This document shows, one piece after another, positions 1 to 64,000 of a stretch of DNA of 64,000 nt. The notes under the pieces were generated by a model. That model was not told where the DNA came from. It saw only the letters and a program-made list of their open reading frames with translations, and made no database searches. Within the stretch, counting starts at the first letter, position 1; every line of letters begins with the position of its first letter. Source of the stretch: Pseudonocardia sp. C8. Its GTDB lineage: Bacteria > Actinomycetota > Actinomycetes > Mycobacteriales > Pseudonocardiaceae. The stretch covers positions 3,621,501 through 3,685,500 of the forward strand of contig NZ_JACMTR010000002.1 of assembly GCF_014267175.1 (NCBI RefSeq). Reading direction: 5' to 3'. Made by a program: the position numbers and the translations under genes.

Positions 1-370
1 CCGCGACGACCTGCGGCGGGCGGGCCGGCCGGACGACGTCCTCGGCGGCGCGGCCCACCACGTCCCCGTAGGCGTCGAGGGCTTCGACCACGACGCCGTC
101 GGGGGCCACGCTCACGACCAGGGCGCAGCCGGCGTCACCGGCGAGGGCGTAGTACGAGCCGGCCCGCCCGCGGCCGGTGGTCCGCTCCCCGGTGTCGGCG
201 ACGAGCCCGGCCGCGCAGAGCCGGCGCACGCTCTCCGAGACCGTCGGCTTGGAGATCCCGGTCCGGGCGGCGAGCTCGGCCCGGGTGAGGCGCCGGTGCT
301 CCATGAGGGCACGCAGCACGTGCTCGTCGGTGAGCGAGCGGACCAGGTCCAGCGACGGCTTGGCGTCCAC
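1..370 (-). CDS. ROK-family (NagC/XylR-type) transcriptional regulator, C-terminal part outside the window
   Basis: The reading frame starts at a GTG (368-370) and runs off the left edge, so only about 123 N-terminal residues are present. Residues 17-57 form a MarR-like winged helix typical of ROK regulators (LTRAELAARTGISKPTVSES, then RRLCAAGLV), followed by a Gly/Arg-rich wing (TTGRGRAG) and the first strands of the ROK sugar-kinase-like domain. ROK regulators usually bind operators in their own promoter and respond to sugars or sugar phosphates. The gene is divergent from the DUF1479 gene at 459, and two similar palindromes sit in between, so control of that gene is the simplest inference. 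The ligand cannot be told because the sensor domain is cut off. Confidence 0.8.
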   Translation of the reverse strand, partial: MDAKPSLDLVRSLTDEHVLRALMEHRRLTRAELAARTGISKPTVSESVRRLCAAGLVADTGERTTGRGRAGSYYALAGDAGCALVVSVAPDGVVVEALDAYGDVVGRAAEDVVRPARPPQVVA

Positions 371-378
371 GACCGCAG

Positions 379-401
379 TTTAGTAAGGAGCCTTGCCTGA
401 A
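379..401. promoter_or_regulatory. Candidate operator 1 (imperfect palindrome)
   Basis: Left half TTTAGTAAGGA, central G, right half CCTTGCCTGAA. It resembles the second site at 427-449 (both carry AGTAAGGAG), with centres 48 bp apart, and lies 9 bp upstream of the ROK gene start. Autoregulation by the ROK protein is inferred. Confidence 0.45.
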
Positions 402-426
402 GCACGCCCGGACGGCTACCGTCGAC

Positions 427-449
427 TTCAGTAAGGAGTCCTCACCAAA
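427..449. promoter_or_regulatory. Candidate operator 2 overlapping the DUF1479 ribosome-binding site
   Basis: Left half TTCAGTAAGGA, central G, right half TCCTCACCAAA; 8 of 11 positions are complementary. The right end runs into the AAAGGAG Shine-Dalgarno sequence (447-453) of the gene starting at 459, so a bound repressor could block transcription or ribosome access. Confidence 0.45.
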
Positions 450-458
450 GGAGCCGGG

Positions 459-1745
459 ATGACCACCACCGTCGACGCCCTGCCGGCGCTCCCGCACTGG
501 GAGTCCACGCCGCCCGACCTGGCGGCGGCCACGCGCGAGATCAAGGCCGCGCTGCGCGCCCGGATCGCGGCTTCCGGGCGCACCGTGGAGGAGGTCTTCG
601 CGGTCGTCGAGCAGCGGGTCGCGGCGCGGGTCGCCGAGATCGCGGCCGAGAAGGAGCGCGGCGAGCAGGTCTGGCCGGTGATCGACTACGCCGACATCGC
701 CGCCGGCACGGTTCCCGCCGAGGCGCTGGACAAGCTCCGCCGGCGCGGCTGCCTGGTCGTGCGCGGCCACTTCCCCCGCGAGCAGGCGCTGGCCTGGGAC
801 CGCGACATCGTCGACTACGTCGAGTCCAACCGGTTCTTCGAGACCTACCGGGGCCCCGGCGACGACTTCTTCGGCAGCGTCGGCTCGACGCCGGAGATCT
901 ATCCCGTCTACTGGTCACCGGCGCAGATGCAGGCCCGCCAGAGCGATCGCACGGCCCGCGTCCAGGCGTTCCTCAACGCCCGGTGGCGCCACGAGGCCGA
1001 CGGCGTCCGCTGGTTCGACCCCGAGCGCGACTCGCTGTACCCGGACCGGATCCGCCGGCGTCCCCCGGGCGCCGACTCCGGCGGGCTGGGCACCCACCTC
1101 GACCCCGGCACGCTCGACCTGTGGATGACGCGGGCCTATCAGAAGGCGTTCCGGCACCTGTTCGACGGCACCGTCGAGCAGTACGACCCGTGGGACGCCG
1201 CCCACCGCACCGCCGGGCCGCAGTACCCCGGCAGCACCATGTGCTCGGCGTTCCGCACCTTCCAGGGCTGGACCGCGCTGTCCGACATGGACCACGACCA
1301 GGGCGTCCTGCACACGGTGCCGATCCCGGAGGCCATGGCGTACCTGATGCTGCGCCCGCTGCTCGACGACGTGCCCGACGACGACATGTGCGGGGTCACC
1401 GTCAACCAGGTCTTCCCCGCCGACGAGCGGTGGCACGCGCTCCCGCTGCAGGCCGTCACCGGCATCCCCGACGTGCAGGCCGGCGACTCCGTCTGGTGGC
1501 ACTGCGACATGATCCACGGCGTCGACCCGGTGACCGGCCAGAAGGGCTGGGGCAACGTCATGTACATCCCCGCCGCCCCCTGGTGCCCCCGCAACGAGGC
1601 CTACGCCGCGAGCGTGCGCGAGGCGTTCCGGACCGGGTCGAGCCCGGGTGACTTCCCGGCCGAGCACTACGAGCGCACCTGGCCGAACCGGTTCACCGAG
1701 GCGCAGCTCAACGCCACCGGGCGGCGGGGGCTCGGGCTCGAGTGA
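459..1745 (+). CDS. DUF1479 (YbiU-like) putative Fe(II)/2-oxoglutarate oxygenase
   Basis: This 428-aa protein matches the DUF1479/YbiU family, a double-stranded beta-helix group related to Fe(II)/2OG-dependent oxygenases. A THLD segment gives a plausible HxD metal pair (His213, Asp215), and the distal His lies in WWHCDMIHGVDP (His353, or His348). The start is an ATG preceded by AAAGGAG at good spacing. The substrate is unknown. Its position opposite a ROK regulator with paired palindromes suggests sugar- or aminosugar-responsive expression (inference). Length is normal for the family and no defect is visible. Confidence 0.85.
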   Translation: MTTTVDALPALPHWESTPPDLAAATREIKAALRARIAASGRTVEEVFAVVEQRVAARVAEIAAEKERGEQVWPVIDYADIAAGTVPAEALDKLRRRGCLVVRGHFPREQALAWDRDIVDYVESNRFFETYRGPGDDFFGSVGSTPEIYPVYWSPAQMQARQSDRTARVQAFLNARWRHEADGVRWFDPERDSLYPDRIRRRPPGADSGGLGTHLDPGTLDLWMTRAYQKAFRHLFDGTVEQYDPWDAAHRTAGPQYPGSTMCSAFRTFQGWTALSDMDHDQGVLHTVPIPEAMAYLMLRPLLDDVPDDDMCGVTVNQVFPADERWHALPLQAVTGIPDVQAGDSVWWHCDMIHGVDPVTGQKGWGNVMYIPAAPWCPRNEAYAASVREAFRTGSSPGDFPAEHYERTWPNRFTEAQLNATGRRGLGLE

Positions 1746-1781
1746 CGTCCCGGCCGCGGCAGCCGCCGGGGCGCACGGTGC

Positions 1782-2774
1782 TCACCCCCGGTTCCGCGGG
1801 CGCCCGTGCGGGTCGAGCAGGCGGCGGAGGTGCAGCGGCGTGCGGAGCACCAGCGAGCGGTCCGCGACCGTGACCTGCGGGAGGAGCTCGGTCAGGTACG
1901 ACTCGAGCTTCGGCACGTCGTCGAGCGTGCGCAGCCACGCGGCGAGCGCGATGTCGTAGCCCCCGACGGTGGAGGCGACCAGCCGGGCCTCCTGCAGCGT
2001 GGCGAGCCGGGTGACGACCGCCTCGCGTTCCCGCGCCCCCACCCGCAGGAAGAACCAGGCGTACACCGGCCATTCCGACAGCGGGCGGGCGATCTCGGTG
2101 CGCAGCACGATCCGTCCGGTGGCGAGCGCGGACGACAGCACGGCCGCGGCCCGCGTCCTCGGCACGCCGATCTCCTCGGCCAGCGCTGCCACGCTGATCC
2201 TCGGCTCGCGCATCAGGACGGCCTGGAGCGTCGCGACGAGATCGCGGCTCACCTTCACCGTCCGCGACGACGTGGGCTCCCGTTCCAGCGCGGCCACCTC
2301 GGCGGGCTCGAGGGCACGGACCCGCCAGCTGCGGGCGTCCGAGACCGCGGACGTGATGATCTGCGTGCGCAGCGCGCGGACCCGGGGCAGGGCCGGGACC
2401 CGATCCAGGACGTAGCCCGCGATCCGGTCGGGCCCCTCGCACAGCAGCGTGACGAGCAGGTCGCGGTTGCCCGCGGTCAGGTCGATGGTGAGGACCTCGG
2501 GGTCGGCGGCGATCTGCTCGGCGATGCGCATGGCGTCCGCGGGCGCGCAGTCCACCTCCAGCAGCGCGGCGTGCATGCCGGTGGCCCGGTACACCGCGAT
2601 CCACGCGTCTCCCCGCGCGCGGAGGCGTTCCCACCGGCGGGCGAGCGTGACGGGGTCCGAGCCGATGGCGCGCGCCAGCGCCGACCAGCTGGCCCGGGGC
2701 CGGATCTGCAGGGCGTGCACCAGCCGCAGGTCGTCGTCGCGCAACGGTGGCGCCGTAGGCGGCGATTCCTGCAT
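1782..2774 (-). CDS. Lrp/AsnC-family regulator, double-length form
   Basis: About 330 aa, twice the usual AsnC length, with two helix-turn-helix/effector repeats. The first HTH lies near residues 10-55 (ALQIRPRASWSALARAIGSD) and a second near residue 170 (LQAVLMREPRISVAALAEEI). The ATG at 2774 was chosen because GGGGGAG lies 6 nt upstream; the frame stays open further upstream, but that part reads as promoter DNA. It is divergent from the DUF3100/M20 pair, so it is the likely local regulator, probably sensing an amino-acid-like compound (inference). Confidence 0.85.
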   Translation of the reverse strand: MQESPPTAPPLRDDDLRLVHALQIRPRASWSALARAIGSDPVTLARRWERLRARGDAWIAVYRATGMHAALLEVDCAPADAMRIAEQIAADPEVLTIDLTAGNRDLLVTLLCEGPDRIAGYVLDRVPALPRVRALRTQIITSAVSDARSWRVRALEPAEVAALEREPTSSRTVKVSRDLVATLQAVLMREPRISVAALAEEIGVPRTRAAAVLSSALATGRIVLRTEIARPLSEWPVYAWFFLRVGAREREAVVTRLATLQEARLVASTVGGYDIALAAWLRTLDDVPKLESYLTELLPQVTVADRSLVLRTPLHLRRLLDPHGRPRNRG

Positions 2775-2887
2775 CGAACGCTCCCCCGATGTCGATTTTC
2801 CGGCGATCTGCCGGAGCAAACCGTACGTTCTCCTACCGTTCCCGCACCTCCTACCTCCCTTGTCACCGTCGCCATCGAGAGGTGCCC

Positions 2888-4228
2888 ATGTCCGAAGCGC
2901 CGTCCGCATCGCCGACCGGCACGGTCGGCCCGATCCGCTTCACGCTGCGCTCCCCGCGCCTGTGGGGCCTGATGGCGGCGTTCGCCGTCCTCGCCGCGGG
3001 CGCCCAGCTGATCGGCCCGGCGCAGATCCCGCTCGGCCCCGCCGCGGTCACCCTCCTGCCGATGGTGTGGGGCCTGGTCGGGGGGCTCGTCGTCTCCACG
3101 CAGCGCTGGCGCCCGCTCGGGCTCGACCTCCAGGCCGCCGCGTCCTCGCTCATGTGGATCGCGATCCTGCTGCTGGTCGCGCGCCTGTCGTTCGAGATCG
3201 GCCCGAACCTCGGGCTGCTCGTCGAGGCCGGGCCGGCACTGTTCCTGCAGGAGTTCGGCCACCTGTTCGGCACGATCCTGCTCGCGCTGCCGCTCGCGGT
3301 GCTGCTCAAGATGGGGCCGGCCACGATCGGGGCGACCTTCTCCATCGACCGGGAACCGGCGTTCGGGATGGTCAGCGAGAGGTACGGCCCCGACTCGCAC
3401 GAGTACCGCGGGGTCCTGTCGATGTACATCTTCGGCTCCGTGTTCGGTGCCGCGCTCGTCAGCGTCATCGCCTCGATCTGCGCCTCCCTGCAGATCTTCG
3501 ACCCGCTCGCGCTGGCCATGGGCTCGGGCGTCGGCTCCGGCTCGATGATGGCGGCCGCCGCGGCCAGCGTCGTCGACGTGCACCCCGAGCTGGAGGGGCA
3601 GGTGCTCGCCGTCGCCGCGATCTCCAACATGCTCACCGGTCTGCTCGGCGTCTACGTGGGCATGTACGTCGCGCTCCCGCTGGCCGACCGCCTCTACCAC
3701 CTGCTCAGCCGCACCCCGCGCACCGCAGCGGCCACCACCGGGACGGCGACCGGCACCGCGACCGAGCCCGCCGAGGAACGGCCCGTCACCGTGTCCATCC
3801 CGCTGTGGACGTCGGTCCCGCTGGTCCTGCTGGTCGGCCTGATCGTCTCGTTCATCGCGGCGAAGGGCTTCTCGTGGTCGATCCTGGGTGCCTACGCCGT
3901 GATCACCGCCGTGATGCTGGCCAGCATCGGCCTCTACCGGCTCACCCGCGGGAAGGTGTCGGCGATCATCGCGGTCGTGACCATCGGCGCGCTGATCACG
4001 ACCCCGCTCTCCCCGGTCGGCGAGTGGATCCACGGGCTGATGGAGACGGTCAGCTTCACCGCGATCGTCACCCCGGTCCTCACCGCCGCCGGCCTGAGCC
4101 TCGGCAAGGACCTCGTCAAGATCCGTTCCATCGGCTGGAAGATCATTCCGGTGGGGATCGTCGCGATCACCGCGTCCTACGTCCTGTCCACCCTCGTCGC
4201 CGAGCTCGTCCTCGGCCTCCTCCCCTGA
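2888..4228 (+). CDS. DUF3100 family membrane protein, putative transporter
   Basis: About 446 aa with roughly ten hydrophobic segments. It carries features typical of DUF3100: LFLQEFGHLFGTILLALPLA, a TFSIDREPAFG segment, and a small-residue helix GSGVGSGSMMAAAAAS. A cytoplasmic Ala/Thr-rich loop lies near residues 275-300. The ATG at 2888 was chosen over an in-frame ATG 99 nt upstream because GAGAGG precedes it and the longer N-terminus is Arg/Ser-rich promoter sequence. The M20 amidohydrolase starts 17 nt after its stop. By analogy with AbgT next to AbgA/AbgB, it may import the substrate that the amidohydrolase cleaves; the substrate itself is not shown. Confidence 0.85.
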   Translation: MSEAPSASPTGTVGPIRFTLRSPRLWGLMAAFAVLAAGAQLIGPAQIPLGPAAVTLLPMVWGLVGGLVVSTQRWRPLGLDLQAAASSLMWIAILLLVARLSFEIGPNLGLLVEAGPALFLQEFGHLFGTILLALPLAVLLKMGPATIGATFSIDREPAFGMVSERYGPDSHEYRGVLSMYIFGSVFGAALVSVIASICASLQIFDPLALAMGSGVGSGSMMAAAAASVVDVHPELEGQVLAVAAISNMLTGLLGVYVGMYVALPLADRLYHLLSRTPRTAAATTGTATGTATEPAEERPVTVSIPLWTSVPLVLLVGLIVSFIAAKGFSWSILGAYAVITAVMLASIGLYRLTRGKVSAIIAVVTIGALITTPLSPVGEWIHGLMETVSFTAIVTPVLTAAGLSLGKDLVKIRSIGWKIIPVGIVAITASYVLSTLVAELVLGLLP

Positions 4229-4245
4229 CCCGGAAAGGCGCCCCC

Positions 4246-5442
4246 ATGACGGCCACCACCTCACTCGGCCTCGACGACGCCGTCGCCCGCACGATCGAGG
4301 ACCGGGCCGCCCGGCTCGTCGAGATCAGCCACACGATCCACGCGACGCCCGAGCTCGCCTTCTCCGAGCACCGGGCCGCGGCCCTGCTCGCCGACGAGGC
4401 GGAGCGCGCCGGGTTCACCGTCACCCGCGGCGCCTACGGCCTGGACACCGCGTTCGAGGCCGTGCGCGGGACCGGGCCGTTCCGGGTCGTGGTGTGCGCG
4501 GAGTACGACGCGCTGCCCGAGATCGGGCACGCCTGCGGGCACAACGTGATCGCGGCTGCCGGCCTCGGCGCGGCGCTCGCGCTCGCCGAGGTCGCCGACA
4601 CCTACGGGCTCACCGTCGTGCTGCTCGGCACCCCGGCCGAGGAGCACGGCGGCGGCAAGGTGCTGCTCCTGGAACGGGGCGCCTGGGCCGGCGCCACCCT
4701 GTCGCTGATGGTGCACGGCAACGGCGGGGACGACGTGAGCTGCACGGTCTCCCAGTCGCAGGCCGTGGACCGCTTCGACGTCACGTTCACCGGTCGCGCG
4801 GCGCACGCCGCCGCCGCACCGCACAAGGCGGTCAACGCCGGGGACGCGGCGACGGTCGCGCTGGTGGCGATCGGGCTGCTCCGCCAGCAGCTCACCGACG
4901 GGGTCCGGCTGCACGCCTACGTCGCGAACGGCGGGGAGGCCACCAACATCATCCCGGCGGAGACCGTGCTGCGGGCCGAGGTGCGTGCGTTCGACAGCGA
5001 CACCCTCGACGACGCGAAGCGCCGCATGCTCGCCTGCTTCGAGGCCGGCGCGGTCGCGACGGGGTGCGAGTGGTCGCACGAACGGGCCGAGCCGCGGTAC
5101 GAGGAGCTCGTTCAGCACCCGTTCCTCGCCACGACGTGGGACGAGCAGGTGCGCGCCCTCGGTCGCGACCCGGTGACCGACCGCCCGCGCTCGGGTGGCT
5201 CCACCGACATGGGCAACGTGACGCGGGTCGTCCCCGGCATCCACCCGATGATCGCCTTCCGGGGCTCCGACGCGGTGCCGCACACGGTCGAGTTCGCCGC
5301 CGACGCCTGCGGTCCGGGTGCCGACGAGGCCGTCCTGCACGGGGCGGTCGCGATGGCGCGCACAGTGATCGCCGCCGCGAGCGGGGCGGCGCGGGACGAG
5401 TTCCTCGCGCTCGCCGCGGACCGGGCGGCCGCCGCGAGCTGA
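4246..5442 (+). CDS. M20-family amidohydrolase (AbgB/PM20D2-like)
   Basis: 398-aa M20 metallopeptidase-fold amidohydrolase. Metal-site signatures are EYDALPEIGHACGHN (Asp and His ligands) and GTPAEEHGGGK (catalytic Glu pair); the lid-domain region RAAHAAAAPHKAVNAGD and a late GSTDMGNV segment follow. This subgroup cleaves N-acyl or aryl-amide bonds of amino-acid conjugates such as p-aminobenzoyl-glutamate. The start follows GGAAAGG. The frame is open far upstream, but that stretch lies inside the DUF3100 gene in another frame. Likely co-transcribed with the DUF3100 gene under the divergent Lrp regulator. Confidence 0.88.
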   Translation: MTATTSLGLDDAVARTIEDRAARLVEISHTIHATPELAFSEHRAAALLADEAERAGFTVTRGAYGLDTAFEAVRGTGPFRVVVCAEYDALPEIGHACGHNVIAAAGLGAALALAEVADTYGLTVVLLGTPAEEHGGGKVLLLERGAWAGATLSLMVHGNGGDDVSCTVSQSQAVDRFDVTFTGRAAHAAAAPHKAVNAGDAATVALVAIGLLRQQLTDGVRLHAYVANGGEATNIIPAETVLRAEVRAFDSDTLDDAKRRMLACFEAGAVATGCEWSHERAEPRYEELVQHPFLATTWDEQVRALGRDPVTDRPRSGGSTDMGNVTRVVPGIHPMIAFRGSDAVPHTVEFAADACGPGADEAVLHGAVAMARTVIAAASGAARDEFLALAADRAAAAS

Positions 5443-5476
5443 CGGCGGCCGCGGGCCGGCCGGGTGGGCCACGGGG

Positions 5477-6217
5477 CTACTTCAGGAATCCTCCGAGGAG
5501 GCCGCCGACCCCGCTCTGCTCGCCGCTGCCGTTCCCCGCGATCGCGTTCGCCGGGACCTCCTCGGAGGCCTGCACGATGACGAACCCCTGCCCGGAGAAC
5601 GTCATCGTGTACCGCTCGCCGGTCGTGCGGCCCAGCAGCGTCCCGACGCCGAGCTGCTCGGCGCGGTGCAGCCCGACCTGCAGCCCGGCCGACCACGCGA
5701 TCGCGGCCTGCGGGTCCGCGTAGGTCGGCGCGTCGACGTTCAGGACCACCGGCGCGCCCTTCGCGGTGATGGCGAGCCGGCCCCGCCCGCGGAAGACGCA
5801 GTTGAACAGGCCGGCCCCGCCGACCGAACCGGCGCCGGACGTCATCCGGACGTCGTAGGACAGCGTCGGCTCGAAGGCCAGGACGTTCTTGCCGTTGATG
5901 GTCAGGGTGTCGTCCGGCCCCTCCAGGTCGATGACGTGGACGTCGGCCGCGGCGTCGGCGAGGAACACGTCGCCGCGCCCCTTCAGCTTCATCAGGGGCA
6001 CACCCTCGCCGGTCAGCTGCTGCTTGATGAACCGGCCGATGCCGCCCGCGCCCAGCGCCTCGAAGCGCACGTCGCCCTGGTAGGCGACCATCGACCCCTG
6101 CCGGGCCAGGACCTCGCCGTTGAGCTCGACCTTGAGCATCTTCGAGTTCTGCAGCCGCAGGCCCGGCTGCGCCGACTCCTGCTCCTGGTTCTCCGGGGCG
6201 AACAGGTTACTGCGCAT
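5477..6217 (-). CDS. AIM24 family protein
   Basis: A 246-aa protein of the AIM24 (DUF124) family, a beta-rich fold similar to TRAP-type proteins. It shows the usual strands and Gly-rich turns (ALGAGGIGRFIKQQLTGEG, then GAGLFNCVFRGRG) and ends in a Gly-rich tail. No signal peptide is present, so it is probably cytoplasmic. GGAGGAG lies just upstream of the ATG at 6217. It is convergent with the amidohydrolase gene. The biochemical role of bacterial AIM24 proteins is not established. Confidence 0.85.
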   Translation of the reverse strand: MRSNLFAPENQEQESAQPGLRLQNSKMLKVELNGEVLARQGSMVAYQGDVRFEALGAGGIGRFIKQQLTGEGVPLMKLKGRGDVFLADAAADVHVIDLEGPDDTLTINGKNVLAFEPTLSYDVRMTSGAGSVGGAGLFNCVFRGRGRLAITAKGAPVVLNVDAPTYADPQAAIAWSAGLQVGLHRAEQLGVGTLLGRTTGERYTMTFSGQGFVIVQASEEVPANAIAGNGSGEQSGVGGLLGGFLK

Positions 6218-6313
6218 CAGTGGCTCCTCCACGATCCCGGGTGCCCGCGCCGGCCGGCCGCACCCGCCGGGGGAACGACCGTCCGCGCGGCGCGGTTCCC
6301 GGGCTCCCTCCGC

Positions 6314-7060
6314 TCAGGCGTCCCGCCGGTTCGCCACCCACAGCGCCGCCGCGAGCACCGCGGCCGCGATCCCGGTGACGTAGACGAGCGCACCCCAGGG
6401 CCCGAACACCGGTCCCGCGTCGAAGATCGATCCCGGCTCGGGCCGGCCCGCGTACAGGAAGTGGTCGAGGTTGGCGAACGGCAGCCACCGGCCGATGTCG
6501 TCACCGACCCGCGGCAGCGACCCCACGACCGGTTCGGCCACCAGCACCCACCCCAGGAGCAGCAGCAACGATCCCGCGGTGCTGCGCACCAGGGTCGCCA
6601 CGGCGACCGCGAGCACCGCGGAGAGGGCGAACACCGCGAAGGCCCCGGCCACCGCGCGCCACGGCCCGGCGCCCAGCTCGGCGAGTCCGGCGCCGGGCTG
6701 CATCGACCAGGCCGTGCCGCGAGCGGCCGATGCGGTGACCAGCCCGACGACGCCGCAGGCCAGGGCCACCACCACGGTCTTGGCCAGCAGCGCGGTCGTG
6801 CGGTCCGGGACGGCGAGGAAGGTGACCCGGATCGTGCCGTGCCGGTACTCGCCGGTGATGGTGAGCGCGGCCAGCACCAGGACCACCAGCTGCCCCAGGG
6901 GCAGGAACTCGGTCCCGTCCATCTGCACCCCGGCCGTCGGGAACGCGGCGACCAGGGCGGCCACCCCGGTGACGAGCAGGACGCTCAGCGCGGCGCACCA
7001 CCAGAACGACCGGGCGGAGAGCAGCGTGCCGCGCTCGGCGGCGATCGCGTTCGTGTTCAT
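6314..7060 (-). CDS. ABC-2-type transporter permease
   Basis: 248 aa with six hydrophobic helices and the motif ITGEYRHGTIRVTFLAVPDR, characteristic of ABC-2 permeases (conserved E-Y-R...G-T-I/L in the first cytoplasmic loop). The ATG at 7060 overlaps the upstream ATPase gene by 4 bp, so the two are translationally coupled. It forms the membrane half of a small exporter; the cargo is unknown. ABC-2 pairs of this size often carry drugs, lipids or peptides. Confidence 0.88.
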   Translation of the reverse strand: MNTNAIAAERGTLLSARSFWWCAALSVLLVTGVAALVAAFPTAGVQMDGTEFLPLGQLVVLVLAALTITGEYRHGTIRVTFLAVPDRTTALLAKTVVVALACGVVGLVTASAARGTAWSMQPGAGLAELGAGPWRAVAGAFAVFALSAVLAVAVATLVRSTAGSLLLLLGWVLVAEPVVGSLPRVGDDIGRWLPFANLDHFLYAGRPEPGSIFDAGPVFGPWGALVYVTGIAAAVLAAALWVANRRDA

Positions 7061-7785
7061 GCCGCCTCCCCCGACACGTACTCCACGGCCTGGCCGGTGA
7101 GCCGCAGGTAGGTCTCCTCCAGGGAGGCACCACCCGGGCCGGCGAGGTCGGTGAGCGAGCCCTGCGCCATCAGCCGGCCCCGGCCGATCACGACCAGCTC
7201 GGTGGCGGTGAGCGTCATCTCGGCGAGCAGGTGGCTGGAGACCAGCACGGTCCGGCCCTCGGCCGCCATTCCGCGGACCAGCGTGCGGAACCACCGGACG
7301 CCCTCCGGGTCGAGGCCGTTGACCGGCTCGTCGAACAGCAGCACCGCGGGGTCACCGAGCAGGGCCGCGGCGATGCCGAGCCGCTGGCGCATCCCGAGCG
7401 AGAACGTCCGGACCGGCCGGTCCGCCACGGTCGTGAGGCCGACCGTGCCGAGCACCTCGGCCACCCGGCCCTCGGGCAGCCCGTTCGACCGGGCCAGCCG
7501 GCGCAGGTGGGCGCGCGCCGACCGCTTCGGGTGCACCCAGCCGGCGTCGAGCATCGCGCCGACCGTGCGCAGCGGGTGCTCGAGCCGGGCGTAGGGGCGG
7601 CCCGCGACGAGCGCCTCCCCGGCGTTCGGACGGGTCAGCCCCACGATCATCCGCATGGTCGTGGACTTCCCGGCACCGTTCGGCCCGAGGAACCCGGTCA
7701 CCGCGCCGGGGCGGACGGTGAACGTCAGGTCGTCGACGGCCGTCGTCGACCGGTACCGCTTGGAAAGAGCCTTCACTTCGATCAT
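7057..7785 (-). CDS. ABC transporter ATP-binding protein (drug/lipid exporter type)
   Basis: 242 aa with a complete nucleotide-binding domain: Walker A GPNGAGKST (residues 34-42), signature FSLGMRQR, Walker B VLLFDEP followed by VNGLDPEG, and a switch His in VLVSSHLL. It powers the permease whose start it overlaps by 4 bp. It most resembles ATPases of the DrrA/CcmA-like group (recognised by motif only). Confidence 0.9.
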   Translation of the reverse strand: MIEVKALSKRYRSTTAVDDLTFTVRPGAVTGFLGPNGAGKSTTMRMIVGLTRPNAGEALVAGRPYARLEHPLRTVGAMLDAGWVHPKRSARAHLRRLARSNGLPEGRVAEVLGTVGLTTVADRPVRTFSLGMRQRLGIAAALLGDPAVLLFDEPVNGLDPEGVRWFRTLVRGMAAEGRTVLVSSHLLAEMTLTATELVVIGRGRLMAQGSLTDLAGPGGASLEETYLRLTGQAVEYVSGEAA

Positions 7786-7819
7786 GTCGCGTCCTCCTCG
7801 GACGGGTTTCGGTGGGCGA

Positions 7820-9385
7820 TCAGGGACGGGTGAGCGCGCAGCGGGCCCCCTCGGGCGGCAGCGTCAGGTGCACGAGGTAGTCGGCCACCACGTCGTCGAC
7901 GCAGGGGTGGCCCTCGGCGGCGGCGGTGTGCTGGGCGCCCTCGACGGTCAGCAGGCGGGCGTGCAGCGCCTCGGCCAGCCGGACCCCGGCCCGGTACGGC
8001 GTGGCCGGGTCGCCGGTGGTCGAGATGACCAGGGTCGGCGGGAGGCCCGGCGCGTGCGGCAGGTGGGCGACGCCGGTGGGGGTGATCGGCAGGAACGCGC
8101 ACGTGTCGAGCGCGCCGGAGGTGCCCCGCCCGGCGTCGGCGAACGGCGCGGCCGCGGTCGCGCGCCGGGACAGCTCGGCGGCGACGGTGCGGTCGGTGAT
8201 CCGGTCCCCGTCGGCGCAGTTGACGACCTGCAGGGCCTCCATGTCGTCCGGGTAGGTGCCGTCGGGGCGACGGCCGTAGTACTGGTCGGCCAGCCGCAGC
8301 AGGGTGGCGCCGTCTCCGGCGCGCAGCTGGGCGAGCCCCGTGGACAGCTCCGGCCACGCGTGCGAGCCGTACATCGCGGCGAACACGGCGGTGAGCGCGT
8401 CCGAGTAGGACAGCGTCCGCGTGTCGCCCGGCACCGGGGCGGGCCGGTCGATCAGCGGCCGGGTCAGGGCCTGGAACTCGGCCGTGGCACGCGCCGGGTC
8501 GGTGCCCAGTGGGCAGGACGGGCGGCGCACGCAGTCGGCCGCGAAGGCGTCGAACGCCTGCTGGAAGCCGGCCATCTGGGCGACGCTGCTGTCCACGGCG
8601 TTCTCGGTCGGGTCCACGGCGCCGTCGAGCACCATCGCCCGGACGTTGCCCGGGAACCGTTCGGCGTACTCGGCGCCGATCCGCGTGCCGTAGGAGAAGC
8701 CGAGGTAGGTGAGCCGGCGGTCGCCGAGCGCCGCACGCAGGATGTCCAGGTCCCGGGCGACCTCCCGGGTGCCGGCGTGGGCCAGCACGTCGGCGCCCGA
8801 GCGCCGCACGCAGTTCGCCGCCTCCCGCCGGCTGCGGTCCTCGGCCCGCGCGACGCCGGCCGGGGAGGTGTCGTGGTCGGCGTCGGCTCGCTCGGCGTCC
8901 CACTCCGCGTCGCTGAGGCAGTCGATCCGCGGGGTGCTGGCCCCGACCCCGCGCGGGTCGAACCCGACGACGTCGAACGGCCCACCGCCGAGCGCCCCGC
9001 TCATCCCGGCGGCGAACGACGTCCCGGACCCACCCGGGCCGCCGGGGTTGAGCACCAGCGACCCGATCGCGGGCTGGTCGGCGCGGTTCCGCAGCACCGC
9101 GACCTGCGCGGTACGCCCGCCGGGTGCGGCGTAGTCGAGCGGGACCTCGAGCCGTGCGCAGTCGAACGCCGGGTCCTCGAACAGCGCACGGTCGTCGGCG
9201 TTCGTCGCCAGCGGCGCGCACGGCCCCCAGGCCAGCCGCTGGCCGTAGAAGCGCTCGAGACCGGGTGGGACGGGGGCCGGCCCGGGCTCCGCCGGTGGAC
9301 CGGCCGCCGGGGCCGCACAGGAGGTGACGGCAAGTCCGGTGAGGACGGCCAGGGCGGCGGCCACCCGGTGACGTCGACGGGCCAT
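7820..9385 (-). CDS. Secreted lipoprotein alpha/beta hydrolase, tripeptidyl-aminopeptidase type
   Basis: 521 aa. The N-terminus is a lipoprotein signal (RRR, hydrophobic stretch, lipobox VTSC with lipidated Cys23) followed by a Pro/Ala-rich linker. The alpha/beta-hydrolase core has an oxyanion loop NPGGPGGSG, a nucleophile elbow GFSYGTR (Ser231), and a C-terminal TAP-like domain carrying the Asp/His part (STTGDPATPY; GAQHTAA). Such actinomycete enzymes release N-terminal tripeptides or hydrolyse esters at the cell surface. The start was set at the ATG before the signal peptide, with GAAAGGG upstream; the frame stays open for over 100 codons upstream. Confidence 0.88.
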   Translation of the reverse strand: MARRRHRVAAALAVLTGLAVTSCAAPAAGPPAEPGPAPVPPGLERFYGQRLAWGPCAPLATNADDRALFEDPAFDCARLEVPLDYAAPGGRTAQVAVLRNRADQPAIGSLVLNPGGPGGSGTSFAAGMSGALGGGPFDVVGFDPRGVGASTPRIDCLSDAEWDAERADADHDTSPAGVARAEDRSRREAANCVRRSGADVLAHAGTREVARDLDILRAALGDRRLTYLGFSYGTRIGAEYAERFPGNVRAMVLDGAVDPTENAVDSSVAQMAGFQQAFDAFAADCVRRPSCPLGTDPARATAEFQALTRPLIDRPAPVPGDTRTLSYSDALTAVFAAMYGSHAWPELSTGLAQLRAGDGATLLRLADQYYGRRPDGTYPDDMEALQVVNCADGDRITDRTVAAELSRRATAAAPFADAGRGTSGALDTCAFLPITPTGVAHLPHAPGLPPTLVISTTGDPATPYRAGVRLAEALHARLLTVEGAQHTAAAEGHPCVDDVVADYLVHLTLPPEGARCALTRP

Positions 9386-9676
9386 CAGCGGTTCCCTTTC
9401 ACTCGCACTGCGGGCCGGACGGGATCCGCCGGCGCCCGAGCCCGGAACGGGCGAGGCAGGACGACGATGCGGGACCCGGCCGAGCCGGGCGAGGGAGTGC
9501 GCACCCGGCCCGCCGGGGACGTCCCCCGGGAGGGCGTGGGGCCTGCCCGGTCGGGACAACCCCTGCGGTCCTCGGGAGCGGAGCGCCCCGGGCGCCCGTC
9601 GACGCCTGGTCACGACCGGCGCGACGGCATACCGGCGGCGGGTACGGTCGGCTGCACGGCAGAGAAGAGGCACCAC

Positions 9677-9910
9677 ATGAGCAGTGCAGACGACCGTGCC
9701 GGAGCAGGCAGGGGGCCGGAGGCCGCCGGGGTCGAGCCCTCGGCCGCCGAACCCGACCCGGCCGACGAGCACCCCGAGCAGGAGGTGCCGATCGGGTCAC
9801 CGGTCGGCCCCGACGAGTGGCGGGAGCTCAAGCGGCGGGCCGAGCAACCCGACCCGCCTCCCGACCGGGACGACACCGCGGAACAGGACCCGGAGGCCCC
9901 GAGCAGCTGA
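9677..9910 (+). CDS. Small acidic, probably disordered protein sharing a module with its neighbour
   Basis: 77 aa, rich in Pro, Asp, Glu and Ala and without a predicted fold, membrane segment or signal peptide. Its central piece PDEWRELKRRAEQPDP closely resembles MEEYRELVTAAEQPDP in the protein encoded 93 bp downstream, and both are followed by an Asp/Glu-rich stretch. The start ATG follows AGAAGAGG. The function is not recognised; the shared module suggests a common binding partner or a common origin with the 10003 gene. Confidence 0.65.
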   Translation: MSSADDRAGAGRGPEAAGVEPSAAEPDPADEHPEQEVPIGSPVGPDEWRELKRRAEQPDPPPDRDDTAEQDPEAPSS

Positions 9911-10002
9911 GCTCCCGCGGCGGCGCACGCAGCGGGTGACGCCGCGATGACGCCCGGTCCGCAGACTCCCCGACGGCGGTATGGGGCCCGAGGGGAGCGA
10001 CC

Positions 10003-11637
10003 ATGGCGAACGGTATGCAGCAACAGGCCGGCGGGACCACGGCAGGCATTGCCCGGTCACCGGCCGAGTTCACCGCGGAGGAGCTGGTCGCGACCTCGGT
10101 CCGGGTGCACAAGCCGTCCTGGATGCGGGGGCGGACCCGGTTCCCGGTGTCGATGGAGGAGTACCGGGAGCTGGTCACCGCGGCCGAGCAACCCGATCCG
10201 ACGCCGCTGAGCGCCGACACCGACGACACCCTGGTGGAGGACCCCTCGACCGAGGTGGCCACCGAACCCGTGTACGACGTGCTGGACTTCGCGGACGTCC
10301 CGGAGGACGCGGCGCCGGCCGACCATGCGGGGAGCCTCGCGCCCGCGACCACGCACTCGTTCGAGGGCACGCCGCAGACCGGCTTCCGGCCCCCGGACTG
10401 CACGATGGCCGTCGGCCCCGCCGACGTGCTGGTCGCGGTGAACGTCGACCTGGCAGGCTACCGCAAGGACGGCAGCCTGCGGTTCCGCTGGCCGAACATG
10501 ACCGCGCTGTTCTCGACGGTCCTCCCGGCCGGGGCGGGGCTCTTCGACCCGAAGCTCGCCTACGACCACTACGCCGGTCGCTGGATCATCGCCGTCGCCG
10601 CCCGCCGCCAGTCCCCCGCCGGCTCCTGGATCATGCTCGGGGTCTCGCAGGGCGCGGATCCGGCAGGGGCCTGGTGGGTGTGGGCACTGGACTTCGGGGT
10701 GGACGGCAGCACCCCCAGCGCCAACTGGGCCGACTACCCGATGCTGGGTTTCGACACCCAGGGCATCTACCTCACCACCAACCAGTTCGCGGTCGGCGGG
10801 AGCGGTGGTTTCTCGTACGCCAAGCTCCGGATCCTCAACAAGGCCGAGGCGTACGCGGGCGCGGCGCTGGGCTGGTACGACTTCTGGAACCTGCGCAACC
10901 CGGACAACTCCGTGGCGTTCACGGTGCAGTCGACGATGCATTTCCGGGGAACCGGGGGAAACCCGCCGGCGTACTTCTGCAACGCGTTGTGGCCGTCGGG
11001 CAGCACGTTGACGTTGTGGCAGCTCGACGACCCGCTCGCGCACTGGCGGGGTGCGCAGCCGAACCTGCGGGCCCACCGCGTCGCCTGCCGCTCCTACGAC
11101 CTCCCACCGGACGCCGAGCAGCCCGACACGACCACGCGGATCGAGACCAACGACACCCGGTTGCTCAGCTCGGTGTTCCAGTTCGTCGGTGGCACGCAAC
11201 GGCTGTGGACCGCGCACACGTCGAAGATCACCTGGTCCGGGGACTCGGCCGCCCGGTGCGCGGTCCAGTGGTACGAGATCGACACCACCACGCGGCAGGT
11301 GGTCCAGCAGGGGGCGTTCGGGGCCAGCGGTTTCTACTACTTCTTCCCGGTCGTTCAGACCGACATCAGCCGAAACGCCCACCTGTGCTTCAGCCGGTCG
11401 AGCAGGCAGGAGTACGGGTCGCTGCGCCAGACCGGGCGGCGGGTGACCGACGCGGCGAACAGCATGCAGGGAAGCGCGCTGGTGAAGGCCGGCGAGAGCG
11501 CCTACACGCTCGGGCGGTGGGGTGACTACTTCGGTCATGCCCGGGACGGTGGTGACGCGAGCAGGGTGTGGCTCTACGGCGAGTTCGCCGACGCGGTCAA
11601 CAGCTGGGGCACGTGGATCTGCGGCACCCGATTCTGA
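10003..11637 (+). CDS. Large beta-rich (propeller-like) protein of unknown function
   Basis: 544 aa. Residues 1-90 are polar and acidic and include the module shared with the small upstream protein. From about residue 120 onward the sequence is a series of beta strands with repeated aromatic/Gly turns (CTMAVGPADVLVAVN, YDHYAGRWIIAVAARR, WGDYFGHARDGGDASRVW), consistent with a beta-propeller, though the exact family is not recognised. There is no signal peptide. A GGGGAG ribosome site precedes the ATG. The TauE/SafE gene starts right after its stop, suggesting one transcript. Confidence 0.7.
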   Translation: MANGMQQQAGGTTAGIARSPAEFTAEELVATSVRVHKPSWMRGRTRFPVSMEEYRELVTAAEQPDPTPLSADTDDTLVEDPSTEVATEPVYDVLDFADVPEDAAPADHAGSLAPATTHSFEGTPQTGFRPPDCTMAVGPADVLVAVNVDLAGYRKDGSLRFRWPNMTALFSTVLPAGAGLFDPKLAYDHYAGRWIIAVAARRQSPAGSWIMLGVSQGADPAGAWWVWALDFGVDGSTPSANWADYPMLGFDTQGIYLTTNQFAVGGSGGFSYAKLRILNKAEAYAGAALGWYDFWNLRNPDNSVAFTVQSTMHFRGTGGNPPAYFCNALWPSGSTLTLWQLDDPLAHWRGAQPNLRAHRVACRSYDLPPDAEQPDTTTRIETNDTRLLSSVFQFVGGTQRLWTAHTSKITWSGDSAARCAVQWYEIDTTTRQVVQQGAFGASGFYYFFPVVQTDISRNAHLCFSRSSRQEYGSLRQTGRRVTDAANSMQGSALVKAGESAYTLGRWGDYFGHARDGGDASRVWLYGEFADAVNSWGTWICGTRF

Positions 11638-11638
11638 C

Positions 11639-12355
11639 GTGGACGCCGTACTCGTCGCCGTCGTGCTGGTCGCGGTGGCCGCGGCGTTCGTCGTGTCCGC
11701 CTCGGCCGGCTTCGGCGGCAGCCTGATCCTGGTGCCGGCGCTGGCGTTGCTGCTCGGCACGAAGCCGGGTACCGCACTGGCGGCGCTGCTCCTGGCCTCG
11801 AACAACGTCGTGAAGGTGTGGGCCTACCGCACGACGATCCCGTGGCGGAGCGCGGCACTCGTGGTGCTGCTCGTCGCGGTCGGGGCCGCGCTGGGGGCGC
11901 TCGCGTTCGTGGCGGTGCCGGACGACGTCGTGACGATCGCGGTCATCGTCACGTTCGTCCTCGCGTTCGTCGCGGAGCGGTTCGACCTGACCCGGCTGCG
12001 GCGGCTCGGCGCGGGCGTGCTGGCGTTCGGGTCGGGGGCCACCTCCGGGTTCGCCGGGACGTCGGGCCCGCTGAAGGGGCTGGCGGTGCGCAGCCTCGAC
12101 CTGGACCGCCGGTACCTGGTCGGCGCGCTGTCGCTGGCGTCGCTGGTCGGTGACGTCACCAAGACCGCGATCTGGACCGAGGCCGGACTCATCCCGTTCG
12201 ACGGCTACCTGCTGGCGCTGGCCGCGGTGCCGCTCATGTTCGGTGCCACCTACTTCGGCCGGCACCTCAACTCCAAGCTGGGCGAGCGCGGCTTCACAGG
12301 ACTGTTCTGGCTGGTCATGATGGGGTACACGGCACGGCTCGTGGCCGGCCTCTGA
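11639..12355 (+). CDS. TauE/SafE-family (sulfite exporter-like) membrane permease
   Basis: 238 aa with seven to eight transmembrane helices. The two-fold repeated family motif appears as SASAGFGGSLILVPAL near the N-terminus and GATSGFAGTSGPLKGLAVR in the second half. The family moves small anions such as sulfite or sulfoacetate. The start is placed at GTG 11639, 2 nt after the stop of the preceding gene. The Shine-Dalgarno match is poor, so translation may depend on coupling; an upstream GTG at 11522 is possible but would overlap the previous gene. Confidence 0.82.
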   Translation: MDAVLVAVVLVAVAAAFVVSASAGFGGSLILVPALALLLGTKPGTALAALLLASNNVVKVWAYRTTIPWRSAALVVLLVAVGAALGALAFVAVPDDVVTIAVIVTFVLAFVAERFDLTRLRRLGAGVLAFGSGATSGFAGTSGPLKGLAVRSLDLDRRYLVGALSLASLVGDVTKTAIWTEAGLIPFDGYLLALAAVPLMFGATYFGRHLNSKLGERGFTGLFWLVMMGYTARLVAGL

Positions 12356-12373
12356 GCGACCGGAGGGTGCGGA

Positions 12374-12787
12374 ATGGCCGAGCCCACCCGGTCCGGTGCG
12401 GCTCGCCGGGCCGGCGTGCTGATCGCCCTCGCGGTGGCGTCCGGTGGCGCGTGCGGCGACGAACCGGGGGGCGGGCAACCCTCCGGTGTCACCGGGGTCG
12501 CGGTCGTCGACGTCGGCTGCCCGACGCTCACCACGGCGGAGGCCTGCCCGACCCGCCCGCTCCCGGCGCACGTGCGGATCACCGATCCCGGCTCGTCGGC
12601 GACGGTCGCCGAGGTCCGGACGCCGCCCGACGGGACGTTCCGCGTCGAGCTGGCACCCGGGCAGTACCGGCTGCACGCGACCACGGTCGACGGCCGGCCC
12701 CTCCCCTACGCCGAACCGTTGACCGTCGAGGTGCCGGAGGGTCGCTTCACGCCCGTCACGATCCGGTTCGACTCCGGTGTCCGGTAA
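12374..12787 (+). CDS. Putative secreted or lipoprotein-like small protein with a carboxypeptidase-regulatory-like fold
   Basis: 137 aa. The N-terminus has Arg residues and a hydrophobic stretch ending GGACGD, a weak lipobox-like site without the usual Leu/Val at -3. The mature part carries PPDGTFRVELAPGQYRLHAT, typical of carboxypeptidase-regulatory-like or Cna-B-type beta-sandwiches. GAGGGTG precedes the ATG. Its 3' end overlaps the 3' end of the opposing SARP gene by 82 bp. No specific function can be assigned. Confidence 0.65.
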   Translation: MAEPTRSGAARRAGVLIALAVASGGACGDEPGGGQPSGVTGVAVVDVGCPTLTTAEACPTRPLPAHVRITDPGSSATVAEVRTPPDGTFRVELAPGQYRLHATTVDGRPLPYAEPLTVEVPEGRFTPVTIRFDSGVR

Positions 12788-13560
12788 GGGGCCCCGGCCC
12801 GGCCGCCGTCGTGGTCCAGCCGGTCGACGTGCGCCGTGATCAGGTCGGTCAGCCGGGGCGACGGGTCGACACCGAGCTCGGCCCGGACCAGGGCGTGGAA
12901 GGCGCGGTAGTGGCGGACGGCCTCGCCGACGTTGCCCTCCGCGAGGTGTAGCACGAGGAGCGTGTGATGGGCGCTCTCCCGCAGCGGCTCCAGCCGGATC
13001 GACTCGAGCGCGGCGGTGATGCCTTCCGCGTAGCGCCCGCGGACCCCGAGCTGCGTCGCGGCGATGTCGAGCGCGTGCAGGCGGAGCTGGCGGAGCCGTT
13101 CCCGCTCGTCGACGACCCAGTCCTCGTACCACCCTGGGAGCAGGTCGCCGTGCGGGCCGTCCGGCGTCAGCTGTGCCTCCCCCGCCGTGGGTCGTTCGAT
13201 CAGCCGCCGCGCCCAGTGGATCACCGCCGTCACGTCGACGTGGACCTCACCGCCGAGGCCCAGGTGTCCACCCCGGATCTCGACGAGGCCGGGGTCGATC
13301 CTCCGCAGCTTCCACAGCGCGGTGCGCAGGCTCCCGCAGGCCCGGGCCTCGGGCACGTCGGGCCACAGGGTGCCGGAGGCGACGGCGCGCGGCAGCTCGC
13401 CCCGCAGGCCGAGGAGGGCGAGGAGCCGCCGGCACACCACGCACGGGTGGACGTCCACGCCCTCGACCACGAGCCGGAAGCCGTTGACCAGGATCAGACG
13501 GATGCGTCCGGCCGGTGGTGCCGGCTCACCCGCGGCCGGCCGCGTCCCCGCGAGTGCCAT
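12706..13560 (-). CDS. SARP/AfsR-type regulator with BTAD domain
   Basis: 284 aa. Residues 25-100 form an OmpR-like winged helix (ACGSLRTALWKLRRIDPGLV), followed by a bacterial transcriptional activation domain (BTAD) of TPR-like helices (LRQLRLHALDIAATQLGVRG to HYRAFHALVRAELGVDPSP). The ATG at 13560 lies behind AGGGGG; the frame is open for 150 codons upstream, but those read as noise. SARPs usually activate nearby secondary-metabolism or transport genes. No biosynthetic scaffold genes lie in this window, so its targets are not evident. Four Cys in the N-terminal half (CVVCRR and others) are unusual. Confidence 0.82.
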   Translation of the reverse strand: MALAGTRPAAGEPAPPAGRIRLILVNGFRLVVEGVDVHPCVVCRRLLALLGLRGELPRAVASGTLWPDVPEARACGSLRTALWKLRRIDPGLVEIRGGHLGLGGEVHVDVTAVIHWARRLIERPTAGEAQLTPDGPHGDLLPGWYEDWVVDERERLRQLRLHALDIAATQLGVRGRYAEGITAALESIRLEPLRESAHHTLLVLHLAEGNVGEAVRHYRAFHALVRAELGVDPSPRLTDLITAHVDRLDHDGGRAGAPYRTPESNRIVTGVKRPSGTSTVNGSA

Positions 13561-13667
13561 GGCAACCCCCTGGAGTCCTGCCGGGGTCCTCGCGGTGGGT
13601 GCGCGGGCCGTTACCCGCAGCGGTCGACGTCCGGCGGGGTGTGACGGCAGCCGGCCGGCGCGGGCTC

Positions 13668-14891
13668 CTACCGGCCCGCGGTCGCCAGCTCGGCGATGAT
13701 CGTCCTGGCCATCTGCGCCGCCGGGTCCTGGCCGTCCGGCGACGGTGCGAGCGAGGTCCACACCACGACGCTGATGTCGCGCTCGGGGTCGTACCCGGCA
13801 AAGGTGTTGAACCCGGGCAGCTCCCCGGTGTGGCCGTAGAAGCTCCCGAAGCTCGCGAGCGCGAGGCCGTAGCCCGGCCCCTCGGGGGCGGCGGGGTCGA
13901 CCGGCCGGACGCTGTCGAGCCGGGCCTTCTGCAGCTGCGGGCCGAGCAGCTCGCCGCCGACCAGCGCACGCACGTAGCGGGTCAGGTCGTCCACGGTGGA
14001 GATGCCGGCGCCCGCGCTCCACGCCCAGGACGGGTTGGTGAAGGTGACGTCCATCGGCGCGAGGGTGCCGGCGCGGGCCGCGGCCTGCGTCTCCGGCGGC
14101 AGCACGTTGGAGTCGATCGTCTCGACGAAGGTGCCGTAGGTGTAGCCCTCGGGATGCGGGTCGGGCAGGGCGGCGGAGGTGAGCGCGGGGAAGGAGGACC
14201 CGGTCATGCCGAGCGGGCCGAGGATGCGCCGCTCGATCTCCGTCCCCAGCGGGTTGCCGGTGACCTGCTCGACGATCCGGCCCAGCAGCGCCGTGTTGGT
14301 GTTGGAGTAGTAGAACCCCTGGCCGGGCGGGAACTCGACCGGCAGCGCGAGGCCCATCCGGATGAGCTCCTCGGGCTGGAACACCGTGCCCGGGTCGGCG
14401 TCGATGCGCCGGTTCAGCTCCGGGTCGGTCGTGTAGTTGCCCAGCCCGCTGCGCATGGTGAGCAGCTGCTCGATCGTGATGTTCCGTCCGTTCGGCACGT
14501 CCGGCCGGTAGGTCGCGACGGGATCGTCGAGGCGGAGCCTGCCCTCGTCGACGAGCTGCAGGACGACCGTCCCGGTCCAGGTCTTGGTGACGCTGCCGAT
14601 GCGGACGTGGTCACCGACCTGCACCGGGTCAGTGCCGCGGTAGGTGCGGGTGCCGAGGGTGGTGGTCCAGTCGCCCAGCTCGGGCGAGCGGACCTCGACG
14701 ACGGCGCCGGTCACCAGCAGGTCGCGGGCGAGCTGCTCCAGCTGCGGCTGCAGGGCGACCCCGTAGTCGGGTGTCGCGGCGGCGGGGGCGGCCTGCGCGG
14801 CGCAGGCGCCGGTCGCCAGCAGGGTGACGGCCGCCGACAGGGCGGCCAGGGCCCGGCGCCGCCGGGCGGGGGCATCGACACGCGTGGTCAT
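13668..14891 (-). CDS. Secreted serine hydrolase, beta-lactamase class C / DD-peptidase family
   Basis: 407 aa with an N-terminal Arg-rich signal peptide (about residues 1-36). Active-site motifs are all present: SxxK as SVTK (Ser100, Lys103), YSN (Tyr195, Asn197) and HTG (residues 354-356). This fits esterase, D-aminopeptidase or DD-carboxypeptidase members acting outside the membrane. The ATG at 14891 has GAGGAGAGG upstream and overlaps the stop of the 62-aa gene in an ATGA, so the two are translated together. Confidence 0.88.
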   Translation of the reverse strand: MTTRVDAPARRRRALAALSAAVTLLATGACAAQAAPAAATPDYGVALQPQLEQLARDLLVTGAVVEVRSPELGDWTTTLGTRTYRGTDPVQVGDHVRIGSVTKTWTGTVVLQLVDEGRLRLDDPVATYRPDVPNGRNITIEQLLTMRSGLGNYTTDPELNRRIDADPGTVFQPEELIRMGLALPVEFPPGQGFYYSNTNTALLGRIVEQVTGNPLGTEIERRILGPLGMTGSSFPALTSAALPDPHPEGYTYGTFVETIDSNVLPPETQAAARAGTLAPMDVTFTNPSWAWSAGAGISTVDDLTRYVRALVGGELLGPQLQKARLDSVRPVDPAAPEGPGYGLALASFGSFYGHTGELPGFNTFAGYDPERDISVVVWTSLAPSPDGQDPAAQMARTIIAELATAGR

Positions 14892-15076
14892 GGTCCGGAC
14901 CTCTCCTCGGGCGGGGATGCGGGCGGCGCGGCGGCGAGCAGTCCGTCGATCGTGGCGACCAGGCCCATCCAGCCGGCGAAGTCGCGGGAGCGGCCCTGCT
15001 CGTCGCGGGCGCACCCGACCGGCGACTCGCCGTCGAGCCGGATCTCCAGGCGGATCACGCTCGCCCTGCCGTCCAT
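14888..15076 (-). CDS. Small 62-aa protein translationally coupled to the serine hydrolase
   Basis: A short frame of 62 residues starting MDGRASVIRLEIRLDGESPV, with GGAGG 8 nt upstream of its ATG and a stop that overlaps the hydrolase start (ATGA). The beta-strand-like N-terminus (IRLEIRL), the RDFAGWMGLVATIDGLL helix and the disordered Pro/Glu tail look like a real small actinobacterial protein. I do not recognise a named family. Coupling suggests a partner or regulator of the hydrolase. It lies downstream of the LAL regulator, 65 bp from that gene's stop. Confidence 0.65.
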   Translation of the reverse strand: MDGRASVIRLEIRLDGESPVGCARDEQGRSRDFAGWMGLVATIDGLLAAAPPASPPEERSGP

Positions 15077-15141
15077 CCGGCCAGCCTCCGCCCTGCCGCG
15101 CCCCGCGGGACCCGGGAACACCCCAGACGGCACCCCAGTGT

Positions 15142-17955
15142 TCAGACGGCGGCGAGCGCGGCGGCCAGCTGGTGGCGGGAGGAGATACCCAGCTTGCGGT
15201 AGGCGTGCGACAGGTGCAGCTCGACCGTCTTCGGGGTGACGAACAGCGCCTGCGCGATGTCCCGGTTGGTCGCGCCGCGCGCGGCCAGGTCGACGACGCG
15301 GCGTTCGCTGGCGGTCAGCGAGCCCGGACCGGTCGAGGCGGTGGTCCGGGCCCGCCCGCCGGCGGCGTGGAGCTCCGCGCGGGCCTGCTCGACCAGGCCT
15401 CCGGCCGAGCACGCCTGGGCCAGCTCCACCGCCCGGCGCAACGGCTCGCGGGCCTCGCGCACCCGGCCGGCGCGGCGGAGCCCGGCGCCGAGCGCGGCCA
15501 CGGCCCGGGCGTGCTCGAGCCGGGCCGGCGAACCGTCGGCCGTCTCGACCGCCTCGCGGAGGTCGTCGAGGCCGCGGTCGCGGCGCAGCGTCCCGAGGGC
15601 CCGCAGCGTGCGCGCGACGGTCCCGGGCGCGCCCCAGGCCCGGGCGAGCGCCAGCTCGTCGGCGAGCAGGGCGAGCGCCTCCTCCCGGTGGCCGAGGGCG
15701 TCGAGCGCAACGGCCTTCAGCGAGCGCCACGGCGTGTCGATGGGGTGGCGCAGGAACCCGAACCGGTGGGCGAGGTCGTCGGCCACCGGCAGGGCCTCGG
15801 CGAACCGGCCCTCGGCGACGAGCAGCTCCAGCTCGGCGTGGCACCAGTAGCGGGCGGCCTCGGAGCCGTCGCCGGGGTCCCGGGAGCGTTCCAGCGCGCG
15901 GCGGGCACCGGTGAGGTCGCCGCGCTCGCGCAGGACAGCGGACAGGAACGCCGCCCCGTGCACGTGCGCGGCCACGTCGCCGAAGCCCCACCGGACGAAC
16001 TCGTCGAGCCCGCCGCGGACCGACCGCTCCGCCTCGGTCAGGTCCCCGCCCCGCAGCAACCCGAACCCGCGCCACAGGCTGACCGCGGCCTTGTCCAGCA
16101 GCGATCCGCGCCGGTGCGCCTCGCCCAGCGCGGCGTCCATCGCGTCCGGCGCCGCGTCGCTGTCGGCGAGCACCAGGGTCACGAGCGCGGTCATGCCCAG
16201 CAACGCGAAGTCGGCGGCCAGCAGGCGGCCGCCGGCGAGTGCCCGCAGCGACAGCTCCGCGCACCGGTCGCCCGGCCCGCCGGCGTAGGCCCATTCCTGC
16301 CCGACCACCGCGGCGAGCATCCGCGCGCCCGGACCGTCGCCCACCGGCCGGGTGCGGTACGGCGCGAGCCGGGCCAGGCCCGCGGGGTTCCCGCCGCCGA
16401 AGAACACCGCCATCAGCTCGAGCGCCAGCAGCGCGGCGCGGCCGTCGTCGTCATCCGGCGGCAGCCGGTCCGCCGCCCGGCGCGCCAGCTCGGCGGCCGC
16501 GGCGGGATCACCGGTGAACAGCAGGCCCCGGCCCAGCAGCTGCGCCACCTCGGCGCGGCGGCCGGGCTCGACCACGGCGTCGTACGCCTGGCGGAGGTGC
16601 GCGACCGCGTCCGGCCCGGAGATCAGCAGCTCCGCGCGCCCGAGCTCCCGCAGGACGTCCGCGCGCAGCGGTCCGGGCGGGGGTTCGGCGAGCGCCCGCC
16701 GCAGGTGCTCGACGGCGCTGTCCGCGGCACCCCGGCGGGCCGCCGTCCGGGCGGCCTGCAGCGCCGTGTCCACCACCCAGCCGTCGCCGCGCGGCGGGAC
16801 CGCCAGCAGGTGGACGGCGACCTGCTCGGCCGGCGCGTACCGCGCGGCCAGCAGCCGCGCGGCCCGCGCGTGGGCCTGCGCCCGCGCGACCGGCGTGACG
16901 TCCTGGTACACGGCGTCGCGGACGAGCGGGTGCACGAACTCCGCCAGCGGCTCGGCGCGCAGGATCTCCGCACGCACCAGCGCGTCGACGGCCGGGCCCC
17001 GCCGCTCCTCGCCGACCCCCGCGAGATCGGCGACGAGCGACAGGTCGGCGCCGTCACCCAGCACCGCGGCCGCCCGAGCCGTGCGCACCGCGACGTCGGG
17101 CAACCGGGCGAGGCGCACGAGCACCGACCGTGCCGCGGCGCGGGGCCCGACGTCGGCGACCATCCGCAGGTGGCTCGCGTCCGGGCGGGCGCCCTCGGCC
17201 GCCAGTGCCCGGACGAGCTCGTGCAGCAGCAGCGGGTTGCCGCCGGTCGCGGCGTGGCAGGCGGCGGTGAACGCCGGGTCGGTGGCACCCTCGGCCGCCC
17301 CGCCCAGCTGCGCACCGAGCAGCGCGGCCGTCGCCGCCTCGCTCAGCGGCCGGGGCCGCACGGACACCGTGGACGGGTCGGCGGCCAGCTCACCGAGCAC
17401 CGCCGCGTCGACCGCCCGCTCGGCCGGTCGGACGGCGGCCGCGACGAGCACCGGCAGCCCGTCGAGCCGTCGCGCCAGGTAGGCGAGGAAGCGCAGGGAC
17501 GCGGCGTCGCACCAGTGCAGGTCGTCGACGACGACCGCGAGGGGGCCGTCCGCGGCGAGGTTCGCGGTCAGCCAGTACAGGCCGTGCAACGCGGCGAACG
17601 ACGGGTCCCGCGCGGAGTCGGCGGGCTCGACGACGATGTCGAAGACCTCGCGGGCCGCGGCCGCGGCGCCGGACAGCGCCCGGGCCTGCGCGGCGGGGTC
17701 GGCGAGCACCGGTTCGAAGAGCTGCCGCACGACGCCGAACGGGAACGTCCGCTCCAGCGCTCCGCCGTGGGCCGCCAGCACGCGCAGACCGGCGTCCGCC
17801 GCGCCGCGGCGCGCGGCGGCGAGCAGACCGGTCTTGCCGATACCGGCCGGGCCCTCCAGCAGCAGGACGCACGCCTCGCCGTCCGCGACGGAGCGGATCG
17901 CCGCGTCGAGCGCGGCGATCTCGTCCTCGCGTTCGAGTAGCAGCGGTGGCGGCAT
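15142..17955 (-). CDS. Large LuxR-type (LAL) transcriptional regulator with AAA-like ATPase
   Basis: 937 aa. It has an N-terminal ATPase with Walker A GPAGIGKT (residues 35-42) and Walker B LAVVVDDLHWCD, a long helical TPR-like middle, and a C-terminal LuxR HTH near residues 880-930 (LTASERRVVDLAARGATNRD). LAL regulators are ATP-dependent activators often linked to antibiotic or carbon metabolism. The ATG at 17955 was chosen for GGAGTGGGGG upstream; the 100-codon upstream extension overlaps promoter DNA and starts of the divergent gene. Same orientation as the small protein, hydrolase and SARP genes, which could be its targets. Confidence 0.87.
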   Translation of the reverse strand: MPPPLLLEREDEIAALDAAIRSVADGEACVLLLEGPAGIGKTGLLAAARRGAADAGLRVLAAHGGALERTFPFGVVRQLFEPVLADPAAQARALSGAAAAAREVFDIVVEPADSARDPSFAALHGLYWLTANLAADGPLAVVVDDLHWCDAASLRFLAYLARRLDGLPVLVAAAVRPAERAVDAAVLGELAADPSTVSVRPRPLSEAATAALLGAQLGGAAEGATDPAFTAACHAATGGNPLLLHELVRALAAEGARPDASHLRMVADVGPRAAARSVLVRLARLPDVAVRTARAAAVLGDGADLSLVADLAGVGEERRGPAVDALVRAEILRAEPLAEFVHPLVRDAVYQDVTPVARAQAHARAARLLAARYAPAEQVAVHLLAVPPRGDGWVVDTALQAARTAARRGAADSAVEHLRRALAEPPPGPLRADVLRELGRAELLISGPDAVAHLRQAYDAVVEPGRRAEVAQLLGRGLLFTGDPAAAAELARRAADRLPPDDDDGRAALLALELMAVFFGGGNPAGLARLAPYRTRPVGDGPGARMLAAVVGQEWAYAGGPGDRCAELSLRALAGGRLLAADFALLGMTALVTLVLADSDAAPDAMDAALGEAHRRGSLLDKAAVSLWRGFGLLRGGDLTEAERSVRGGLDEFVRWGFGDVAAHVHGAAFLSAVLRERGDLTGARRALERSRDPGDGSEAARYWCHAELELLVAEGRFAEALPVADDLAHRFGFLRHPIDTPWRSLKAVALDALGHREEALALLADELALARAWGAPGTVARTLRALGTLRRDRGLDDLREAVETADGSPARLEHARAVAALGAGLRRAGRVREAREPLRRAVELAQACSAGGLVEQARAELHAAGGRARTTASTGPGSLTASERRVVDLAARGATNRDIAQALFVTPKTVELHLSHAYRKLGISSRHQLAAALAAV

Positions 17956-18156
17956 TCCCCCACTCCGAGGCGTCGGGCGGCCGGCCCGCGGCGCGCCGTT
18001 GCGTGGTGGCAACGGACGAGTGTTGCCCATCCGGGACGGGCCGGTCGAGGTCCGTCGCACCCGGCAGCCGTCCCGGCACGGGCTGCGACCGGGTAACGGC
18101 ACAGGCGATCCGCCCGAGTAACCGGACCGGGACGGTGAGCGACCACCGGAGGCACC

Positions 18157-20331
18157 GTGAGCACGATCGACGACAAGCACGCCCAGCTCGGTGGCAACGC
18201 CGGGGTGCTCGGCGCCCCGGTCGGAGCGGAGTTCACCACGGCCGACGGGATCGGCCGCGCCCGCCACTACCAGCGGGGATCGATCTACCAGCTACCGGGC
18301 GTCGGGGCGCACGCGGTCCACGGGGCGATCATGGTCAAGTGGTCCGCGCTCGGGCTGGAGGCCGGACCGCTCGGCTACCCGCTGACCGACGAGACCACCA
18401 CCCCGGACGGCGTCGGCCGCTTCAACCACTTCCAGCACGGATCGATCTACTGGACCCCGGCCACCGGCGCCCACGAGGTGCACGGCGCGATCCGGAACCG
18501 ATGGCAGGCGCTGGGCTGGGAGCAGGGCATCCTCGGCTACCCGCTGACCGACGAGACCGCCACCCCCGACGGGATCGGTCGCTACAACCATTTCACCGGC
18601 CAGAACGGGTCGATCTACTGGCATCCCGCCACCGGCGCCAACGAGGTCTACGGGATGATCAAGCAGCGCTGGGCCGAACTGGACTGGGAGCGGGGCCGGC
18701 TCGGCTACCCGATCAGCGGGGAGATGCCGACCCCGCACGGGTTCGGCCGGGTCAGCCGGTTCCAGGGCGGCGAGATCTACTGGGACGCCGGCCGCGGCCC
18801 CTACGAGGTGTGGCCGCCCCCGCCGCCGCCCGTGTGCTCCGGCCCGCTCGAGGGGTCGTGGCAGGTCGCCCCGATCGACTCGGTGGTCGTCGGGGTGCAC
18901 GCGGTGCTGCTGCGCACGGGCAAGATCCTCTTCTGGAACTACCTGGACCCGCCCGGCGAGCACGAACCCTCCGCACCGCAACCCCACGGCGAGTCCGCGG
19001 TCGTCAACCTCGCCAACGGCAACCGGCAACGGCCCCAGCAGGCGCCCGGGAACCCGAACCTGTTCTGCGCCGGCCAGTCCCTGCTCGCCGACGGCCGGGT
19101 GCTCGTCGCGGGCGGTGAGCGCGAGCAGGCACACGTCGACGCCCTGCACACGTTCACACCGGGCGGCGGTTCCGGGGGCAGCTGGCAACGGGTCGGGACG
19201 CTGGCGACCGGCCGCTGGTACCCGACCTGCGTGACCCTGCCCGACGGCCGGGTGCTGATCCTCGGCGGCAAGAACTGGCGGGCGGGCCAGCCGGCCGGGA
19301 ACGCGCACACCTACGAGGTCTACGACCCGGACGGCGGCGGGCTCGCACCGCCGAAACCCGCACCCGTGCTCGCCGAGGCCGCCGGCTTCGACACCTACCC
19401 GTTCGTCTTCGTCCTCCCGAACGGGACCCTGCTCATGCACGCCGGCACCCGCACCCGCTTCCTCGATCTGGCGACGATGCAGCACACCCCGACGGCCCTG
19501 GACGCCGCTGCCCGCCCGGGCCGCAACGGCCGGACCTACGGCATGGAGGGCACCAGCGTGCTGCTGCCGCTGCTGCCGGACAGCACACCGGCGTACCGGG
19601 CGCGGGTCATGCTGATCGGCGGCGGGGGCGCCCCACCGGTGGACATGCGCACCGAGGCGACCCGCAGCTGCGAGCTGCTCGACCTCGGCACCGCGAGCCC
19701 CGCCTGGACGCTGACCGCGCCGATGACTCAGCCGCGTGTCATGCCGGACGCGGTGCTGCTGCCCGACGGCACGGTGTTCGTCGCGAACGGCAGCAGCAGC
19801 GGGTACGCCGACAACGGCGCCAACCCGGTCTACCCGGCCGAACGGTACGACCCCGCGACGGACACCTGGCTGTCGGCCTGCACCATGGCCGTCCCGCGCC
19901 TCTACCACGCGACCGCGCTGCTGCTCCCCGACGGCCGGGTCCTCACCGCCGGCACCGACTCCCAGTGGAACCCCGACCCGTTCCACCACTCCGAGCTGCG
20001 GATGGAGCTCTACAGCCCGCCCTACCTGTTCCGCGGGCCCCGGCCGGCGATCGACCAGGCACCGCCAGAGGCCGGCTGGGACGCGGAGATCGCGGTGTCC
20101 GTCTCCGGTCCGGCCGTCACGCAGGCCTGCCTGATCCGGTGCGGCTCGTCGACCCACTCGTTCAACTCCGACCAGCGTCACGTCGGCCTGACGATCGTGT
20201 CCCGAACCGGTGGGACCGTCGTGCTCCGCACGCCGCCGAACGGTTTCGTGGCGCCGCCGGGGTACTACCTGCTGTTCGTGCTCAGCGGCGCGGGGGTGCC
20301 GTCGGTGGCGGCGATGATCCGGCTCGGCTGA
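18157..20331 (+). CDS. LGFP-repeat / galactose-oxidase-like copper radical oxidase fusion
   Basis: 724 aa starting at a GTG behind GGAGG. Residues 1-222 hold four LGFP-type repeats (LGYPLTDE appears twice, then LGYPISGE), which in other actinomycetes associate with the cell wall. After a Pro stretch comes a kelch-type seven-bladed oxidase with a C-terminal DUF1929 domain. All candidate copper-radical residues are seen: Cys304 (LFCAGQ), Tyr355 (GRWYPT), Tyr583-His584 (RLYHAT) and His667 (THSFNSDQR), spaced much as in galactose/glyoxal oxidases; Trp374 may be the stacking residue. No Sec or Tat signal is visible, which is odd for this class. Secretion by a non-classical route or cytoplasmic action is open. 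Confidence 0.85.
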   Translation: MSTIDDKHAQLGGNAGVLGAPVGAEFTTADGIGRARHYQRGSIYQLPGVGAHAVHGAIMVKWSALGLEAGPLGYPLTDETTTPDGVGRFNHFQHGSIYWTPATGAHEVHGAIRNRWQALGWEQGILGYPLTDETATPDGIGRYNHFTGQNGSIYWHPATGANEVYGMIKQRWAELDWERGRLGYPISGEMPTPHGFGRVSRFQGGEIYWDAGRGPYEVWPPPPPPVCSGPLEGSWQVAPIDSVVVGVHAVLLRTGKILFWNYLDPPGEHEPSAPQPHGESAVVNLANGNRQRPQQAPGNPNLFCAGQSLLADGRVLVAGGEREQAHVDALHTFTPGGGSGGSWQRVGTLATGRWYPTCVTLPDGRVLILGGKNWRAGQPAGNAHTYEVYDPDGGGLAPPKPAPVLAEAAGFDTYPFVFVLPNGTLLMHAGTRTRFLDLATMQHTPTALDAAARPGRNGRTYGMEGTSVLLPLLPDSTPAYRARVMLIGGGGAPPVDMRTEATRSCELLDLGTASPAWTLTAPMTQPRVMPDAVLLPDGTVFVANGSSSGYADNGANPVYPAERYDPATDTWLSACTMAVPRLYHATALLLPDGRVLTAGTDSQWNPDPFHHSELRMELYSPPYLFRGPRPAIDQAPPEAGWDAEIAVSVSGPAVTQACLIRCGSSTHSFNSDQRHVGLTIVSRTGGTVVLRTPPNGFVAPPGYYLLFVLSGAGVPSVAAMIRLG

Positions 20332-20365
20332 CGCCCGTGATGCGGCGGACGACACTCGCCCCGCG

Positions 20366-20408
20366 CCCGCATCCCCGACCGGCGGGCCCGGTCCTCCCGG
20401 GATGCGGG
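20366..20408. terminator. Convergent terminator hairpin
   Basis: Arms CCCGCATCCC (20366-20375) and GGGATGCGGG (20399-20408) are perfectly complementary. They lie between the ends of the oxidase gene (+) and the DUF5997 gene (-), so they can serve both. No T-run is present. Confidence 0.6.
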
Positions 20409-20792
20409 CTACTTGCCGGCCCCGGACCGCTCGGCCCGCAGCCGGGCCTCCTCGCGCTGGGCCTCGGCCCGGATGCTGCGCTCGCGGAGCAGCCACTCCG
20501 GCTGCTCCTCCTTCAGCGCCGCGATCTGCGCGGTCGTCAGCGGCTCGGTGATCCCCGCACGGGCCAGACCGGAGATCGACACCCCGAGCCGGTCGGCGAC
20601 GACCGGCCGAGGATGCGGGCCGTTGCGCCGCAGCTCGCGCAACCACTCCGGCGGATCGGCCTGCAGGGCGTCGAGCTCGTCGCGCGAGACCACGCCGTTC
20701 CGGAACTCGTCGGGCGTCGCGTCGAGGTACACGCCGAGCTTCTTCGCCGCCGTCGCGGGCTTCATCGTCTGGGTGGACCTCTGGCGCGTCAT
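20409..20792 (-). CDS. DUF5997 family protein
   Basis: 127 aa. The N-terminal half (KPATAAKKLGVYLDATPDEF) and the following helices match the actinobacterial DUF5997 family, which has no assigned activity. The C-terminus is a charged helix (ERSIRAEAQREEARLRAERS). The ATG at 20792 lies 6 nt after TACCGT with no Shine-Dalgarno, a leaderless arrangement. It is divergent from the LysR-domain gene, with only 43 bp between the starts. Two sub-blocks of the form PPEWLRE / QPEWLLRE may be an internal repeat. Confidence 0.82.
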   Translation of the reverse strand: MTRQRSTQTMKPATAAKKLGVYLDATPDEFRNGVVSRDELDALQADPPEWLRELRRNGPHPRPVVADRLGVSISGLARAGITEPLTTAQIAALKEEQPEWLLRERSIRAEAQREEARLRAERSGAGK

Positions 20793-20822
20793 ATGCCCAC
20801 GGTATCGGTGCCGGACCGGCCG

Positions 20823-20828
20823 ATAGCC
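20823..20828 (+). promoter_or_regulatory. Leaderless-type -10 (TAGCCT) for the LysR-domain gene
   Basis: TAGCCT ends 7 nt before GTG 20836, with no ribosome site between. On the opposite strand TACCGT lies 6 nt before the DUF5997 ATG, so this short interval is a back-to-back leaderless promoter pair. Confidence 0.5.
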
Positions 20829-20835
20829 TGGGCCG

Positions 20836-21543
20836 GTGACCGAGCCCGCCGACACCGCGTCCTTCCGGCTCGGCTATGTCCCGGGCGTCACGCCGGGCAA
20901 GTGGGCACGGATCTGGGCCGAGCGCCGCCCCCACGTCCCGCTGGAGCTGGTCCCGGCGACCACGGACGAGACCGTCGAGCAGGTCCGGACCGGCGCGCTC
21001 GACGCCGGCGTGGTCCGGCTGCCGATCGACCGCACCGGGCTGCACGCGATCCCGCTCTACACCGAGACCACCGTGGCCGTCGTCCCCAAGGGGCACCTGC
21101 TCACCGCGGCCGAGGAGGCCACGGCCGAGGACCTGGCCGACGACATCGTCCTCCGGCCCCAGGACGACACGCTCGACTGGCCCGCCGACCGGCCGGGACG
21201 GCCGGCGGCATACGACCCCGCCACGACGGCCGAGGCGATCCCGCTCGTCGCCGCGGGCGTCGGCCTGCTGATCATCCCCCAGTCGCTGGCCCGCCTCCAC
21301 CACCGCCGGGACCTCACCTACCGGCCGCTGACCGACGCTCCGAGGTCGAGTGTCGTGCTCACCTGGCCGGACGCGGAGAACACCGACCTGATGGAGGAGT
21401 TCATCGGGGTCGTCCGCGGGCGCACGGTAAACAGCTCCCGCACGCCGCGGCGGGAGGGGAGCTCGGCAGCGCCGACCCCCACCGCCGGGAAGAAGGCCAC
21501 GGCCCGGCGCCGTCCAGCTCGGCGCGGTAGGCACCGCCGCTGA
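20836..21543 (+). CDS. Lone LysR-type substrate-binding domain protein
   Basis: 235 aa covering only the effector-binding part of a LysR regulator: SFRLGYVPGVTPGKW at the start, then IPLYTETTVAVVPKGHLLTA and VAAGVGLLIIPQSLARL. The N-terminal HTH found in LysR proteins is absent. The C-terminal 40 residues are a basic Ser/Arg/Lys tail that could bind nucleic acid in place of the HTH (inference). The start is GTG 20836. Divergent pairing with DUF5997 is, from memory, recurrent in actinomycetes, so this is probably an intact family rather than a truncated regulator. Confidence 0.8.
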   Translation: MTEPADTASFRLGYVPGVTPGKWARIWAERRPHVPLELVPATTDETVEQVRTGALDAGVVRLPIDRTGLHAIPLYTETTVAVVPKGHLLTAAEEATAEDLADDIVLRPQDDTLDWPADRPGRPAAYDPATTAEAIPLVAAGVGLLIIPQSLARLHHRRDLTYRPLTDAPRSSVVLTWPDAENTDLMEEFIGVVRGRTVNSSRTPRREGSSAAPTPTAGKKATARRRPARRGRHRR

Positions 21544-21622
21544 CCTCGCGCGGACGAGGACCTCCGCACCGAGCGACGGCGTCTGCTTCGCCACGAAGGC
21601 GACGGTCGATCTCGAGCGTCGA

Positions 21623-22660
21623 TCAAACCGGTGAGGGGATGACGGGCAGGAGGATCGACGTGCCGGCGGCCGGTCCGGTGTGGATGGTGGTGGTGCCGTC
21701 GAAGGTTCCGGCCGGTCGGTCGTCGGGGTCGTCGTGAACGAACACACCGTTGCCGCGCTGCTCGATCCCGTACACGACCGGCCAGGGACCGTCACCGGGC
21801 ATCTCGAAGTCGCGGCCGGACAGCGTGACCCCGATGCGGAATCCGGCCGGGACGACGATCGAGGTCGGCCAGATCTCCACGTCCAGATCGACGGCGGCGC
21901 CGGGAGTCAGCGGGAGCCTCCGCGTGTGGGGTGCCAGGGGCGATGCGGCAGGCTCCGCTGCTCGTCGATCTCGCGGTGGGAGGCGCGGAGCCAGCCGACG
22001 CCGAGCACACCGTGCGGGTCGATCGCCGAGACCAGGGACACCTCGTTGCCGTCCGGATCCTGCACGCGCAGGGTCACGAACAGGTCGGCGTCGGTCGTCG
22101 AGGAGGCGAGCCGGACCCGGGCGGCGGCCGGACCGGTGATCTCCAACTGCTCGCTGAGCGGGTCGGTCCAGAAGTCGGCCCCGGGACCGAGAGCGGCGAA
22201 GTCGACGGTGTGGTCGGTGTCGGGTCCGGTGGTCGTCAGCGAGCCGGTACCGGCGTCGAGATGGAACGAGGTCCATCGGGTGCGGGCCAGTGGCCATTCC
22301 TGCTCGTCGCGTTCCTCGAAGGAGCCGTCGACGTGCTGGACGTTCAGCCGCACCGGGGGCTGGTCCTCCCACCCGGTCGCGTCACCCTTGAGGAAGTGAC
22401 CGAAGAACCGCTTCTGCAGGCCGACGCCGTAGTCGGTGTAGAACTCGGCGAAGTGCTCGTTGCCGTGCACCTCGAGCCACTTCTGCTGTGAGCCCACGGC
22501 GAGATAGCCCTCGAAGTTCCCGCGGGTGTGCAGGTGGTGCGCCCAGTTGGCCGACGACAGCACCGGCGCCTCGATGCGGGAGAGGTCCGGTGTGCGTGCC
22601 CGACTGAACGCGTCGAGCAGCTCGCGGTTCTTCGCCTCCTCGATGGTGTGTACCCGGTTC
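21623..22660 (-). pseudogene. S15 (CocE/NonD-type) X-Pro peptidase/acyl hydrolase, 5'-truncated and frameshifted
   Basis: Homology begins abruptly at HTIEEAKNRELLDAFSRART, deep inside the catalytic domain of an S15 hydrolase, so the nucleophile-bearing N-terminal half is missing. The C-terminal jelly-roll domain continues in frame to about 21928, then shifts frame: WHPTRGGSR-stop in one frame, HTRRLPLTPGAAVDLDVEIW in the next. The shift fits loss of one C in a run of four (21928-21931, G on the plus strand). The tail ends TSILLPVIPSPV. Both lesions argue for a dead gene, although the frameshift alone could be a sequencing error. Confidence 0.8.
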
Positions 22661-22984
22661 GCCGCCGGCGACGACCCGGACACGCGACAGGCCCGCGACC
22701 GCTACTGGGCCTCCCGCTACGAGCGGGCCCGGCAGATGATCACACGCGCCGTCGACCGCGGTGAGCTCGCGGACACCACCGATCCCCGGCTCGTCCTCGA
22801 GATGCTCGTGGGCCCCGTGCACTTCAAGGCCGTTCTCACCCGGGAAGCGATCGACCCGGGAATGCCCCGTCGCCTGGTCGACGCCCTGCTGGACGGTGTC
22901 GCCCGGTCGACGCCCGCGACGGACGACCAAGATGGCGACAACCCGGACGACGGGCCGGCGGGCGCAACGGCGGTGCCGCGGTGA
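22654..22984 (+). pseudogene. TetR-family regulator, C-terminal fragment
   Basis: Only the C-terminal ligand/dimer domain remains (QARDRYWASRYERARQMITR, then LVLEMLVGPVHFKAVLT), without any DNA-binding domain. It joins the S15 remnant at about 22655-22662 with both genes cut at their 5' ends. The simplest history is one deletion that removed the shared divergent promoter and both starts. The frame is open upstream only because it runs through antisense S15 sequence. Confidence 0.75.
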
Positions 22985-23282
22985 GCCGGGAATCGTCCGT
23001 CAGCCGCGACCGCCGGTGCAGCGCCCCGAGGCGCGGGTCCTACGGCCGGGGCGACGAGGTGATCGGCGGGCCGGAGTCCCGGAGTCCAGCACCCCGGCGT
23101 AGTCGGGCAGCTCGACGCCGTTCGCGCGCTCGATCAGCTCCATGTCGAACTCCGCGTCCGGCTCGGGAGCCTGGAGGCTCCGCAGATGGTGCGAACCTGC
23201 GGGGCCGGGATCCCCTGACAACGGTCACGACGTTCGGGGACTCGGAGGAATGCCCACGCGGAACGTGGCGCCGCGGTCGTCG
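22985..23282. other. Gene-poor stretch with a possible coding remnant
   Basis: No intact gene is seen. On the minus strand at about 23080-23170 a coding-like fragment reads PDAEFDMELIERANGVELPD, followed by YAGVLDSG; its family is not recognised and it has no convincing start. It adjoins the deletion scar at 22.66 kb and is probably debris from the same event. Confidence 0.3.
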
Positions 23283-23642
23283 TCAGCGGGAGCGCAGTAT
23301 GGGCCGGCGTTTGAGGGTGACCGAGCTGACCCGGTCTTCGAGCTCGGCCGGGATCTCCCATTCCGGTGGTGTGCCAGAAGCGGACTCCTGGTGGGAATGT
23401 GCAGCCTTGATCAGTGAATCGGCGTGCTGGCTACTGAGGCCAGTGAACCGGATGCGGGCCTTTCCGGGTGCATCGACGGCGGCGACGCCGTCGTCCGGGC
23501 ATCCGCCGAGGCACTGGACGTAGCGCAGGTGGATGTCGTCGATGGCGGGGTTCTCGTGGAGCGCCTCGGTGAGCGCGACGCTGAATCGTCCGTTCTTGTC
23601 CGTGTCGTAGCGGGGGCAGGTGCGGCAGACCAGCAGCGACAT
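23283..23642 (-). CDS. DUF1636 family (2Fe-2S ferredoxin-like) protein
   Basis: 119 aa with a thioredoxin-like [2Fe-2S] layout: Cys6 and Cys9 (LLVCRTCPRY), then Cys44 and Cys48 (VQCLGGCPDD), the pattern of DUF1636. The ATG at 23642 follows AAAGGA. It is the last gene of the minus-strand cluster but is separated from the amidohydrolase by a stable hairpin (23690-23723), so it may be only partly co-expressed. A role as electron carrier or metal handler for the cluster is inference. Confidence 0.8.
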   Translation of the reverse strand: MSLLVCRTCPRYDTDKNGRFSVALTEALHENPAIDDIHLRYVQCLGGCPDDGVAAVDAPGKARIRFTGLSSQHADSLIKAAHSHQESASGTPPEWEIPAELEDRVSSVTLKRRPILRSR

Positions 23643-23689
23643 TGCAGTCCTTTGCGAAGGGCTGTTCCGGGGTTGACCGAGACCGAGGT

Positions 23690-23723
23690 GAGCCGCCCGG
23701 CACCAGGCGATGCCGGGCGGCTC
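23690..23723 (-). terminator. Hairpin between amidohydrolase and DUF1636 genes
   Basis: Arms of 13 nt (GAGCCGCCCGGCA at 23690-23702 and its exact complement at 23711-23723) with an 8-nt loop, placed just after the amidohydrolase stop. A strong GC hairpin without a T-run; probably an actinobacterial terminator or attenuator. Confidence 0.6.
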
Positions 23724-23743
23724 GATGACCAACGGTTCGGGAC

Positions 23744-25042
23744 TCAGACGGACGCGGGTGCCTGGTTGCGGTCCGGGTTGCCGGGCTGCGGCGGCGGGGT
23801 TGCACCGGTGTCCTCGCTGGCTTCCTTGTGGAACGTGCCGTCCTTCATGATGTAGTTGATCTTCGAGTTGTCCTGCAGGACGGTGATGTCGGCCAGCGGG
23901 TCACCGTCGACGAGGAGCAGGTCGGCGAGGTAGCCGGGCTGGACCTTGCCGAGCTCGTCGGGCTGGAGCATGATCTCGCCGCCCCACGCGGTGGCGGAGA
24001 TGATCGCCTCCATCGGGGTGAACCCGAGCAGCTCGACGAAGTGCTCGAGGTCGCGGGCGTAGGTGCCGTGCGGTGTCCATGCGAAGCCGTAGTCGCCTCC
24101 GGGGAGGATCTTGATCCCGCGCCGGTGCATCTCCCGCAGGCCCTCGATGGCCACGTCGAGTTCCTTCTTGTAACCGACGGCCTCGGCCGCCTCCTGCGGG
24201 AAACCGAAGGACTCGGCTTCGTAGAGGGTGGCGACGAGCCAGTTGATACCCGGGGCGACGAACACCCAGTCCTTGTTCGCCTCGAGCATGTCCATGCCCT
24301 CGGCGTCGGTGAAGCTGGCGTGGTAGATGATGTCGACCTTGTTCCGGACGCACATCTTCACGCTCTCCGCCGACCGGGCGTGGGCGCAGACCCGCTTGCC
24401 GCGCCGGTGGGCCTCGGCGACGGCGGCGGCGGTCTCCTCGTCGGAGAAGTAGGTGTCCTCGGCGCGTTGGGTGCCGGTGATCTCCTCGCCGGTCATCGAC
24501 AGCTTGATCTGGTCCACGCCGATCTCGATCAGCTCGCGGACGGCCTTGCGCATGCCCTCGGGTCCGTCGGCGAACTTGGTGATCCCCTTGACCAGCGCCC
24601 CACCGGTGACCGCGATCTCCGGGCCGTTGGCCAGGTAGCGGGGGCCGGGGATGCGGCCCGCGTTGATGGCGTCGCGGCAGACGACGTCGAGGCGGTCCTT
24701 GGCCGAGGCCGCGCCCAGGCACATGGTGTAGCCGGAGTCGATGTAGGTCTTGGCCGACTCGATCGCGAAGAGCAGGTGTTCCTCGACCGGCAGGGCGCCG
24801 AGGCCGTCGAGGTCGGCGGAGTTGTTCCAGGTGAAGTGCGTGTGGGCGTCGCACAGGCCGGACATCAGCGTCCGCCGGCGCCCCTCGACGACCCGCGCGC
24901 CCTCGGCGGCGGCGGTCTCGACCGAGCCGACGGCGGCGATGCGGTCGTTCTCGACCAGGACGTCACCCGGGTAGGGGTCGGCGCCGGTGGAGTCGAGGAT
25001 CGACACGTTGCGGAACAGGGTCTTGCTGGTCGTGGTGGGCAT
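23744..25042 (-). CDS. Metal-dependent amidohydrolase (imidazolonepropionase/molinate-hydrolase-like subfamily)
   Basis: 432 aa of the amidohydrolase superfamily. Ligands seen: HxH in CDAHTHFTWNN, the carboxylated-Lys position in QIKLSMTGEE, His in KRVCAHARSAESV, His in DIIYHASFTD and the catalytic Asp in ILPGGDYGFAW. The subfamily includes enzymes that open cyclic amides and ones cleaving carbamates or ureas such as molinate and phenylurea hydrolases. The C-terminal 25 residues are a disordered Pro/Asn tail. It sits between two other hydrolases, consistent with stepwise breakdown of one compound. The substrate is not identified. Confidence 0.85.
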   Translation of the reverse strand: MPTTTSKTLFRNVSILDSTGADPYPGDVLVENDRIAAVGSVETAAAEGARVVEGRRRTLMSGLCDAHTHFTWNNSADLDGLGALPVEEHLLFAIESAKTYIDSGYTMCLGAASAKDRLDVVCRDAINAGRIPGPRYLANGPEIAVTGGALVKGITKFADGPEGMRKAVRELIEIGVDQIKLSMTGEEITGTQRAEDTYFSDEETAAAVAEAHRRGKRVCAHARSAESVKMCVRNKVDIIYHASFTDAEGMDMLEANKDWVFVAPGINWLVATLYEAESFGFPQEAAEAVGYKKELDVAIEGLREMHRRGIKILPGGDYGFAWTPHGTYARDLEHFVELLGFTPMEAIISATAWGGEIMLQPDELGKVQPGYLADLLLVDGDPLADITVLQDNSKINYIMKDGTFHKEASEDTGATPPPQPGNPDRNQAPASV

Positions 25043-25096
25043 CGTGCCCCTCCTCTTCCTTGAGGCTCTCAGACCTGGACTTCTACGTCGGGACGT

Positions 25097-25858
25097 TCAG
25101 AGGAACTTGAGCAGGTGGTCGGTGACCGGTCCGGCCGCTTCGAGCGCGGTCCAGTGCCCGACGCCGGGGAGGATCTCCACGGTCGCCGAGCCGTGGGCGT
25201 CGGCGAGTTCGTGGCTGGCCTCGGGCGGGCCGACCTTGTCCGTGTCGCCGGTGATCAGCAGCAGCGGCAGCGCCGGGTCGATCGGGCCGGGGTCGGTGGC
25301 GGCGGCCAGCGCCTCGCAGTTGCGGGCGTAGCCCTCGGGGTCCTGCCGCATGACCAGTTCGCGGACGAACGCGGCGACCTCGGGCTTGTCCTTGTGGGTC
25401 GTCTCGGACAGGGCATTGGCCACCACGCCGGGGGCCACCGCGACGGTGCCCTCCGCGCGCAGGGTGGCGGCCCGGTCGCGCTGGGCCTGACGCCCGGCCT
25501 CGGCCGGCTCACGGACCGCGCCGAGCAGCGCCAGGGAGGTGACCTTCTCCGGGTGGCGGGTGGCGAACTCCCGCACCACCAGGGTGCCCATCGAGTGGCC
25601 GACGACCGCGGCCTGCGCGACCCCGGCCGCGTCGAGCACCGCGGCGAGGTCGTCGGCGTGCGAGTCGATGCTGATCTCGTCGCTCACCTCGGACCGGCCC
25701 GCGCCGGCGGAGTCGACCCGGATCACGGTGCGCGATCCGGCCAGCGCGTCGGCCTGGACCTGGTAGAAGTTCGACGTCCCGCCCAAACCGTGTACGAACA
25801 GGACTGCGGGGCCCTCGCCGGTGATCTCGACAGCCAGTTCCTTGCCGTTGACCTTCAC
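25097..25858 (-). CDS. Alpha/beta-fold hydrolase
   Basis: 253 aa, a compact single-domain alpha/beta hydrolase. It has an HGLGGTSNF oxyanion loop, nucleophile elbow VVGHSMGTLV (Ser about residue 93), acid in LLITGDTDKVG and His in LPGVGHWTALE. It resembles meta-cleavage-product, enol-lactone and C-C hydrolases used in ring-cleavage pathways, which also use FAH-fold partners. The gene lies 50 bp downstream of the FAH gene and 54 bp upstream of the amidohydrolase, so one transcript is likely. Confidence 0.85.
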   Translation of the reverse strand: MKVNGKELAVEITGEGPAVLFVHGLGGTSNFYQVQADALAGSRTVIRVDSAGAGRSEVSDEISIDSHADDLAAVLDAAGVAQAAVVGHSMGTLVVREFATRHPEKVTSLALLGAVREPAEAGRQAQRDRAATLRAEGTVAVAPGVVANALSETTHKDKPEVAAFVRELVMRQDPEGYARNCEALAAATDPGPIDPALPLLLITGDTDKVGPPEASHELADAHGSATVEILPGVGHWTALEAAGPVTDHLLKFL

Positions 25859-25908
25859 AACTCTCCCTCGCGTTCTTGTCTGTTGGGGGTGTGCCGGGGC
25901 GTACGGGC

Positions 25909-26802
25909 TCAGACGATGTGGTTGCGCTGGCGGCCCAGGCCGGTGATGGCGACTTCGATGACGTCGCCGGTGATCATGAACTTCGGTGGGTCGTACCCGA
26001 TCCCGACCCCGGCCGGGGTTCCGGTGGCGATGATGTCGCCGGGAAGCAGGGTGATGCCGGCCGAGATGGTGGCGATCAGCTCGGGGATGTCGAAGATCAG
26101 GTCCTTGACCGGGGCGGACTGGCGGGGTTCACCGTTGACCCAACTCTCGACCTGCAGGGTCGTGACATCGTCGATCTCGTCGGCGGACACCGCGTACGGA
26201 CCGAGCGGGCAGTGGGTGTCCAGCGACTTGCCCAGCAGCCACTGCTTGTGGTTGCGCTGCAGGTCCCGGGCGGTGACGTCGTCGACGACCGTGTACCCCC
26301 ACACGTGATCGAACGCCGCCTCACGGCTGATCCCGCGTCCACCGGTCCCGATGATCACGCCCAGCTCGGCCTCGTAGTCCAGCTCCGCGGTCACGCCCGG
26401 GTGGGCGAGGATGTCGTCGACGGGGCCGGTGACCGAAGTGGTCGCCTTGGAAAACACCACCGGGTACTCCGGCAGCGCCTCGGAGCGGTCCGGCTGGTCG
26501 TATCCGGACCGGCCGAACTCCGCGACGTGCTCGCGGTAGTTCTTGCCGACACAGAAGATGTTGCGCCGCGGAGTCAGCGGGGCGCGCAGCCGCACCGAGT
26601 CCAACGGCTGCGGCACCAGCTTGGGCGTCCGCTCGGCCAGGACGGACTCCCACGCAGCCCAGTCCCCGATCAGCTCGAGGACGCCTGCGCCCGGCGGCAG
26701 CAGCTCCGTCACGTCGCGGACCTCACCCGCATCGGCATCGACCACGCCGACCCGGGGCGCGGCCTCGGCGGAGGGGTCGATGGAGAAGGTCACCAGCTTC
26801 AT
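25909..26802 (-). CDS. Fumarylacetoacetate hydrolase (FAH) family protein
   Basis: 297 aa. The FAH core is clear: NIFCVGKNYREHVAEFG, then LDYEAELGVIIGTGGR with the metal-binding acidic residues, VWGYTVVDDVTARDLQ, and the C-terminal GDIIATGTPAGVGIG. Members hydrolyse or decarboxylate beta-keto or 2-oxo acids from aromatic breakdown. The ATG at 26802 (MKLVTF) was chosen over an upstream start at 26832 because the latter lies inside the ATTGGT repeats. First gene of the catabolic cluster and divergent from the GntR regulator. Confidence 0.87.
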   Translation of the reverse strand: MKLVTFSIDPSAEAAPRVGVVDADAGEVRDVTELLPPGAGVLELIGDWAAWESVLAERTPKLVPQPLDSVRLRAPLTPRRNIFCVGKNYREHVAEFGRSGYDQPDRSEALPEYPVVFSKATTSVTGPVDDILAHPGVTAELDYEAELGVIIGTGGRGISREAAFDHVWGYTVVDDVTARDLQRNHKQWLLGKSLDTHCPLGPYAVSADEIDDVTTLQVESWVNGEPRQSAPVKDLIFDIPELIATISAGITLLPGDIIATGTPAGVGIGYDPPKFMITGDVIEVAITGLGRQRNHIV

Positions 26803-26808
26803 CGCGGC

Positions 26809-26833
26809 ACCAATCTGAACCAATAGAACCAAT
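26809..26833 (-). promoter_or_regulatory. Three ATTGGT direct repeats before the FAH gene
   Basis: On the minus strand ATTGGT occurs three times (plus-strand ACCAAT at 26809-26814, 26819-26824 and 26828-26833), spaced 9-10 bp, about one helical turn. The same hexamer in tandem lies before the divergent GntR gene. Likely binding sites of that regulator. Confidence 0.6.
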
Positions 26834-26908
26834 GTGGTCGAGAGACGACCGTACGCCCACCAGGCATAGCTGTCGAGCTCCTGATCTCATCGGCCTCGAC
26901 ACCGAGAT

Positions 26909-26924
26909 ATTGGTCTTGATTGGT
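26909..26924 (+). promoter_or_regulatory. Two ATTGGT direct repeats before the GntR gene
   Basis: ATTGGT at 26909-26914 and 26919-26924, again 10 bp apart and reading in the direction of transcription of the gene at 26950. Matches the repeats before the FAH gene, consistent with autoregulation. Confidence 0.6.
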
Positions 26925-26949
26925 GACAGACAGCGGCTATGGTGTGACC

Positions 26950-27612
26950 ATGCAGACCGTGGAGCAGTCCCTCCGCGCGCTCCTCACCGAGGGAGCGCGC
27001 GACGGACGTTTGGGCCCGGGGTCGAAGCTGCCCACCGAGCGTGCGCTGGTCGCCCAGCTCGACGCCCCGCGCAGCGCGATCCGCCGCGCGCTGGAGGTCC
27101 TCGAACGCGACGGCGTCGTCGTCCGCCACGTGGGGCGCGGGACCTTCCTCACCGAGGTGGCCGTGCAGCAGGTCGACGGTGCTCCGGCCGACACCAGCCC
27201 GGCCGAAATCATGCAGGTCAGACTGCTGCTCGAGCCTCAGGTGGCCGGGCTCGCCGCCCAGGTGGCCACCCAGGCCGACCTCGACCGCATCACCGAATGC
27301 CTCACGGGCGGTGGCGCCGCCGCCGATTTCGAGGGTTTCGAGTCATGGGACGCCAGGCTGCATCGTGCGATCGCCAAGGCCGCACACAACGGACTGCTGA
27401 TGAACATGTTCGACGTCGTCAACACGGCTCGGGCACTGCCGGTGTGGGGCACTCTGAAGCGACGCACCTCCAACGCCGAGCGCCGCCGCTGCTACCACGA
27501 GGAGCACACCTCGATCGTCGACGCGCTGCGCGACCGCGATCCCGACGCCGCGGAGGCGGCCATGCGGCAGCACCTCGAACACGTCTCGAACAACCTGCTC
27601 GGGCGCCACTGA
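26950..27612 (+). CDS. GntR-family regulator, FadR/FCD subgroup
   Basis: 220 aa. N-terminal winged helix (LGPGSKLPTERALVAQLDAP, then RRALEVLERDGVVVRH) followed by an FCD domain with the metal-binding pattern: Asp and His in SWDARLHRAIAKAAHN, His in EEHTSIVDAL and His in MRQHLEHV. FCD regulators sense organic acids. The ATG at 26950 was preferred to an upstream GTG overlapping the ATTGGT repeats. Divergent from the FAH/hydrolase cluster, which it most likely controls. Confidence 0.87.
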   Translation: MQTVEQSLRALLTEGARDGRLGPGSKLPTERALVAQLDAPRSAIRRALEVLERDGVVVRHVGRGTFLTEVAVQQVDGAPADTSPAEIMQVRLLLEPQVAGLAAQVATQADLDRITECLTGGGAAADFEGFESWDARLHRAIAKAAHNGLLMNMFDVVNTARALPVWGTLKRRTSNAERRRCYHEEHTSIVDALRDRDPDAAEAAMRQHLEHVSNNLLGRH

Positions 27613-27878
27613 CGTCATCGCTGACCCGCCGGACGAGCGAATGCGAGTTCCGCAGCTCATCGGGGTCGCCATCCATCGTTCTCCGGGCAGCCCGTTCCGG
27701 GTGTCCGCCCCATCGACGGCACCGAACCTGGGAAGCGGTCGTTCAGCACAACAGTGACCGCATCCTGCGGGCGCTCGACGACCACGAGGACGACGACCCG
27801 GACGACGGCGGAGCGGTACCGGCTCCGGTCCGAGGGCACTGCTCCGGGAATGCTCCGGGAGCGAGCCCATGAACGGCG

Positions 27879-27925
27879 AAACCCCTGGTCACGTCCGGCT
27901 CTGCGGGCCTGTGACCAGGGGTTTT
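27879..27925 (-). terminator. Strong terminator downstream of tRNA-Val(CAC)
   Basis: Perfect arms AAACCCCTGGTCAC (27879-27892) and GTGACCAGGGGTTT (27911-27924), with short T-runs on both strands. Just 3' of the minus-strand tRNA; may also act on plus-strand transcripts. Confidence 0.75.
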
Positions 27926-27930
27926 GACTG

Positions 27931-28002
27931 TGGGCGATACTGGGATCGAACCAGTGACCTCTTCGGTGTGAACGAAGCGCTCTCCCCCTGAGCTAATCGC
28001 CC
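27931..28002 (-). tRNA. tRNA-Val, anticodon CAC
   Basis: The cloverleaf folds on the minus strand: acceptor GGGCGAT pairs with ATCGCCC, the anticodon stem CTTCG/CGAAG encloses TTCACAC (anticodon CAC, reads GUG), and the T arm has GGTTCGATCC. Discriminator A at 27931; CCA is not encoded. Confidence 0.93.
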
Positions 28003-28063
28003 TCAGCGGTGACACGTACTCTACACAGCCCGCCCCACCGCCGTTCACGGGGGTCGACCGTGA

Positions 28064-28669
28064 TCACCGAGGCGGGCCGTGCGGCGGGCGCGCGGTCGGC
28101 CCCATCAGGTGCTTCAGCGGCGACTCGAGCCACGGCCAGTCGAGCCCGACCCAGCCCCCGACGGTGTCGAAGACCCCCATCAGCCAGGCGAACACCGCGA
28201 CGGTCCCGAGGATCGCCGTCATGACGAGCAGCTGGACCACGCGCCGCTGCCGGCCCATCCAGGCCACCCAGGCGTCGTACTTCACCCGGACCCAGTGCAG
28301 CAGCCGCTTGGCCCAGTGGAACTCGGCCGCGAGGATGCCGAGCCCGGCGAAAATGATCACCCAGCCGGGCCCGGGAGCAGGCAGTGCGATGATGCCGACG
28401 AGCAGGACCGCGGTACCGAGGACACCGGCCGTCACCCGGTAGGCCATGTCCAGCACGGGGTTGCGCGCGACGCGGGCCCGGAACACGCGGTAGCGGACCT
28501 TGACCCGCCGGAACCAGGCGCGAAGGCCCGCGTACCGGTGCCCCTTCCGACCGCCGGACTCCTGCGCTCCGGTGTCGTTCTGCTCCGTTGTACTCAGGTC
28601 TCCACCTGCCCAGCCGCGACTACTGCCGACCGCGGACCGCACCGCTACGCCCGATCGGGGACGACACAT
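28064..28669 (-). CDS. TIGR02611/PGPGW-type small membrane protein
   Basis: About 201 aa with the actinobacterial signature LPAPGPGWVIIFAGLGILAA, placed between transmembrane helices, then AEFHWAKRLLHWVRVKYDAW and another pair of helices near the C-terminus. Function is unknown; it is an integral membrane protein with a long basic N-terminal stretch. The start is uncertain: ATG 28669 was chosen with GGGAG upstream, but the real N-terminus could lie up to about 40 residues further in, since the first part looks disordered. Confidence 0.7.
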   Translation of the reverse strand: MCRPRSGVAVRSAVGSSRGWAGGDLSTTEQNDTGAQESGGRKGHRYAGLRAWFRRVKVRYRVFRARVARNPVLDMAYRVTAGVLGTAVLLVGIIALPAPGPGWVIIFAGLGILAAEFHWAKRLLHWVRVKYDAWVAWMGRQRRVVQLLVMTAILGTVAVFAWLMGVFDTVGGWVGLDWPWLESPLKHLMGPTARPPHGPPR

Positions 28670-29060
28670 CGGGGTCCGCTCCCGGGCGATGCTACTGACA
28701 ACCGCCGGACCACTCCCGGGAGGACGCGAGACGTTCCGCCGGACGTCACCGGATCGTCCCCGTGACCGGGCGGCGGTGCGCCCCGCCAACGGCGTGAACA
28801 TTCGCCGACCACGGCACCCTTCCTTGATCGATCGAGACTCCGATCGGAGTAACTGAAGCGCGGCAGTTGCCTCACACGCTAGGACGGCTGGGTGCACGTT
28901 CAGCCCTATCGGCGCAGCGGCGAGTTACACGGATGTGACTCGATCGGGCGTCATCCCGTGGTGATCCACGTTGATGCGCACCGAACCCGTCACCCCGGGC
29001 CCGCCTGGCTCGTTCTCCCGACTGACGCCCCACGCGACGCCCCAGAAAGAGGATGACCCG
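28670..29060. promoter_or_regulatory. Divergent intergenic region with a perfect 14-bp palindrome
   Basis: 391 bp between the TIGR02611 gene and the ssgA-like gene. It contains the perfect palindrome ACTCCGATCGGAGT at 28837-28850 next to a GATCGATC run. No gene is seen. The palindrome is a candidate operator for one of the two genes. Confidence 0.4.
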
Positions 29061-29489
29061 ATGCGCGACGAGTCCAAGACGATCCGAGCGACGGCCATGT
29101 TCGAGCTCATCGCTCCGGACGCGCCGGTCGTGCCCGTGAAGGTCGAGCTGTCCTACACGAGCCGCGATCCCTACGCCGTCCAGGCGTCGTTCCGGACCGG
29201 ACACGACACCACCGTCGACTGGGTCTTCGCCCGCGACCTGCTCGCCGACGGCCTGGTCGACTCGGCCGGCACCGGCGACGTCCGGGTGCAGCCGATGAGT
29301 GACGACCCGACCCGGATCGAGCTCGAGCTCACCTCCCCCTCCGGGCACGCCCTGTTCACCACCTCGGCGCAGACCCTGTCCGACTTCCTGCAGGCGACCT
29401 ACGACGCGGTCCCGGCCGCGTCCGAGTACTCGTGGCTCGACTTCGACGCCGCGCTCGCCGACCTGCTCGACACCACCGCCCGGGACTGA
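29061..29489 (+). CDS. SsgA-like (SsgB-type) sporulation/cell-division regulator
   Basis: 142 aa matching the SALP family over its whole length: VPVKVELSYTSRDPYAVQAS, then FRTGHDTTVDWVFARDLLAD and a C-terminal FLQATYDAVP helix. In streptomycetes SsgB helps place FtsZ at sporulation septa; in non-sporulating relatives a single copy is usual. The ATG follows AGAAAGAGG; an upstream in-frame start would add only Pro/Thr-rich sequence. Single gene ahead of the tRNA clusters. Confidence 0.88.
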   Translation: MRDESKTIRATAMFELIAPDAPVVPVKVELSYTSRDPYAVQASFRTGHDTTVDWVFARDLLADGLVDSAGTGDVRVQPMSDDPTRIELELTSPSGHALFTTSAQTLSDFLQATYDAVPAASEYSWLDFDAALADLLDTTARD

Positions 29490-29642
29490 ACCGGCGCGTC
29501 CCGCCGCCCGGGCGGAGTCGATCTCCGCACCTGAGAGGACACCCGGCGGCGGACAGGGGGGCCGATGCTCCTTCCTCGGGGCGAGTGCTAGTGTTCTCTC
29601 ACCGCACCGCGGACGGGCGAGAGCCCCGAACACGGTGCACGT

Positions 29643-29715
29643 GCGGACGTAGCGCAGCTGGTAGCGCATCACCTTGCCAAGGTGAGGGTCGCGGGTTCGA
29701 GTCCCGTCGTCCGCT
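29643..29715 (+). tRNA. tRNA-Gly, anticodon GCC (copy 1)
   Basis: Acceptor GCGGACG pairs with CGTCCGC; anticodon loop TTGCCAA in stem CACC/GGTG gives GCC. Discriminator T; no encoded CCA. First member of a Gly-Cys-Val triplet. Confidence 0.95.
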
Positions 29716-29764
29716 CGGAGGAACGGCCCTGAGCCGGGACCTTCCAGCAGAGCCCCCGGGCTCT

Positions 29765-29836
29765 GGCGGAGTGGCCGAGTGGCTTAGGCAAGGGCCTGCA
29801 AAGCCCTGTACGCGGGTTCGATTCCCGCCTCCGCCT
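29765..29836 (+). tRNA. tRNA-Cys, anticodon GCA (copy 1)
   Basis: Acceptor GGCGGAG/CTCCGCC; anticodon loop CTGCAAA gives GCA. Differs from copy 2 by a compensated acceptor-stem pair (A-T here, C-G there). One base separates it from the next tRNA. Confidence 0.95.
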
Positions 29837-29837
29837 C

Positions 29838-29909
<72 letters not shown>

Positions 29910-29914
29910 CCACC

Positions 29915-29945
29915 AAGATCCCCGGGCCCACGGTCCGGGGATCTT
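29915..29945 (+). terminator. Terminator after the first tRNA triplet
   Basis: Arms AAGATCCCCGG and CCGGGGATCTT are complementary. A related hairpin follows the second triplet at 30331-30360. Confidence 0.7.
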
Positions 29946-30072
29946 CGCGTTTCCGGCCGCGTTCGCTCCGAGCGCCCGCGACCACCCCCCTCGCACACCG
30001 CGACGGACCGTGCGCTATCGTTGACCCCAACGCACCGGGAACGAGCGGCACACACTCGGGAACGGTACGAAT

Positions 30073-30145
30073 GCGGACGTAGCGCAGCTGGTAGCGCATC
30101 ACCTTGCCAAGGTGAGGGTCGCGGGTTCGAGTCCCGTCGTCCGCT
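30073..30145 (+). tRNA. tRNA-Gly, anticodon GCC (copy 2)
   Basis: Same sequence as copy 1 over the full tRNA. A CGCTATCGT stretch about 60 bp upstream resembles the TAGTGT-type -10 elements found upstream of copies 1 and 3. Confidence 0.95.
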
Positions 30146-30176
30146 CGGCCGGGTCTCGATCACGAGCCGGGTATCC

Positions 30177-30248
30177 GGCGGCGTGGCCGAGTGGCTTAGG
30201 CAAGGGCCTGCAAAGCCCTGTACGCGGGTTCGATTCCCGCCGCCGCCT
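30177..30248 (+). tRNA. tRNA-Cys, anticodon GCA (copy 2)
   Basis: Acceptor GGCGGCG/CGCCGCC; the rest matches copy 1. The paired change in the acceptor stem keeps the helix intact. Confidence 0.95.
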
Positions 30249-30249
30249 C

Positions 30250-30321
<72 letters not shown>

Positions 30322-30330
30322 CCACTGACG

Positions 30331-30360
30331 AATCCCCGGACCACGAACGGTCCGGGGATT
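30331..30360 (+). terminator. Terminator after the second tRNA triplet
   Basis: Arms AATCCCCGGACC (30331-30342) and GGTCCGGGGATT (30349-30360) followed by TCTTCT. A clear intrinsic terminator. Confidence 0.8.
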
Positions 30361-30447
30361 TCTTCTGTTCCGGACCCGGCGCGCCTTGACAGCCCGCGCA
30401 GACCTGTGATCATGCGCGCAGTCGTCTCGCCGCATGTCGGAGGAACC

Positions 30448-31341
30448 ATGGCTCGCGAGCTCACCACCGTCGTCCCGGACCTCACGTTCGCCGAGAGCCC
30501 GCGCTGGCACGACAACCGCGTCTGGTTCGTCGACTTCTACACCCACCGCGTGTACTCCGCCCTCGAGGACGGCGGCGATCTGCGGGTCGAGGCCGAGGTC
30601 CCGCAGCAGCCGTCCGGGCTGGGCTGGCTGCCCGACGGGCGCCTCCTGACCGTCTCCATGCGCGACGCGAGGGTGCTGCGCCGGGAGGCCGACGGTGCGC
30701 TCGTGACGCACGCCGACCTGAGCGCGCACGTCGGCGGCCACCTCAACGACATGGTCGTCGACGCCGACGGTCGCGCCTTCGCGGGGAACTTCGGTTTCGA
30801 CCTCATGTCGGGTGCCCCGCTCGCGCCGGCGGCGCTGCTGCGGATCGACCCGGACGGCACCGTCACCCCGGTCGCCGACGACATGTGGTTCGCCAACGGC
30901 TGCGTCCTGACCGACGATGGCCGGCTGCTGGTCGCCGAGACGTTCGGCAACCGGATCAGCGCGTTCGACGTCGGCGTGGACGGCTCGCTGTCGAACCGCC
31001 GGACCTGGGCGGGGTTCGGGGAGCTTCCCACCGAGACCGACGTGCCCTCCGCACTCGGCCAGCTCGTCGTCGCTCCCGACGGATGCTGCCTGGACGCCGA
31101 GGGGGCGCTCTGGGTCGCCGACGCGCTCGGCAACCGGCTGCTGCGACTCCGGGAGGGCGGCGAGATCCTCGACGAGATCGACACCGGCACCGGTGTCTAC
31201 GCCTGCATGCTCGGCGGCGCCGACGGCCGCACCCTGTTCGCGTGCACCGCGCCCGACTTCGCCGAGGAGGCCCGGCGCAACGCCCGGGAGGCCGCCCTGG
31301 TGGCGGTGCGGGTGGACGTCCCGCACGGCGGACGCCCCTGA
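30448..31341 (+). CDS. SMP-30/gluconolactonase-type (LRE) beta-propeller hydrolase
   Basis: 297 aa. A six-bladed SMP-30 propeller is indicated by FAESPRWHDNRVWFVDFYTH (metal-ligand Glu), GLGWLPDGRLLTVSM, LNDMVVDADGRAFAGNFGFD (Asn/Asp ligand) and CCLDAEGALWVADALGN (Asp ligand). Such enzymes are Ca/Zn-dependent lactonases acting on sugar lactones or related esters. The ATG at 30448 with GGAGGAACC upstream was preferred to starts 42 nt earlier. It lies between the second tRNA triplet and the lone tRNA-Gly. The substrate is unknown. Confidence 0.87.
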   Translation: MARELTTVVPDLTFAESPRWHDNRVWFVDFYTHRVYSALEDGGDLRVEAEVPQQPSGLGWLPDGRLLTVSMRDARVLRREADGALVTHADLSAHVGGHLNDMVVDADGRAFAGNFGFDLMSGAPLAPAALLRIDPDGTVTPVADDMWFANGCVLTDDGRLLVAETFGNRISAFDVGVDGSLSNRRTWAGFGELPTETDVPSALGQLVVAPDGCCLDAEGALWVADALGNRLLRLREGGEILDEIDTGTGVYACMLGGADGRTLFACTAPDFAEEARRNAREAALVAVRVDVPHGGRP

Positions 31342-31404
31342 TCCGGCGGTCACGGCACCGTGCGCTAGTGTCCCCCTGCACGCACCGGGGATCCCGGAGC
31401 GACT

Positions 31405-31477
31405 GCGGACGTAGCGCAGCTGGTAGCGCATCACCTTGCCAAGGTGAGGGTCGCGGGTTCGAGTCCCGTCGTCCGCT
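31405..31477 (+). tRNA. tRNA-Gly, anticodon GCC (copy 3)
   Basis: Same sequence as copies 1 and 2. No Cys and Val genes follow; instead the NUDIX ATG lies 2 nt beyond the tRNA 3' end. A GCTAGTGTC promoter-like segment lies about 40 bp upstream. Confidence 0.95.
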
Positions 31478-31479
31478 CC

Positions 31480-31971
31480 ATGACGACACACTCGGTCGCG
31501 GTGGTCGGCGTCGTCGTCGCCCCCGGCGGGCACGTCCTCGCCACCCGCCGGCGCGACGACGGCCGGTGGGAACCACCCGGCGGAGTCCTCGAGCCCGGCG
31601 AACGGTTCGAGGACGGCGTGATCCGCGAGGTCCGTGAGGAGACCGGGCTGACGGTCCGCGTCGAGCGGCTCACCGGCGTCTACAAGAACCTGGTGCGTGA
31701 CGTCGTCGTCCTCGTCTACCGCTGCTCCCCCGTCTCCGGCACCCCGGGTCCGCGGGAGGAGACGAGCGCCGTCGAGTGGATCGCGGCGGAGGAGGCCGTC
31801 CGGCGCATGCCACCGGCGTTCGCCGTCCGGGTCACCGACGCCCTGTCCGGCGGTCCGCCGGCCTCACGGGCGCACGACGGCCACGACGTCGTCCCGGACC
31901 GTGTCACGCCGCACGACGGCCCCGGTTCTCAGGACGAGGGCGTGAGCCCGGTCGGCACCTGCCACTCGTAG
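31480..31971 (+). CDS. NUDIX hydrolase
   Basis: 163 aa with a complete Nudix box GVLEPGERFEDGVIREVREE followed by TGL, and the N-terminal MTTHSVAVVGVVVAPGGHVL strand typical of MutT-like enzymes. It probably hydrolyses nucleoside diphosphate derivatives. The ATG is only 2 nt after the tRNA-Gly, with no room for a leader or ribosome site outside the tRNA. Processing of a joint transcript would leave a leaderless mRNA. A GTG 8-10 codons in could be an alternative start. The C-terminal 40 residues are disordered and overlap the opposing gene by 43 bp. Confidence 0.8.
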   Translation: MTTHSVAVVGVVVAPGGHVLATRRRDDGRWEPPGGVLEPGERFEDGVIREVREETGLTVRVERLTGVYKNLVRDVVVLVYRCSPVSGTPGPREETSAVEWIAAEEAVRRMPPAFAVRVTDALSGGPPASRAHDGHDVVPDRVTPHDGPGSQDEGVSPVGTCHS

Positions 31972-33077
31972 CGGCGGCCCGAGTTGGTGAGCCGCAGGCC
32001 TCCCTTGAACACGGCCGTGCCGAGCGTGCCCGCGAGCTCGGCGGTGGGCGGAACCGTGTCTCCGACCGTGTCGTAGCCGGACGTGAGGCCCGACCCGGCT
32101 CCGACACCGGCCTGGACGAAAGCGTCCGAGGGCGGCACCTGCACCAGGTCGGCGGTCTCGTCCCCGGCCAGGTGCCTGATCAGCGTCGGACCGACGCCTG
32201 CGAAGGCCGGGCCCGGCAACACCTCACGGATGAAATCGAGTACGCCCTCGGTCAGAATCGTGCCCGCCTCCGATTCCGCTTGCTGGCGTCGCAGGATCGT
32301 GTCGAAGAGCGCCGCTCCGTCGTCGAAATCGGTGGGGTTGAGTCGCGAATCCACTCCCATGACGTGGCCGATGACTTGCCAGGTGTGGAAGAACGCATTC
32401 CGTTCGTCGACGGTGAGGTCGATTCCCAGCCGGTGCAGGCCTCTCGGGACGACGACCGAGAAACTCATCAACGTGCCGGCGAGATCCTCCTGGTTGACGG
32501 GGATTCCCCAGTCGGGGTTCCACTCGTCGTCACGCGAGAGGTGGTACCGCATCGTGGCGTGCAGCAGGCGGATCTTCTGGGCCGAGCGCAGTCCGTGCGC
32601 GTTCTCGCCGAGCCCACCCTTCTCGAGGACGTCGACGAGGAACTGCGACGTCTCCATCAGGCGCCGGTACACCCCGGAGGTGAGGCGTTGCGAGCGCCCG
32701 AGGACCTGGGCGCCGTCGGCGCAGCTGTAGCACAGCGGCAGGGACGCGCACAGCAGGACGGTGCTCATCTGGGGTTGGTAGCGGCCCAGCAGGGCGCTCC
32801 CGCGGTCGACGAGTGCCGGATCCGCCCACTCGGGCAGTACCGCGATGTCGTCGAAGTAGACACGCAGGCTCTCCGGCAGTCCGGGCGGGGTGCCGGCGCT
32901 GTTCCGCCCGAATTCCCTGAGGACCTGCCGGACGTGCTCGGCCTGACCCGACGCGTAGACGTCGGAGATGGCGGAATCCGCCGGTGGATCGCCGGTCCGG
33001 CGCATCTCGTCCAGCAGGCTGCCGGTCCACGGACTATTGGCCACGCTCACGTTGCCCCCGATCGGCGGGTGAGTCAT
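31929..33077 (-). CDS. MpaB/Lcp-like oxygenase-family protein (DUF2236)
   Basis: About 382 aa. Helical throughout, with the family hallmarks KIRLLHATMRYHL (Arg-His motif near the haem in latex-clearing proteins) and FHTWQVIGHVMGV. Latex-clearing protein cleaves polyisoprene using haem b; MpaB-type relatives act on other prenyl chains. No Tat or Sec signal is seen here, unlike secreted Lcp. ATG 33077 has a weak ribosome site; GTG 33050, behind GGGGGC, is an equally plausible start (about 373 aa). Substrate not known. Confidence 0.75.
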   Translation of the reverse strand: MTHPPIGGNVSVANSPWTGSLLDEMRRTGDPPADSAISDVYASGQAEHVRQVLREFGRNSAGTPPGLPESLRVYFDDIAVLPEWADPALVDRGSALLGRYQPQMSTVLLCASLPLCYSCADGAQVLGRSQRLTSGVYRRLMETSQFLVDVLEKGGLGENAHGLRSAQKIRLLHATMRYHLSRDDEWNPDWGIPVNQEDLAGTLMSFSVVVPRGLHRLGIDLTVDERNAFFHTWQVIGHVMGVDSRLNPTDFDDGAALFDTILRRQQAESEAGTILTEGVLDFIREVLPGPAFAGVGPTLIRHLAGDETADLVQVPPSDAFVQAGVGAGSGLTSGYDTVGDTVPPTAELAGTLGTAVFKGGLRLTNSGRRYEWQVPTGLTPSS

Positions 33078-33200
33078 TGGACCATGCAGACTAGCAGGGC
33101 ACGGCATATGCACACAATGCGTCGGGGAATTCGTGGAGCATTCTCACCGGCCGGGCGGCGACGAGATTCCGTTCCCCCCGTCACCGGATCCGGGCGCCGT

Positions 33201-34067
33201 TCACGATGACCGGGAGTCGCCACCGTGCTCCGGCCGCACGTCGGCAGGCCGCCACCCGTTGCGGTACCGCGCGAACCCGCCCTCCGAGTCGATCACCTGC
33301 CCGGTGATCCAGTACGCCTCGTCGGTGCACAGCCACGCGATCAGGCGGGCGGGGTCGTCGGGCTCCCCGAAGCGGCCGAACGGGAACATCGGGGCCATCG
33401 CCCGGAAGGCCTCCGGTCCCAGGTAGCCGGTGTCGACCGGGCCGGGGTTGACCGTGTTCACCCGGATCCGGCGGTCGGCGAGCTGGTCGGCCAGGGTGAG
33501 CGTGACTCCGGCGACTGCGGCCTTCGCGGCCGCGTAGGCGACCTCGCCGGGCATCGGGCCCAACGCCTGACCCGAGGTCATCATGACGATCACACCACCC
33601 GGCCGGGCGTCGTCGTGCACGGCGGCGAAGGCCTGGGCCAGCAGGATCGACGCCCGGGCATCGACCGCCCAGTGCCGGTCCAGCTCCTCCCCCAGATCGC
33701 CCAGCGGACCGTCCGAGCCGGACAGCGCCTGGTTCGCGACGAGCAGGTCGAGCGGGCCGGCCACATCCCGCGCCGCCTCGACGACGCGCCGCGGCTCGGC
33801 AGGGTCGGAGAGGTCGGCGTGGAGATCGGCGACGACGGCATCCTCGGTCGCGCGGTGCCCGCGGACCTCCGCGACGGCGGCACCGACGTCGTCGGCACCC
33901 CACTCCTGAGCGGCGTCGTGCGGTGCGAAGTGGTGGACGACGACGCTCGCGCCGTACGCGGCGAGCCGGCACGCGGTCGCGTGCCCGATCCCTCCGCGCC
34001 TGCCGCCGCCGGTGACGAGCGCGGTGCGGCCCCGCAGCGGGATCGGGTCGCGCCGGAGCGTGCTCAT
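33201..34067 (-). CDS. SDR-family oxidoreductase
   Basis: 288 aa. Rossmann NAD(P)-binding motif TGGGRRGGIG near residue 19, NQA-type segment at about 112, and catalytic Ser165, Tyr178 and Lys182 (MTSGQ..., AYAAAKAA). It ends EGGFARYRNGWRPADVRPEH, in the usual SDR C-terminal pattern. Substrate specificity cannot be read. The gene is divergent from the PPOX gene. Confidence 0.88.
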   Translation of the reverse strand: MSTLRRDPIPLRGRTALVTGGGRRGGIGHATACRLAAYGASVVVHHFAPHDAAQEWGADDVGAAVAEVRGHRATEDAVVADLHADLSDPAEPRRVVEAARDVAGPLDLLVANQALSGSDGPLGDLGEELDRHWAVDARASILLAQAFAAVHDDARPGGVIVMMTSGQALGPMPGEVAYAAAKAAVAGVTLTLADQLADRRIRVNTVNPGPVDTGYLGPEAFRAMAPMFPFGRFGEPDDPARLIAWLCTDEAYWITGQVIDSEGGFARYRNGWRPADVRPEHGGDSRSS

Positions 34068-34138
34068 GAACCCGTGCCTATCCGACCTTCCGGACGCGCG
34101 CGACCGATTTCGTCGGTGTCCTCCCCTACGGTTCCGCC

Positions 34139-34630
34139 ATGACGACCTGGACGGAGTTCGTGGCAGGGGCGCCCACGATCTCCGACGTCTTCCGGCGCCG
34201 CCACTCCGCGACCGGCAACCTGTGCCTGCTCGGCACGCTGCGCGCGGACGGGTTCCCGCGGATATCCCCGATGGAGCCCCGGATCTTCGAGGGCGAGCTG
34301 TGGCTGGGCGGGATGCCCGGCACGCGCAAGTTCGCCGACCTGCAACGGGACCCGCGGTTCACCCTGCACACCGCCACGGTCGACACCCAGGTGTCCGACG
34401 GTGACGCCAAGATCTGGGGCACGGCGCGTGACGTGCAGGACCGGGACCTGCACCAGCGGTTCGCCGAGGCCCTCTACGCCGAGATCGGGCTCGACCTGCG
34501 CGGGCAGGAGTTCGGCTACTTCCCGGCCGCGGACGTGCTCGGCGCGTCCTGCGTGCAGATCGTCGACGGCCATCTCGACATCACGGTCTGGCGCGCGGGC
34601 GGCGCCGAGGAGGTGGTCCGCAAGCATTAG
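34139..34630 (+). CDS. Pyridoxamine 5'-phosphate oxidase (PPOX)-fold flavin/F420-type protein
   Basis: 163 aa split-barrel protein: GNLCLLGTLRADGFPRISPM, then GELWLGGMPGTRKFADLQRD and FTLHTATV. PPOX-class proteins of this size bind FMN, F420 or haem; the exact cofactor cannot be told. TACGGT ends 6 nt before the ATG and no ribosome site is visible, so a leaderless transcript is likely. Its 3' end overlaps the opposing Cys-rich gene by 4 bp. Confidence 0.82.
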   Translation: MTTWTEFVAGAPTISDVFRRRHSATGNLCLLGTLRADGFPRISPMEPRIFEGELWLGGMPGTRKFADLQRDPRFTLHTATVDTQVSDGDAKIWGTARDVQDRDLHQRFAEALYAEIGLDLRGQEFGYFPAADVLGASCVQIVDGHLDITVWRAGGAEEVVRKH

Positions 34631-35034
34631 CCGCGGGCGGGCTCCCGGGCGATCGCGCAGCGCAGCCGTGCGGGAAGCGCCGTCGGGTCCGGTGCTCCCC
34701 CGCCCTGCAGCCAGCGCGTGACGGCACGGACGTCGGCGGTACAGCGCACCGGGCCGACGGCGACCACCGGCGACGCGGGCCGGCGCCGGCCGGCGTCACA
34801 GGCCTGCACGAGCAGCATCAGTCCGGGTTGCCGGGTCGCGCAGACCCCCGGCCCGAGCCGGCAACCGGACGTCACCAGCAGCCCGTGCGGGCTGTCCCGG
34901 ACGACCGCGCGCAGGCCCTCGAACAACACCTCGTCGACGCCGGCGAGCGCGGCGACCGTGCCGCACCCGTCCTCGTCGAACCCGGAGGGCATGTGCGCGC
35001 AGCTGCCGCACCGGACTGCCGTGAACCCGTCCAT
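34627..35034 (-). CDS. Cys-rich putative metal/Fe-S protein paired with L31B
   Basis: 135 aa with Cys9, Cys12 (VRCGSCAHM), Cys24, Cys58, Cys65 and Cys79 in a (2Fe-2S) ferredoxin/thioredoxin-like context, GLLVTSGCRLGPGVCATR being most typical. I do not recognise a named family beyond that resemblance. ATG 35034 is preceded by AGGAAGGG. It is divergent from the type-B L31 gene; in related genomes genes beside L31B often belong to the Zur zinc-starvation response, which would suit a metal-binding role (inference). Confidence 0.65.
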   Translation of the reverse strand: MDGFTAVRCGSCAHMPSGFDEDGCGTVAALAGVDEVLFEGLRAVVRDSPHGLLVTSGCRLGPGVCATRQPGLMLLVQACDAGRRRPASPVVAVGPVRCTADVRAVTRWLQGGGAPDPTALPARLRCAIAREPARG

Positions 35035-35048
35035 GACACCCTTCCTGC

Positions 35049-35071
35049 AAACCGAAACCATTGTCGTTTAT
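35049..35071. promoter_or_regulatory. Candidate Zur-type operator in the divergent L31B promoter
   Basis: An AT-richer island, AAACCGAAACCATTGTCGTTT, sits midway between the two starts and recalls the GAAAAnnATTTTC-type Zur box, though the dyad is imperfect. The main support is that zinc-free L31B genes are commonly Zur-repressed. Confidence 0.35.
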
Positions 35072-35107
35072 CCTCGACGGTAGCAGTCGAACGCGCAGGA
35101 GGAACCC

Positions 35108-35359
35108 GTGAAGCCCGGCATCCACCCCCCGTACGGCCCGGTCGTCTACCGCGACATGTCCACCGGGGACCAGTTCGTGACCCGGTCCACCGAGACCTCG
35201 ACGGAGACGGTCGAGTGGCAGGACGGGAACACCTACCCCCTGGTCAGGGTCGACATGACGGCGGCGTCGCACCCGTTCTGGACCGGCAACGCCCGGGTGC
35301 TGGACTCGGCCGGGCAGGTGGAGAAGTTCCGCAGGCGGTTCGGAGAGCGGCGACGCTGA
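35108..35359 (+). CDS. rpmE2: 50S ribosomal protein L31 type B (zinc-independent)
   Basis: 83 aa, starting at a GTG behind AGGAGG. The sequence [20 protein letters not shown] ... SHPFWTG is diagnostic of L31, and the absence of any Cys marks the zinc-independent type B form that replaces L31A in zinc-poor conditions. A basic [10 protein letters not shown] tail ends the protein. Confidence 0.92.
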
Positions 35360-35393
35360 GTCAGGGCTCGCGCCGGCGCCCCGTCGCGGGCGC

Positions 35394-35575
35394 TGCGATG
35401 CCGACCGGTGGCGGGACGGCAGCGCGCGTTGCGACATCGACGCGCTGGCGAGCCGGTGAGGGGCGCTGCGACATCGACGCGACGGCGAGCCGGTGAGGGG
35501 CGCTGCGGCACCGCCGGCGTGGCGAACCGGTGACGGCACTGCGGCGTGCCGCGGTGGCGAACCGGCCACCGGAGA
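35394..35575. repeat. 37-bp imperfect tandem repeat (about 5 copies)
   Basis: Copies begin at 35394, 35430, 35467, 35504 and 35540 (period 36-37 bp) with the theme TGCGACATCGACGCG ... GGCGAGCCGGTGAGG. Copies 2 and 3 are almost identical and the outer ones degrade. The period is not a fixed multiple of three and no supported gene covers it. Confidence 0.75.
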
Positions 35576-35684
35576 GCTGAGGCGGCACGGTGCAGTGGCG
35601 GGCCGCACGTGTGGCGAGCGTGCGCCGGAGGTCGTGCCGCCGAGGAGTCCGCCGGCGGCCGCCACGCGGCGTAGCGTCGACGGT

Positions 35685-36002
35685 ATGGGCCGACGCCGCC
35701 GCGAGCCGGTGCAGGTCGTCACCGACCTGCGCGAGCCGCTCGCGGTCGAGCACGGCCGGCGGATCCGGATCCGGCTCGTCGCGATGGTCGTCTGGATCGC
35801 GGGCTGGATCGTCGCCGGCACGCAGTGGCAGGACGGCGTGCTCGCGACCATGATCCTTCTCGCCAGCGGCCCCGGGGTCTGGCTCCTGTGGTTCGTGTTC
35901 GTGCCGCCACGGCACGCCGCGGGACGACGCCGGCCCGTCACCCCACCCCCACCGCGCGCACTCCCCCGCGGCACGGATCCGGGACGAAACGACCGGCCCT
36001 GA
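35685..36002 (+). CDS. Small two-helix membrane protein
   Basis: 105 aa. A basic N-terminus (MGRRRREPVQVVTD) precedes two hydrophobic segments, IRLVAMVVWIAGWIVAG and TMILLASGPGVWLLWFVFVP, then a Pro/Arg-rich tail. No family recognised. The ATG at 35685 lies after a GTAGCGTCGACGGT stretch with no clear ribosome site. It is the only supported gene inside the repeat-rich interval. Confidence 0.6.
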   Translation: MGRRRREPVQVVTDLREPLAVEHGRRIRIRLVAMVVWIAGWIVAGTQWQDGVLATMILLASGPGVWLLWFVFVPPRHAAGRRRPVTPPPPRALPRGTDPGRNDRP

Positions 36003-36004
36003 GA

Positions 36005-36560
36005 GTCGATCAGCACGCGGGCGCCCCGGGGACGACCGGAACGCGCGACTCGACCACGGCGCACCGATCGATCAGCACGTTCGTGCCCCTGCGAGGACCG
36101 AACCGTGCAACTCGGCCACGGCACGCCAGTCGATCAGCACACATCCGCCCACCGAGGGCCCAGAACGTGCGTCTCGACGGAATCGCGTCAGTCGATCAGC
36201 ACGATCACGCCCCACCGACGGCCAGAACGCGCGACTCGACGACGGCACACCGGTCGATCAGCACGTTCGCGCCCCACCGAGGACCGAAACGCGCAACTCG
36301 GCCACGGCACGCCAGTCGATCAGCACACATCCGCCGACCGAGGGCGCAGAACGTGCGTCTCGGCAGAATCGCGTCAGTCGATCAGCACCTTCGCGCCCCA
36401 CCGACGGCCAGAACGCGCAACTCGACCACAGCACGCCAGTCGATCAGCACGAACTCGCCCGCCGGGGTCCAGAACGTGCGTCTCGACGGGATCGCGTCAG
36501 TCGATCAGCGCGATCGCGCCCGCCGAGGGCTGGAGCGTGCGCCTCAGCCACCCGGGCGCT
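36005..36560. repeat. 62-bp tandem-repeat array 1 (9 copies)
   Basis: The core GTCGATCAGCAC recurs with TCGATCAGC starting at 36006, 36068, 36130, 36192, 36254, 36316, 36378, 36440 and 36501: eight steps, seven of exactly 62 bp and the last 61. A second conserved box, close to GAACGTGCGTCTCG or GAACGCGCAACTCG, lies about 35 bp into each unit. Units 1-3 and 4-6 match each other as trimers (186-bp higher-order repeat). A 62-bp period cannot encode a peptide repeat in one frame, so this is noncoding. Confidence 0.93.
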
Positions 36561-36600
36561 CGGCGTGCTCGGTGTACTCGTCGCCGTCGTCTCGACGCTC

Positions 36601-36684
36601 GGCGCCTGGCAATCGGCGCCTGGCAATCGGCGCCTGGCCACCGGCGCCTGGCCATCGGCGCCTGGCCATCGGCGCCTGGCCATC
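36601..36684. repeat. 14-bp tandem repeat (6 copies)
   Basis: Six contiguous units of GGCGCCTGGCAATC or GGCGCCTGGCCATC. It lies between array 1 and the end of the fprA-type gene. Likely variable in copy number. Confidence 0.92.
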
Positions 36685-36855
36685 GGCGCGGAGGCCGCGG
36701 GGTCCATCGACGCCTGCAGCGTGCGTCTCGGCGGAAAGCGCGTCGGTCGAGCGGCCCGCCCCGGCACCGGGCGCCCTGGCAGGGGGTGGGCGGCCACGGC
36801 GCTCCGCGACCGCCCACCCGAGCCCCGGCGTCACGTCGCCGGGTGGCGACCGGGA

Positions 36856-38184
36856 TCAGCCGGCGCGGCTGATCTCCACCATCTCCTCGCGCGGGACCAC
36901 CTTCATCCGCTCGCGGCCGCGGTCCTCCCCGAGCCGGCGCTCGTGCTTGTCCAGGGCCAGCCAGCCGTCCCAGGTCGTGAACTCGACACCGCGGCGGTCG
37001 AGCAGCTCGGGCACGGCCGCCGGGTCGCGCCGCGGCGCGCGGGGCAGGTCCGGCGCATCGGCGAGCAGGCTCCCGACCGTTTCCAGGGCGCAGCCCTTGG
37101 TGTGCCCGATCAGGCCGACCGGGCCCCGCTTGATCCAGCCGACGGCGTACACGCCGGGCATCCCCTGCACCCGGCCCGCCTCGTGCGGGATCACCCCGCG
37201 GGCGGCGTCGAACGGCAGCTCGGCGACCTCCGACCCGGTGTAGCCGACCGCCCGGTAGACCGCGCCCACCGGGTACTCGGTGAACACGCCGGTCCCGCGG
37301 ACGTTCCCGTCGCCGGTGTACTCGGTGCGCTCCACGCGCAGCCCCTCGACGCGCTCGGCCCCGAGGACCCGGTCGGGCCGGGCGAGGAAGTGCAGGTGCA
37401 CCCGCCGCGGGTCGCCACGACGGTCGCGCAGCGCCCAGTCCTGCAGGATCTTCACGACCATCTGGACGTGCTTGGTGGCGCGGATCTCCTGCATCGAGCC
37501 GTCGTCGAACTCGACGTCCTCCGGCTCGACGATCACCTCGACGCCGGGCACCTTGTCGAGCTCCCGCAGCTCCATCGGGCTGAACCGGGCCTGGGCCAGG
37601 CCGCGCCGGGCGAACACGTGCACGTCGGTGGCCGAGTTGGCGGCGAGCCCGGCGTGCACCGAGTCGGGGATCTCGGTGTCGAGCATGTCGCCGGCGGACT
37701 TCGCCAGCACCCGCGCGACGTCCAGCGCCACGTTCCCGGCGCCGATCACGGCGACTGAGCGGGCGTCGAGCGTCCAGTCCCGCGGGACGTCGGGGTGGCC
37801 GTCGTACCACTGGACGAACTCCGCGGCACCGTGGCTGCCGGGCAGGTCGACGCCGGGGATGTCGAGGTCGCGGTCGCGTTCGCAGCCGGTCGCGACGATC
37901 ATGCCGTCATAGTGCTCGCGCAGGTCGGCCAGCGTCACATCGGTGCCGAACTCGACGTTGCCGAACAGCCGCACGGCCGGGTTGTCCAGCACCCGGTGCA
38001 GCGCGTGCACGATCTGCTTGATCCGCGGATGGTCGGGAGCGACGCCGTAGCGCACCAGCCCGAACGGCGCGGGCAGCTTCTCGAACAGGTCGACGGTCAC
38101 GTCGGTGTCGGACTTGAGCAGGGTGTCGGCGGCGTAGATCCCGGCCGGTCCGGCACCCACCACCGCCACGCGCAGCGCGGTCAT
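36856..38184 (-). CDS. fprA: FprA-type NADPH-ferredoxin (adrenodoxin-like) reductase
   Basis: 442 aa with FAD motif VAVVGAGPAGIYAADTLL at the N-terminus, APFGLVRYGVAPDHPRIK, a second nucleotide site VAVIGAGNVALDVARVLAKS and FARRGLAQARFSPMELREL for NADPH, ending with GWIKRGPVGLIGHTKGC. This is the FprA/adrenodoxin-reductase family, which passes electrons from NADPH to ferredoxins that can feed P450s, such as the one at 39231. GAGGAG precedes the ATG. A sequence like an iron-regulator box lies in the 55 bp upstream. Confidence 0.9.
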   Translation of the reverse strand: MTALRVAVVGAGPAGIYAADTLLKSDTDVTVDLFEKLPAPFGLVRYGVAPDHPRIKQIVHALHRVLDNPAVRLFGNVEFGTDVTLADLREHYDGMIVATGCERDRDLDIPGVDLPGSHGAAEFVQWYDGHPDVPRDWTLDARSVAVIGAGNVALDVARVLAKSAGDMLDTEIPDSVHAGLAANSATDVHVFARRGLAQARFSPMELRELDKVPGVEVIVEPEDVEFDDGSMQEIRATKHVQMVVKILQDWALRDRRGDPRRVHLHFLARPDRVLGAERVEGLRVERTEYTGDGNVRGTGVFTEYPVGAVYRAVGYTGSEVAELPFDAARGVIPHEAGRVQGMPGVYAVGWIKRGPVGLIGHTKGCALETVGSLLADAPDLPRAPRRDPAAVPELLDRRGVEFTTWDGWLALDKHERRLGEDRGRERMKVVPREEMVEISRAG

Positions 38185-38220
38185 CGTTCTCCTCGGGGTC
38201 GGCGACCCTCGAGGCTACAC

Positions 38221-38239
38221 GGAGGTAAGCCTTGCCTTA
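38221..38239 (-). promoter_or_regulatory. Candidate DtxR/IdeR iron box upstream of fprA
   Basis: GGAGGTAAGCCTTGCCTTA agrees with the IdeR consensus at 12 of 19 positions by eye, including AGGT and the CCTnA end. It lies 37 bp before the fprA start. Confidence 0.35.
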
Positions 38240-39112
38240 TTATGACGCCGGTAACACCGTACGCGGCAGCAGGTCCGGGAAGTACCCGCCGACGCGCTCG
38301 GAATGCCGGCGCCACTCGCGCGGGTAGCCGAGGGAGGCCTCGACGAACGGCACGCCGTCGACCACGACCGTCCGCGGGATGTGCAGGTGGCCGTGGACGA
38401 CCGCCGACGCCCGGTAACGGCGGTGCCAGTCCGCCGTCGCGGTGGTGCCGCACCAGAGCGCGAACTCCGGGTGCCGCAGCACGTCGCAGGGCTCGCGCAC
38501 CAGCGGCCAGTGGTTGACCAGGACGGTCGGCAGGCCGGGATCGAGCGCGTCGAGCCGGGCCGCCGTCCTCGCCACCCGGTCGGCGCTCCACGCCTGCCGG
38601 GTCGGGTGCGGGTCCGGGTACATCAGGTGCTCGTCGGTGCAGACCACACCGGCCGCGTACGCCGCGGCGAGACCGTCGTCCGGTGTGGACGTCCCGGCCG
38701 GCAGGAACGAGTAGTCGTAGGGCACGAACAGCGGCGCGACGACGGCCGGTCCGCCCGGGCCGTCCCACACCGGGTAGGCGTCCTCGGGGGTGAGCACGCC
38801 GACCTCCCGGCAGCGGCGGACCAGCTCGCCGTAGCGGGCGACGCCCCGAAGCGACTCCGCGGCACCGTCGGCGTGCTTCGCCCGAGACCACAGCTCGTGG
38901 TTGCCGGGCACCCACAGCACGGTGGCGAACCGCCCGGCCAGCGCGGCGAGGGTGCCGACGACGCTGTCGACCCGCTCGTCGACGTCACCGGCCACGATCA
39001 GCCAGTCACCGGGATGTCCGGGGCTGAGAGCGTCGGTGATCTCCCGGTTCTCCTGGTGGCGCACGTGCAGGTCGCTGACCGCGAGCAGGCGCGGGCCGTG
39101 AGCAGCGGACAC
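38240..39112 (-). CDS. Calcineurin-like metallophosphoesterase
   Basis: 290 aa with the full dimetal motif set: AVSDLHVRH, IVAGDVDE, VPGNHELWS, VLVNHWPL and VHGHLHIPR. Such proteins hydrolyse phosphodiesters or monoesters; the substrate is not evident. GTG start at 39112 with GGAGAC very close upstream. Same strand as fprA, 55 bp apart, so the pair could be co-transcribed. Confidence 0.87.
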   Translation of the reverse strand: MSAAHGPRLLAVSDLHVRHQENREITDALSPGHPGDWLIVAGDVDERVDSVVGTLAALAGRFATVLWVPGNHELWSRAKHADGAAESLRGVARYGELVRRCREVGVLTPEDAYPVWDGPGGPAVVAPLFVPYDYSFLPAGTSTPDDGLAAAYAAGVVCTDEHLMYPDPHPTRQAWSADRVARTAARLDALDPGLPTVLVNHWPLVREPCDVLRHPEFALWCGTTATADWHRRYRASAVVHGHLHIPRTVVVDGVPFVEASLGYPREWRRHSERVGGYFPDLLPRTVLPAS

Positions 39113-39168
39113 GTCTCCAGTAGTACCCGCCGCACCGACTCCGGTCGGCGAGGGATGGCCGAAGGATG

Positions 39169-39197
39169 CCTACCGGGAGTAAGTTACTGGCAGTAGG
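39169..39197 (+). promoter_or_regulatory. Candidate TetR-type operator before the P450 gene
   Basis: A 29-bp imperfect palindrome centred on 39183, arms CCTACCGGGAGTAA and TTACTGGCAGTAGG (10 of 14 complementary), with the perfect core GTAAGTTAC. No regulator gene is adjacent. Confidence 0.4.
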
Positions 39198-39230
39198 TTC
39201 GACGGCGAGCCGACGACGCGGGAGGTCGAG

Positions 39231-40571
39231 ATGGCGGGATCGCGGGGTGTCCGGCGCTGGATCCGGTGGCTGCTGCGGCACGGGGCGATACGGCGGGAGG
39301 TGTCCCGGCAGGCGTCCAAGGGGGACCTCGGTGCCCAGATGATCATCAATCCGGACGCCGTGCGGGACCCGTACCCCGCCTACGAGCAGATCCGGTCCCA
39401 GGGGCGGCTCGTCCGCTCGGCGCTGTCCCTGACCACCGTCGACCACGAGATCACGACGGCGGTGCTGCGCAGCCCGGACTTCTGCGTGGGCCTGCGGATG
39501 CCCGAGAACGTCCCGAGCCTGCTGGGGGTGCTGCTCCGGGCGGGCGGGAGGTGGCCGCTCGGGCCGGCCGAGCCGCCGTCGCTTCTCTCGATCGACCCGC
39601 CGGACCACCAGCGGATCCGCAAGCTCGTCGCCCGGTCGTTCAGCGCGAAGGCGATCGCCCGGCTCCGCGGGCGCACCGAGGAGATCGCGACCCGGCTGCT
39701 CGACGACATGGAGGCGGACGCCGGGCCGGACCGGCGCGCCGACGTCATCGCCGACTACGCCTCGCTGCTCCCGGCGACCGTCATCGCCGAGATGCTGGGC
39801 GCGCCGGTGTCCATGCGGGAGAAGTTCCTCGAGTGGGGCGAGGGCGGGGCGTTCTCGCTGGACATGGGCCTGACCTACCGGATGTTCCGGCGGTCCGAGA
39901 AGGACATCGACGCGCTCGCCGAGTGGATGTCCGGGCACTTCGACGAGCTGCGCCGCAACCCGAACGACAGCATCCTGTCCTCACTGGTCCAGACCTACGA
40001 CGAGGAGGAGGGCCGGCTCACCCACGACGAGCTGCTGTCGCTGGCGTTGCTGCTGCTCGCCGCCGGCTTCGAGACGACCGTGAACCTCATCGGCAACGGC
40101 ACCCGCCTGCTGCTCGCCCACCCCGACCAGCTGGCCCGGCTCGCGGCCGACCCGGCACTGTGGCCGAACGCGGTCGACGAGATCCTGCGCCTCGACTCGC
40201 CCGTGCAGCGCACCGGCCGGGTCGCGGCACGCGACACCGAGGTGTGCGGCTACCCGGTCCGGCGGGGCACGCTGGTCCTGACGCACATCGGCGGGGCGAA
40301 CCGGGACCCGGCGGTGTTCGAAGACCCGGAGCGGTTCGACGTCGGCCGCGCCGGCGCCGACCGGCATGTCGCGTTCAGCCAGGGCATCCACTACTGCCTG
40401 GGCGCGGCCCTGGCGAAGATGGAGGGCGAGGTCGGGCTGCGCGCGCTGTTCGACCGGTACCCGTCGCTGGCCACGGCGGGACCGGCGGAGCTGCGGGGCA
40501 CCCGGGTGCTGCGCGGCTACCGGTCGCTGCCGGTGCGCCTCGGCGACGCCCGGGTCGGGGTCGGCGCCTGA
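39231..40571 (+). CDS. Cytochrome P450
   Basis: 446 aa. I-helix AAGFETTVNL, K-helix EILRLDSPVQRTGR and haem loop FSQGIHYCLGAALAKME with Cys389 as the iron ligand identify a soluble bacterial P450. A basic N-terminal 35 residues (RRWIRWLLRHGAIRREVSRQ) is longer than usual and could be a membrane-touching helix. GGGAGGT precedes the ATG. No ferredoxin gene is adjacent; the FprA-type reductase at 36856 is a possible redox partner source. Substrate unknown. Confidence 0.9.
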   Translation: MAGSRGVRRWIRWLLRHGAIRREVSRQASKGDLGAQMIINPDAVRDPYPAYEQIRSQGRLVRSALSLTTVDHEITTAVLRSPDFCVGLRMPENVPSLLGVLLRAGGRWPLGPAEPPSLLSIDPPDHQRIRKLVARSFSAKAIARLRGRTEEIATRLLDDMEADAGPDRRADVIADYASLLPATVIAEMLGAPVSMREKFLEWGEGGAFSLDMGLTYRMFRRSEKDIDALAEWMSGHFDELRRNPNDSILSSLVQTYDEEEGRLTHDELLSLALLLLAAGFETTVNLIGNGTRLLLAHPDQLARLAADPALWPNAVDEILRLDSPVQRTGRVAARDTEVCGYPVRRGTLVLTHIGGANRDPAVFEDPERFDVGRAGADRHVAFSQGIHYCLGAALAKMEGEVGLRALFDRYPSLATAGPAELRGTRVLRGYRSLPVRLGDARVGVGA

Positions 40572-40613
40572 CGCTCGCCGCAAACGTCCCGGCCCGCCGC
40601 GCTGCACCCCGCC

Positions 40614-40653
40614 CCGGCGTGTCGCACCCTCCACGACAGGTGCGGCACGCCGG
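40614..40653. terminator. Convergent terminator hairpin
   Basis: Arms CCGGCGTGTCGCACC (40614-40628) and GGTGCGGCACGCCGG (40639-40653), one mismatch, between the converging P450 and DUF6069 genes. Confidence 0.65.
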
Positions 40654-40707
40654 TCAGGGGTGCGGCAGTGGATCCGGGCCGCGGCGGCGCGGTCCGGGGC
40701 GCAGCGG

Positions 40708-41193
40708 TCAGGCCCGGGTGTTGGAAGCGCTGGTGACCGTCGTCGTCACCAGGCTGATGATCGCCATCCCGATGACCAGGTGGATCACCGCGGTCGCGAT
40801 CCGGACGGTCACCGACTCGGTGGAGAACGCCAGGGGGTACACCGTCGCCAGCGCCGTGAGCAGGCCCGCGATCCAGCCGAAGTACGCCATCGGGCTGGGG
40901 ACGGCCAGCAGCAGGACCTGCGCCAGGCCGGTCGCCGCGAGCCCGGCGATGGCCGCGACGATCGCGAGCTGCACGGCCGCGTCCCACCCACCGATCGCGT
41001 TCGCCTGGATCGGGGCCAGGTACGGGATCTGCAGCAGCACCCGGACGATGAGGAACCCGACCAGCGCGATCAGCCCGGCGATGACCGCGGTCGCGACACC
41101 GCCGGCCCACAGCCGGCTCGCCTGGACCGCGGGACGGCGCGGGGCGCGGGACTCTCGGCTCATCTCACGGGTCCGGTCGTCGGCCTCGGACAT
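40708..41193 (-). CDS. DUF6069-type four-helix membrane protein
   Basis: 161 aa: a charged N-terminus (MSEADDRTREMSRESRAPRR) then four hydrophobic helices, the last ATAVIHLVIGMAIISLVTTTV. The pattern fits the DUF6069 family of actinobacterial membrane proteins, without known function. ATG 41193 follows GGGGAGACCGAG; an upstream in-frame start would extend into the promoter. Confidence 0.75.
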   Translation of the reverse strand: MSEADDRTREMSRESRAPRRPAVQASRLWAGGVATAVIAGLIALVGFLIVRVLLQIPYLAPIQANAIGGWDAAVQLAIVAAIAGLAATGLAQVLLLAVPSPMAYFGWIAGLLTALATVYPLAFSTESVTVRIATAVIHLVIGMAIISLVTTTVTSASNTRA

Positions 41194-41355
41194 CTCGGTC
41201 TCCCCGGTCTGGTGCAGGTGCTCGGTGCGTGCCGTGGGCGACAGTGTGGCGCATCCGGCCGGCACGCGCCGCCCGGGTGATCACCCGGCGTGCCGCGGAG
41301 GTTACGCCCCCACCACACCCATGCGGAACCGCCGGTACCGGATACCCGCGAGGAC

Positions 41356-42402
41356 TCACCGATCGAGGGCGTCGAGCGCGGCCTCGGCGTCCGCGGCGAT
41401 GGACCGGCGCCGCCGGTCGAGCAGCTCCCCGGTCTCCCCGGCCGAGCCCATGTAGCCCTGGGCGTAGCGGGTCCAGACGCCGGTCCCGATGCACGCGCCG
41501 CGCCAGTACGCGAACGCCGTCCAGTACGGCAGATGGTCCAGCGGGTGACCCGACCGCTCGGCGTAGCGGGCAGCGATCCGGTCGCGCTCCGGCCAGCCCG
41601 GATCCGCCGTCGGGCCGCTGGCGATGGCCCGGCGGTCGTCCCCGGGCCGCTCCCAGGACGCGATCAGCCAGCCCAGGTCGGCCATCGGCTCGCCGAGCGT
41701 CGCCAGCTCCCAGTCGAAGATCGCCACGATCCGGCCGTCGCGGTACGAGAGGTTCCCGGGCCGGTAGTCGCCGTGCGCGATCCGGATCCCGGTCACCGGG
41801 TCGTCGGGCATGCGGGCGAGGAGCTTCTCGTGCGCGGCGTCGATCGCGGCGAGGTCGGTGAACGCGCTCGCGTGCGCCTGCTTGTGCCAGCGCCGCAGCT
41901 GGCGTTCCAGGTAGCGGCCGGGCCGGTGCAGGTCGGTGAGCCCGACCGCGTCGGGGTCGATCGCGTGGAGGTCGGCGAGCACGTCGGCGGTGTCCAGCCC
42001 GCACGACTCCCGCTCCGGTTCCGGGATCGCCGCCCCGGCCGACCGGTCACCGGGGACGACGCCGTCGACCCAGCTCATCAGGTAGAAGCCGGCGCCCAGG
42101 ACGGCCGGGTCCGTGCAGTGCGCCACCGGTTCCGCGACCGGGACGCCGGTGCCGCTGAGCGCGGTGAGGAACCGCCACTCGCGGCCCATGTCGTGCGCGG
42201 TGGCGAGCACCCCGCCGGTCGGCGGGCGGCGCAGCGCGAACGACGTGCCCTCCGCGTCGACCACCCGGAACGTGAGGTTGGAGTGCCCGCCGGAGATCCG
42301 CTCCACGGTCACCGGCCCGTCCCCGGTCGCGACCTGCGGCGCCTCCGCGGCGAGCCAGCGGGTCAGGGCGACCGGGTCCACTCCGTCGTGCGCGTCCGCC
42401 AT
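41356..42402 (-). CDS. APH-type phosphotransferase-family protein (ACAD10/11-like)
   Basis: 348 aa kinase-fold protein of the group linked to acyl-CoA metabolism rather than drug resistance. Seen are the P-loop-like ERISGGHSNLTFRVVDAEG, catalytic loop IRIAHGDYRPGNLSYRDGR and metal-binding IFDWELATLGEPMADLGWLI. ACAD10/11-related kinases phosphorylate 4-hydroxy acyl-CoAs. No acyl-CoA dehydrogenase is adjacent, so the substrate is open. The ATG at 42402 lies after GGGGGC. Confidence 0.82.
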   Translation of the reverse strand: MADAHDGVDPVALTRWLAAEAPQVATGDGPVTVERISGGHSNLTFRVVDAEGTSFALRRPPTGGVLATAHDMGREWRFLTALSGTGVPVAEPVAHCTDPAVLGAGFYLMSWVDGVVPGDRSAGAAIPEPERESCGLDTADVLADLHAIDPDAVGLTDLHRPGRYLERQLRRWHKQAHASAFTDLAAIDAAHEKLLARMPDDPVTGIRIAHGDYRPGNLSYRDGRIVAIFDWELATLGEPMADLGWLIASWERPGDDRRAIASGPTADPGWPERDRIAARYAERSGHPLDHLPYWTAFAYWRGACIGTGVWTRYAQGYMGSAGETGELLDRRRRSIAADAEAALDALDR

Positions 42403-42439
42403 GCCCCCGATCCAACATGATCGTCTCCGTGCGGGCCAC

Positions 42440-42877
42440 CTACTCCGGGGCGGGCGGCAGCACGAGGCGCTCCAGGAGCCGGTCGGCCTCGGCGTGCGGG
42501 TCCGCGGTGAGCCCGGTGTGGACCGGCCCGGGCTGGACGATGGTGCTGCGCGGGGTGGTGAGCCGCCGGAACCGCCGGCCGATGTCCTCCCCGGCGCCCG
42601 GACCGCGGGCGGCCAGGGCCCCGGTGCTGTGCCGGTCCGACCGGGGCGGCTCCGGGACCGCGGCGACGGCGGCGATCGTCTCCAGGACGTCGGCGACGGC
42701 GTCGGCGTCGGCGTACGGGTCGAGCGCGGCCAGCCGGGCCCGGTCCAGGTGCACGCGCACCGCCAGGACGTCACGCTGCCGGCAGTGCAGCAGGACACCG
42801 GCGTTGATCGCCTCGCCGCGCTCGATCCGCGGGACCACGCGCAGCAGCGCGTACTCGTAGGTCACCCGCCCGCTCAC
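42440..42877 (-). CDS. DUF3037 family protein
   Basis: 145 aa. The N-terminal VTYEYALLRVVPRIERGEAI followed by NAGVLLHC is the DUF3037 signature. GTG 42877 overlaps the TGA of the HipA-like gene (GTGA), so the two are co-translated. DUF3037 genes commonly accompany HipA-like kinases; function is not established. A role as substrate or modulator of the kinase is inference. Confidence 0.82.
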   Translation of the reverse strand: MSGRVTYEYALLRVVPRIERGEAINAGVLLHCRQRDVLAVRVHLDRARLAALDPYADADAVADVLETIAAVAAVPEPPRSDRHSTGALAARGPGAGEDIGRRFRRLTTPRSTIVQPGPVHTGLTADPHAEADRLLERLVLPPAPE

Positions 42878-43698
42878 CGGCCGGCCCCGCCGATCCGCAG
42901 CCAGGACGGGCGCCGGGGCGCCCGCTCGACCGGGCGCGGCCGCCCGGCGGCGACCGCGGCCACGACGCCCGGCAGCCACGCGTCCCGCCGCGCCACGCGC
43001 CCGAGCAGCGCGGTCCGGTAGACGTCGCGGGCGGCATCGGGCGGGCCGTCCAGCCAGTCGTCGGGGACGAGCGCCAGCACCCCGTCGACCAGCTCGCCGG
43101 TGACCCGCGGGGCCAGGGCCGCGTCGGCGGCGTCGAGGTCCGGGCGGGCCCCGAGCAGGACGTGGTCGCCGGCGTCGTACGGCCTGTCCGGGAACCGCGG
43201 CGCCGCTGCCCGGTCGTGCGCGAACGTCAGGGTCGCGCCGTGGTCGATCACGTACGGGCAGCGGTGCCAGAGCAGCATGTTGGAGTTGCGCCAGGACCGG
43301 TCGACGTTGCCGACCAGCGCGTCGAACCAGAGCACCCGGCCCGCGAACTCCGGCCCGACGTCGAAGGCGAGCGGGTCCAGGTCGAGCGCGCCGGGCAGGA
43401 AGTCGACACCCAGGTTCGTCCCGGCCGAGTTCCGGAGCAGCTCCTGGACCTCCTGGTCGGGCTCGGTGCGGCCCAGTCCGGGATCGACGTCGACCGTGAC
43501 GATCTCCGGCACCGGCAGGCCCAGCGCCCGCGCCAGCTCACCGGCGACGATCTCGTTGACCAGCACCGGCCGGCCCTGGCCGGCTCCGGTGAACTTGACG
43601 ACGTAGGTCCCGAGGTCGCAGGCCTCCATCAGTCCGGGCAGCGACCCGCCCTCCCGCAGCGGGGTGACGTAACGGGTCGCGGTGACGTGACGCAGCAC
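42874..43698 (-). CDS. HipA-like kinase-family protein
   Basis: 274 aa. Sequence LGTYVVKFTGAGQGRPVLVN (ATP-binding Lys), NEIVAGELARALGLPVPEIV, FDALVGNVDRSWRNSNMLLW (catalytic Asp/Asn) and YVIDHGATLTFAHD (metal Asp) match HipA-related kinases. Unlike classic HipA it lacks the N-terminal subdomain and is followed not by a HipB antitoxin but by DUF3037. It may be a stand-alone kinase system; target unknown. Confidence 0.8.
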   Translation of the reverse strand: MLRHVTATRYVTPLREGGSLPGLMEACDLGTYVVKFTGAGQGRPVLVNEIVAGELARALGLPVPEIVTVDVDPGLGRTEPDQEVQELLRNSAGTNLGVDFLPGALDLDPLAFDVGPEFAGRVLWFDALVGNVDRSWRNSNMLLWHRCPYVIDHGATLTFAHDRAAAPRFPDRPYDAGDHVLLGARPDLDAADAALAPRVTGELVDGVLALVPDDWLDGPPDAARDVYRTALLGRVARRDAWLPGVVAAVAAGRPRPVERAPRRPSWLRIGGAGR

Positions 43699-43800
43699 GG
43701 CCGGAGGCTATCCGGGCCGATCCGCGCCGGCGATCGAGATGCGACCGGCCCGCACCCCGTGGCGTCGGGGCGCGGGCCGTGGTCACGCGGGAGCAGGTCA

Positions 43801-43837
43801 CCGGCCCGTCCGGCGTCGCGAAGCACGGACGGGCCGG
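43801..43837 (-). terminator. Hairpin downstream of the DoxX gene
   Basis: Perfect arms CCGGCCCGTCCG (43801-43812) and CGGACGGGCCGG (43826-43837) just beyond the DoxX stop at 43844. Confidence 0.65.
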
Positions 43838-43843
43838 GAGGTC

Positions 43844-44311
43844 TCACACCGAGATGACCTGCCGCGGGATCGCGCGGGTCTGCGCGATCCGGCGCTCGGC
43901 CCGCTCGGCGAGCACCGCGTCGAGGCTGAACCGGCCGGGGCCCGCCACGGCCAGGGCCAGGGTGGCGCAGATGATCGTGCCGACGAGCGCCCAGCCGTTG
44001 TCGGCCATGAACAGGCCGTTCTTCCCGTGCACGAACCAGATCGCCCCGGCCATCACGAACGTCATGAAGCCGGCGGGGACCACCATCCGGCAGCCCAGCG
44101 CGACCGACGCCGAGAACACGAGCTCGACGACGATCGTGAACGACGCCGCGGCGATGGCGATCGGGATGCCGTACTTGGCGAAGACCGCGGCGGTGTCGAA
44201 GAGACCGGCGTTGATCTTCTTCCAGGCGTGCATGACCATGATGTAGGCCAGCAGGAGACGACCGACGAGCAGGACGACGTCCCGCGGGGTTCCGGTCAGG
44301 GAGCGGTACAC
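43844..44311 (-). CDS. DoxX-family membrane protein
   Basis: 155 aa with four helices: RDVVLLVGRLLLAYIMVMHA at the start, then IPIAIAAASFTIVVELVFSA, MTFVMAGAIWFVHGKNGLFM and WALVGTIICATLALAVAGPG. This is the DoxX/DoxD topology of redox- or stress-linked membrane proteins. GTG 44311 behind GGAGGAACC was chosen; the frame is open 85 codons upstream without a credible start. Confidence 0.82.
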   Translation of the reverse strand: MYRSLTGTPRDVVLLVGRLLLAYIMVMHAWKKINAGLFDTAAVFAKYGIPIAIAAASFTIVVELVFSASVALGCRMVVPAGFMTFVMAGAIWFVHGKNGLFMADNGWALVGTIICATLALAVAGPGRFSLDAVLAERAERRIAQTRAIPRQVISV

Positions 44312-44817
44312 GGTTCCTCCAGAAACAGCATGATCACGTCGGGTGAACTGGCCACCACGGAATGCACACGACCTTAGGGCCGCAACGCCCCTGCTCCCCC
44401 CGGCCCAGCGACAGTGCGCGACGAGACGACCGCATTGGGCGACGAGTGCGGGATGGCTCACAGCTCGTCGCGCGACCCGGCGCCGGACGGGGCCGTGACC
44501 GGCGGATCCACGGGCACGACCGGGCGAACGGCAGTACCCGGGGCGCCCGGCACCGACGGCGAGCACGGACCGTTCCGGGTGCCGGGGCGGCCGTCACTCG
44601 GTCGCCGCAGCGCCGGCCGGACGGCGCAACCCGGCGCACGCGCACGGTGCGCAACGGGTGCATCCCGTCGAGCCGAATCGACCGTTCGTCCACCGCGGCC
44701 CCGTTCTCGCCGGGCGGTACACCCGGCCGGCCCAGTGCCGGGCGGGCCCTCCGGACGTACCCGGGTGTCCGCCGCGCCGCCACGCCCCGCGGCTTGACGC
44801 TGCGGAATGATGGCCGG
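44312..44817. other. 506-bp intergenic region without a recognisable gene
   Basis: Lies between the divergent DoxX and pgi genes. Open frames here have Arg/Pro/Ser-biased composition and no recognisable motif. Promoters for both genes must lie in it, but I could not define them. Confidence 0.5.
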
Positions 44818-46497
44818 GTGTCCGACACGAGCAACGTCATCGGCAGAGACATCACGGCGACCCCCGAGTGGACCGCGCTGATCGAGCATGCGGCGGTGAT
44901 GGAGCCGCGCCACCTGCGCGCGCTGTTCGCCGACGACCCGGATCGGGCGTCGGCCCTGACCGCCGAGGGCGCGGACCTCCTCCTCGACTACTCCAAGCAC
45001 CGCATCACCCGGGAGACGATCGGGCTCCTGGCCGCGCTCGCGCGCGCGGCCGGCCTGCCCGAGCGCACCGAGGCGATGTTCACCGGCGCGCACGTCAACA
45101 CCTCCGAGGACCGTGCGGTGCTGCACACAGCGCTGCGGCTGCCCCGCGACGCCGAGCTCGTGGTCGACGGGCAGGACGTCGTCGCCGACGTGCACGCCGT
45201 CCTCGACCGCATGGGCGCCTTCGCCGACGCGGTGCGCTCCGGGGAGTGGACCGGCTTCACCGGCGAGCGGATCCGGACGATCGTCAACATCGGCATCGGC
45301 GGCTCCGACCTGGGACCGGTCATGGCCTACGAGGCGCTGCGCGACTACGCCCAGCGCGACCTCGAGTGCCGGTTCGTGTCCAACATCGACCCGACCGACC
45401 TGTCCGAGACCGTGTCCGACCTGGACCCGGCGACGACGTTGTTCATCGTCTCGTCCAAGACGTTCACGACCCAGGAGACGCTGACCAACGCGCGCAACGC
45501 CCGGTCGTGGCTGCTGGACACGCTGGGCACGGACGACGAGAAGGCCGTCGCGCGGCACTTCGTGGCGGTGTCGACGAACGCGGAGAAGGTGGCCGAGTTC
45601 GGGATCGCCACCGAGAACATGTTCGGCTTCTGGGACTGGGTGGGTGGCCGGTACTCGCTGGACTCCGCGATCGGCCTGTCGCTGATGTGCGCGATCGGCA
45701 AGGAGCGCTTCGCCGAGTTCCTGGCCGGCATGCACGCGATGGACGTCCACTTCCGCGAGACCCCGCTCGAGGAGAACCTGCCGGTCATCGCCGGGATGCT
45801 CGGCGTCTGGTACGCGAACTTCTTCGGCGCCGAGACCCGCGCGGTGCTGCCCTACTCCCAGTACCTGCACCGCCTCCCGGCCTACCTGCAGCAGCTGACG
45901 ATGGAGTCCAACGGCAAGTCGGTCCACCTGGACGGCAGCCCGGTCACCACGACGACCGGCGAGATCTTCTGGGGCGAACCCGGCACCAACGGCCAGCACG
46001 CGTTCTACCAGCTGCTGCACCAGGGCACCCGACTCGTGCCGGCCGACTTCATCGGCTTCGCACGGCCGAACCACGACCTGCCCGGCGAGGGCGAGGCCGA
46101 CATGCACGACCTGTTCATGGCGAACCTCTTCGCGCAGAGCGCGGCACTGGCGTTCGGCAAGACCGCCGAGGAGATCGAGGCCGAGGGCACCCCGGCCGAC
46201 CTCGTGCCGCACAAGGTGATGCCGGGCAACCGGCCGTCGTCGACGATCCTGGCGGAGAGGCTGACGCCGTCGGTGCTGGGCCAGCTGATCGCCTTCTACG
46301 AGCACGTGACGTTCGTGGAGGGGGTGATCTGGGGGATCGACTCGTTCGACCAGTGGGGGGTCGAGCTCGGCAAGGTGATGGCCAGGCAGTTCGGCCCCGC
46401 GCTGTACGCCGCGGACCCGCCGGACGCGGCCGAGGCCGGTCTGGACGCCTCCACCGCCGCGCTGATCGGCCGCTACCGGAGTTGGCGCGGGCGCTGA
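44818..46497 (+). CDS. pgi: Glucose-6-phosphate isomerase
   Basis: 559 aa, the normal length for bacterial GPI. Motifs include [18 protein letters not shown], the sugar-phosphate loop [35 protein letters not shown] and the C-terminal [14 protein letters not shown]. It interconverts glucose-6-phosphate and fructose-6-phosphate in glycolysis. The GTG at 44818 follows GGAATGATGG; the frame is open far upstream, but that sequence is intergenic noise. Confidence 0.96.
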
Positions 46498-46540
46498 CCG
46501 GACCCGGCGGGCGCACCGCACCGCCGGGCACACTGGTCTC

Positions 46541-47179
46541 GTGGACGATCATCGACCGGATCCGCGCACGACGGGGGTCGTGGCGGCGCTCCTGCTGGTG
46601 TCGGCGGTCTCGATGCTCCTCATCGGCGGGAGCGGGGGGCTGCACCGGGACGCGGCGGCCGCGGCCGTGCTCGCCGCCGGGCGGGAGCCGGCGCCGGTGA
46701 CCGCGGCGCTCGTCGTGACCGAGGTCGGCAACACCGTCGGCAGCACGCTGGTCGCGCTGGCCGCGGGAGCCGTGCTGGCCTGGCGCGGCCGCCGGGCGGA
46801 GGGGGCCTGCCTGGCGGCGGTGCCGATCGTCGCGAGCCTGGTGTTCACCGCGCTCAAGCGGCTCGTGGACCGGGCGCGGCCGCCGGCGGACCTGCAGGTC
46901 CTGGCCGAGGCGAACGAGTCACTGCCGTCCGGGCACGCGACGATGGCGGCGGCCGCGTGGACCGCGCTGGTGCTGGTGTTCTGGCCCTCCCTGACCCGCC
47001 GCGTGCGGGTGCTGCTCACTGCTTTCGCGGTGCTGTGGGTGGGCGCGGTCGGGTTCACCCGGGTCTACCTGGGCGTGCACTGGTTGTCCGACGTGCTCGC
47101 CGGGTGGGCGCTGGGCGCCGGGCTGGCGTTCGCCGGGGTCACGGTGCTCGCCGCCCGGCGACACCGAGCCACGGCCTGA
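46541..47179 (+). CDS. PAP2-family membrane phosphatase
   Basis: 212 aa with about five to six helices and the three-part phosphatase signature: KRLVDRARPP, SLPSGHAT and FTRVYLGVHWLSDVLAG. Members dephosphorylate lipid phosphates or undecaprenyl diphosphate at the membrane. GTG start 46541, 43 bp after pgi, so possibly co-transcribed. Confidence 0.88.
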   Translation: MDDHRPDPRTTGVVAALLLVSAVSMLLIGGSGGLHRDAAAAAVLAAGREPAPVTAALVVTEVGNTVGSTLVALAAGAVLAWRGRRAEGACLAAVPIVASLVFTALKRLVDRARPPADLQVLAEANESLPSGHATMAAAAWTALVLVFWPSLTRRVRVLLTAFAVLWVGAVGFTRVYLGVHWLSDVLAGWALGAGLAFAGVTVLAARRHRATA

Positions 47180-47215
47180 CCACCGCTCCCCCGCTGCCCC
47201 ACTCCCCCTTGTGTT

Positions 47216-47268
47216 GCCACTCATTGAGCTTTGGTCCCGTGGCACAGGACTAAAGCTCCATGAGTGGC
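47216..47268. terminator. Long convergent hairpin (22-bp arms)
   Basis: Left arm GCCACTCATTGAGCTTTGGTCC (47216-47237) and right arm 47247-47268 match at 20 of 22 pairs around a 9-nt loop, between the converging PAP2 and response-regulator genes. Less GC-rich than the other hairpins and longer than a terminator needs, so another role is possible. Confidence 0.6.
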
Positions 47269-47306
47269 TTACGGGTGGGGCCAGGTGGGCAGCTCCGGCA
47301 CGCCGG

Positions 47307-47972
47307 TCAGCCCTCCAGCCAGGCCAGTACCGCCATCACCCGGCGGTGGTCGTCCGACGACGGCGGCAGGCCCAGCTTGGTGAAGATCGACGAGATGTGC
47401 TTCTCGACGGCCCCCTGGGTGATGACCATCAGGCGTCCGATCGCGGTGTTGGTGCGGCCTTGCGCCATCAGCTCCAGCACCTCCCGCTCGCGCGGCGAGA
47501 GCTCCGCGAGCGGGTCCCGGCGGCGGCGCTTCGTCAGCAGCGCGGACACGACCTCCGGGTCGAGGACGGTGCCGCCCGCGGCGACCCGGCTCAACGCGTC
47601 GGAGAGGTCGGCGAGCTTGGACACCCGGTCCTTCAGCAGGTAGCCGACCCCGCCACCGGCCTCCAGGAGGTCGGTGGCGTAGGACTCCTCGACGTACTGG
47701 GACAGCACGAGGATGCCGACCTCCGGGTGCTGCCGGCGGATCTCGAGCGCGGCGCGCAGGCCCTCGTCGGTGAACGACGGCGGCATCCGCACGTCGACGA
47801 CCGCCACCTCCGGTGCGTGCTCGCCCACCGCCTCGACCAGCGCGGTCCCGTCACCCACCGCGGCGAGCACCGTCGCGCCCGCCTCCTCCAGCAGCCGGAC
47901 CAGGCCCTCGCGCAGCAGCATCGAGTCCTCGGCGAGGACCACGCGCATCGTCATGCGCACATCCTGGGTCAC
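47307..47972 (-). CDS. NarL/DesR-type response regulator
   Basis: 221 aa. Receiver domain with acidic pocket VVLAEDS, phosphoacceptor Asp60 in AVVDVRMPP and Lys in YLLKDR; C-terminal LuxR HTH LSPREREVLELMAQGRTNTA. GTG 47972 overlaps the stop of the sensor kinase gene (GTGA), so the two are coupled. Cognate partner of the kinase at 47969. Confidence 0.92.
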   Translation of the reverse strand: MTQDVRMTMRVVLAEDSMLLREGLVRLLEEAGATVLAAVGDGTALVEAVGEHAPEVAVVDVRMPPSFTDEGLRAALEIRRQHPEVGILVLSQYVEESYATDLLEAGGGVGYLLKDRVSKLADLSDALSRVAAGGTVLDPEVVSALLTKRRRRDPLAELSPREREVLELMAQGRTNTAIGRLMVITQGAVEKHISSIFTKLGLPPSSDDHRRVMAVLAWLEG

Positions 47973-49504
47973 GCCTCCCCCAGTCCGGCGACCGGTACCT
48001 CCGCGGTCAGGACCGTGGGACCGCCCGGCGGGCTGTGCACGTCGAGGCGGCCCTCGACGATCTCCAGGCGGTCGGCGAGCCCGGCCAGCCCGTGGCCCTT
48101 GCCGAGGTGGGCGCCGCCACGGCCGTCGTCACGCACCACGATCCGCAGCAGCGACCCGTCGACGGCGACCGTGACCGACACCGCGGACGCGCCGGCGTGC
48201 TTGGCCACGTTGGTCAGCGCCTCCGACACGACGAAGTACGCCGTGTTCTCCACCAGCGCGGGCAGCCGGGTGCCGGGGTCCAGGCCGACGTCGAGGTCGA
48301 CGCGGACGGGGCTGCGCCCGGCCGCCGCGGCCAGGGCCGGACCGAGGCCCCGGTCGGCGAGGATCGGCGGGGCGATGCCGCGGGACACCGCCCGCAGCTC
48401 CGAGAGCGCCTCGCGGGTCTGTTCCAGGGCCTCGTGCAGGAGCGGGCGGGCGCGTTCGGGGTCGTCGTCGAGCCGCCGGACGGCCGTCTCCAGGTCCATC
48501 CCGAGGCGGACCAGCCGCTGCTGCGGGCCGTCGTGGATGTCGCGTTCCAGCCGGCGCAACGTCTGGGCCTCCGCCGCGACCGCGGCCCGCCGCCCCGCGG
48601 CGAGCGCCTGGGCGCGGGCGCGCAGCGCGGCGGTCTGGTTGGTGAGCAGGCCGCGGGCCAGCAGGGCGCGGACGTCGGTCAGCCAGCGCACCACCGTCGG
48701 CAGCGTGACCAGCAGCAGGACGCCGAGACCGGTGTTCAGCGCGATGTCGCCGACCGTCGACTGGAAGCCGGTGACCGACCGGAACAGCGTCCAGCCGTCG
48801 TCGCCGCGCGGCAGCGACCACTGCCAGAACACGTAGAGCAGCCCGGCGAGCCCGGTCACGGCCCACACCAGCGCGACGGCGGCGGTGACGATCCGCAGCG
48901 GGAGCGCCGCGGCGGCGTGCGCGAGGTCGCGCCAGCTCTGCGGGTCGGCCAGCGCGCGGAACAGCCGCCCCATCAGCCGGCGTCCGCGGTTGGGCCGGTA
49001 GTGGTGCGGCGGCAACGGCCGTCCGGTCGCGGCCACGGTCGCGCGGCGTTCCAGCTCGGCGAACCCCCGCGCCGCGGCGAGCGTGCCGACGGTGATCGGG
49101 AGCCCGATCCAGAGCACGAACGTCGCCGCGCCGAGCCCCAGCCCGACCAGAACCACGATCCCGCTGACCAGTGCCAGCGGCAGCCCGGTCAGCAGGTAGG
49201 CCATCTGCACGCCCAGCCGGGTCCGGCCGGGCCAGCCGGACGGCCACTGCATCGCCTGCGGGAGGTGCGGCCCGTCGCGGAGCAGGTACTCGCGCAGCGC
49301 ACCGTTGCCCCAACCGTCCAGGGCCCGGACCAGGTGCGGGTCCAGCGGGTTGCCCGGTTCGGAGTCCGGCCGGAGCCGGCCGGTCGGCGGCACCGCCTCG
49401 GCCGCGGACCCGCCGGGCGGGGCGCCCTCCGCGCCGGCGGGGACGTCCACGGACGGGCGCCGGCGGCCGGTCGGTTCCCCGGCGGCCCGCGTCTGATCCG
49501 GCAT
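47969..49504 (-). CDS. Sensor histidine kinase (HisKA_3, membrane sensor domain)
   Basis: 511 aa. A Pro-rich N-terminal tail, then an integral-membrane sensor region with about six helices (ALVSGIVVLVGLGLGAATFV first) of the type found in actinobacterial cell-envelope kinases. The dimerisation/phosphoacceptor motif is RLERDIHDGPQQRLVRLGMD (His324) and the ATPase has VSEALTNVAKHAGASAVSV and DDGRGG. ATG 49504 chosen; GGAGGG lies somewhat far upstream. Phosphorylates the coupled response regulator. Signal unknown. Confidence 0.9.
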   Translation of the reverse strand: MPDQTRAAGEPTGRRRPSVDVPAGAEGAPPGGSAAEAVPPTGRLRPDSEPGNPLDPHLVRALDGWGNGALREYLLRDGPHLPQAMQWPSGWPGRTRLGVQMAYLLTGLPLALVSGIVVLVGLGLGAATFVLWIGLPITVGTLAAARGFAELERRATVAATGRPLPPHHYRPNRGRRLMGRLFRALADPQSWRDLAHAAAALPLRIVTAAVALVWAVTGLAGLLYVFWQWSLPRGDDGWTLFRSVTGFQSTVGDIALNTGLGVLLLVTLPTVVRWLTDVRALLARGLLTNQTAALRARAQALAAGRRAAVAAEAQTLRRLERDIHDGPQQRLVRLGMDLETAVRRLDDDPERARPLLHEALEQTREALSELRAVSRGIAPPILADRGLGPALAAAAGRSPVRVDLDVGLDPGTRLPALVENTAYFVVSEALTNVAKHAGASAVSVTVAVDGSLLRIVVRDDGRGGAHLGKGHGLAGLADRLEIVEGRLDVHSPPGGPTVLTAEVPVAGLGEA

Positions 49505-49646
49505 GGCGGTCGGTCCCTCCGGTCGGCTCGTGCCGCCGTCGAGGATAGGCGCGCGGGCCGGTCGGCGGAGATCGTTCCGGTGTGCCGTTGGTGACGGCGT
49601 CGCCGCTCCGCGGGCCCGGCCCACCGGGGCCTCCGGCCGCGGAGCG

Positions 49647-50414
49647 TCAGAACGGGACCTCGGTGTCGAGCAGCTCCGTCGCCGGGGCGCGGCGGCTGAC
49701 GACACGGCAGAACTCGACGGCGTCCAGCTCCAGCTCGGCTCCCCCGGCCCCGAACTCCCAGCGCCCGCCTGCGGGTCCGGTGAGGGTCAGCGTGCAGGGC
49801 GAGCCGTGGCGTTCCGCCCACTCGGCGACGACGTCGGCGACGAGCGCGCCGTCGTGGCCCGCCGTGAGCTCCGGCGCCCGACCGGTGGCGCGCGCGGTGT
49901 CCATGCGGTGCATCCAGGTGTCCCGGGTGAGGATCGTGTCGAAGAGGAAACCCCAGGTCCATCGCTCGGCGACGCCACCGACGACCTGCCGGTCGGGCAT
50001 CGGCGCGCGGCGCAGCCAGGCGGGGCGGCTGCGGCGGCCCCGGGCGGCTCGCGGACCGGCTTCGGCGTAGCGCGCGACGATCTCGTCCGGGCTCATCCCG
50101 GCCCGCTCCTCGACCTGCAGCCCGGTCAGGCAGTCGATGAGGAGCCCGCCGTGCTTCCGCTGGCGCAGCTGCGCCTTGACGTTCTGCCGGACCATCTCCG
50201 GTGCCGAGGCCGCCATCACGGCCATACCGAGGTTGTGCGCGGCCATCTGCCGCACGTCCCAGGCCGGGCAGTCGGTCGGCGCGGCCCACTCCTCGGGGGA
50301 CAGGCTCCGCAGCTGCGCGAGGTAGCGGCCGTATTCGGTCGCCGCCAGGCGCATCGCCGTGTCGTGGTCGAGTGCCGGGCCGCGGGTGGCGGACACCGCC
50401 GGGATGGTGGTCAT
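49647..50414 (-). CDS. Maleylpyruvate-isomerase-family mycothiol-dependent enzyme
   Basis: 255 aa with the DinB-like N-terminal bundle (LAQLRSLSPEEWAAPTDCPA, WDVRQMAAHN) and a metal-binding His pattern, plus a C-terminal SCP2/MDMPI-type domain ending in TELLDTEVPF. The family uses mycothiol for transfer or isomerisation reactions. ATG 50414 overlaps the stop of the upstream TetR gene by 4 bp (ATGA), so TetR and enzyme form an operon. Confidence 0.82.
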   Translation of the reverse strand: MTTIPAVSATRGPALDHDTAMRLAATEYGRYLAQLRSLSPEEWAAPTDCPAWDVRQMAAHNLGMAVMAASAPEMVRQNVKAQLRQRKHGGLLIDCLTGLQVEERAGMSPDEIVARYAEAGPRAARGRRSRPAWLRRAPMPDRQVVGGVAERWTWGFLFDTILTRDTWMHRMDTARATGRAPELTAGHDGALVADVVAEWAERHGSPCTLTLTGPAGGRWEFGAGGAELELDAVEFCRVVSRRAPATELLDTEVPF

Positions 50415-51034
50415 GGTCGTCGTGTCTCCTCGGACGGCCGGGTGGTGGGAAGGTCGAGCTCGTCGGCCAGCAGGTCGACGATGCGGTCGAGCTGGCGGAC
50501 GTAGCGCGTGCCGCCGGGGTCGTTCTGCCACTGGGCGCCGACGAGACCGCCGGTGACGACGACGATCAGGTCCATGTCGTCGTCGTCGAGCCCGCCGGTG
50601 ATCTGCTCGAGCGCGCGGCGCACGCGTTCCAGGGCCCGCACGGCGGGCGCGTAGTTCTCCGGTGTCGGGGTGAAGTCGGGGATCACGCGCTGGTCCATCA
50701 GCTGGTGGCGCGCGAGATCCTCGAGGGAGAACGTCACGTAGTGGCGGGTGAGCGTGTGCAGGGCCGCACGCGGGTCGTCCGGGAGCTCGACGGCGGCGAC
50801 GCTGTCGTCGAAGTCCTGCCAGGCCTGCCCGAACATGGCGTCGTAGATCGCGTGCTTGGAGTCGAAGTGCGAGTACAGCGACGGCGGTCGCATCCCGACC
50901 CGGGTCGCGACCTCGCGCAGCGTGACCGCGGCGATCCCCTGCTCGCGCGCGACCGCCCAGGCCGCGTCCAGGATCGCCTCCCGCGCCACCTTACGGCGGG
51001 CGGTTTTCCAACTCGTGACCGGTTCCCCTAACAC
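50411..51034 (-). CDS. TetR-family regulator
   Basis: 207 aa. N-terminal HTH REAILDAAWAVAREQGIAAV to TLREVATRVGMRPPSLYSHFDS, then a helical ligand domain. GTG 51034 has little ribosome-site support and lies inside a perfect palindrome, so the transcript may be leaderless and self-repressed. First gene of an operon with the mycothiol-type enzyme. Confidence 0.86.
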   Translation of the reverse strand: MLGEPVTSWKTARRKVAREAILDAAWAVAREQGIAAVTLREVATRVGMRPPSLYSHFDSKHAIYDAMFGQAWQDFDDSVAAVELPDDPRAALHTLTRHYVTFSLEDLARHQLMDQRVIPDFTPTPENYAPAVRALERVRRALEQITGGLDDDDMDLIVVVTGGLVGAQWQNDPGGTRYVRQLDRIVDLLADELDLPTTRPSEETRRP

Positions 51035-51041
51035 AGTTAGG
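51027..51041. promoter_or_regulatory. Perfect palindrome CCTAAC-ACA-GTTAGG at the TetR start
   Basis: CCTAACACAGTTAGG is a perfect inverted repeat with a 3-nt centre and spans the GTG start of the TetR gene (51032-51034). Likely operator for autoregulation. Confidence 0.6.
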
Positions 51042-51124
51042 AACTGTGATCGCCGTCACCCCGCCCGTCAAGGCCGCCGCGCCGAGCGGTTCGCGGCGGT
51101 CGGTCGAGCCGGTGCCCGGACGCG

Positions 51125-51163
51125 CGACGACCCCCGTCCCGGGTGCGGGAGCGGGGGTCGTCG
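51125..51163 (-). terminator. Terminator downstream of ctaF
   Basis: Arms CGACGACCCCC (51125-51135) and GGGGGTCGTCG (51153-51163), perfectly paired, just beyond the ctaF stop. Confidence 0.75.
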
Positions 51164-51173
51164 GGCGCGGGAC

Positions 51174-51572
51174 TCAGTGGTGGGCGGGGCCCCGGTGGTA
51201 CTCGAAGACCAGGCCACCCACGGCGATCAGGACCAGCGTCAAGCCGACCACGATCATCCACGCGTAGAAGAACGCCAGGCCGATCCCGGTGAACGCGGCG
51301 GCCGCGGCCAGGCCGATCGGCCAGTAGCTGCCCGGGGAGAAGAAGCCGACCTCGCCGGCGCCGTCGGAGACCTCGGCGTCCGGGTTGTCCTCGGGCCGCT
51401 CCTCGAGCCGCCGGGAGACGAACCGGAAGTAGGTGCCGACGATCAGCGACAGGCCACCGGTCAGGAACAGGGCGGCGATGCCGACGGGCTCGCGGGCCAG
51501 CACCGTGTACACGATGCCGCACACGAAGAAGAACACGGTGCAGATCTCGAAGATCCGGGACTCGATCTTCAT
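51174..51572 (-). CDS. ctaF: Cytochrome c oxidase subunit IV, actinobacterial type
   Basis: 132 aa. The opening MKIESRIFEICTVFFFVCGI and four helices, with a YEYHRGPAHH-type end (VFEYHRGPAHH), match actinobacterial CtaF, the small fourth subunit of the aa3 oxidase in the bcc-aa3 supercomplex. The ATG follows GGGAGGAC. Directly downstream of ctaC (12 bp apart), so co-transcribed. Confidence 0.92.
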   Translation of the reverse strand: MKIESRIFEICTVFFFVCGIVYTVLAREPVGIAALFLTGGLSLIVGTYFRFVSRRLEERPEDNPDAEVSDGAGEVGFFSPGSYWPIGLAAAAAFTGIGLAFFYAWMIVVGLTLVLIAVGGLVFEYHRGPAHH

Positions 51573-51584
51573 GGTCGTCCTCCC

Positions 51585-52583
51585 TCAGCCCGTGACCTGC
51601 GCGGCCAGCTGGCCCCGCTCGGTCGTGAACGGCTGCGTGGTGACCGCCTCCGGCGCGCACCACTGACCGCAGTTGAGCGCCTGCAGCGCCTCACCGGTGG
51701 TGTACGGCTGCCCGGTCTGCGGGTTCGTCGCCTTGCGGAGCTGGATGTAGCGGTCGAAGAGCGCGGGCTCGAGGGCACGCACCTCGAAGTTCATCTGCGA
51801 GTGGTAGGTGCCGCACAGCTCGGCGCACCGGCCGACGAAGGCGCCCTGGCGGTCGATGCCGTCGATCACCCAGGTGTTGTCCTGCTCGTTGCGCTCCGGG
51901 TAGGGGAAGACGTCCCGCTTGAACAGGAACTCGGGCACGTAGAACGAGTGGATCACATCGGGCGAGCGCTGCGTGAACGCGATCGAGCGCCCGGTCGGGA
52001 CGACCATGATCGGGATGACGTCGCTGGTGCCGAGCGTGCTCACCGGCCTGCCGTTCGCAGCGACCTCGTCCGGGTAGGAGAACTCCCAGTTCCACTGGAA
52101 CCCGACGATGTCGACGCGGAGGTCGGCGGGCCCGCCCGCGGTGACCTCCTCCTTGTCGACGAAGTTCTGCACGTTCACCGTGAAGCCGAACAGCACCGCG
52201 ACGATCACGGTCGGGATCGCGGTGAAGACGATCTCGACGGGCAGGTTGTACTGGGTCTGGCGCGGGAGCGAGCCGTCGTCGTCCTTCCGCTTCCGGTGGA
52301 AGATCATCGCCCAGAACATCGCGCCCCAGGTGATGACGCCGACGACCAGCGCAGCGATCGCGGACCAGGTCCACAGGTTCCGCATGGACTCGGCCTCGGG
52401 GGTGACCCCGACCGGCCATCCGAACCGGATGACCTCCTCGACCGAGCAGCCGGACAATGCCAGCACGGCCGGCACACCCAGCAGGCCGAGCTTCGCCGCC
52501 CGGGCGATCCGGGAGCGGCCTTCCGATCGGGCCACTGCGCGCCGCCTTCCTGTCTTCTCCTGCGTCAGCCGCACTGCCAGCAC
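51585..52583 (-). CDS. ctaC: Cytochrome c oxidase subunit II
   Basis: 332 aa lipoprotein: lipobox LALSGC gives Cys46, two transmembrane helices follow, and the C-terminal cupredoxin domain has the CuA site His212 (VIHSFYVPEF), Cys253, Cys257, His261 and Met264 in CAELCGTYHSQM. It receives electrons from the bcc complex and passes them to haem a. GTG 52583 behind AGAGGGAAG was chosen over ATG 52637. Followed by ctaF. Confidence 0.93.
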   Translation of the reverse strand: MLAVRLTQEKTGRRRAVARSEGRSRIARAAKLGLLGVPAVLALSGCSVEEVIRFGWPVGVTPEAESMRNLWTWSAIAALVVGVITWGAMFWAMIFHRKRKDDDGSLPRQTQYNLPVEIVFTAIPTVIVAVLFGFTVNVQNFVDKEEVTAGGPADLRVDIVGFQWNWEFSYPDEVAANGRPVSTLGTSDVIPIMVVPTGRSIAFTQRSPDVIHSFYVPEFLFKRDVFPYPERNEQDNTWVIDGIDRQGAFVGRCAELCGTYHSQMNFEVRALEPALFDRYIQLRKATNPQTGQPYTTGEALQALNCGQWCAPEAVTTQPFTTERGQLAAQVTG

Positions 52584-52804
52584 GTTCTTCCCTCTACCGT
52601 CACCACGGGGATGATCGGAGCCGCACCGCCCCGTCACTCGGACGGAGCAGGCGTCTTCGACCTCGCGTAGAGCCTAGACGAACCCCCCGCGACACGCGCC
52701 CCCCGGGGTTGCGGCGCGTCGATCGTCCGGCGCCGGAAATCGGCAGTCTCGCAGGAGGAAGGCGCCGACGCACCGGGGCGCGCGAGATCCGTCCGGCTGA
52801 CTCG

Positions 52805-52810
52805 TCATAC
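52805..52810 (+). promoter_or_regulatory. Leaderless-type -10 of asnB
   Basis: A TCATACT stretch ends about 8 nt before GTG 52819 and no ribosome site intervenes. Confidence 0.4.
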
Positions 52811-52818
52811 TGGCCGAT

Positions 52819-54765
52819 GTGTGCGGACTGCTGGGACTGCTGACCGCCGGGGCGGACGCCGCGACCCGGGTCGAGCCGATCGCCGACGCGCTGCGCTGTG
52901 CGCGGCACCGCGGCCCCGACGAGAGCGCGACGTGGAACGACCACGACCTCGTCCTCGGGTTCAACCGGCTGTCCATCATCGACGTCGAGCACTCGCACCA
53001 GCCCCTGCACTGGGGGCCGGTGCCGGGTGAGGACACCCGCTACACCATCGTCTTCAACGGCGAGATCTACAACTACCTGGAGCTCCGCGAGGAGCTCATC
53101 GAGACCTACGACGCCGCGTTCGCCACCGAGGGCGACGGCGAGGTCATCGTCGCCGCGTTCCACTACTGGGGCCCGGCCGCCGTGCAGCGGCTGCGCGGGA
53201 TGTTCGCCTTCGCCATCTGGGACGCCGTCGAGCGGGAGCTGTTCGTCGCCCGCGACCCGTTCGGGATCAAGCCGCTGTTCCTGGCCACCACGGCGGCCGG
53301 CACGGTGTTCGCCAGCGAGAAGAAGTCGATCCTCGCGCTGGCCGGCGAGCTGGGCCTGGGCCTGGACCTCGAGCCCGCCGCACTGCAGCACTACCTGACG
53401 CTGCAGTACGTCCCGGAGCCGATGTCGCTGCACCGGATGATCTCGCGCGTCGAGTCGGGGACGCACGTGACCGTCCGGCCCGGCGAGGAGCCGCTGCACC
53501 AGCGCTACTTCGCGCCGAAGTTCATCTCGCTGCCCTCGCACGCCCCGGCGAGCGCCGAGGCCGAGGCCATCGTGCACGGCGAGATCGCCGATGTCCTGCG
53601 CGACTCGGTGGCCAAGCACATGCGCGCGGACGTGACCGTCGGCGCGTTCCTCTCCGGCGGCATCGACTCCACCGCGATCGCGGCGCTCGCCAAGGAGCAC
53701 AACCCGAACCTGATCACCTTCACGTCCGGCTTCGAGCGGGAGGGCTACTCCGAGGTCGACGTCGCGGCCGAGTCGGCCGCCGCGATCGGCGTCCGGCACG
53801 TGGTCCGGACGGTCAAGCCGGACGAGATGATGGAGGCCCTGCCGCTCATCATCTGGTACCTCGACGACCCGGTGGCCGACCCGGCGCTCGTCCCGCTGTG
53901 GTTCATCGCCCGCGAGGCCCGCGAGCACGTCAAGGTCGTGCTCTCCGGCGAGGGAGCCGACGAGCTGTTCGGCGGCTACTCGATCTACCGCGAGCCGCTG
54001 TCGCTGGCGCCGTTCGAGAAGGTGCCGGGCACGCTGAAGCCGCTGATGCGCCGGGCGTCGCGCAAGATGCCCGAGGGCATGCGGGGCAAGGACCTGCTGC
54101 GGCGCGGCTCGCTGTCGCTCGAGCAGCGGTACTACGGCAACGCCCGGATCTTCCGCGACGACCAGCTGCACGAGGTACTGCGCGGCTACGACCCGCGGGT
54201 GTCGCACATCGACGTCACCGCCCCGCACTACTTCGCCTCGCACGACTGGGACCCGGTCGCCCGGATGCAGCACGTGGACCTGTTCACCTGGCTGCGCGGC
54301 GACATCCTGGTCAAGGCGGACAAGGTGACGATGGCCAACTCGCTGGAGCTGCGGGTGCCGTTCCTCGACCCCGAGGTCTTCGGGATCGCCTCGTCGCTGC
54401 CGCAGTCCCAGAAGATCACCCACGGCGCGAACGGCACCACGAAGTACGCGCTGCGCCGGGCCTGCGAGGGGATCATCCCGCCGCACGTTCTCAACCGGCC
54501 CAAGCTGGGCTTCCCGGTGCCGATCCGGCACTGGCTGCGCGACGAGATGTACGCCTGGGCGCGGGACATCCTGCAGAACTCCGGGGCCGGGCACCTGATC
54601 GACCTGCAGGCCGTGCACCGGATGCTCGACGCGCACCGCGCGGGCCCGGTCGACCACTCCCGCCGGATCTGGGCGGTGCTGGTGTTCCTGCTCTGGCACG
54701 GGATCTTCGTCGAGAAGCGGATCGTGCCCGACGTCCCGACGCCGACCTACCCGGTCAAGATCTGA
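52819..54765 (+). CDS. asnB: Asparagine synthase (glutamine-hydrolysing)
   Basis: 648 aa. N-terminal glutaminase with Cys2 nucleophile exposed after Met removal (MCGLLGLL), RHRGPDES and FNGEIYNYLELREEL; C-terminal synthetase with the PP-loop AFLSGGIDSTAIAAL and SGEGADELFGGYSIYREP. Converts aspartate and glutamine to asparagine, or in some actinomycetes amidates cell-wall meso-diaminopimelate (LtsA/AsnB). Location next to ctaC/ctaF fits the conserved actinobacterial neighbourhood, where the LtsA-type role is usual (inference). Confidence 0.93.
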   Translation: MCGLLGLLTAGADAATRVEPIADALRCARHRGPDESATWNDHDLVLGFNRLSIIDVEHSHQPLHWGPVPGEDTRYTIVFNGEIYNYLELREELIETYDAAFATEGDGEVIVAAFHYWGPAAVQRLRGMFAFAIWDAVERELFVARDPFGIKPLFLATTAAGTVFASEKKSILALAGELGLGLDLEPAALQHYLTLQYVPEPMSLHRMISRVESGTHVTVRPGEEPLHQRYFAPKFISLPSHAPASAEAEAIVHGEIADVLRDSVAKHMRADVTVGAFLSGGIDSTAIAALAKEHNPNLITFTSGFEREGYSEVDVAAESAAAIGVRHVVRTVKPDEMMEALPLIIWYLDDPVADPALVPLWFIAREAREHVKVVLSGEGADELFGGYSIYREPLSLAPFEKVPGTLKPLMRRASRKMPEGMRGKDLLRRGSLSLEQRYYGNARIFRDDQLHEVLRGYDPRVSHIDVTAPHYFASHDWDPVARMQHVDLFTWLRGDILVKADKVTMANSLELRVPFLDPEVFGIASSLPQSQKITHGANGTTKYALRRACEGIIPPHVLNRPKLGFPVPIRHWLRDEMYAWARDILQNSGAGHLIDLQAVHRMLDAHRAGPVDHSRRIWAVLVFLLWHGIFVEKRIVPDVPTPTYPVKI

Positions 54766-54778
54766 CCCCGTCCGACGG

Positions 54779-54816
54779 CGAACGGCCGGCACCCGGGATC
54801 CGGGGCCGGCCGTTCG
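54779..54816. terminator. Convergent terminator of asnB and adoK
   Basis: Arms CGAACGGCCGGC (54779-54790) and GCCGGCCGTTCG (54805-54816), perfectly paired. Confidence 0.78.
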
Positions 54817-54832
54817 GTCGTCGAGGGGTGCC

Positions 54833-55810
54833 TCAGGCGGGCAGGATCGCACCGATCTCGTCGGCCGCGACGTCACCGAAGGTGCCGCGCAGCCGGGCCA
54901 GGGCCGCCGTGCGGTCCCAGGCCCATTCCTGCGGGCCGTCGGTCTCGAGCACCGACGTCGCGATGAGCGCACCGAGCTGGGCCGACCGCTCCAGCGACAG
55001 CCCCCGGTTCAGCCCGGTCAGCAGGCCGGCCCGGTAGGCGTCACCGACCCCGGTCGGGTCGACGGTCGCGGTCGGGGCGACGACGTCGACCCAGGTCTCG
55101 GTGCCGTCGGCGTCGACGATGACCGAGCCCTTCTCGCTGAAGGTGGTGATCCGCGTCCCGACCTTCCCGGCGACGTCCTGGGCGGTCCAGCCGGTCTTCT
55201 TCAGCAGCAGCTCGAACTCGTAGTCGTTGCTGATCAGGTAGGTGGCCCCCTCGACCAGGCGCTTCACCTCGTCACCGCCCATCCGGGCGAGCTGCTGCGA
55301 GGGGTCCGCGATGAACCGGTAGCCCTGGGCCCGGCACTCGTCGGTGTGGCGCAGCATCGCCTCGGGGTCGTTGGCGCCGATGTGCACCAGGTCGAACCCG
55401 CCGACGCGCGCGGCGATCGGCGCGAGCTCGATCTCGCGGGCCCGGGCCATCGCGCCGGTGTAGAACGACGCGATCTGGCGCATGTCGTCGTCGGTGGTGC
55501 AGGTGAAGCGGGCGGTGTGCACGTCGTCGAACGTCGACACCCCGGAGGTGTCGACGCCCACGTCCTCGAGGACCCGCCGGTACTCGGCGAAGTCCGGGCC
55601 CACCGCACCCACCAGAACCGGCTTCTGGCCGAGCACGCCGAGTGCGAAGGAGATGTTCCCGGCGACCCCACCCCGGCGGACGACGAGCTCGTCGACGAGG
55701 AAGCTGACCGAGATGCGGTCCAGCTGATCCGCGAGGATCTGCTCGGAGAACTTCCCCGGGAAGTGCATCAGGTTGTCGGAGGCGATCGATCCCGTCACGG
55801 CAATAGGCAC
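54833..55810 (-). CDS. adoK: Adenosine kinase (PfkB family, Rv2202c-like)
   Basis: 325 aa. PfkB signatures GGVAGNISFALGVLG near the N-terminus and DPTGVGDAYRAGLLTGLNRG with the catalytic Asp near the C-terminus. Close likeness to mycobacterial AdoK (SIASDNLMHFPGKFSEQ, FTCTTDDDMRQIASFYTG, ADPSQQLARM) supports ATP-dependent phosphorylation of adenosine in purine salvage. GTG 55810 lies 7 nt after TAGGGT, a leaderless start; 8 upstream codons are also open. Confidence 0.88.
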   Translation of the reverse strand: MPIAVTGSIASDNLMHFPGKFSEQILADQLDRISVSFLVDELVVRRGGVAGNISFALGVLGQKPVLVGAVGPDFAEYRRVLEDVGVDTSGVSTFDDVHTARFTCTTDDDMRQIASFYTGAMARAREIELAPIAARVGGFDLVHIGANDPEAMLRHTDECRAQGYRFIADPSQQLARMGGDEVKRLVEGATYLISNDYEFELLLKKTGWTAQDVAGKVGTRITTFSEKGSVIVDADGTETWVDVVAPTATVDPTGVGDAYRAGLLTGLNRGLSLERSAQLGALIATSVLETDGPQEWAWDRTAALARLRGTFGDVAADEIGAILPA

Positions 55811-55817
55811 GCGGGGC

Positions 55818-55823
55818 ACCCTA
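55818..55823 (-). promoter_or_regulatory. Leaderless-type -10 (TAGGGT) of adoK
   Basis: TAGGGT on the minus strand ends 7 nt before GTG 55810, without a ribosome site. Confidence 0.5.
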
Positions 55824-55834
55824 CGTGACGGCAA

Positions 55835-55873
55835 CGGGCCCCGTCATGATCGAGGTGATCATGACGGGGCCCG
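55835..55873 (-). terminator. Perfect 17-bp hairpin after the Fe-S protein gene
   Basis: CGGGCCCCGTCATGATC (55835-55851) pairs exactly with 55857-55873 around a 5-nt loop. It follows the gene ending at 55903 and precedes the adoK promoter. No T-run. Confidence 0.75.
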
Positions 55874-55902
55874 TCGAGCGCGCTGAGCTGCGAAAATACG
55901 AC

Positions 55903-56259
55903 TCAGTTGAACGAGTCACCGCAGGCGCAGGAGCCACCGGCGTTGGGGTTGTCGATCGTGAAGCCCTGCTTCTCGATGGTGTCGACGAAGTCGATGACGG
56001 CGCCCTGCAGGTACGGAGCGCTCATCCGGTCCACGCCCACCTTGAGGCCGTGGAAGTCGCGGAACAGGTCGCCGTCCAGCGACCGGTCGTCGAAGAACAG
56101 CTGGTAGCGCAGGCCGGCACACCCACCCGGCTGCACCGCGATGCGCAGGTGCATGTCGTCGCGCCCCTCCTGCTCCAGCAGGGTGCGCGCCTTGATCGCC
56201 GCGGCGTCGGTCAGCTCCACGCCGTGCGTCTGGGTGTCGGTCGCGTTATCGACGGTCAT
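55903..56259 (-). CDS. erpA: HesB/ErpA-type iron-sulfur cluster insertion protein
   Basis: 118 aa A-type carrier with the three cluster-binding cysteines: Cys47 (GGCAGLRY), Cys111 and Cys113 (GSCACGDSF). It accepts and delivers [Fe-S] clusters. ATG 56259 with GGGAGAGCC upstream; the upstream in-frame extension is promoter sequence. Single-gene unit between adoK and glycerate kinase, as in mycobacteria (Rv2204c). Confidence 0.92.
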   Translation of the reverse strand: MTVDNATDTQTHGVELTDAAAIKARTLLEQEGRDDMHLRIAVQPGGCAGLRYQLFFDDRSLDGDLFRDFHGLKVGVDRMSAPYLQGAVIDFVDTIEKQGFTIDNPNAGGSCACGDSFN

Positions 56260-56394
56260 GGCTCTCCCAACAACGTGCGGCTCCGCCGTAATCCCGGGGC
56301 CGGCGGCGTTCGTAGCAACCCCCATCGTACGACGCCCTCCCGACACCCGGCGGCCCGGCGACGCCCCGATCGCCGCACGACGGGGTGGCGCGCG

Positions 56395-57522
56395 TCACCG
56401 GCTCCAGCGGGGAGCGACCCGGGACGCCAGCTCGGCGAGCGTCCCCGCGGGGTCGGACAGGGCGGCGTCGAGCCCGAACTCGTCGGCGACGGCGTGCGCC
56501 GAGTCGACTCCCGCCGCGCCGGCCTCCCGGCGCCCGACGCTGACCTGCCCGGCCAGCACCACGCACGGGATGCCCCGGTCCGCGGCGCCCCGCGCGACCG
56601 CGGTGATGAGCTTCCCGCGCAGCGACTGCCAGTCGAAGCTCCCCTCCCCCGTCACGGCCAGGCCTCCGGACGCCGCCGCGGCGTCCAGCTCGGCGTCCAG
56701 CCCGACCAGATCCCGGACCAGGCCGGCGCCGGACTCCACCCGCGCCCCGAGCGCGAGCAGCGCGGCGCCGAGCCCGCCCGCCGCCCCGGCGGCGGCGACG
56801 TCGCGCACGTCCCGGCCGGCGAGGTCCGCCAGCACCGCCGCGAACGTGCCGAGCGCGGCGTCCAGCTCGGCGACGGCGGTCGCGTCGGCGCCCTTCTGCG
56901 GCCCGAAGACCTCGGCGGCGCCGTGCGGGCCGAGCAACGGGTTGTCGACGTCGGAGGCGGCGACCAGCTCGATCCCTCCGAGGTCGGGCGTGCCGTCCAG
57001 CCGGGCGCAGAGCGCCAGCGCGGCACCGCCGTGCGGCAGCGGGAGGCCGTCCACGTCGACCGGTGCCGCGCCGAGCGCGGCGAGCATGCCGGCGCCGCCG
57101 TCGGTCGTCGCGGACCCGCCCAGGCCGACGACGATCCGGCGCACCCCGGCGGAGCGGGCGTCCGCGATCAGCTCGCCGACGCCGTGGGTGGTGGCCGTGC
57201 GCGCCACGACCGGCACCCGGTCCGCACGCGGCACGTGGTGCAGCCCGCACGCCGACGCGCACTCCAGGTACGCGGTGTCGCCGACCTGCAGCCAGGATCC
57301 GGTGACCGGATCGCCGAGCGGGCCGGTCACCTCGAGGGTGTGCACGGTGCCGCCGAGCGCGGTGTGCAGGACCTCGGCGAACCCGGTGCCGCCGTCGGCG
57401 AGCGGCACGATCCGGACGTCGTCGCCGGGTGCCGCACGCCGCCAGCCGGTGGCGATCGCCTCCGCGGCCTCACGGGCGCTGAGCGTTCCGCCGAACGAGT
57501 CCGGGGCGACCACGATCCGCAT
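56395..57522 (-). CDS. Glycerate kinase (GckA/GlxK type)
   Basis: 375 aa. MRIVVAPDSFGGTLSAREAA is the hallmark N-terminus, with PLADGGTGFAEVL, VVGLGGSATTDGGAGMLAAL and VTGEGSFDWQSLRGK completing the family pattern. Phosphorylates D-glycerate to 2- or 3-phosphoglycerate. The start is ATG 57522; there is no ribosome site, but TAGCCT ends 7 nt upstream (leaderless). Divergent from DUF3043, matching the Rv2205c-Rv2206 order. Confidence 0.9.
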   Translation of the reverse strand: MRIVVAPDSFGGTLSAREAAEAIATGWRRAAPGDDVRIVPLADGGTGFAEVLHTALGGTVHTLEVTGPLGDPVTGSWLQVGDTAYLECASACGLHHVPRADRVPVVARTATTHGVGELIADARSAGVRRIVVGLGGSATTDGGAGMLAALGAAPVDVDGLPLPHGGAALALCARLDGTPDLGGIELVAASDVDNPLLGPHGAAEVFGPQKGADATAVAELDAALGTFAAVLADLAGRDVRDVAAAGAAGGLGAALLALGARVESGAGLVRDLVGLDAELDAAAASGGLAVTGEGSFDWQSLRGKLITAVARGAADRGIPCVVLAGQVSVGRREAGAAGVDSAHAVADEFGLDAALSDPAGTLAELASRVAPRWSR

Positions 57523-57529
57523 GCGAGGG

Positions 57530-57552
57530 AGGCTAGCGGGGGGCCGTATTGT
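57530..57552. promoter_or_regulatory. Divergent leaderless promoters of glycerate kinase and DUF3043
   Basis: Minus-strand TAGCCT (57530-57535) lies 7 nt before the kinase ATG, and plus-strand TATTGT (57547-57552) lies 7 nt before the DUF3043 GTG at 57560. The whole gap is 37 bp. Confidence 0.5.
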
Positions 57553-57559
57553 GAGACGG

Positions 57560-58219
57560 GTGAGGTTCCTGCGCCGTTCCGAGAGCTCCGACCAGGCCGG
57601 GCAGCCGGCCGTCGACCCCTCGGCGGCCACGGACGCGGAGGACGAGGGCACGGACGGTCGTCCGCGTACCCACACGACCCCCGGCAAGGGCCGGGCGACG
57701 CCGAAGCGCCGTGACGCCGAGGGCAAGCGCCGCGGACCCGCCCCGCCCCCGCCGCGGACCCAGCGGGAGGCCGCGAAGCTCGCCAAGGCCAACCGGCCGT
57801 CCAAGGAGGACCGCCGCGCGCAGGCCGCGGAGCGCCGCCGCCGGATGGACGCCGGCGACGACCGGGTGCTGCTGCCCCGCGACCGTGGGAAGGTGCGCGC
57901 CCACGTCCGCGACATCGTCGACTCGCGGCCGCACGTCATTGGCCTGTTCCTGCCGCTGGCGGCGCTGGTGCTGGTCGCGGCGCTGGTCCAGAACCCGGTG
58001 CTGCAGCAGTACATCACCCTGTTCACGTTCGTGATGCTGGCCGTCATGGTCGTCGAGGGGACGCTGCTGGGCGTGCAGGTGCTGCGCAAGGCCCGCGCCA
58101 AGTTCCCGGACGAGGAGATCAAGGGCCTGCCGACGGGCTGGTACGCGTTCTCCCGGGCCACGCAGCCGCGGCGGATGCGGGTGCCGAAGCCCCGCGTGAA
58201 GCGCGGCGACACCGTCTGA
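57560..58219 (+). CDS. DUF3043 family membrane protein
   Basis: 219 aa. The first 110 residues are highly charged and disordered (KGRATPKRRDAEGKRRGPAP, then REAAKLAKANRPSKEDRRAQ). Two helices follow (HVIGLFLPLAALVLVAALVQ and YITLFTFVMLAVMVVEGTLL), then a basic C-terminal tail with LPTGWYAFSRATQPRRMR. This is the actinobacterial DUF3043 family (Rv2206-like), function unknown. GTG 57560 starts without a ribosome site. Confidence 0.87.
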   Translation: MRFLRRSESSDQAGQPAVDPSAATDAEDEGTDGRPRTHTTPGKGRATPKRRDAEGKRRGPAPPPPRTQREAAKLAKANRPSKEDRRAQAAERRRRMDAGDDRVLLPRDRGKVRAHVRDIVDSRPHVIGLFLPLAALVLVAALVQNPVLQQYITLFTFVMLAVMVVEGTLLGVQVLRKARAKFPDEEIKGLPTGWYAFSRATQPRRMRVPKPRVKRGDTV

Positions 58220-58259
58220 CCCGCCCCTTCCGGTCACTGCTCCGACCGGGTGCGCCACG

Positions 58260-60128
58260 ATGTGCGGCGTGAACGCAACGCTCGTCCTCGGCGGCACCCG
58301 GTCCGGCAAGTCGCGGTACGCCGAGGGGCTGTTCGACGACGGCGCGGCGGTCCGCTACCTGGCGACCGGCCGGCGGATCGAGGGCGACGCCGAGTGGGAC
58401 GCCCGGATCGCCCGGCACGTGGCCCGGCGCCCGGCGTCCTGGACGACCGAGGAGGTCGGCGGCACCGCGCTCGCCGCGGCACTCGCGACCGGCGGCCCGG
58501 TGCTGGTCGACGACCTCGCCACCTGGCTGACCGGGGTGCTCGACGACGCCGGGGCCTGGGACCGGTCCGGGGCGCTGCCCGAGGTGGACGACGCCGTGAC
58601 CGGCCTGGTCCGGGCCGTCGCCGCCGCGCCGGGGCCGGTCGTGCTGGTGTCCGCCGAGACCGGGCTCGGGGTGGTGCCCGAGTCGCGGTCCGGGCGGCTG
58701 TTCCGGGACCGGCTCGGGGAGCTGAACGCCGCGCTGGCCGAGGTGTGCGCGGACACGGTGCTGGTGGTGGCGGGGCGGCCGCTGCGGCTGCCCCCGGCGC
58801 CGGCGGGAGGCGCCGGGCCCATCGCCGCGGGCCCCGCCGCCGGGCCCCCCGCCACGGGCGCCGCCACCGGACCCGTCGCGGGCGGCGCCCCGTCGGACCG
58901 GGCGGACCCGGCGCCCGGGCCGGCGACCACCGGAACCGGACCGGTGCCCGCAGCAGGGCCGGATGCCGACGACACCGCGACCGCACCCGGGACCATCGGC
59001 GGGCCGGACCTGAGCGGCGCGGGCGCACCGGGAGCCGGCACACCCGCGTCCCCGGCCGATCCGATCGTCCCCACCGCCGTCGGCCGCCCGGACCTGCGGA
59101 CCCGGCGGGAGGCCGTCGCACTCGTCGACGGGCTTGCCGTGCCCACGGGCGGCCTCGGACGGATCGGCGAGCTCGGCGTGTGGCTCGCGTCCTGCCAGGG
59201 CGAGTGCCCGCCCCGGCCGCCGCTGGACGCCCGCGTCCTGCTGCTCGCCGCCGACCACGGGATCGCCGCGAACCGTGTCTCCGCCTACCCGCCGGAGATC
59301 TCCGCGGTCCGGGCGAGCGCGGCGGCGGCCGGGCGGCTGCCGGTCACCGTCGCCGCCCGCGCCGCCGGCGCCTCCGTGCGCACCGTGGACGTCGGGCTGG
59401 CCGGGGCCGCCGACGGTGTCGAGACCGGGTACGTCGTCACCCGCGGGACCGGGCGGATCGACCGGGAGGACGCGCTCACCGCGGACCAGGTCGCGACCGC
59501 CTGGCGGACCGGGCGCCGGCTCGCCGACTCCGAGATCGACGCCGGCGCCGACGTGCTCGTCCCCGCCTCCCTCGCCGTCGGCGCCACGACCCCGGCCGCG
59601 ACCCTGGTCGCCGCGCTGACCGGGACCGAGCCGGTCGCCGTCGTCGGCAGGGGTTCCGGGATCGACGACCGGGCCTGGATGCGCAAGGCGCTCGCGATCC
59701 GGGACGCGCTGCGGCGGGCGCGGCCGCACCTGCGCGACCCGCTCGCCCTCCTGCGCACGGTCGGCGGCACCGACCTCGTCGTGCTCGCCGGGTTCCTCGC
59801 CCGCGCCGCCGAGCGGAAGGTGCCCGCGGTGCTGGACGGTCTGGTGACCGGGGCGGCGGCGTTGCTGGCCGAGGAGCTCGCGCCGGGGGCGAAGGCGTGG
59901 TGGCTGGCCGCGCAGCCGTCCACCGAGCCGGCGGCCGGGCTGGTGCTGGAGCACCTGTCGCTGACCCCGGTCCTGGATCTCGGCGTGCGCACCGAGGACG
60001 GCACCGCGGGCGTCGCGGTGCTGCCGCTGCTGGTGTCCGCGGCCCGGTTGCTGGCCGAGACCGGGACCGCCGAGGGCACCGGGATCGTGCCCGGCGAGGT
60101 GACGGCGACGGCCGGCGCCGCCCGGTGA
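58260..60128 (+). CDS. cobUT: Fused CobU-CobT: adenosylcobinamide kinase/guanylyltransferase plus nicotinate-nucleotide:DMB phosphoribosyltransferase
   Basis: 622 aa. Residues 1-178 are CobU, with P-loop GGTRSGKS (11-18), RYLATGRRIEGDAEWDARIA and DDLATWLTG. Residues about 179-277 are a low-complexity Ala/Pro/Gly/Thr linker. Residues 278-622 are CobT: PTGGLGRIGELGVWLAS, LLLAADHGIAANRVSAYP, NXXPAS-like DVLVPASLAVGATTPAATL, VGGTDLVVLAGFLARAAERKVP. It would do two lower-ligand assembly steps of B12 in one chain, followed by CobS. ATG 58260 or GTG 58269 could start; no clear ribosome site. Confidence 0.92.
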   Translation: MCGVNATLVLGGTRSGKSRYAEGLFDDGAAVRYLATGRRIEGDAEWDARIARHVARRPASWTTEEVGGTALAAALATGGPVLVDDLATWLTGVLDDAGAWDRSGALPEVDDAVTGLVRAVAAAPGPVVLVSAETGLGVVPESRSGRLFRDRLGELNAALAEVCADTVLVVAGRPLRLPPAPAGGAGPIAAGPAAGPPATGAATGPVAGGAPSDRADPAPGPATTGTGPVPAAGPDADDTATAPGTIGGPDLSGAGAPGAGTPASPADPIVPTAVGRPDLRTRREAVALVDGLAVPTGGLGRIGELGVWLASCQGECPPRPPLDARVLLLAADHGIAANRVSAYPPEISAVRASAAAAGRLPVTVAARAAGASVRTVDVGLAGAADGVETGYVVTRGTGRIDREDALTADQVATAWRTGRRLADSEIDAGADVLVPASLAVGATTPAATLVAALTGTEPVAVVGRGSGIDDRAWMRKALAIRDALRRARPHLRDPLALLRTVGGTDLVVLAGFLARAAERKVPAVLDGLVTGAAALLAEELAPGAKAWWLAAQPSTEPAAGLVLEHLSLTPVLDLGVRTEDGTAGVAVLPLLVSAARLLAETGTAEGTGIVPGEVTATAGAAR

Positions 60129-61042
60129 CCGGTCCCCCGCCGGGTGGTGCGCCGCGCCGCCGTGCGGCGGGGCTCGCCCTCGCGGTGAGCTGGCTGACCG
60201 TGCTGCCCGTCCGCGTCCGCACGACACCGGACGGCGGCCTGCCGGACGGGGTGGCGGCCGCGGCGCTGCGCTGGGCCCCGGTGGTCGGGCTGGGGCTGGG
60301 GCTGGCCGGCGGCGGGCTGCTGGTCGGGCTCACCGCGCTCGGCGTGTCGCCGCTGGTCGCGGGCCTGGTCGTCGTGGGCGCGGGTGCGCTCGCGACCCGC
60401 GGCATGCACGTCGACGGGCTCGCCGACACCGCCGACGGGCTCGGCAGCTACGGGCCGCCGGAGCGCGCGCTGCGGATCATGGCTGACGGCGGGGCGGGCC
60501 CGTTCGCCGTCGTCACGCTGCTGGTCGTGTTGGGCGGGCGGGCCGCGGCGCTGGCGCAGCTCGCCGCCGCTCCGCCGCTCGCGGTCCTCGCGGCGTGCGC
60601 GCTGGCCGCCGCGGTCGGGCGGGCCGGGTTCTGCTGGGTCGCCCGCCGCGGGACACCTCCGGCGCGCCCGGGCGGGCTCGGGGCGACGGTCGCCGGGTCG
60701 CAGCCGGTCTGGGTGGCACCGCTGTGGTGGACCGGGCTCGCCGGTGCGGGGGCGGCGGCCCTGGTGGCGGCGGTCGACGCGGCCGAACCGGCCCTCTGGC
60801 CCGCCGAGCGGCTGACCCGGTCGCCGGGGGCGGTGGACCTGGCCGGCCCCGGCACACTCGCCGGGGCCGGGATCGCGGCGGCCGTGGCCGGTGCGGTGCT
60901 GCTCGCCGCGCTGCTGGTGGTGGGCCTGGCCCGCCACACCCGGCGGCGGTTCGGCGGGATGAGCGGGGACGTCCTGGGTGCCGCTGCCGAGCTCGGGAGC
61001 ACCGCGGTCCTGGTCGTGCTGGCCGCCGCGCTCACCGTGTGA
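60125..61042 (+). CDS. cobS: Adenosylcobinamide-GDP ribazoletransferase (cobalamin synthase)
   Basis: 305 aa integral-membrane enzyme with the CobS signature ATRGMHVDGLADTADGLGSYG and C-terminal RFGGMSGDVLGAAAELGSTA. It joins GDP-cobinamide to alpha-ribazole in the last steps of cobalamin synthesis. GTG 60125 overlaps the cobUT stop (GTGA), so both are co-translated. No cobalamin riboswitch was recognised upstream. Confidence 0.93.
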   Translation: MTGPPPGGAPRRRAAGLALAVSWLTVLPVRVRTTPDGGLPDGVAAAALRWAPVVGLGLGLAGGGLLVGLTALGVSPLVAGLVVVGAGALATRGMHVDGLADTADGLGSYGPPERALRIMADGGAGPFAVVTLLVVLGGRAAALAQLAAAPPLAVLAACALAAAVGRAGFCWVARRGTPPARPGGLGATVAGSQPVWVAPLWWTGLAGAGAAALVAAVDAAEPALWPAERLTRSPGAVDLAGPGTLAGAGIAAAVAGAVLLAALLVVGLARHTRRRFGGMSGDVLGAAAELGSTAVLVVLAAALTV

Positions 61043-61164
61043 TCACCCGTCGTGGAGTGTGGCGAGCGTCGCGCGGGGCGGGCGTTCTCGCCCCGATCCG
61101 GGCTCGTGCCGACCGGCACTCGGGTATCGGTCGACGCGCGCGATGTCGTCCCGACGACGGCGCG

Positions 61165-61560
61165 ACCGCGCTGATCGACTCGCCCGGGGTCGCCCCAGGT
61201 AAACGTACTCGCCCCGGGCGGGGCGGCTTCGCGCTGATCGACTCACCAACGCCGGCCGACCTGCACGATCCCGCCCCGGGACAGGCGAACCCGTGCTGAT
61301 CGACCCGCCGAGGTCGCTCCAGGTGCACGTACTCGCCCCGGGCGGGGCGGCTTCGCGCTGATCGACTCACCAACGCCGGCCGACCTGCACGTTGTCGCCA
61401 TGGTGCGGGCAGATTCGCGCTGATCGACCCACCGGAGCCCACCGACCTGCACGATTCCGCCCCAGGACAGGCGAACCCGCGCTGTTCGACCCTCCCCCTG
61501 GTCGGTCGATGCGCACGTTCCCGCCCGGTCGAGCACGTTTCGTGCTGATCGACTCGCTGC
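61165..61560. repeat. 62-bp tandem-repeat array 2 (7 copies), opposite orientation to array 1
   Basis: GCTGATCGAC, the complement of GTCGATCAGC, starts at 61170, 61233, 61295, 61357, 61419, 61481 (as GCTGTTCGAC) and 61544: steps of 63, 62, 62, 62, 62 and 63 bp. A 63-bp stretch at 61206-61268 recurs exactly at 61330-61392, giving a 124-bp higher-order dimer. It fills the 611-bp gap between cobS and ilvE and shows the same core and period as array 1. Confidence 0.92.
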
Positions 61561-61653
61561 CGGTGAGCTCACCTCGCCCGGATCCGGCACGCCTCGGCCG
61601 GTGACCCCGTCCGGGGAGCACGGCGCGCACGCCGCGGTCCCCGATCGTCGATC

Positions 61654-62775
61654 TCAGACGGCGGCCGGTGCGGGCACGAGGGTCCGCATCCAGCCGTGCG
61701 GGTCCGGGGCGGCGCCCCGCTGGACCGCGGTCAGCGCCTCGCGCAGCTGCATCGTGACGGGACCCGGCTCACCGTTCCCGACGGCCACCTCGCCACCTGC
61801 GTGCTTCACCGTGCCGATCGGCGTGATGACCGCGGCGGTGCCGCAGCCGAACGCCTCCGTCAGCGTCCCGTCGGCGGCCCGGTCGAGCCACTCCTTGCCG
61901 GAGATCCGGCGCTCGACGACGTCGATCCCCAGGTCCTTCGCCACGGTGATCAACGAGTCGCGGGTGATGCCGGCCAGCACCGCACCGCGCAGGTCCGGGG
62001 TCGCGAGCTCGAGACCGCCGTCGGCGTCGCGGAACACGAAGAACAGGTTGTTCGAGCCCATCTCGTCGATCCAGGTACGTTCCTCGGCGTCGAGGTAGGC
62101 GACCTGGGCGCACCCGTGCTCGGCGCCGATGGCCTGCGGCAGCAGCGAGGCCGCGTAGTTGCCGCCGCACTTGGCGGTGCCGGTACCGCCGAGGGCCGCC
62201 CGGGTGTACTCGGTCTCCAGCCACACGTCCATCGGCTTCACCCCGTCCGCGAAGTACGGGCCGGCCGGCGAGGCGATGAGGGCGTAGAGGTACTCCGGCG
62301 ACGGCCGCACCCCGAGCCCGATCGCGGTCGCGATCATGAACGGGCGGAGGTAGAGGGAGTCCTCACCGCCGGCGGCGGGCACCCACTCGGCGTCCACGGC
62401 GAGCAGCTCGGTGAGCGAGGCGAGGAACAGCTCCGCGGGCAGCTCGGCCATCGCCATCCGCCGGGCCGACCCGGCGAACCGGGCGGCGTTGGCGTCCGGC
62501 CGGAACGAGGCGATGGAGCCGTCCGGCTGCCGGTAGGCCTTGAGCCCTTCGAAGATCTCCTGCCCGTAGTGCAGCACCATCGCCGACGGGTCGAGGGTGA
62601 ACGGCCCGTACGGGACGACCGCCGGGTCGTGCCACCCGGTGCCCTCGGTGTAGCGGATGGTGACCATGTGGTCGGTGAAGTACCGGCCGAAGCCGGGGTC
62701 GGCCAGTACCTCGGCGCGCCGCTGGGGGGACGCCGGGGCGCGGTTGGGGGTCACGGTGAACTGCGGCGCGCTCAT
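61654..62775 (-). CDS. ilvE: Branched-chain amino acid aminotransferase
   Basis: 373 aa fold-type IV PLP enzyme. Lys202 in GGTGTAKCGGNYAAS is the expected Schiff-base residue; EIFEGLKAYRQPDGSIASFR, LYLRPFMIAT and MGSNNLFFVFRD are family landmarks. Performs the last step of Val, Leu and Ile synthesis and the first of their breakdown. ATG 62775 lies 8 nt after TACCGT without a ribosome site (leaderless). Confidence 0.95.
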   Translation of the reverse strand: MSAPQFTVTPNRAPASPQRRAEVLADPGFGRYFTDHMVTIRYTEGTGWHDPAVVPYGPFTLDPSAMVLHYGQEIFEGLKAYRQPDGSIASFRPDANAARFAGSARRMAMAELPAELFLASLTELLAVDAEWVPAAGGEDSLYLRPFMIATAIGLGVRPSPEYLYALIASPAGPYFADGVKPMDVWLETEYTRAALGGTGTAKCGGNYAASLLPQAIGAEHGCAQVAYLDAEERTWIDEMGSNNLFFVFRDADGGLELATPDLRGAVLAGITRDSLITVAKDLGIDVVERRISGKEWLDRAADGTLTEAFGCGTAAVITPIGTVKHAGGEVAVGNGEPGPVTMQLREALTAVQRGAAPDPHGWMRTLVPAPAAV

Positions 62776-62783
62776 GACAGCAA

Positions 62784-62789
62784 ACGGTA
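62784..62789 (-). promoter_or_regulatory. Leaderless-type -10 (TACCGT) of ilvE
   Basis: TACCGT on the minus strand, 8 nt before ATG 62775. Confidence 0.45.
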
Positions 62790-62834
62790 GCTCTGCCGCA
62801 CGACCGGCAAACAGTCGGATTCCCTATCGATGGT

Positions 62835-62876
62835 CGTGAGTGGTTGTGCGGGCCGGGGCCCGCACAACTACTCACG
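62835..62876 (-). terminator. 20-bp hairpin at the gcvT 3' end
   Basis: CGTGAGTGGTTGTGCGGGCC (62835-62854) pairs with 62857-62876 with one mismatch and a 2-nt loop, overlapping the gcvT stop codon. Probably ends gcvT transcription ahead of the ilvE promoter. Confidence 0.7.
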
Positions 62877-63986
62877 GGCGCGCGAGCGCACGAATGGCGG
62901 CTTCACCACCTCGACCGGCAGCGACCGGCCGCGGACGTCGATCGTCAGCGGGTCGCCCACCGACACCTTCGGGTCGGTGCCGACCAGCGCGAGCGCGATG
63001 CCGGTCTTCAGGGTGGGCGAGAACGTGCCGGAGGTGACCGTCCCGACCGGGCGACCGCCCTCGCCGTCCAGCACGGTCATGCCGGCCCGCGGGACGCCGC
63101 GACCGGTGGCCTTCAACGCCCGCAGCCGCCGCGCCGGCCCGGCCTCCCGCTCGGCGATCAGCGCGTCGCGCCCCCAGAACGCGGGCTTGTCCCAGCCGAC
63201 CGCCCACGAGCTGCCGGCCTGGACCGGGGTGATGTCCTCGGACAGCTCGTGGCCGTGCAGCGGGTACCCCATCTCGGTGCGCAGGGTGTCCCGCGCGGCC
63301 AGCCCGCACGGCCCGCCGCCGACGGCGCGCACGGCCTCGAGCAGCGCGTCCCACATGGCGGGGGCGGCCTCGGCGTCGAGCACGACCTCGTACCCGCGCT
63401 CGCCGGTGTAGCCGGTCCGGCAGACCCGGACGGTCCCGCCCTCGAGGTCGGTGAACGCCATGTAGTCCAGGTCCGCGACACCGGCGCCGGCCTCGCCCAG
63501 TGCGGCGGCGAGCGCCTCCGCCGAGCGCGGCCCCTGCACGGCGAGCACCGCCAGCTCGCGGTGCCGGTCGGTGACGGTGACCCCGTCCGGGGCACCGTCC
63601 TGCAGCATCGTGACGATCCGGGTCGAGTTCGCGGCGTTCGGCACGAGCAGCAGGTCGTCGTCGGACACCAGGTAGACGATCATGTCGTCGAGGACGCCGC
63701 CGGCGTCGTTGCACGCCAGCGTGTACTGCGCCCGGCCCGGCCCGATCCGGCCGAGGTCGTTGGTCAGGCAGGTGTTCACGTGCGCGGCCGCTCCCGGCCC
63801 GGTGATCGGGACGGTGCCGAGGTGGCTGACGTCGAACAGCCCGGCCGCCTCGCGCACCGACGTGTGCTCGGCGACCGTGCCACCCGGGTACGAGATCGGC
63901 ATCGACCAGCCGCCGAACTCGCCGAGCGTGGCGTCGAGGGCGACGTGCCGGTCGTGCAACGGGCTGGGCAGGAGATCCTCGGTCAC
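62868..63986 (-). CDS. gcvT: Aminomethyltransferase (glycine cleavage T protein)
   Basis: 372 aa. [54 protein letters not shown] with the catalytic Asp101, and [10 protein letters not shown] then [18 protein letters not shown] identify GcvT. It transfers the methylene group of glycine to tetrahydrofolate. GTG 63986 with TAGGGT ending 7 nt upstream (63994-63999) is a leaderless start close to the window edge. Confidence 0.95.
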
Positions 63987-63993
63987 GCCCGCG

Positions 63994-63999
63994 ACCCTA
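63994..63999 (-). promoter_or_regulatory. Leaderless-type -10 (TAGGGT) of gcvT
   Basis: TAGGGT on the minus strand, 7 nt before GTG 63986; identical hexamer to that before adoK. Confidence 0.45.
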
Positions 64000-64000
64000 G

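Follow-up and report, generated by a model that had tools for sequence, protein, structure and literature searches.

The two regularly spaced arrays in the window (the whole stretch of 64,000 nucleotides from Pseudonocardia sp. C8 that was analysed) were confirmed, from the alignment of their units, as one repeat family, the unit of which is a 46-bp interrupted palindrome plus 16 bp, about 13 bp of this being free sequence. Neither the palindromic nature of the unit nor the isolated hairpins found in relatives had been seen in the preliminary description of this DNA; its reading of a single family undergoing local expansion was supported. That the arrays are of the REP/BIME-like class is fairly secure. 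Their mechanism is put forward tentatively, at somewhat less than an even chance: a REP/BIME-like system of one Pseudonocardia clade, locked in period, which would act on DNA as a protein-bound barrier.

Array 2 (61132..61553, + strand) comprised seven palindromic elements arranged head to tail with a period of 62-63 bp. Six elements of 46 bp each started at 61132, 61195, 61257, 61319, 61381 and 61443 on the + strand; the seventh, of 45 bp with a 1-bp gap at its centre, ended at about 61551 on the same strand. The first element (61132..61177, +) consisted of a left arm, a GC-rich centre and a right arm, with the core GCTGATCGAC at 61170, and was separated from the second by a linker (61178..61194, +) of AC and then free sequence. 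Exact cores were located on the + strand at 61170, 61233, 61295, 61357, 61419 and 61544; seven copies had originally been counted, of which these six stand, while the seventh, at 61481, is a variant with one mismatch (GCTGTTCGAC). The array lies between a cobS-like gene (60185..61042, +) and an ilvE-like gene (61654..62775, -), convergent neighbours to left and right respectively, and the spacing first given for it there was borne out both by the core steps of 62-63 bp and by a TRF period of 62. Array 1 (36007..36553, - strand) contained nine units of the same family, with a period of 62 bp and a 186-bp trimer structure; eight exact cores occurred on the - strand between 36005 and 36509, with one variant at 36067-36076. 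A small ORF (35685..36002, +) ended just before it, and its convergent right neighbour was a ferredoxin-NADP reductase-like gene (fpr; 36856..38184, -), such that both window arrays were flanked by convergent genes. The names cobS, ilvE and ferredoxin-NADP reductase are presumed, being in part carried over from the preliminary description. The window contained 15 copies of the core GCTGATCGAC, where 0.31 were expected, and none of 100 shuffles had 15 or more.

The higher-order structure that had been described was recovered by TRF in both arrays, where a period of 62 was also detected. In array 2 a 124-bp dimer gave 85% matches, against 69% for 62 bp; in array 1 a 186-bp trimer gave 88%, against 72%. 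When elements were compared without their linkers, identity in array 1 peaked at lag 3 (0.89), and lags 2 and 3 were equal in array 2 (0.75 each).

Several other features of the window were recorded in passing. A stray GCTGATCGAC core was located at 8447, outside both arrays. Array 1 was adjoined by a 14-bp tandem array with a different unit (TCGGCGCCTGGCCA, 6.5 copies with 96% matches by TRF, 36599-36689), and a 37-bp tandem repeat of 3-4 copies (35390-35565) was found upstream of the small ORF that precedes array 1; three different tandem arrays thus occur within about 1.3 kb. Seven tRNA genes were present on the + strand at 29643-31477 and an eighth at 27931 on the - strand; their scores recurred (70.4 three times, 66.5 twice and 64.8 twice), which suggests duplicated tRNA blocks. 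A 168-bp tandem repeat at 18370-18711 may encode LGFP-type repeats, to judge by its letters.

Units of the two arrays aligned over 46 bp, far past the 10-bp core to which their similarity might have been confined, and had in common the arms CGAnnnGCACG / CGTGCtgaTCGAC and a GCC/GGC centre. The cores lie on opposite strands, as reported (array 2 on +, array 1 on -), and the CGTGCA box noted previously is real, being the other, inverted, arm of the palindrome. Each unit contains two inverted half-sites, CGA-N3-GCACG, the right arm in the window being CGTGCTGATCGAC. When units were aligned in phase, the left arm read YGA-N3-GCACG, the centre GCC..GGC and the right arm CGTGC-TGA-TCG, followed by AC. 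Position frequencies in which each array from the genome of the window (G000) was weighted equally showed that the arms and the GCC/GGC block were conserved, and that unit positions 49-61 were near background composition across the G000 arrays.

The family was widespread in G000. A covariance model built from 37 units produced at least 150 matches in this genome, in 55 clusters, and a sample of 62 stretches was chosen by model matches (53 clusters outside the window, 8 further stretches and the window itself). A whole-genome scan had been proposed at the outset; with a symmetric PWM (threshold 14), 379 elements were found in the 62 stretches, every one of which held at least one; four elements stood singly and the others made up 59 arrays, each with 2 to 15 elements. 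The threshold was passed by six of the seven elements of array 2 and seven of the nine units of array 1. The first element of array 2 scored 30.9 and the best score in mononucleotide-shuffled sequence was 4.9, a gap that arises partly by construction, since the PWM was built from 48 elements that included window and relative copies. Steps between elements were exactly 62 bp in 256 of 316 cases and 61-63 bp in 279, and 62 was the modal step in 56 of the 58 stretches with steps under 100 bp.

The core alone was not diagnostic of the repeat. That it might recur elsewhere without the spacing proved partly true: there were 409 exact copies in G000 and, by eye, 14 of the first 30 were repeat-like, the rest being coding-like. 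However, a pattern search found 76 pairs of cores 60-64 bp apart, against none for a reversed control; these pairs include three loci beyond the 62 stretches (716770, 2168346 and 4174360). A separate scan of genome contigs for tandem cores identified at least 119 stretches. In the 119 listed, steps were 60 or 63 bp, as expected of coding Leu-Ile-Asp, except in L099 (64) and L104 (62), and among them only L104, from P. ammonioxydans, fitted the unit profile.

Genes were called by a codon-usage finder trained on G000 and applied to the relatives too. None of the 63 arrays or singles in G000 lay mostly inside a predicted gene; 24 were in convergent, 35 in tandem and 4 in divergent contexts. Among gaps of 150 bp or more in these stretches that held no array (n = 71), 9 were convergent, 27 tandem and 35 divergent. 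Divergent gaps were therefore strongly under-represented (4/63 vs 35/71, p = 2.9e-8), indicating that promoter gaps are avoided, and convergent gaps were over-represented (24/63 vs 9/71, p = 0.0011). Gene 3' flanks were favoured by the G000 arrays, and only 4 of 63 arrays or singles were within 25 bp of a stop codon. Orientation relative to replication, a check proposed earlier, was evaluated with the origin taken beside dnaA (best DnaA match C2:5488449) and the terminus opposite; arrays in G000 were not polarised (32 co, 29 contra, p = 0.80). KOPS being a replication-polarised motif, a KOPS-like identity was rejected on this result. Separately, an array of ten to twelve units of the family was observed beside, and apparently 3' of, dnaA itself (L263, G000:C2 about 5487111-5487725).

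Within G000, mean identity of the element was 0.749 within arrays and 0.659 between them; for the linker the values were 0.629 and 0.417. The repeated local expansion suggested in the preliminary description is upheld, because within-array identity exceeds between-array identity and copy number differs at orthologous loci (below). Exactly one arm carried GATC in 306 of 379 elements in G000, in 7/7 in the single P. ammonioxydans array, in 25/44 in G061 and in 1/11 in G070. Units were mostly head to tail. When orientation was compared with the majority of the array, which is a lenient measure, 339 units in G000 agreed, 9 disagreed and 27 were undecided; the corresponding values were 35, 6 and 3 in G061, 6, 3 and 2 in G070, and 7, 0 and 0 in P. 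ammonioxydans.

Between arrays, the mean identity of 14 linker bases was equal to that obtained by permuting columns (0.358 vs 0.361). Since the linkers were at chance and the step stayed at 62, the period was kept without the sequence being kept. Common descent may explain part of this shared period: 34 pairs of units at distant loci were near-copies, linkers included, at an identity of at least 0.80, where 4.5 were expected (the largest of 30 permutations gave 10). The best pair between loci was 0.94 identical, its loci being about 0.47 Mb apart. Units therefore appear to be copied sometimes between loci. The steps that departed from the period (n = 13) were not in phase with the DNA helix (p = 0.21-0.25 at 10.4-10.5 bp).

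Among relatives, the family was concentrated in one clade. G000 contained 130 exact copies of the 13-mer CGTGCTGATCGAC, and none of 59 relatives had more than 13. With a further model, for which 17 palindromes from G026 and G002 were used, 20 of 62 genomes of the genus, G000 among them, gave matches at E<=1e-5. On a tree of one gene (ilvE) from 27 genomes, the strong carriers G000, G061, G079, G026, G070, G002 and G073, together with G074 (4 matches), fell within one 12-genome clade with support of 100/100; this also held G062, G001 and G072, which had no matches, and G035, which had one weak match. Eleven matching genomes were placed outside this clade or were unplaced, and their matches were mostly weak (for example, 7 in G015 and 3 in G008). 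Loci L294 and L298 of G008 and G015 contained isolated palindromes in which the GCCC/GGGC centre was kept and the arms were partly different, possibly representing a wider superfamily.

The loci fetched from relatives were the top model matches. Those of G061 (9 stretches), G070 (4) and P. ammonioxydans (1) contained arrays, in which steps of 61-62 bp were common. Steps were exactly 62 bp in 23 of 35 cases in G061 (and 61 bp in another 5), 3 of 6 in P. ammonioxydans (61 bp in another 2) and 4 of 7 in G070. G061 and the P. ammonioxydans locus L104 may not be independent; L104 had no long match in 10 G061 stretches. Only isolated elements were found in the loci fetched from G079 (10), G073 (5), G074 (2), G026 (11) and G002 (6). 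The 'array' and 'isolated' groups each require a single change on the ilvE tree, with support of only 35/85.

Orthologous loci differed in copy number. A cobS match was identified by tblastn in the 3' flank of ilvE in 22 of the 27 genomes, G000 included. In G061 the cobS-ilvE gap contained seven elements with steps of 59, 62, 117, 62, 62 and 61, and both the units and the linkers were dissimilar to those of the G000 array; the other 20 relatives with a cobS match had no element in this flank. Neither a cobS match nor an element occurred in the ilvE flank of G070, G002, G001 or G021, the flank of G035 lying outside the comparison. At another orthologous locus, G070 had two elements 62 bp apart and G000 had five, with differing arms and linkers, while a third locus held seven elements in P. 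ammonioxydans and one in G000. Three isolated elements occupied orthologous places in G026 and G002 (L276/L287, L277/L286 and L279/L282). Any growth of an isolated element into an array in place would rest on few loci, because none of the isolated elements sampled in G002 and G026 was at a G000 array locus (flanking-gene identity above 45%) and, at the locus of array 1, no element was found beside fpr in six relatives.

The isolated sample consisted of 34 elements from five relatives (G026, G002, G079, G073 and G074), in which related loci of G026, G002 and G079 are not independent. Species means of MFE were -29 to -35 kcal/mol, with mean z of -3.2 to -6.9 against mononucleotide shuffles. These elements paired more than shuffles (88.5 vs 84.6%, 0/500), as did the covariation score exceed them (2/500), and five of ten variable pairs reached p<0.05 over the 34 sites; two further measures, pairs with change on both sides (313/500) and further pair types (112/500), were not above shuffles. 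The array elements of G000 formed a weak hairpin (mean z = -1.4, n = 59) with no covariation, and some of their arm positions paired less often than chance. Intermediate values were obtained from G061 (-2.7, n = 9), four single G000 elements (-3.2) and G070 arrays (-4.2, n = 4), and one P. ammonioxydans element gave +0.4. Half of the isolated elements or slightly more (18/34) lay within 25 bp of a stop codon, 18/34 were in convergent gaps outside predicted genes and 6/34 in predicted ORFs. A 3'-end hairpin is the best explanation of the isolated form, even though no T tract accompanies it (none of the 34 sites had 6 T within 12 nt, whichever strand was read). A known Rfam family was rejected: all eight matches in the window were tRNA, and six carrier loci gave none, so that the element had no match above the gathering score.

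Taken with the census, these results can be accommodated as follows. The isolated 46-bp palindrome, frequently located between convergent genes and directly behind a stop codon, would be a 3'-end hairpin; in the window's species, G061, G070 and P. ammonioxydans it would have been amplified into arrays with a locked 62-bp period, in which most units follow one another head to tail. The regular sites might then be bound by a nucleoid or topology protein, for example gyrase, or by another factor, and a bound array could act as a barrier between neighbouring transcription units. Unequal exchange or slippage, involving one to three units at a time, would alter the copy number, and units would occasionally be copied from one locus to another. 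Action on DNA is inferred because the hairpin of the G000 arrays is weak, while the inverted half-sites and their spacing are kept. Against it, hairpins remain strong in the array elements of G070 (mean z = -4.2, n = 4), the orientation of which is also more mixed (6 agree, 3 disagree), and there is neither helical phasing nor a preferred orientation relative to replication.

Alternatively, the family might work through RNA, each element, single or arrayed, being a bidirectional terminator or an mRNA 3' stabiliser, and an array being several in series. This was judged rather unlikely. It would account for the isolated elements, where hairpins are strong, with paired changes, and the same 18/34 proportion is found both close to stop codons and in convergent gaps outside genes; the fairly strong hairpins of the G070 arrays and the four single G000 elements also agree with it. 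It accounts poorly for the G000 arrays, which fold weakly, do not covary and are seldom (4/63) within 25 bp of a stop codon, and a fixed 62-bp step is not needed for a role in RNA. Moreover, the T tract is absent from all 34 isolated sites, a scan of two regions yielded no terminator-like site, and at one locus a second, apparently unrelated hairpin (by eye) already follows the gene.

Somewhat doubtful too is a variant in which the arrays are satellite DNA with a cognate, candidate trans-acting protein. Inverted CGA-N3-GCACG half-sites would be bound, always in the same 62-bp register, at no fewer than 60 gene flanks, the period being held over free linkers and the arms evolving in concert across the genome (as GATC might indicate), with a plain 3'-end hairpin elsewhere in the clade. 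A neutral or selfish satellite, which we consider unlikely, would dispense with function altogether: a palindrome prone to slippage and template switching would multiply in 3' gaps of low constraint, its period would be inherited, and pairing of the isolated arms would come from quasi-palindrome correction. The dimer and trimer repeats, the orthologous differences in copy number and the near-copies between loci are all consistent with such a process, and simple tolerance fits the avoidance of promoter gaps. However, most linkers are unrelated between arrays and yet the length stays at 62, where drift would be expected to give indels as well, and the half-sites are conserved across about 60 loci.

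Mobility was considered improbable as an explanation. A non-autonomous element (REPIN or MITE-like), mobilised by a transposase in trans, would be palindromic, dispersed to more than 60 loci and capable of leaving near-copies at distant loci, as observed; but the Y1 transposase (PF01797) had no match in G000, in a search that detected it in 5 of 14 control genomes, and RAYT-driven REPs were rejected for this genome accordingly. At the one locus compared in G026, G002 and G079, all three genomes retain the centre of the element and the part to its left, and the right arm differs in length by 13 bp; having no empty site, this locus tests little. A degenerate CRISPR array with a period near 62 bp can be dismissed as a very remote prospect since, despite the regular period, the palindromic repeat and a Cas1 in the genome, the repeats are not near-identical (within-array element identity 0.75), the array near Cas1 has a different 36-bp repeat with a period of about 74 bp, and no element of the family passes in the 19-kb Cas1 stretch (best PWM score -6.8). 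That CRISPR-like array was located at L399 10037-11158 (G000:C2 about 450 kb).

Returning to the REP/BIME-like barrier as the preferred reading, the family may be set beside known systems. It shares with CRISPR arrays a period near 60-70 bp and a palindromic repeat, but differs in lacking near-identical repeats separated by unique spacers. By description, it resembles the MIRU/VNTR loci of mycobacteria, which are likewise tandem repeats between actinobacterial genes, about 50-100 bp in size and varying in the number of copies; such a palindrome is not known from MIRUs. REP/BIME systems, which come with a dedicated transposase, are known for the most part from Gram-negative bacteria, and E. coli BIME-2 is bound and cleaved by DNA gyrase.

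REPs are described as high-copy extragenic palindromes, mostly in convergent or unidirectional gaps and clustered in some species (PMC3733652, PMC2817692), with a length of 20-40 bp (PMC3733652). The present family is likewise an extragenic palindrome in high copy (379 elements, 0/63 loci mostly in a gene), with a preference for convergent or unidirectional gaps (24 convergent, 35 tandem, 4 divergent). It differs in that its palindrome is 46 bp, against the 20-40 bp given for REPs, and is a fixed interrupted dyad; the two ends of the element are YGA and TCG(AC), and its unit frequencies include no invariant GTAG or CGTC tag. The BIMEs of E. coli are named as possible supercoil barriers in one source (PMC6907758). 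Regularly spaced palindromic units in extragenic clusters are common to both (256/316 steps exactly 62 bp here), but units in G000 are head to tail where those of BIMEs alternate, a single 62-bp period is maintained over unrelated linkers, and the phylum is different. No paper on the present repeat was found in the open-licence literature, judged by titles and the starts of abstracts, with subscription papers mostly outside its reach.

The case adds a palindrome family that is present in high copy in an actinobacterial clade of high GC content, and the genome examined has no Y1 transposase. Because some species have isolated hairpins and others period-locked arrays, they constitute a natural series in which to ask how arrays arise, and whether it is the spacing or the hairpin that is selected. 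For actinomycete genetics, the arrays are candidates for use as VNTR markers and as insulators. In sum, the palindrome family is one that works like REP/BIME, and it is not classed among the RAYT-linked REPs.
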